Below, piece after piece: positions 1 through 20,711 of a stretch of DNA of 20,711 nucleotides. The stretch's first letter is position 1. Every line of letters begins with the position of its first letter. This DNA comes from a virus, in IMG/VR virus record IMGVR_UViG_3300027141_000026, positions 1 to 20,711 of that record; one strand, given 5' to 3'. The notes under the pieces were generated by a model. It searched no databases. It was not told the origin of the DNA and saw only the letters and a program-made list of their open reading frames with translations. Position numbers and translations under genes: made by a program.

Positions 1-1
1 C

Positions 2-460
2 AACATTGATCTCAACGGGTATACTACTGCCCCCGAGTTGGCCCCTCCTATCTCTCGTCATGTCGACCGTGATAGTGGGACATTTGGAGTCCAGTCTTAT
101 GACTACCCGCCGAACATCGAAATAGCTTCTGATGTTGGTTGGGATGATTATAAGGCTGTCGCAGACGGCATCGTTCGTCTGTTCCAAAGCACACTGCTAT
201 TCCATGGCTATTCATTCAACAGTTGGAGCGATGTCGTTACCTACGACAGGGCTTTCTTGACTGAATGGTTCAACTCACCTCAAACCTCTCTCTACTACTC
301 TCTTCAAGTAATGCCTGACACCCAGGCAAAAGATGATGCCCTTGCTGCGCTTGATGATGACTTCAAGCACTTGTTTGGGTTTGAAGAGGATGTAGATCCT
401 GATTGCGGCTGTCCCATAGTTAAACCAGAAAACGAACCCTGTATTCCTTGCGGAGAATGA
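2..460 (+). CDS. Unknown protein, C-terminal part (5' end outside window)
   Basis: The reading frame is open from the first bases of the window, so the true start lies upstream; a TTG at 38 is only an apparent start. About 152 residues are visible. They are acidic and rich in aromatic residues (a YDY motif, then WDDY, then SLYYSL), with no membrane segment. The last residues hold two close cysteine pairs, CGC and CIPC, which could bind a metal or form disulfides. The stop overlaps the next start as ATGA, which suggests translational coupling to the di-iron gene. I do not recognise the family. Its place before the di-iron and portal genes is at the border between the replication and structural modules of a T7-like phage, so either role is possible. 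Confidence 0.75.
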   Translation, partial: NIDLNGYTTAPELAPPISRHVDRDSGTFGVQSYDYPPNIEIASDVGWDDYKAVADGIVRLFQSTLLFHGYSFNSWSDVVTYDRAFLTEWFNSPQTSLYYSLQVMPDTQAKDDALAALDDDFKHLFGFEEDVDPDCGCPIVKPENEPCIPCGE

Positions 461-1188
461 ACTCGACCCTTTCGCCCTATGATCAAGTAATTAGCCGCAA
501 GCGTAAGTGGACTCCGGTAGCCGTACAGCAAGGAAAGCTTGTTGATGGTTCCGAAGAATCCATTTATCGTGCGCTTGGTCTTCGCCACCTCGAACTGCCT
601 GTTCGTGAATTTCTTCAGCAAGGACTGGAGAAAGAACTCCCTAAAACCGCTGGTGTGCGGGAGGCATTGCTCTCCAATCAACAAGATGAAGAGCGTCACG
701 ATCAGGCTTTGAACTATGTTGTTGCTGCCCATGGCATCAATGGCAAAGCCGAAGCCGAAGCCAAACACATCCTTAAAGCATGGTTGGATGCCCCCGAACA
801 TCCACTTCTTAAAGCCGCCATCCTCGAACGCAGTGTCTTCTTTGTCATCCTCCCGTTCTTCCGGTTTAACGGAGACATCGGAATCAGAACTACAGCAGCT
901 GACATCTCAAGGGACGAACAAACCCACGTCGCTGTCCACTCAATGGTCTGCTCTGAGCTGGGCCTCAAGTCCACACCAAGCCTCAATCGCTTACGCCGAG
1001 CGACTGTGGGATGGGTGATGGATGCCCTTGGTTCGTCTGAGAACAAGTACCTGGACAAAGACTTCTGGCTGAATCAGTCCGACTCGCTTTATGAGCGGGG
1101 CAAGGCACCTGGCCTGAAGGATACGCAACGATCCAGAATGCCTGCGTTCTTCGAGGCTGCGAACACTGACCTTCCACAATATGGGTAG
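457..1188 (+). CDS. Ferritin-like di-iron protein, ribonucleotide reductase small-subunit-like
   Basis: A 243-residue soluble helical protein. It shows the ligand pattern of the ferritin/R2 four-helix bundle: a candidate first-helix Glu at residue 46 (RHLEL), ExxH at 78-81 (EERH), Glu124 (ILERS) and a second ExxH at 154-157 (EQTH). The spacing of about 30 residues within each helix pair fits the fold. It is much shorter than a normal NrdB (over 320 residues), and the position four after His81, where R2 carries the radical tyrosine, is Leu85; Tyr87 is nearby. T7-like cyanophages are known to carry a short gene annotated as an RNR domain (nrd) before the portal, and this is probably that gene. 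The real reaction could be nucleotide reduction, another di-iron oxidation or iron handling. I chose ATG 457 (ATGA overlap) over TTG 448. Confidence 0.7.
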   Translation: MNSTLSPYDQVISRKRKWTPVAVQQGKLVDGSEESIYRALGLRHLELPVREFLQQGLEKELPKTAGVREALLSNQQDEERHDQALNYVVAAHGINGKAEAEAKHILKAWLDAPEHPLLKAAILERSVFFVILPFFRFNGDIGIRTTAADISRDEQTHVAVHSMVCSELGLKSTPSLNRLRRATVGWVMDALGSSENKYLDKDFWLNQSDSLYERGKAPGLKDTQRSRMPAFFEAANTDLPQYG

Positions 1189-1384
1189 TCCATTTCTAGA
1201 AGAAGAGACATTGCCCCTGACTCGCGTGGTTGGGGGCAACGTTGATCTAGACCGCTTGATTCAGGAGCTTGAGGATATGTATCCTGATGTGTATCCTGAT
1301 CACACCATTACCGAACGAGACCTGGCCTATCGTGCTGGGGCTATTTCAATCATTCGCTATCTTAAATCAAAGCGAGATCTTTAA
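1181..1384 (+). CDS. Small unknown protein ahead of the 7.3-like gene
   Basis: A 67-residue acidic protein starting at an ATG that overlaps the end of the di-iron gene by 8 bases; the next gene begins two bases after its stop. It contains LDRLIQELEDMYPD, then YRAGAISIIRYLKSK, which reads as a helical pair with a basic C-terminus. No membrane segment, cysteine or catalytic motif is visible. The tight packing on both sides and the absence of a competing frame support a real gene. Function unknown; it may be a small virion or assembly factor given its place directly before the 7.3-like and portal genes. Confidence 0.65.
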   Translation: MGSPFLEEETLPLTRVVGGNVDLDRLIQELEDMYPDVYPDHTITERDLAYRAGAISIIRYLKSKRDL

Positions 1385-1386
1385 TC

Positions 1387-1656
1387 ATGTGCCTTGCTCC
1401 AAAAGCTCCGGAAATGCCTCCGGCTCCTGCTGCGCCCGCGCCAACTCCTCTTCCTGAACCGCCGCCGCCTGCTCCTGTGACCACTGGTGGTGCAGCTGCT
1501 ACCATTGCCCGTCCTTCCAGCCAGCGTGCTGCCAAGCGTCAGGCTAGCCGTGGTCCTAGCGCCCTGAGCATTCCCATGGGTGGTTCTTCTGCCCCCGCGC
1601 CTACTGCCTCCCAGGGCGGTGCTGGTGGCAACGTCAAACTTAATATTGGTAAGTGA
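1387..1656 (+). CDS. T7 gp7.3-like tail assembly / host-range virion protein
   Basis: An 89-residue protein. It begins MCLAPKAPEMPPAP, continues as a Pro/Ala-rich stretch to about residue 32, and ends with a basic then Gly-rich tail. The pattern AAKRQASRGPSALSI followed by GGNVKLNIG recalls the end of T7 gp7.3 (RKKARAGGKKSLSVARSSGG, then GINI). In T7 gene 7.3 also sits directly before the portal, and its product is a minor tail protein needed for adsorption and assembly. Position and C-terminal pattern are the evidence; the low-complexity N-terminus carries no homology signal. The stop shares one base with the portal start (TGATG). Confidence 0.6.
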   Translation: MCLAPKAPEMPPAPAAPAPTPLPEPPPPAPVTTGGAAATIARPSSQRAAKRQASRGPSALSIPMGGSSAPAPTASQGGAGGNVKLNIGK

Positions 1657-3302
1657 TGGAAAATCAGTCCGCCGCATCCCGCTACGCTAAGCTAGCCAGT
1701 GACCGGACGATCTTCCTTGATACTGCCAGGGACTGTGCTGCTCTTAGTCTTCCTTATCTCCTCACCCCTACTGGTGTGGTGAATGGACAAAAGCTTCCCA
1801 CGCCCTGGCAATCTCTAGGCGCCAAAGGCTGCAACGTCATGGCCTCGAAGCTGATGCTGAGTCTGTTCCCTGTGAACACGACTTTCTTCAAGCTTCAGAT
1901 CAACGACGGAAAGCTGGCCTCGGATCCAAATCTAGATGCTACAATTCGTTCTGAAATTGACATCAGCCTGTCCAAAATGGAACGGGTAGTGATGCAAAAC
2001 ATTGCCGAATCACAGGATCGTGTTATCCTTCACCAGGCAATGAAGCATCTGATTGTAACCGGGAATGTCCTGGTATACATGGGTTCGAAGGGGGTGAAGT
2101 TGTATCCTCTTGACCGCTTTGTGGTCGTCCGTGATGGAGAGGGTCAACCAACCGAGATCATTACGGTTGAATCTATTGATCGACAGTTTCTTTCTGAGAA
2201 ATTCCAAGTCAACAAAGCTCGCAATGTAAACGCTGCGGGTGACAATACAACTACTCCTGACGTTGATGTCAATGTCGGAGAAAATGAAGTTGCTGTTTAT
2301 ACCTGGGCTAAGCTCAAGGATGGACAGTGGCGTTGGAGGCAAGAAGCTGAGGGGGAAATCATTGAAGAATCCCTTGGCAAGTCTCCTAAAAATACTACGC
2401 CCTGGTTGCCTCTCCGCTTCAATGTGGTAGATGGTGAAGACTATGGCCGTGGTCGCATCGAAGAGTTTCTTGGTGACCTCAAGTCCCTTGAAGGTTTGAT
2501 GCAAGCAATGGTAGAGGGCTCCGCTGCCGCCGCTAAGGTGGTCTTCCTGGTGTCCCCCTCCGCTACCATCAAGCCCTCCGTGTTGGCTAAGGCTGGCAAT
2601 GGGGCTATCATCCAAGGTCGTGCCGAAGACGTGACTGCCGTTCAGGTGGCCAAGCAGGCAGACTTTGCTTCCGCCTATCAGATGATCACCTCCCTGACTC
2701 AACGTCTGTCGGAGGCCTTTTTGATTCTGTCTGTTCGTCAAAGCGAGCGGACCACTGCGGAAGAAATCCGAGCCACCCAACAGGAACTCAACGAGCAACT
2801 TGGTGGCATCTATGGTAACCTTACCTCGGAGCTGCTGCGGCCCTATCTTCAGCGTAAGCTGTTCCTGCTTCAGCGTTCTGGTGACCTGCCCAAGCTTCCC
2901 AAGGGCATTGTGTTCCCAACGGTGATTGCTGGTCTTGACGGTATTGGACGTGGACAGGATCGTGAATCCTTGATGATGTTCCTTCAAACCGTTGGTCAGT
3001 CGCTGGGTCCTGACATGCTGGCCAAGTACATCCATCCTGATGAAGCAATTAAGCGGCTTGCCGCTGCCCAAGGCATTGAAACCTTGAAGCTTGTGAAGAC
3101 TCCTCAAGAGCAATCTGCTGAAATGCAGAAAGCACAGGCTCAAGCAATGCAAGGTTCTCTTGTTAATCAGATGGGTGATCTTGCCAAGGCTCCTATGATG
3201 GATCCTTCCAAGAACCCCGAAGTTATTGATTCTCTTAGAAATGCCGCGTCAAACGCCCAACAAGGAAACGTCGGAATCCCAAACATTCAATCCCCCCAGT
3301 GA
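1656..3302 (+). CDS. Portal (head-tail connector) protein, T7 gp8 family
   Basis: A protein of 548 residues, close to the 536 of T7 gp8. The portal forms the dodecameric ring at one capsid vertex, through which DNA is packaged and ejected and to which the tail attaches. The N-terminus (RYAKLASDRTIFLDTARDCA, then LSLPYLLTP) and the following LPTPWQSLGAKGCNVMASKL stretch are typical of podoviral connectors. The C-terminus is Gln/Asn-rich with many Met-Gln-Ala residues, as usual for the family. ATG 1656 is preferred over the adjacent GTG 1653 because it gives the TGATG overlap with the upstream gene. The scaffold and capsid genes follow in the T7 order. Confidence 0.95.
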   Translation: MENQSAASRYAKLASDRTIFLDTARDCAALSLPYLLTPTGVVNGQKLPTPWQSLGAKGCNVMASKLMLSLFPVNTTFFKLQINDGKLASDPNLDATIRSEIDISLSKMERVVMQNIAESQDRVILHQAMKHLIVTGNVLVYMGSKGVKLYPLDRFVVVRDGEGQPTEIITVESIDRQFLSEKFQVNKARNVNAAGDNTTTPDVDVNVGENEVAVYTWAKLKDGQWRWRQEAEGEIIEESLGKSPKNTTPWLPLRFNVVDGEDYGRGRIEEFLGDLKSLEGLMQAMVEGSAAAAKVVFLVSPSATIKPSVLAKAGNGAIIQGRAEDVTAVQVAKQADFASAYQMITSLTQRLSEAFLILSVRQSERTTAEEIRATQQELNEQLGGIYGNLTSELLRPYLQRKLFLLQRSGDLPKLPKGIVFPTVIAGLDGIGRGQDRESLMMFLQTVGQSLGPDMLAKYIHPDEAIKRLAAAQGIETLKLVKTPQEQSAEMQKAQAQAMQGSLVNQMGDLAKAPMMDPSKNPEVIDSLRNAASNAQQGNVGIPNIQSPQ

Positions 3303-3474
3303 GGAACTGAATCCGGCTGATTACGAAATTCCTGAATCCATTGAATTGACCACCCGCAACAAGTATGCTGGCAAGCCAAAGGTCCGGGCCAATGCGTCCA
3401 AGCCTTTGATTGGTAGCCATGGTCCTAAGGTATCTAAACCCACCTTTGGCACCGTGCGCGGCGAGTACAACTGA
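3241..3474 (+). CDS. Small unknown protein overlapping the portal 3' end
   Basis: A 77-residue frame from ATG 3241 that overlaps the last 62 bases of the portal gene and then fills the space before the scaffold. A TTG at 3226 would add five residues but is a poorer start. The protein is hydrophilic, rich in Pro, Glu and Thr in its first half, and ends in a basic Gly/Pro-rich tail (KPLIGSHGPKVSKP). No fold or motif is recognised. It is likely real because otherwise about 180 bases between portal and scaffold would be empty in a phage with almost no gaps. T7 has no gene at this place. It could be a minor capsid or connector factor. Confidence 0.6.
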   Translation: MPRQTPNKETSESQTFNPPSEELNPADYEIPESIELTTRNKYAGKPKVRANASKPLIGSHGPKVSKPTFGTVRGEYN

Positions 3475-3486
3475 TCCACAACACCA

Positions 3487-4329
3487 ATGCCCGAACTTAC
3501 GTTTGATTCCACTGATGACCTCGATGTAACCGAGGCTCGTCAAAACCGAGAAGCACAGCTCCTTGAAGTTGGAGAAAAACTCCAGGCTGAAGAGGACGCT
3601 CGTGAACAACGCAAGTATGACCAGGCCCGAGAGGACGCCGAGTCTGAACTGCGTTATGCTGGCAAGTTCAAGTCTGCTGAAGATCTTGAAAAGGCCTACA
3701 AAGAACTTGAGAAGAAGCTTGGTCAGAAGGACGAAACCACTCAAGAAGAGGGTGATGATACCCAGGACGTGAGTGAAGAATCTGATGAAGAGGTTGTTGA
3801 ATCGGAAGAAGTCCAGACTATTCTGAAGGCTTCGGAAGAGTACTACTCCAACGATAACCAGCTGAGCCCTGAGACCGTTCAGAAGCTCAAGGAGCTGCCC
3901 TCTGAGAAATTGGTGGAGGCTTACCTAGAACTTCAAAAGAACGCCTCTCCTGTGGCTGCTAGGCCTCTCTCTGATGCCGAGGCCCAGGACATCGTTAAGT
4001 CGGTGGGTGGTCAGGATGCTTACAGCGAAACCCTGGCATGGGCCGCTGAAAACCTGACTCCTGCTGAAGTTGCTGCCTATGACAATGTGGTCAACAGTGG
4101 CAACAAGGACGCAATCTTTTTTGCGGTTCAAGCTCTTAATCAACGCTATCGTGACGCTGTGGGATTCGAAGGCAAACAAGTTTCCGGCAAGGCCGTGAAG
4201 AACTCCATCAAGGGGTTCCGTTCGCAGGCCGAACTGGCACGCGCCATCTCCGATCCTCGGTATCGTAATGATCCAGCGTATCGCATGGACGTTGAAGAAA
4301 AACTGGCTGCAAGCGGCGATCTGCTTTAA
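3487..4329 (+). CDS. Capsid assembly scaffolding protein, T7 gp9 family
   Basis: A 280-residue, very acidic and highly charged protein between portal and capsid genes, slightly shorter than T7 gp9 (307). Scaffold guides capsid protein polymerisation into the procapsid and leaves before maturation. Residues about 15-80 form a charged helical, coiled-coil-like stretch (SAEDLEKAYKELEKKLGQ), followed by a Glu/Asp-rich linker at about 85-110. The C-terminus has the helix LARAISDPRYRNDPAYRMDV, of a kind commonly seen in podoviral scaffolds and presumed to contact the capsid. The ATG at 3487 has no Shine-Dalgarno site. Function is assigned from position, length and composition together. Confidence 0.9.
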   Translation: MPELTFDSTDDLDVTEARQNREAQLLEVGEKLQAEEDAREQRKYDQAREDAESELRYAGKFKSAEDLEKAYKELEKKLGQKDETTQEEGDDTQDVSEESDEEVVESEEVQTILKASEEYYSNDNQLSPETVQKLKELPSEKLVEAYLELQKNASPVAARPLSDAEAQDIVKSVGGQDAYSETLAWAAENLTPAEVAAYDNVVNSGNKDAIFFAVQALNQRYRDAVGFEGKQVSGKAVKNSIKGFRSQAELARAISDPRYRNDPAYRMDVEEKLAASGDLL

Positions 4330-4339
4330 CTGATCGTGG
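4327..4339 (+). repeat. Leader repeat, copy 1 (TAACTGATCGTGG)
   Basis: This 13-nt sequence begins with the scaffold stop codon and recurs exactly at 13032-13044, again beginning with a stop codon (that of the gp15-like gene). Both copies start the only two sizeable untranslated leaders in the window, apart from the terminator gap. A shorter AACTGATC is also present at 3469-3476, across the stop before the scaffold gene. It may be a phage promoter or an mRNA processing or structure element; the role is not known. Confidence 0.5.
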
Positions 4340-4527
4340 GGACTGCAATGTCCCCCTGCCAATTGAGGATGGGATAACCTCGTTAAAAACCCAGTCATGA
4401 CTGGAGTATTGGCCCGGTGCGCTGGATACCCAATACAACGGACGTATCATCTAACAACTAAATACCTTAATCCGGATACAACTCTAAGTACTTAGGAATC
4501 AAGTAAACCCTTTTTTCCTTTAATCAA
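4330..4527 (+). promoter_or_regulatory. Structured non-coding leader of the capsid gene
   Basis: 198 bases without a convincing gene. Five inverted repeats follow one another: GGGGAC/GTCCCC (4338-4343 with 4350-4355), GAGG/CCTC (4365-4368 with 4378-4381), the perfect 14-bp palindrome CCAGTCATGACTGG (4391-4404), GTATTGG/CCAATAC (4406-4412 with 4430-4436) and the perfect 12-bp palindrome CTAAGTACTTAG (4484-4495). A pyrimidine run (4508-4521) precedes the GTG start. T7 has its strong phi10 promoter at this place. ATACAACTC at 4476-4484 resembles part of the T7 promoter, but the rest does not match. The region probably controls expression or processing of the capsid mRNA. Confidence 0.55.
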
Positions 4528-5529
4528 GTGACTGCAACTCTTACTCAACTTGGTCAGTCTAACAAGGCTGGCGATACTAAAGCTCTTTTTCTGAAACTCT
4601 TTACGGGTGAGGTCTATGAGGCCTTCCGTAATGCTACCATTGCCAAGGGTCTGGTTCAGAACCGCACCCTGCGTAACGGCAAGGAAGCTCAATTCATTCA
4701 CACCGGTCGTATTTCGGCTGGCTATCACACCCCCGGTTCTGCTATCCTTGGTAGCGGCAACCCTCCGGTGGCTGAGACCACCATCGCCATGGACGACCTG
4801 CTGGTGGCGTCTGCGTTCGTGTATGACCTGAACGAGACCCTGGCCCAGTATGACATCCGTGGTCCTATCGCCCGTCAGATCGGCCAAAGCCTGGCTGAGT
4901 TCTACGATCGCCGCATCTTCCGTGTGCTGGATCGTGCCTCTGGCCTGACTGCCGCTGTGACCGGTGAGCCTGGTGGTTTCCGCGTGAACCTGGGTGCCAA
5001 CAAGGAGTATGATGCTCAAGCCCTGGTGGATGGTTTCTTTGAAGCCGCTGCCCGCCTGGACGAGATCGCTGCCCCTAAAGAGGGTCGTGTGGCTGTGCTG
5101 GCTCCTCGTCAGTACTATGCACTGATCAGCCAGGTGGACACCAACATCCTGAACCGTGAATACGGCAACAGCCAGGGCAACCTGAACAGCGGTGAAGGTC
5201 TCTATGAGATCGCTGGTATCAAGATCTACAAGTCGAACAACATCCCCTTCCTGGGCAAGTATGGTTCGGCTGCCGGTACCGCCATTGATGCGGCTGCTGT
5301 GACTGGTGAAAACAACAACTACGGTATCGCTACCGACTTCACCAACAGCTGCGGTCTGATCTTCCACCGTGATGCTGCTGGCGTTGTGGAGGCAATCGGT
5401 CCTAGCGTTCAGACCACCGGTGCTGACACCAAGGTGATCTATCAAGGCGATGTTATCGTCGGTCGCCTTGCATACGGCGCTGGCGCTGTGCGCGTTGCTT
5501 GCGCTGGTGCTTTCCGTAACCTGGCCTGA
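4528..5529 (+). CDS. Major capsid protein, T7 gp10 family (cyanopodovirus type)
   Basis: A 333-residue HK97-fold shell protein (T7 gp10A has about 345). The N-terminus (DTKALFLKLFTGEVYEAFRN) aligns with T7 gp10 (DKLALFLKVFGGEVLTAF). The stretch KEAQFIHTGRISAGYHTPGS, the MDDLLVASAFVYDLNETLAQ block and the C-terminal VIYQGDVIVGRLAYGAGAV fit the versions I know from marine cyanopodoviruses. The frame closes at a TAA (4504-4506), and GTG 4528 is the only usable start. It has no Shine-Dalgarno site. Codon use is strongly biased (CTG, CGT, GGT, ACC, AAC), as expected of the most abundant protein. A long open frame on the opposite strand is a by-product of that bias. I see no slippery site for a T7-like 10B extension. 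Confidence 0.95.
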   Translation: MTATLTQLGQSNKAGDTKALFLKLFTGEVYEAFRNATIAKGLVQNRTLRNGKEAQFIHTGRISAGYHTPGSAILGSGNPPVAETTIAMDDLLVASAFVYDLNETLAQYDIRGPIARQIGQSLAEFYDRRIFRVLDRASGLTAAVTGEPGGFRVNLGANKEYDAQALVDGFFEAAARLDEIAAPKEGRVAVLAPRQYYALISQVDTNILNREYGNSQGNLNSGEGLYEIAGIKIYKSNNIPFLGKYGSAAGTAIDAAAVTGENNNYGIATDFTNSCGLIFHRDAAGVVEAIGPSVQTTGADTKVIYQGDVIVGRLAYGAGAVRVACAGAFRNLA

Positions 5530-5536
5530 TTCATTT

Positions 5537-5570
5537 GGGGATTTCTTCGGAGGTCCCCTCCCTTTTCTTT
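5537..5570 (+). terminator. Intrinsic terminator after the capsid gene (T-phi equivalent)
   Basis: A nine-pair stem, 5537-5545 with 5550-5558 (including two G-U pairs), closes a TTCG tetraloop with a C-G pair, the classic extra-stable C(UUCG)G form. The pyrimidine tail TCCCTTTTCTTT follows directly at 5559-5570. It lies eight bases after the capsid stop and before the tail tubular A gene, the same position as T7 T-phi between genes 10 and 11. By analogy it would lower transcription of the downstream genes relative to the capsid gene. Confidence 0.85.
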
Positions 5571-5583
5571 CTGTCCGATACAG

Positions 5584-6183
5584 ATGACTACCAAACTACA
5601 AGCAATTAATCAGATGCTGTCTGGTATCGGGCAGGCACCCGTAGTGTCTCTCGATATTTCTAATCCCGAAATCGCCCTGGCGGAGTCAATTCTTGATGCC
5701 GTTAATCGGGAAGTTCAAGGCGAAGGTTGGCACTTTAATACTGAAGTCAACTATCCCTTTACTGCCGATGTTAATGGTCAGATCTTTGTGCCAGTCAATG
5801 TGCTGCAACTTTCTGATAACAAATATTCGAATACGCAAAAATATCAAACTGTACTTAGAGATGGCAAACTTTACGATAAGATCGGGCACACCTATACCTT
5901 TACTGCTAACAGCACCGTGAAATGCGATGTTGTTTGGCTTTTTGATTTTGAAGATCTCCCTCAGGTCTTTAAAGATTATATTACTCAACGTGCTGCTCGG
6001 GTGTTTGCTGGTCGAGCCCTTGGTTCCCAGGAAATGGTGACCTTCAACGCTCAAGACGAAGCTAACCTGCGAGCTAACTGTATTGCCTATGATACTGGCA
6101 CCTCTGATGTAAACATCTTTGGTGTTGAAAGTGGGCAGAACTTCTACGTTTCTTACACTCCGTTCCGAGCTATTGCACGATAA
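5584..6183 (+). CDS. Tail tubular protein A, T7 gp11 family
   Basis: A 199-residue protein, nearly the same length as T7 gp11 (196). It forms the adaptor ring between the portal and the nozzle. The opening (TKLQAINQMLSGIGQAPVVS, then LDISNPEIALAESILDAVNR) is characteristic of the family, as are the central GWHFNTE and the later DYITQRAARVFAGRALGS. It lies directly after the capsid terminator and before gp12, as in T7. ATG 5584 has no Shine-Dalgarno site. Its stop overlaps the next start by one base (TAATG). Confidence 0.95.
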   Translation: MTTKLQAINQMLSGIGQAPVVSLDISNPEIALAESILDAVNREVQGEGWHFNTEVNYPFTADVNGQIFVPVNVLQLSDNKYSNTQKYQTVLRDGKLYDKIGHTYTFTANSTVKCDVVWLFDFEDLPQVFKDYITQRAARVFAGRALGSQEMVTFNAQDEANLRANCIAYDTGTSDVNIFGVESGQNFYVSYTPFRAIAR

Positions 6184-9125
6184 TGGCTGCGATCTCCCAG
6201 AAAATCCCTAACCTTGTTGGTGGGGTCTCGCAGCAGCCTGATTCGATCAAGCTGAACAACCAGCTGCGGGAATGTACTAACTACTATCCTGATCCGACGT
6301 TCGGGCTTTCCAAACGGCCTGGCCTTCGTGGCATTCGTAAGCTGACCAATGCCGCTAATGGTGGTACCTGGTTCTCCATCTTTAGGGATGATGAGGAGAA
6401 GTACCTGGCTCAGTTTACCAATGCTGGTGTGCTGCGAATCTGGGATGCTGATAGTGGTATTGAGCAAACGGTAAACACCCCTGCTGCTTCTGCTACTACC
6501 TACGCAACACATACAGATTCATCTGATCTTGCGGTACTCCAGATTAATGATTATACCTTTGTATTGAATCGGCAGATCACTGTTACTGAAAATGCCGGTG
6601 ACCTGACTGCAACCATTACACCTTTTGGTTTTGTTACGGTAGGTGTTGTGGCTTATGCTACGACGTACAAAGTTGTCATTGATACCAATACCTTTACTTA
6701 CGCTACCCCTACTACCGCTACCACGCAGCTTAATGCTGATGATATTGTTAGCAACCTTGTTACCTCTATCAACGCAAACCCTGCTTATGTAGCTACAGCT
6801 ATTGGTAACACGATTCATATCCGTCGTGCCAACAATGCTGACTTTTCTCTTGAAGCAAAGGGTGGTCAAAGTGGTGCTGCTATTCAAGCGTATAAAGGCA
6901 CTGTCAATACTGTATCTGAGCTTCCCAGGCAGTTTCTGGATGGAGCAAAGATTAAGATCTTGGCATCGGAAAATTCTGATGGTGATGATTACTGGGTGAT
7001 CTTTCAAACCAGCGACAACAGTGCTAAGGGTACTGGTATCTGGGAGGAAAGTATTGCCGGTGGTGTGGTCAAAACCATCAACGAGTCCACCATGCCTCAC
7101 GCTATCATTCGGGAAGCCAACGGCACCTTCACCTATCGTAAGCTGGATGAAGCGTCAGCCACAGCTACCCCTGCTACGGCTACGGTGACGGGTGTTCCCC
7201 AAACCGTTTCCATCCTTACTTCAGGTAATGGTCGGTATGCGGTTGGTCAAAGCTTCCCTGTCTATGGTGGTACTGGCATCAACCTGCGCCTTAAGGTGAC
7301 CAGCACGACGACCAATGTCACCACCACAAACGTGCCTTGGGTTCCTAGCCCAGTCACCTATGTGGAGCGCATCGTTTACACAAACGGTACGCAGGTATAC
7401 AACTGGTATTTTAACGGACAAATCGTTAGAACTGCTGGTACGGACGCAGTGTTTACTATTGCCAACAACCAGTATCATGTGCTTGGTTCATATAACACGG
7501 TAGCCTCTGGTGCGCCTAATGTGGCCCTTCGCCAGCAGGCTGGGGTTCAGATTATCACCACCGTGACGGGCGTGATCAATGGCGTTAGCATTAGCCGTGC
7601 TGGTCGCAGCTATACTGCTTTGGATACCGTTACAAATGCTGAGGGCGATACCTTCCGCGTCAATACGGTTGCGTCTGTGACCTCCAATGTAGATTCCATT
7701 GCTAAGTTGTATTGGAAGCCACGGGAAGTGGGTGATGCCGAGACCAATCCAATGCCTTCATTTGTTGGCAGTAAGATTCACGGCATTTCATTCTTTAAGA
7801 ATCGCTTGATCTTAACTTCCAATGAAAATGTCATAACCTCACAGGCGGGTGACTACTTCAACTTCTTTGCTGGAACAGTCATTACCATCTTGGATAGTGA
7901 TCCGATTGATATTTCCTGTGGTTCGTTGAATCCAATCAAACTAACTCATGCGGTCTCTGCGCCCCGTGGTTTGGTTCTGTTTGCTGATAACGCCCAGTAT
8001 ATATTCGAAACTACCACTGAAGCATTCTCTGCTGCTACGGCTGAGATTAACCTTCTTGCTAGTTACAGCTTGAGCACTCGTGTGTCTCCTGTTGACATCG
8101 GCCCCAGTATTGTATTTCTGGAGCAGAATGATACAGCTACAAGCGTGTTTGAGATGGCTGTAACTGATTCCGCCACTCGTCCTGCTGTTGCTGAGATTAG
8201 TAGAAACGTACCGACGTTCCTGCCTTCTGATGTGAGGGCTTTAAAGGTTACCACCTCTGCCGCTACCTTTGCCATCAGTAGCAATCAAGATCCGACTGCT
8301 CTGTATCTCTTCCGCTTCTACAACAACGGGACTGAGCGGATTATGTCTTCTTGGTTTAAATGGACACTGCCTGGTAATGTAATTGCGTATGAGTTTAACC
8401 ACGACACGCTTTACATTGTCACAAGCCAAGACAATGGCCACGTTCTCAGCAAAGTTAACCTGCTGACTGATACCCCTGGTGGTGCGGTATTCTTTGACGA
8501 TGAGTTTGTTGACCTGCGGTTGGATCTCTTTGATTACAACCCCACCAAGGTCTACTTTGCTGGTAACGATACTACCCGCTTCTGCTTTAAGGATGGGTAT
8601 GAAGATGCCAACCTACAGCCGGTGCTTGTTAGTCTGAGTTACCTTCAGCCTGGCGTTGTTCAAGAACTGCCCCTTCAAACCGACCTGGCACAACCGGTTG
8701 GTCAAAGGTATTATGTGGAGCTTGAGGGTGACCATACAACTCTGCGGTATGCTCTTGGTTACAAGTTTGAAGCCGATGCTGTACTGCCTGCCTTCTATGT
8801 GGTAGGATCCGAGGGACGTAAGGACACCCTAAATGTTCCAATGATCAATCGCATGTCGGTTGACAGCTACAACTCTGGACCCTTCCTTGTTAAGGTGCGG
8901 GCACAGGGCCGTGATGAATATGTTGCATCTCTTCCACAAATCATCAGCAACCAGTATCTTGCCAACAGTATTCCAATGCTGAGAAACCCTCAGAATAAGA
9001 TTCCTGTTATGGCAAAAGGTAATCAGGTTGAAGTTGAACTTGTGGCTGATAGTCCATTCCCAACCTCGTTTACTTCTGTGACGTGGGAAGGCACCTTCAA
9101 CAACAAAGGCATTAAAGCAGTATGA
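6183..9125 (+). CDS. Tail tubular protein B (nozzle), T7 gp12 family
   Basis: A 980-residue protein, longer than T7 gp12 (about 794). It forms the hexameric nozzle of the short tail and holds the fibres. The N-terminus (ISQKIPNLVGGVSQQPDSIK, then NQLRECTNYYPDPTFGLSKR) is the strong signature of this family. The central block GSKIHGISFFKNRLILTSNE, then VITSQAGDYFNFF, is also typical and probably part of a beta-propeller platform. The Thr/Ala-rich middle (about residues 150-500) carries the extra length. No membrane segment is visible. The start overlaps the gp11-like stop by one base, and the stop overlaps the gp13-like start as ATGA. Confidence 0.95.
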   Translation: MAAISQKIPNLVGGVSQQPDSIKLNNQLRECTNYYPDPTFGLSKRPGLRGIRKLTNAANGGTWFSIFRDDEEKYLAQFTNAGVLRIWDADSGIEQTVNTPAASATTYATHTDSSDLAVLQINDYTFVLNRQITVTENAGDLTATITPFGFVTVGVVAYATTYKVVIDTNTFTYATPTTATTQLNADDIVSNLVTSINANPAYVATAIGNTIHIRRANNADFSLEAKGGQSGAAIQAYKGTVNTVSELPRQFLDGAKIKILASENSDGDDYWVIFQTSDNSAKGTGIWEESIAGGVVKTINESTMPHAIIREANGTFTYRKLDEASATATPATATVTGVPQTVSILTSGNGRYAVGQSFPVYGGTGINLRLKVTSTTTNVTTTNVPWVPSPVTYVERIVYTNGTQVYNWYFNGQIVRTAGTDAVFTIANNQYHVLGSYNTVASGAPNVALRQQAGVQIITTVTGVINGVSISRAGRSYTALDTVTNAEGDTFRVNTVASVTSNVDSIAKLYWKPREVGDAETNPMPSFVGSKIHGISFFKNRLILTSNENVITSQAGDYFNFFAGTVITILDSDPIDISCGSLNPIKLTHAVSAPRGLVLFADNAQYIFETTTEAFSAATAEINLLASYSLSTRVSPVDIGPSIVFLEQNDTATSVFEMAVTDSATRPAVAEISRNVPTFLPSDVRALKVTTSAATFAISSNQDPTALYLFRFYNNGTERIMSSWFKWTLPGNVIAYEFNHDTLYIVTSQDNGHVLSKVNLLTDTPGGAVFFDDEFVDLRLDLFDYNPTKVYFAGNDTTRFCFKDGYEDANLQPVLVSLSYLQPGVVQELPLQTDLAQPVGQRYYVELEGDHTTLRYALGYKFEADAVLPAFYVVGSEGRKDTLNVPMINRMSVDSYNSGPFLVKVRAQGRDEYVASLPQIISNQYLANSIPMLRNPQNKIPVMAKGNQVEVELVADSPFPTSFTSVTWEGTFNNKGIKAV

Positions 9126-9601
9126 TATGCAAAACGCTGATCCACCCAGCCACGCATCATGATGCACTTTATGTGGCTCAAAACCTTCAACCAGAAGACC
9201 ATAGGGAAATAACCGGCCTTGGGTGTGCTCCACTTGAGGCCGTCCCTCTTTCTGTACTGACTTCGGAAACCGCAGTAACCTTTTGGAATCCAAAGGGTAT
9301 GATATGTGGTGTAGCGGGGGTATCCAGAACAGATGCCCAATGCGGAGCCATCTGGATGGTAACAACACCCGATGTCCGCCCCTATCCAAAGTTATTCTTT
9401 ACAGAAGCCAAGAAATGGGTAAACTCCATTAAGGGCTTCGATATGCTTTATAACATAGCAGACCCACGAAATACTATGCACCTTAAGCTGCTTCATCTTC
9501 TTGGATTTAAGCGGCTGTCTTATGTAACTGTTGGTCCTGATCGTTTAACCTACGTTGAATTTGCAAAACTAATGCCATGTGCATCCCAGCCGGAGCTTTA
9601 G
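9122..9601 (+). CDS. Internal virion protein, T7 gp13-like (GNAT-like fold)
   Basis: A 159-residue protein between gp12- and gp14-like genes, the place of T7 gp13 (138 residues, needed for virion maturation and infectivity). It reads like a decayed GNAT N-acetyltransferase. A late motif (NTMHLKLLHLLGFKRLSY) matches the shape of T7 gp13 (NTSHIRFLKTIGAVF), and the first half has the strand-rich CGVAG and IWMVTT pattern. The acetyl-CoA loop (Q/RxxGxG/A) is not evident, so catalysis is doubtful. It starts with an ATGA overlap, and its last 25 bases overlap the next gene. Assignment rests on position plus the weak shared pattern. Confidence 0.75.
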   Translation: MICKTLIHPATHHDALYVAQNLQPEDHREITGLGCAPLEAVPLSVLTSETAVTFWNPKGMICGVAGVSRTDAQCGAIWMVTTPDVRPYPKLFFTEAKKWVNSIKGFDMLYNIADPRNTMHLKLLHLLGFKRLSYVTVGPDRLTYVEFAKLMPCASQPEL

Positions 9602-10299
9602 CTGTAGTCACCGCGATTGGATCAGCCGTTGCTGGGTCTGTCCAATCTATTGCAAGCTACACTCAAGCTCAGCAAGAAACTAATTATGCCAATGCTGTTG
9701 CTCAGCAGCAGTATCAAATGCAGCAACAAGCGTATGCTCAGTCTGAACGGGCCTACGCTCAGCAAGTTGAACAAATCAATTTGGCTGCAAATCGTGCTTA
9801 CGAATCAAAGCAAAAAGAACTCTCTGCTGAATACCGTAAAGCTAGCGAAGACGCTAACCAGCGTATGGTTAAAAGTCTTCAACAGCAGGGTACAATTCTA
9901 TCTTCAGGCAGAAGTGGTCAGTCGATTGGTATTCTTATTTCAGATGCCGAACGTACTGCTGGCCGAGACTTTGCATTGCTTGGTCAGAACCTGGCTTATG
10001 CAAACGAAGACTATTTCTATGGTGCCCAAAGCGTATTCAATGAAGCTCAAAGCTCGATGAATGTTGCGGCATCTAATCGTATGCTAGCTCCGACTGCGCC
10101 TATTATGCAGCAGGGGCCAAGTGCTCTTGGTTTGGTTGCTGGTATTGGCGGATCTCTTGCAGGCGCTGCTAGTACTTATTCCTCTCTCAAACCGCCTGCC
10201 TCTCCTAATGTACCTAAACCTGCCCCTGCCTCGGGCATCGGTAGCAAAGGATTTCAAATAAAGGAAAGCCTTTATACGCCAACTCAAAAGTTTAAGTAA
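9577..10299 (+). CDS. Internal virion (ejection) protein, T7 gp14 family
   Basis: A 240-residue protein (T7 gp14 has 196). In T7 this core protein is ejected first and forms a pore in the outer membrane. As in T7 gp14, the sequence begins with Met-Cys and a weakly hydrophobic segment (about residues 6-27, VVTAIGSAVAGSVQSIAS). A long Gln/Ala-rich helical region follows (about 30-110), with GTILSSGRSGQSIGILISDA and GRDFALLGQNLAYANEDYF in the middle. A Gly/Ala-rich stretch (about 180-202) and a Pro-rich tail end it. The ATG lies inside the gp13-like gene (25-base overlap), with no clear Shine-Dalgarno site. Confidence 0.9.
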   Translation: MCIPAGALAVVTAIGSAVAGSVQSIASYTQAQQETNYANAVAQQQYQMQQQAYAQSERAYAQQVEQINLAANRAYESKQKELSAEYRKASEDANQRMVKSLQQQGTILSSGRSGQSIGILISDAERTAGRDFALLGQNLAYANEDYFYGAQSVFNEAQSSMNVAASNRMLAPTAPIMQQGPSALGLVAGIGGSLAGAASTYSSLKPPASPNVPKPAPASGIGSKGFQIKESLYTPTQKFK

Positions 10300-10301
10300 C
10301 C

Positions 10302-13034
10302 ATGGCAATTTATGAATCTCTTCCTGGCCAAGTACAATTAACTGGCCCCAAAACTGCCGTTGGTTTTAATCCAGTTCAAACGTTTGATCCTAGTCGACAA
10401 ACGTTGCAAGCTGGGCAACAAGTTTTAGAGCAGGCTATTCAGGCTGGAAATGCTCAGCTGAATAATCAAGCCAAGGACATGGAAGCCCTTTCCAGGTTCT
10501 CTGAAACTTTAAATAAGTTTATGGTTGAAAAAGCTGAGAATAGAAAGAAGGCTCAGATTGCAGAAGGCTATGCTAAATATATCCGTGGAGAAGTTGGCGT
10601 TAAACCTAAAGCCCAACAACAATTTCAGGCTAAAGCAGCTGTCCTTGAGGCAAATGCTAGTAAAGATGTAGCTGTTGCTCAAGAAGCAGCCGCGTCAGGT
10701 ACTTCGCCTGGTACCGCCAGTACCATTCTGTCTACAAGTCCTGCCCTCAGGGGCTGGGAAGCCTATGGTGCAGCGGTAGCTCAGGCTCAGCTTGCTCCAG
10801 CAAACCTTGAAACCTATTTGCTGTCTAACAAAAATAGCAACACACCCGTACAGCTTGATGATGGTAGGATCATTATTCCTGGCCAAGCTAAGGGGTACGA
10901 GGTGGCTGATGTTACCAGGGCACTGACAAAACAGTGGGTTCTGGAGTATGGTCTGGATCGTATCAACCCTCAAATCGTTCAAGAGCATGGCGGCTTCAAC
11001 ATGGCGATGGCCGAGCGTGAAGCAATGCGTGTATGGATGAAGGAGACCGACGAAAGGGAACTGAAAGCCAGACAATACAACACGGAACTAAGCATGGCAA
11101 ATACGCTTCCACAGGCTTTAACGCCTGAGGGGGCTGATGATTGGCAGCGAACTTCGTTTGCCAATGGTATGCGTGATTTCAGAGATCCTGTTGCGGTTAA
11201 TGAAGCCCAGCTGAAAGCTATTGAACAGCAGCTGGATGTTTATCAACGCAGTGGTGACATCACCTCCATGCAACGTCTTATCAGCAATCTGGAAGGCGTT
11301 AAAATTCCCGGAACAAATATAACTTACGGCAATAAAAATGCTGCTAAGTTTAGGCAATTTAGATCACAAATTGCAGAAGGTCGTAAGGCAAATGCCGCTG
11401 CCTTTGATGCTGATGAAAAGTCTAGACTCGATTACCAATGGCAGCAGTTCCAGCAGCTGAGGAACACCGCCTCTCCTGAAGAGCTGGCAAAACAAAGGGC
11501 AGCTTTTAGAGCCTCCTTGACTCAAAGCTCTAGCCCATATGCCATGGAGCTACAGAATAAGCTTACCAAAGAAGATGGCTCTCTTCGATTTAAGAATCAA
11601 ATTCTTTCACAGATTAGAGCTGGAAACAAAAAACCTGGTGGTGGATTTCTGTGGACCGAGGGGCAAATTGATCTCTTGGTTGGATCCGAAGACTTGGAAG
11701 CCTCGGATGCAGAAGAAATTAAAGCACTTCTTCCTGACATCCCGTCTGTTGTTGACCTTGGTAAAGGTGTGGGCACAGGCATTGTTCTTCCAAACGTTAA
11801 AGGTCGTATACTGACACGGTTGGCTTCCGGTGGATCGTTGTATGCCTCTGATGCTGGATTTAGAGCCAGAATAGATGGAGCCCTTAATGGGGCTATGCGT
11901 GTCGCATTTGATACTCTTTCGTCCAAGTGGCAAGAGCAGTTTGAAAGAACTGGCAAGTATCCAAACGACATCGAGGTAGCCCGGCAGTGGCAAGCCGAAA
12001 CCGAAAGAATCATCTCTATCCCCTCCGAAGAGTTTTACATTAATTCTAAAGGTCAAACGCCAAACATTCTTAAAAAGAATCTGCCTTCTGGGCAAAGTTT
12101 AGAAATTCAAAGTCCTGTGGCTTCTCCAGAGCAGCTGCGGGCTTTGAGGAAAAAAGCCGGTCCTTTCCCCACAATGCAAGCTACTGCGTTGCGGACAAAT
12201 CTAGAGGACTATGATCTTTATCAATCCATAATTTCTAATGGTGGTTCACTGCCAGTAGAGATTAAAGCTGCCGCTAAAATGGCTGGCTTTTTGAATGAAG
12301 ATACCTGGATGGCTTACCAGGGGAAATTACTTGGAAAACCTTATGTACCAAATCCTAATAAGCAAGCTTCTTATCAGCGAAACGCTGCTATCAATCTTAA
12401 CGCTGCCAACGTCATTCGCAACCCCAGATCTACCAATGCACAAATTCGAAGTGCCATGGAACTCCTCTCTTCCGGAGGAGGTAGCCCTGTTGGGAAAGCA
12501 TCAACGTTCGGTGCGGGAGATTTCGGTGGCTTAGCAGAACTAACTTCCAGCGGTGAAGGTGGATTTAATTCCGTAAACTATGGAACCACCTATAGCGCAG
12601 GACAACTGAACCTGACAGGAATGTCTATTGGTGAGGTTGAACGGCTTCAACAGCAAGGCAAGGTTAGTGCTGTAGGGTTTGCCCAATGGATGCCTGGTAA
12701 CTTGGCAGGGGCTCGCAAAGCAGCGGGTATTTCCCCTGAAGAAAAGATGACCCCAGAAAATCAACTTAAAATGTTCTGGGCATATATTTTGCGTAGCAAC
12801 AAGCGTCCTGATTTGCGGGACTATTTGCTGGGCAAACATAATAGTCTAGATCGTGCCCAAGAAGCTTTTGCTTATGAATGGGCAGCAGCTCCTGGACTTA
12901 ATGGTAAAAGTAAATATCATGGTATTGCCGGAAATGCTGCAAACATTTCAGCTATTAAATTACGGCAAACTCTTCTTAATGCTCGACGTGAGCTAAAGCA
13001 GTTAATTGATAGCGGAATTGATCCGTTTCAATAA
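10302..13034 (+). CDS. Internal virion protein, gp15-like, with C-terminal lysozyme-like domain
   Basis: A 910-residue protein in the gp15 position (T7 gp15 has 747). Residues 1 to about 730 are helical, Gln/Ala-rich and soluble, as expected of the periplasmic ejection tube protein. Residues about 735-895 form a muramidase or lytic transglycosylase-like domain: SSGEGGFNSVNYGT with the likely catalytic Glu752, MSIGEVERLQ (774-783), AVGFAQWMPG with Gln795, NKRPDLRDYLLG (833-844) and EWAAAPG from 859. This matches lambda-lysozyme-like phage muramidases. T7 keeps its transglycosylase in gp16, so the activity has moved. It begins two bases after the gp14-like stop, and its stop codon begins the second leader repeat. 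Confidence 0.88.
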   Translation: MAIYESLPGQVQLTGPKTAVGFNPVQTFDPSRQTLQAGQQVLEQAIQAGNAQLNNQAKDMEALSRFSETLNKFMVEKAENRKKAQIAEGYAKYIRGEVGVKPKAQQQFQAKAAVLEANASKDVAVAQEAAASGTSPGTASTILSTSPALRGWEAYGAAVAQAQLAPANLETYLLSNKNSNTPVQLDDGRIIIPGQAKGYEVADVTRALTKQWVLEYGLDRINPQIVQEHGGFNMAMAEREAMRVWMKETDERELKARQYNTELSMANTLPQALTPEGADDWQRTSFANGMRDFRDPVAVNEAQLKAIEQQLDVYQRSGDITSMQRLISNLEGVKIPGTNITYGNKNAAKFRQFRSQIAEGRKANAAAFDADEKSRLDYQWQQFQQLRNTASPEELAKQRAAFRASLTQSSSPYAMELQNKLTKEDGSLRFKNQILSQIRAGNKKPGGGFLWTEGQIDLLVGSEDLEASDAEEIKALLPDIPSVVDLGKGVGTGIVLPNVKGRILTRLASGGSLYASDAGFRARIDGALNGAMRVAFDTLSSKWQEQFERTGKYPNDIEVARQWQAETERIISIPSEEFYINSKGQTPNILKKNLPSGQSLEIQSPVASPEQLRALRKKAGPFPTMQATALRTNLEDYDLYQSIISNGGSLPVEIKAAAKMAGFLNEDTWMAYQGKLLGKPYVPNPNKQASYQRNAAINLNAANVIRNPRSTNAQIRSAMELLSSGGGSPVGKASTFGAGDFGGLAELTSSGEGGFNSVNYGTTYSAGQLNLTGMSIGEVERLQQQGKVSAVGFAQWMPGNLAGARKAAGISPEEKMTPENQLKMFWAYILRSNKRPDLRDYLLGKHNSLDRAQEAFAYEWAAAPGLNGKSKYHGIAGNAANISAIKLRQTLLNARRELKQLIDSGIDPFQ

Positions 13035-13044
13035 CTGATCGTGG
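13032..13044 (+). repeat. Leader repeat, copy 2 (TAACTGATCGTGG)
   Basis: An exact copy of the sequence at 4327-4339; it begins with the stop codon of the gp15-like gene. The similarity may reach slightly upstream, allowing one inserted codon (GATCTGCTT against GATCCGTTT), and downstream both leaders hold a TTG(C)GAGGATG block (4363-4371 and 13061-13071). Confidence 0.5.
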
Positions 13045-13124
13045 ATTAAAGGCCTCTGACTTGCGAGGATGAGGTCTCCACAAAATCTATTTTCCATACT
13101 TACTCCTGAGGGAGAAAACAATCA
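13035..13124 (+). promoter_or_regulatory. Leader of the gp16-like gene
   Basis: 90 untranslated bases. They contain the rest of the shared repeat, a possible hairpin GGCCTC/GAGGTC (13051-13056 with 13071-13076), and a strong Shine-Dalgarno site GAGGGAGA (13108-13115) nine bases before the ATG. The SD overlaps a small CTCC/GGAG hairpin (13103-13106 with 13111-13114). The stretch 13096-13115 (ATAC, ACTC, CT, AGGGAGA in order) resembles the T7 promoter but is one base shorter, so it is only a weak promoter candidate. Confidence 0.45.
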
Positions 13125-16100
13125 ATGGCCGATCCGTTGCAAGGATTTGAACCCGGCAGTACTTATGGTGCATATCGGGACCCTGATTATACTAAAAAGG
13201 CTCTTCAAGCTGAGTTAGCCAAAAAGAAACAGGCTAAACCGTCTTCAGCTAAACCTGCATCAAAAAAACAACCCGCTAAACCAGCACCCAAACCAACGAC
13301 TAAACCCAAACGGAATCAACAGACGTGGAATCCGGCGGCTGTTATTGGAGAAGGAATCAAGCAAACCTTGGCTCCAGTTATGGGTGGTGCAGATGCTGTT
13401 GCTCAGGGATTAGAAAACGCATCTGATTGGCTTGCTACCGCTGCTGGACAAGATCCGCAATGGCGAGCACAGCAAAAACTTAAAGCAAAACAACAACGCG
13501 CTAAAACGGATGCAGGCGTTGATAAGTCCCTGGCCGGAACCAAAGAGATGGGGCGAATTGCCCTTAAAAGCACCGGACCTGGCGTTGTTGAAAAGATTGT
13601 TGATACTGCTGTCCTGGTTGGCGATACGATTCAACAGCCTATTCGCGCAGTCACGGGCACCTATGACGCTACCAAAGATCCGTTCAATGATCGGTACATT
13701 CGAGCACAAACTGATTTTGGTGTAACGCCTCAAACAGAAGGCGGTCAAAAAGCAGCGCGACTTCTTCAATTTTTTAATGCTACCCGAGCTGTTACTAGGG
13801 CAACTACCTTTGGTGTCACTAAACTCACTGGAAAGCCTCAATCTCTTTCACAAACCTTAAATGTCCCCAAAGGCAAAGGGGCTCAAACTCTAGTTGATAA
13901 TATTCCTGGAGCCATTGCAGACTTTATCATGGCGTCACCGGAAGACCCGGAAACGCTGTCTAACTTTGCTCAGGATTTTGTTCCAGAATCAATTAAGCCT
14001 CTATTCTTCTTGGCTGCTGATGGGGAACGAGATAACCTTTATCAAATTAAATTAAAAGGTGCCCTTGAAGGTGAAGGCCTTGGTACCATTGCTGATGTGA
14101 TTGGATCGTTGTTTAAAGGTAGATTTGCCTTTAGGGACGCAAAAGATGCGGGTAGTGATACCGAAACGGCACTGGAGGCTGGCGTAAAAACCATGTCCGA
14201 TGAGGCCGACACATTATCTGCCAAAGCCGATGTTGACTTTAAAAAAGAAGGAGAGCTGTGGAATGATACCCGCGAAGCTCAACTCAACAAACTTCTTCAA
14301 GAAGAAAACTCTATAAGGCAACAACGTCAGGCAGTAGACCCTGAAGATCTTGAAACCGCCAAACAGCTTGACGATCAGCTGGAGCGCAACCTCCTGGATC
14401 AGCAAGAGATTGATCGGGCCATCATTGATAACGGATACAAAGAGCCTTGGGAAAAAGAAAGCGCCTATAAAAGCGTAAGCATTCCCGAGTCGATTGTTTA
14501 TGGACGCAACTGGTTAACAGATGCTGCTGTAAAACGTTTGAATCTGGAAGACAACTGGAAACAGATTATCAAGCCAGCCATTAAAAATCTGGATCCAGAA
14601 CGCCTCAACGAAATTTATCGCAACCAGGGTAAAACCGCTTGGGAAAAACTCAAGGGTGATCACCTTAAGGTTTTGGTTGATAAATTTACAGAGGTGATGG
14701 ATACGGCTCAAACTGCGGATGAAGCTAAAGATCTGGCAATGCGATTCCTTCGGGAAAGCGGTCAGACCTTTACCAAGTCCAGTGGTGAGATGATCGAAGA
14801 TGAAGCCGTCATTGTTGTTCAAGCAACGATGCAAGGCATGGCAGAAGAGCTTGCAAAGGTTTCTAAGAGCTTCTTGGATCATGATGCTGCCCTCCTTGCA
14901 AATGGCAACCAGCCTGATCGTCTTCTTGATAGGTTGATTGGTCTGATGATGCTCCGCAAAGAAGGCTGGAGCTTGGATGCTGGACGCCGACTGCTTCTTG
15001 GTAAACATCCCAGCTACAAGCGGATGATTGAGGAAGCTGGTACCGAAGCGGAAAAGACTGTTCTTACACCGCGCATGTTGAAGACATGGGCATCAGATGT
15101 TAAGGCTAGGTTCCGCGCTGGTGATCCAACAGCCATTGAAGAGATGCGTATGATGTCTCTTGCGATGTCTCTTGCTGGTGGCGACCCTGCTAAGGCCATC
15201 AACTTTGGTGAGACTGTACTCACGACTCTGGGTAAAGAATCTCTGGGACTGTTCTTTAATAGCATCTTGTCCGGCCCTAAAACCATTGTTCGAAACCTTG
15301 GTGCTGTAATTAGAATCTTTGCTCAACCCCTTGAAGTGGGTATCATGGGTGTCGTTAATGGTGACGACCGTTTGATTGGAGCAGCTGGAGCTGGTATCAT
15401 TGGTGCCTTTAGCGGCATTAACGATGCCTTCCATGTAGCTTCTGTTACCATGAAGAGTGGTGTCCCTGCCACCTGGAACCAGCTTAGCGTGATTCGCAAG
15501 GCAGAACGCATGGCAATGATTGACGCTATTGCAGATGCAGCTGTAAGCCCCGCTGAACGAACAGCAGCCGGTGCTCTTAAGGCAGTTCACGCGCTGGCTA
15601 ACTGGACGGATCTGCCCAGCCGCCTTATGATGTCTTCTGATGACTTTGTGCGTACCGTAGCTGTGCGTCAGAAGATCTATGAAGATGCCATGATGAAGGC
15701 CTTTGAGGCACGTCAAAATGGCAAGGGAACTTTAAAGAGTCTCCAAGAAGCCGCCATCCAAGAGATGGAAAAGCAGGTAGACTTCAAAACAGGCCAGGTC
15801 AAAGATGAAGCCCTGCAAAAGTTTGCAGAGAATGCTACCTATCAAGATGACCCCGGTGGTTTTGTAAATAGCTTGGGTAATGCCATTGAGCAATTTAGCC
15901 CCCTTGGTATTCCTGTTGGTAAGTATGCGTTCCCCTTTGTGCGGACGCCTGCTAATATTATGAGGTACCAGCTGCAAATGACTCCTGGTGCCACCTCGCC
16001 TCTACTTCAAAACTTTATGGATGGCTATAAGCAGGCCATCATAAATAACGATACTCTTAAAATTGCAGAGTATCAAGGCAGAGAAGCCATTGGTTCCTTC

Positions 16101-17210
16101 TTGGTTTCGTTTGGCTACACCCATGCTTGGTCTGGTCATATTACGGGCAACATGCCCATTGACAAGAACGAGCGTGAGCGGTGGAGGCAAGCAAGCATCC
16201 AACCTCGGTCAATTAAGATTGGCGACGAATGGGTGTCTTATAACTGGTTTGAACCCCTTTCAAACTGGGTTGCTGCTGCGGCTGACATTGGCCACATGGA
16301 ACGCAACGGCGAAATTAAAGAACTGGAGGCAGTAGCTACCCGCCTTGGATTTGCCATTGCGGCAAGTTTTACCGAAAAGAGCTACCTTTCTGGTCTTGAC
16401 GGTCTTTCCCTGTTCTCCGCACCTTACGAAACAATCACTGAATTTACCAAGGCCAAAGAACGTTTTGGTGAGGCAACAGGCCCCTCTGATAGAGCTGGTG
16501 CTGCAATTCTTGGATTCGTTAATTCGTTTATTCCCGGTGCCGGTGCAAGGAAAGCCTGGAACAACGTTTCCGATAAGTACTATCGTGAGTATGAGTCTTG
16601 GACTCAGAAAAAGCTTTACGATATGATGCCGTGGCTTAGCAAGCAAAACATTCCATATAGCATCAGCATTTTAACTGGAAAACCGATGCTGAACCCAGGT
16701 GGTGGCCTGCGGAATGCTGTACTTCCGTTTGAAGCGACCAAAGTCAACACAGATCCAGTTGCTCAGATGCTCGTGGAAATGAATGTTTGGCCTACCGTTG
16801 ATTACAAAAAGACTAAAGATGGACTATCCTTGGATCCTCAGGGACGAGTACGTCTTCAAGAGCTTATGTATGGTAATGGTAGTTTGCCAGCTGAACTAAA
16901 GGCCTGGTTTAATAGCGCAGAATTTAAACAAGATCGCGCTAACTTTAAAGCCAGGACCATGGAGCGCGGCGAACAATACGAAGAGCCCATTTATGTTCGT
17001 AAAACCAAGGAGATTATCCAAGGTGCCCATGAAAGGGCTACGCAGGCACTTATTGCTGAAAGGCCTGATATTGAAGAAAAACTGAGAAAGGTTGGTCAAC
17101 TTAGGTTTGCTCAATCTCAGGGACAGTATGCAGGCCAAGCAGAGCTTGAATCGCAACGACTTCAGGACGAGCAAAAGCGCCTCGAACAGCTAGCCAATTA
17201 CGGTAATTAA
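13125..17210 (+). CDS. Internal virion (ejection) protein, gp16-like, without transglycosylase domain
   Basis: A 1361-residue protein directly before the tail fibre, the place and size of T7 gp16 (1318). In T7, gp16 crosses the inner membrane and helps pull DNA into the cell. Residues about 24-66 are very rich in Lys, Pro, Ala and Ser (KKKQAKPSSAKPASKKQPAK) and probably unstructured. A charged helical region follows at about 350-560. Hydrophobic or Gly-rich segments at about 705-770 (LGLFFNSILSGPKTIVRNLG, then GIMGVVNG and GAAGAGIIGAFSG) could insert into the membrane. The C-terminus is a charged helix (about 1295-1361). No lysozyme motif is seen at the N-terminus; that domain sits in the preceding gene. 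The start has a good Shine-Dalgarno site. Confidence 0.85.
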   Translation: MADPLQGFEPGSTYGAYRDPDYTKKALQAELAKKKQAKPSSAKPASKKQPAKPAPKPTTKPKRNQQTWNPAAVIGEGIKQTLAPVMGGADAVAQGLENASDWLATAAGQDPQWRAQQKLKAKQQRAKTDAGVDKSLAGTKEMGRIALKSTGPGVVEKIVDTAVLVGDTIQQPIRAVTGTYDATKDPFNDRYIRAQTDFGVTPQTEGGQKAARLLQFFNATRAVTRATTFGVTKLTGKPQSLSQTLNVPKGKGAQTLVDNIPGAIADFIMASPEDPETLSNFAQDFVPESIKPLFFLAADGERDNLYQIKLKGALEGEGLGTIADVIGSLFKGRFAFRDAKDAGSDTETALEAGVKTMSDEADTLSAKADVDFKKEGELWNDTREAQLNKLLQEENSIRQQRQAVDPEDLETAKQLDDQLERNLLDQQEIDRAIIDNGYKEPWEKESAYKSVSIPESIVYGRNWLTDAAVKRLNLEDNWKQIIKPAIKNLDPERLNEIYRNQGKTAWEKLKGDHLKVLVDKFTEVMDTAQTADEAKDLAMRFLRESGQTFTKSSGEMIEDEAVIVVQATMQGMAEELAKVSKSFLDHDAALLANGNQPDRLLDRLIGLMMLRKEGWSLDAGRRLLLGKHPSYKRMIEEAGTEAEKTVLTPRMLKTWASDVKARFRAGDPTAIEEMRMMSLAMSLAGGDPAKAINFGETVLTTLGKESLGLFFNSILSGPKTIVRNLGAVIRIFAQPLEVGIMGVVNGDDRLIGAAGAGIIGAFSGINDAFHVASVTMKSGVPATWNQLSVIRKAERMAMIDAIADAAVSPAERTAAGALKAVHALANWTDLPSRLMMSSDDFVRTVAVRQKIYEDAMMKAFEARQNGKGTLKSLQEAAIQEMEKQVDFKTGQVKDEALQKFAENATYQDDPGGFVNSLGNAIEQFSPLGIPVGKYAFPFVRTPANIMRYQLQMTPGATSPLLQNFMDGYKQAIINNDTLKIAEYQGREAIGSFLVSFGYTHAWSGHITGNMPIDKNERERWRQASIQPRSIKIGDEWVSYNWFEPLSNWVAAAADIGHMERNGEIKELEAVATRLGFAIAASFTEKSYLSGLDGLSLFSAPYETITEFTKAKERFGEATGPSDRAGAAILGFVNSFIPGAGARKAWNNVSDKYYREYESWTQKKLYDMMPWLSKQNIPYSISILTGKPMLNPGGGLRNAVLPFEATKVNTDPVAQMLVEMNVWPTVDYKKTKDGLSLDPQGRVRLQELMYGNGSLPAELKAWFNSAEFKQDRANFKARTMERGEQYEEPIYVRKTKEIIQGAHERATQALIAERPDIEEKLRKVGQLRFAQSQGQYAGQAELESQRLQDEQKRLEQLANYGN

Positions 17211-17215
17211 ACACA

Positions 17216-18607
17216 ATGGCAATCGTCCAAAACACTTATACAGGGAATGGGTCTACCACGATCTATTCCCTGTCTTTTTCTTACCTAGATGAGGCGGACG
17301 TTAAGGTTACTCTTAATGGAGTGGCCACCACCTCATTTGTTTTCGTTAATGCCAGCACCATTCAATTTCTGTCGGCTCCTGCCAATGGTGTTGCCATTAT
17401 CATTTATCGTGAGACCAACAACGACGCCTCTGAGGCTACGTTCTTTGCTGGTTCTGCGATCAAAGCAGCTGACCTGAACAATAACTTTACACAGCTGCTT
17501 TACGTTGCTCAGGAAGTCTTTGCCCGTACTCTTAGTACCCTTGGTGGTACGTTGTCGGGTATCCTGAACATGGGCGGTTACCGGATTACTAATCTTGGTA
17601 CTCCTTCTGCTGGTACGGATGCTTCCACAAAAAACTATGTGGATAGCAATGTTGGTGCAGTGTCGGCTTCTGCTGTTGCTGCGGCTGCCTCTGCGGCTTC
17701 TGCGTCGGCTTCTGCGGCCTCTGCCACGTCCTCTGCTAGTAGTGCCTCCACAAGTGCTTCTAACGCCTCTACCAGTGCCTCTAACGCAGCAAGTAGTGCG
17801 GCAGCATCTCTAGCTTCTCAAAGTGCGGCAGCCGGTAGTGCATCTTCGGCATCTACGTCTGCATCCAACGCAGCTACCTCTGCCTCTAACGCAGCCACCA
17901 GTGCCACCAACGCCTCTAACAGTGCAACCAGTGCTGCCAGTTCTGCTGCTTCTGCTCTGGCTGCCTTTGACAGCTTTGATGACCGCTACCTTGGTGCTAA
18001 GGCTACCGACCCTACTGTTGATAATGATGGCGATCCGCTGAATGCGGGTGACCTTTATTACAACACCACCTCTTCGGTGATGAAGGTCTACACTGGCTCT
18101 GCTTGGGTTATTGCTTATGTCCCTGGTGATGCAGCCAGCATTAGCTTTGCCCCGTATAGCACGATTGCGTCTAACAACGTTCAAGGTGCTATTCAAGAGC
18201 TGACCGATGAGAAGCTCAACCTGACTGGTGGAACCCTTACTGGTGACGTAACTCTTGGTAACCAGTCTGACCTTCGCTTTGGTGAGGCTACTGCTAACGG
18301 TACCAACTGGGTTAGCTTCCAAGCACCTGCCAACATTACTAGCAACGTCACTTGGACGCTTCCTGCAACTGATGCTTCTGTTAGTGGCTATGCCCTGAAG
18401 TCCAACGGTGCGGGTGTGCTGTCTTGGGGCCTTGCTGGTGGTGCACTGGGTGGAGGCACGGATCAAGTTTTCTATGAAAATGATACCGTAATCACTCAGA
18501 ATTACGCCATCGGAACTAACAAAAACGCCCTGACGGCAGGACCCGTAACTATTAACTCTGGAGTCACAGTTACCGTGCCCTCTGGATCTGCTTGGAGTAT
18601 TGTTTAA
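17216..18607 (+). CDS. Tail fibre protein with T7 gp17-type N-terminus
   Basis: A 463-residue fibre. Residues about 1-100 are the T7 tail-fibre N-terminal domain that docks to the tail (YTGNGSTTIYSLSFSYLDEA, then DVKVTLNG, FAGSAIKAADLN, and VAQE). A collar-like segment follows (LGGTLSGILNMGGYRITNLG, TKNYVDS). Residues about 150-250 are Ala/Ser/Asn heptads, then a short beta-rich tip (DRYLGAKATDPTVDNDGDPL, GDLYYNT, LKSNGAGVLSW). It is shorter than T7 gp17 (553) and lacks an obvious enzymatic or intramolecular chaperone domain, so the receptor-binding tips are probably supplied by the downstream fibre genes. No Shine-Dalgarno site at ATG 17216. Confidence 0.92.
   Translation: MAIVQNTYTGNGSTTIYSLSFSYLDEADVKVTLNGVATTSFVFVNASTIQFLSAPANGVAIIIYRETNNDASEATFFAGSAIKAADLNNNFTQLLYVAQEVFARTLSTLGGTLSGILNMGGYRITNLGTPSAGTDASTKNYVDSNVGAVSASAVAAAASAASASASAASATSSASSASTSASNASTSASNAASSAAASLASQSAAAGSASSASTSASNAATSASNAATSATNASNSATSAASSAASALAAFDSFDDRYLGAKATDPTVDNDGDPLNAGDLYYNTTSSVMKVYTGSAWVIAYVPGDAASISFAPYSTIASNNVQGAIQELTDEKLNLTGGTLTGDVTLGNQSDLRFGEATANGTNWVSFQAPANITSNVTWTLPATDASVSGYALKSNGAGVLSWGLAGGALGGGTDQVFYENDTVITQNYAIGTNKNALTAGPVTINSGVTVTVPSGSAWSIV
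17663..17967 (+). repeat. Ala/Ser/Asn heptad repeats in the tail fibre
   Basis: About 100 codons encode seven-residue units such as STSASNA, ATSASNA, ATSATNA and ASSAASA. The period and the regular Ala positions fit a trimeric coiled-coil shaft (the 'phage tail repeat' type). At the DNA level the units are near-repeats of GCCTCTAACGC and related stretches, so the segment could lengthen or shorten by recombination. Confidence 0.8.
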
Positions 18608-18609
18608 TT

Positions 18610-19080
18610 ATGCCTATTACTATTAACGGATCCGGAACCGTAACCGGAATTACAGCAGGCGGCTTGCCCGACGACTGCATCACCACGGCGGACATTGCGG
18701 CCAACGCTGTCACCTACGCCAAGATCGGCACCACTGAGCAGGGGCAACTTTGCAAAGCGTGGGTGAACTTCAACGGCACCTCAACGGTGGCAATCCGCGC
18801 CAGTTACAACGTGAGCAGTATTACGGATAACGGGACAGGGGACTATACGGTGAACTTCACAAATGCAATGCCGGATTCAAATTATTGTCCTGTATTTGGC
18901 ACTAATTCATGGTCAGCAACAGACGCTGGTGGCGACAGAACCCTAAAAATAAAAACGAATGGAACTGCTATTGACAATGGCTCGCCTACTACAATGACGA
19001 CCTCGGCTTTGCGAGTAATTACGGGCGGGTTTAGCTTGGATAGAGATCATGTGTATTGCTTGGTAAGCATCTTCCGCTGA
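18610..19080 (+). CDS. Tail fibre-like protein (accessory adhesin 1)
   Basis: A 156-residue protein from ATG 18610, two bases after the main fibre stop; a TTG at 18592 would overlap the fibre and is less likely. The first 74 residues include an entry motif (PITINGSGTVTGITAGGLPD, then ITTADIAANAVTYAKI) and KAWVNFNGTSTVAIRASYNV, a module that I know as common in fibres of cyanophages and prophages. The second half (NTMPDSNY-like, then DRTLKIKTNGT and SALRVITGG) is a beta-rich tip. DNA of the first part is GC-rich and the last part AT-rich, which suggests an exchanged tip. Likely a fibre subunit carried distal to or beside the main fibre. Confidence 0.8.
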   Translation: MPITINGSGTVTGITAGGLPDDCITTADIAANAVTYAKIGTTEQGQLCKAWVNFNGTSTVAIRASYNVSSITDNGTGDYTVNFTNAMPDSNYCPVFGTNSWSATDAGGDRTLKIKTNGTAIDNGSPTTMTTSALRVITGGFSLDRDHVYCLVSIFR

Positions 19081-19089
19081 GGTAACTCC

Positions 19090-19503
19090 ATGAACCGAAT
19101 TATCTACCAAAACGAGACCGGCGGAGTCTCCGTCATCATCCCAACCGAGTCCGTGGAACTGGCTCTCAAGGATGTCCCCGAAGGCGTTGCCTACGAAATT
19201 GTCGATGTTGACGACATCCCCAGTGACCGCTACTTCCGCAATGCGTGGGTCATGGGCGACCGCTGCGTGGAGCACGACCTCGATAAGTGCAAAGAGATTG
19301 GCCACGACCGTCGCCGCCAGCAACGCGCTGAGGAGTTCAAGCCCTACGACGAGGTGATCATGAAACAGATCCCTGGTGCTGACGCTGTTGCAGCAGAAGA
19401 AGCCCGCCAAGAGATCCGCGATAAGTACGCCCTAATCCAAGACGTGATCAAAGGCGCGTCTACCCCTGACGAAATCAAGACCGCCCTGGAGGTGAACCAA
19501 TGA
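19090..19503 (+). CDS. Putative tail fibre assembly chaperone
   Basis: A 137-residue charged soluble protein. The opening MNRIIYQNETGGVSVIIPTE and the later FKPYDEVIMKQIPGADAVAA, EEARQEIRDKYA pattern match small phage proteins encoded next to fibres and usually called tail assembly chaperones. It follows adhesin 1 by nine bases and has a Shine-Dalgarno site (TGAGGT, 19078-19083) six bases before ATG. Its last codons (ALEVNQ) contain the Shine-Dalgarno site GGAGGTG of the next fibre gene, and its stop overlaps that start as ATGA. Third codon positions are C-rich, unlike the core structural genes. Confidence 0.7.
   Translation: MNRIIYQNETGGVSVIIPTESVELALKDVPEGVAYEIVDVDDIPSDRYFRNAWVMGDRCVEHDLDKCKEIGHDRRRQQRAEEFKPYDEVIMKQIPGADAVAAEEARQEIRDKYALIQDVIKGASTPDEIKTALEVNQ
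19481..19503 (+). repeat. Chaperone-fibre junction repeat, copy 1 (with SD site)
   Basis: Begins with CCGCCCTGGAGGTGA and runs to the ATGA overlap. The same 23-base block recurs at 20232-20254 with two mismatches. It encodes the end of the chaperone-like protein (ALEV) and at the same time supplies GGAGGTG five bases before the next fibre start. Confidence 0.85.
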
Positions 19504-20072
19504 CCTTACGTCTCAACGGCAGCACATCGGGTTACACCGAGATCGACGCTCCGGCGGTGGCTGGCTCGAACACGCTGGTGCTTCCGACTGGTAATGGGTC
19601 CAGCGGGCAGGTGCTCAGCACCAATGGCTCGGGGGCGTTGAGTTGGGTTGATCGGTTCAGTGCCGCTGGTCCGGCGTTTTCCGCGAAACGTAGCACAACG
19701 CAAAGCATTAGCGCATCTACATGGACAAAGGCTCAACTTGATAGCGAAGATTTTGACACTGCATCGTGTTTTGATTCATCAACAAACTATAGATTTACTC
19801 CAAATGTAGCTGGCTACTATCAATTAAATGCGTCGCTTCAGATAAACAACGTTATAGGCTCGTATCAACTTGCAATCTACAAGAATGGCAGCTCTTTGCT
19901 TCTTGCCCAATACCACAACTCTACAACTAGCGGAAATGCTGGTGCGTTAAGCGGTCTTCTTTACTTAAACGGCTCAACTGATTACGTTGAGCTGTATGGC
20001 TTTACAAATACATCTAGCAACGGATTTTATGACCGCACTTATTTTTCCGGTTTCTTGGCTCGCCCCGCATGA
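19500..20072 (+). CDS. Tail fibre-like protein with C1q/TNF-like tip (accessory adhesin 2)
   Basis: A 190-residue protein. Residues 1-55 are a short fibre adaptor with the motif SGQVLSTNGSGALSWVDR, related to LKSNGAGVLSWG in the main fibre. From about residue 55 the sequence (AGPAFSAKRSTTQSISASTW, then TKAQLDSEDFDT, then YRFTPNVAGYYQLNASLQIN and a C-terminal FSGFLARPA) is a C1q/TNF-like jelly roll, a trimeric binding head found on many phage fibres. The adaptor DNA is GC-rich and the head AT-rich, with the switch near 19685. The start has the strongest Shine-Dalgarno site of the region, and translation is coupled by the ATGA overlap. Confidence 0.85.
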   Translation: MTLRLNGSTSGYTEIDAPAVAGSNTLVLPTGNGSSGQVLSTNGSGALSWVDRFSAAGPAFSAKRSTTQSISASTWTKAQLDSEDFDTASCFDSSTNYRFTPNVAGYYQLNASLQINNVIGSYQLAIYKNGSSLLLAQYHNSTTSGNAGALSGLLYLNGSTDYVELYGFTNTSSNGFYDRTYFSGFLARPA

Positions 20073-20254
20073 CCATGACTCTCTACGAACAAATCATCGC
20101 CATCTATCCCGAGCTGCAGCCTGAGGACTTCCTCAAGGTGATCACGCTCCAAAACGACTCCGATGGTCGGGGTGATTACATCAAAGCCTGGAACCATCCC
20201 ACGCTTCCAGAACCCACCGCTGACCAGCTCGCCGCCCTGGAGGTGACCCCATGA
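20069..20254 (+). CDS. XkdW-like small phage protein, putative fibre chaperone
   Basis: A 61-residue protein (TLYEQIIAIYPELQPEDFL, then VITLQNDSDGRGDYIKAWNH, then PTLPEPTADQLAALEV). It matches the XkdW family, known from PBSX-like and other prophages, where the gene follows a fibre gene. The biochemical role is not established; a chaperone or connector role for the neighbouring fibre is inferred. ATG 20069 overlaps the previous stop as ATGA; an in-frame ATG at 20075 is an alternative that would give the shorter MTLYEQ start. Its 3' end is the second copy of the junction repeat and overlaps the next gene as ATGA. Confidence 0.8.
   Translation: MTMTLYEQIIAIYPELQPEDFLKVITLQNDSDGRGDYIKAWNHPTLPEPTADQLAALEVTP
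20232..20254 (+). repeat. Chaperone-fibre junction repeat, copy 2 (with SD site)
   Basis: Matches 19481-19503 at 21 of 23 bases, in the same place relative to the stop-start overlap. It encodes the ALEV end of the XkdW-like protein and supplies the GGAGGTG site for the next fibre gene. Confidence 0.85.
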
Positions 20255-20711
20255 GCACGCTATCCACCACCAACCTCAAGAACCCCAGCTCCGGCAGCAA
20301 CAACATCGTGCTGGCGACTGACGGTAGCGCCACGATTGCCACGCTTAGCAGCACCACGATTACCGGCACCACAATTCAAGGCACGATTAAGTCTGGCACG
20401 TCCGTTGCTTCGACCAGTGGCACGTCGATTGACTTCACGAGCATCCCAAGCTGGGTGAAGCGGATTACGGTGATGTTTCAGGGTGTTTCCACCACTGGCA
20501 CTTCACAAATACTTATAAGATTAGGCACTGCATCAGGTTTCATTTCTACTGCAGGAACATATCTTGGATCTGCTGATGACATGGGGTCTGCCGTCGGTCC
20601 AAATAATTTATCAACCGGGTTTAGCTTTGAGGACACCTCAATGGCCTCCGCTGCAGTTAGACATGGAACTGCAATGTTGTGCAATATCACGGGCAATAAT
20701 TGGATTTTTTC
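20251..20711 (+). CDS. Tail fibre-like protein (accessory adhesin 3), cut by window end
   Basis: An ATG at 20251 overlaps the XkdW-like stop (ATGA) and opens a frame with no stop to the end of the window, 153 complete codons. Residues 1-45 (LSTTNLKNPSSGSNNIVLAT, then Ser/Thr-rich repeats such as TITGTTIQGTIKSGT) form a fibre adaptor. Residues about 48-76 contain TSIDFTSIPSWVKRITVMFQ, a module recurrent in cyanophage and prophage fibres, and the rest looks like the beginning of a beta-sandwich tip. DNA switches from GC-rich to AT-rich near 20500, as in the two earlier adhesin genes. Confidence 0.8.
   Translation, partial: MSTLSTTNLKNPSSGSNNIVLATDGSATIATLSSTTITGTTIQGTIKSGTSVASTSGTSIDFTSIPSWVKRITVMFQGVSTTGTSQILIRLGTASGFISTAGTYLGSADDMGSAVGPNNLSTGFSFEDTSMASAAVRHGTAMLCNITGNNWIF

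Follow-up and report, generated by a model that had tools for sequence, protein, structure and literature searches.

Small adhesins and putative tip-specific chaperones in an ordered cassette behind the tail fibre of a cyanobacteria-type T7-like virus

Why should a T7-type phage carry, 3′ of its main tail fibre, a row of small fibre-like proteins alternating with small putative helper genes? The window, i.e., the whole stretch of DNA analysed, comes from a T7-type phage and covers 20.7 kb of it; the capsid protein shares 71% identity with its counterpart in Synechococcus phage S-CBP2. The virus is of the cyanobacteria type and has small host-binding proteins in series 3′ of the main tail fibre. 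A sequence-only reading had named the genes from the main fibre to the third adhesin, and all of them are open frames where it had placed them. The features are as follows.

17216..18607, + strand: main tail fibre, T7-type; N-terminal PF03906 domain, Ala/Ser-rich shaft, conserved C-terminal junction module, no variable head
18610..19080, + strand: adhesin 1 (A1, slot 1); anchor MPITINGSGT; T1 tip; matches phrog_11355, tail fiber protein, E 1.5e-20
19090..19503, + strand: helper A, cognate of T1 tips; 245 relatives; AlphaFold pLDDT 81
19500..20072, + strand: adhesin 2 (slot 2); anchor MTLRLNGSTSGYTE; C-terminal C1q-like tip
20069..20254, + strand: helper B, XkdW family, cognate of C1q tips; PF09636, 34.7 bits
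20251..20711, + strand, cut by the window end: adhesin 3 (A3, slot 3); anchor MSTLSTTNLKNP; T2 tip

Three of the starts (19500, 20069 and 20251) lie in ATGA overlaps, and helper A starts 9 bases past the A1 stop, with a GAGG-type site before it; the coupling of starts claimed earlier is borne out. Contigs L004 and L005 are identical to the window where they overlap it, and both extend beyond its end. There, A3 is complete at 206 aa (L005 7162–7782) and is followed by a 60-aa gene, helper C (L005 7786–7968), the third helper, which lies outside the window. The comparison of gene order past the window end, proposed as a check, thus lengthens the alternation by one step: adhesin 1, helper A, adhesin 2 (C1q), helper B (XkdW), adhesin 3, helper C. 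Further 3′ in these contigs are a holin-like gene, a glucosaminidase lysin and, farther on, terminase, the holin and terminase being named by eye. The layout is far beyond chance, as IMG/VR holds 245 relatives of helper A and most of the 80 loci read keep the order.

By sequence comparison, each small adhesin is built of an N-terminal anchor, which defines slot 1, 2 or 3, and a C-terminal tip. The anchors follow the order 1, 2, 3 in nearly all loci. DNA comparison finds conserved blocks at window positions 19068–19628 and 20231–20486, with the sequence between them replaced; adhesin 2 is conserved up to 19628, beyond which it is swapped between phages. That is, the adhesin starts are constant and the tips are exchanged, in slot 2 together with the helper behind. 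By these alignments, tips pass between phages along with the small gene that follows them.

The rule behind this exchange is found in the tips. The helper A search of IMG/VR, which gave 245 matching stretches and the 80 loci read, was enlarged to about 230 loci by scans with the XkdW, helper D and helper C families, and profiles were made, five for families of tips and five for families of helpers. The family to which the C-terminal tip of an adhesin belongs predicts that of the following helper across different N-terminal anchors. The pairs are T1 with helper A, C1q with XkdW, TD (ending MEVAA) with helper D, TE (ending SAEL) with helper E, and T2 with helper C. Cognate pairs make up 227 of the 232 distinct tips that have a helper, against a permutation mean of 51 and a maximum of 73 in 10,000, although these counts overstate the number of independent events because the loci are related by descent and were dereplicated only at identical last 60 residues. 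Since fetching loci by helpers A–D favours pairs, pairs were counted again with each tip family restricted to loci that had not come from a search with its cognate helper, giving TE-helper E 43/46, TD-helper D 13/16, T1-helper A 34/42 and C1q-XkdW 3/3. Helper A stays with T1 tips on slot-1, slot-2 and slot-3 anchors, and also where the tip is fused to a T7-type fibre. A failure of the genes to co-vary between phages had been offered earlier as grounds for giving up the pairing; the co-variation found favours it.

The families differ in how strictly they keep the rule. Helper A is found behind T1 tips in 74 of 84 cases, plus 5 runs of same-family tips, and a C1q-type tip precedes XkdW in 29 of 30 distinct cases. 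Most of the T1 exceptions and several of the C1q exceptions are same-family runs with one helper in common, or have the tip and the helper separated by an HNH gene. Four of the five non-cognate helpers (in L147, L150, L152 and L161) are chimeras that join the front half of helper C, which fits the T2 tip, to the back half of helper D, so that the tip-fitting N-terminal half is kept and the C-terminal half is changed. T2 tips (n = 91) are the loosest: 44 stand directly before helper C, 12 more are in runs ending with helper C, 4 have a chimeric helper, and the remaining 30 or so, about a third, have none. It follows that at least one tip family needs no linked helper. T2 tips in slot 2 are often helper-less (L019, L061, L063), although helper C usually follows T2 tips in slot 3.

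The family assignments themselves are of uneven strength. Helper B exceeds the XkdW cut-off (34.7 bits against 24.6), and an XkdW profile search of the PDB gave its namesake 2hg7 at E 0.3 only. Adhesin 2 falls just under the C1q cut-off (PF00386, 23.1 against 23.7), and 10 of 30 of its relatives match C1q at E<0.01, the best at 2.2e-7. A further large adhesin type was seen in the slot-3 region of L017 (771-aa gene) and L014 (354-aa gene), with GYQISRSLRFN near the start and an ATGA overlap with the preceding small slot-3 protein; none of the five helper families was seen behind it.

What might the helpers do? Peptidase_S74 is an intramolecular chaperone that is removable. Some adhesins in the same slots end in this domain (PF13884 near the C-terminus in L016, L036, L038, L070 and L118, at 37–43 bits against a cut-off of 22). 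A helper of the five families is found behind 0 of 22 distinct S74 tips, a set that includes a few weak profile matches, versus 227 of 298 tips of other families (Fisher p 2e-13). The absence of helpers behind S74 tips is expected if helpers are chaperones supplied in trans. The earlier proposal that each tip is paired with its own helper thus holds at the level of tip families; in the literal form of a helper for every tip it is rejected, as S74 tips have none, same-family runs share one, and about a third of T2 tips lack one.

The T1 tip of adhesin 1 gives a clue to what a helper may recognize. In the alignment, a conserved scaffold (residues 48–92) is followed by hypervariable loops (residues 93–145). 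Over 43 distinct loci, pairwise identity is 84% for the T1 scaffold, 15% for the loops and 79–81% for helper A. A helper this constant cannot match loops this variable, so helper A most likely binds the scaffold; recognition of the variable loops by helper A was considered and rejected on these figures. Helper A would then most likely serve the T1 tip scaffold rather than the receptor.

In its AlphaFold model (pLDDT 81), helper A has a β N-terminal domain (residues 1–62) and a helical C-terminal domain (residues 64–135). This predicted two-domain layout, together with chimeric helpers that join different halves, agrees with the layout of Tfa chaperones. The helper genes are also like those of Tfa chaperones in lying immediately behind the fibre and in matching its C-terminal domain (227/232 cognate). 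Helper A matches no Pfam family, Tfa included, and profile searches of the PDB with the helper A and A1 families found no matches. A Foldseek search of helper A against the PDB gave nothing at E<0.001; Pam3 (7ypx) ranked ninth at E 1.8, which is not evidence. Among predicted viral structures, the fold search returned only relatives of unknown function, the best a protein of S-CBP42. Because there is no significant fold match, helper A is reckoned to work like Tfa and is not filed as a member. Adhesin 1 itself gave a weak model (pLDDT 68.7) and no fold match. The halves of helper A are separate genes in L060, phage 1.052.A (Enterovibrio), NATL2A-133 and 9515-10a. In L235 (Vibrio phage 1.052.A), the N-half and C-half genes lie at 4986–5861 with an adhesin-like gene between them; the protein encoded upstream is annotated as a carbohydrate-binding module and has the junction module of the main fibre at its C-terminus.

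The main fibre has a T7-type N-terminal domain (PF03906, 86.5 bits against a cut-off of 25.2) and ends in the conserved junction module, approximately residues 416–463. Its last 48 residues are 60–63% identical to a siphophage fibre, and its last 130 residues are 69% identical to an Mtd_N protein. In the alignment, 48 of 49 distinct proteins encoded just before slot 1 end with the module of about 50 residues, whatever their kind: a T7-type fibre (PF03906) in some loci, a short fibre behind a λ-J-type protein (PF24801 + PF13550) in L006, and an Mtd_N protein (PF18454) in L012. The main fibre, said earlier to have a short C-terminus with no evident binding domain, does lack a variable binding domain at its end, the last ~50–130 residues being a conserved module common to upstream proteins of unrelated phages. 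At L081 4572–4790, a 72-aa protein consists of the module by itself, and three T1 adhesins follow directly. A resemblance to the slot-2 anchor in residues 365–404 of the main fibre (45% over 40 residues) suggests that fibre shaft and anchors may share repeats.

The cassette as a whole is thus found behind T7-type fibres, λ-J-type siphophage tails and Mtd_N proteins. The siphophage contig L006 is one case: its A1 and helper A are 95.5% and 96% identical to those of the window, the DNA is 91% identical over 1.1 kb beginning inside the junction module, and the anchors of adhesins 2 and 3 are also in common, while its other genes on the contig have no homology to the window outside the cassette and the last 48 fibre residues. 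Such comparisons show that the unit moves as a whole between unrelated phages and joins the upstream fibre within its last ~50 residues. In S-CBP42 and the metagenomic L077, a T1 tip is fused to the main fibre with helper A behind. In MW202796, a circular genome with a myovirus annotation, C1q is paired with XkdW and TE with helper E, and Methylophilales phage MEP401 has in a row C1q-XkdW, an S74 adhesin without a helper, and TE-helper E. HNH endonuclease-type genes are seen between adhesins or between tip and helper (L064 5529–5999, L012 7057–7545, L018, L051, L074, L086); that of L012 is PF13392, and the others were judged by eye. The inserted HNH genes may drive slot exchange, and through the cassette, viruses may exchange host specificity piece by piece.

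We consider it likely that the cassette is a modular receptor-binding unit in which the small proteins are tail-fibre chaperones and the adhesins may be docked near the main-fibre module. We infer, with good support, that the helpers are probably cognate folding chaperones, like Mu Tfa or Pam3 gp25. In the proposed mechanism, each helper would recognize, through its variable N-terminal half, the scaffold conserved within one tip family, and the helical C-terminal halves, which are exchangeable, would trimerize so that three tips fold together, as with Pam3 gp25 and Mu Tfa. Because the helper would read the scaffold and not the receptor loops, the loops could vary freely. Gene order and the shared module suggest that the adhesins belong to the virion and dock at or close to the module that ends the main fibre, an arrangement that would give several binding tips per fibre, as in the branched apparatus suggested earlier. 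A broader generalization is tentative and may well go too far: the cassette would be a slot-ordered, transferable kit of podoviruses, siphophages and probably myoviruses, in which a common docking module takes adhesins according to their anchor type, three at most, each tip family has a dedicated helper or the in-built S74 chaperone, and hypervariable loops on a helper-recognized scaffold let specificity change with foldability kept.

How else could the locus be read? A chance mosaic of unrelated small phage genes, lacking functional pairing, is hardly credible. Phage tail regions are generally mosaic, as is well established, and several of the small genes have no known family, but the pairing by tip family holds across anchors, unrelated upstream genes and named isolates, and the pairing and the S74 exclusion already contradict this explanation. 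It is improbable, too, that the small proteins are virion parts, either tip caps or a receptor-binding adhesin comparable to T4-like gp38 adhesins (S16) or Mu Tfa. Some tail-fibre helpers do stay in virions (Mu and Ur-lambda, as cited in PMC9608196), and a tip-helper complex would also show exchange of tip and helper together. However, conservation is far higher in helper A than in the loops of its tip, the reverse of what a receptor-binding adhesin would show; S74 tips, with their own removable chaperone, never have a helper; and mass spectrometry found Pam3 gp25 absent from virions (PMC9608196).

A further alternative, less likely than not, concerns the branching: the adhesins would attach independently to the tail, or to different positions on it, and the module would be a recombination junction only. 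Recombination breakpoints do fall in the junction module, the anchor types differ from adhesin to adhesin and keep a fixed slot order, and no docking site was identified. Against this, T7-type fibres, siphophage fibres and Mtd_N proteins all retain the module at their end, directly before slot 1, and it also stands alone in L081. Being kept in that place and able to stand alone, it is suggested to have a function as protein.

Fibre-chaperone pairs that are exchanged between phage families are already known (PMC9608196, PMC10579305). Gp25 of the myocyanophage Pam3, seen by cryo-EM, is reported to have a variable fibre-binding N-domain and a conserved trimerizing C-domain and to be absent from virions (PMC9608196). 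The gp24–gp25 pair recalls helper A in that a small gene beside the fibre encodes a β N-terminal and a helical C-terminal domain (PMC9608196); unlike the window, Pam3 has a single fibre gene, and neither the sequence nor the fold of helper A matches gp25 significantly. Likewise, the host-recognition module of Alteromonas phages A5 and V22, common to distantly related phage families, consists of a fibre and a cognate chaperone that resembles S74 intramolecular chaperones (PMC10579305); it is one pair, whereas the window cassette is an ordered three-slot array with several tip families. Mu Tfa shares with the window helpers a gene directly behind the fibre, a match to the fibre's C-terminal part and the two-domain layout, but membership is not claimed for helper A, which no Pfam family matches. 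In passages of an account of metaviromic islands of marine phages, C1q-domain and XkdW genes are among the most variable and fibre C-termini are variable (PMC3909814); unlike here, those passages contain no description of C1q tips paired with XkdW.

The closest isolate is Prochlorococcus phage P-SSP7. Its genes 036–041 comprise a T7-type fibre with the same C-terminal module and slot-1, slot-2 and slot-3 anchors in order. In contrast to the three tip families with their own helpers in the window, P-SSP7 has three TD tips with one helper D in common and a fourth TD-type gene after them. Thus, the earlier premise that T7-type phages normally have one fibre gene here is correct for T7 and fails for P-SSP7, with its same run of small adhesins. 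In the open-licence literature, no paper settling the presence of the adhesins in P-SSP7 virions by proteomics was found, nor, in a non-exhaustive search, a description of the ordered multi-slot form with tip-family-specific helpers. As P-SSP7 is an isolated phage with published imaging, the rule is directly testable. If it is right, the tip family and chaperone of many ‘hypothetical’ aquatic phage genes could be named from gene order alone, the pairing rule would tell which helper to co-express for a functional adhesin, and the cassette would offer unrelated phages a molecular means of sharing host specificity.

Elsewhere in the window, upstream of the connector gene, a 243-aa gene (457–1188) matches no Pfam family at E<0.001; its EERH and DEQTH motifs recall, by eye, di-iron proteins.
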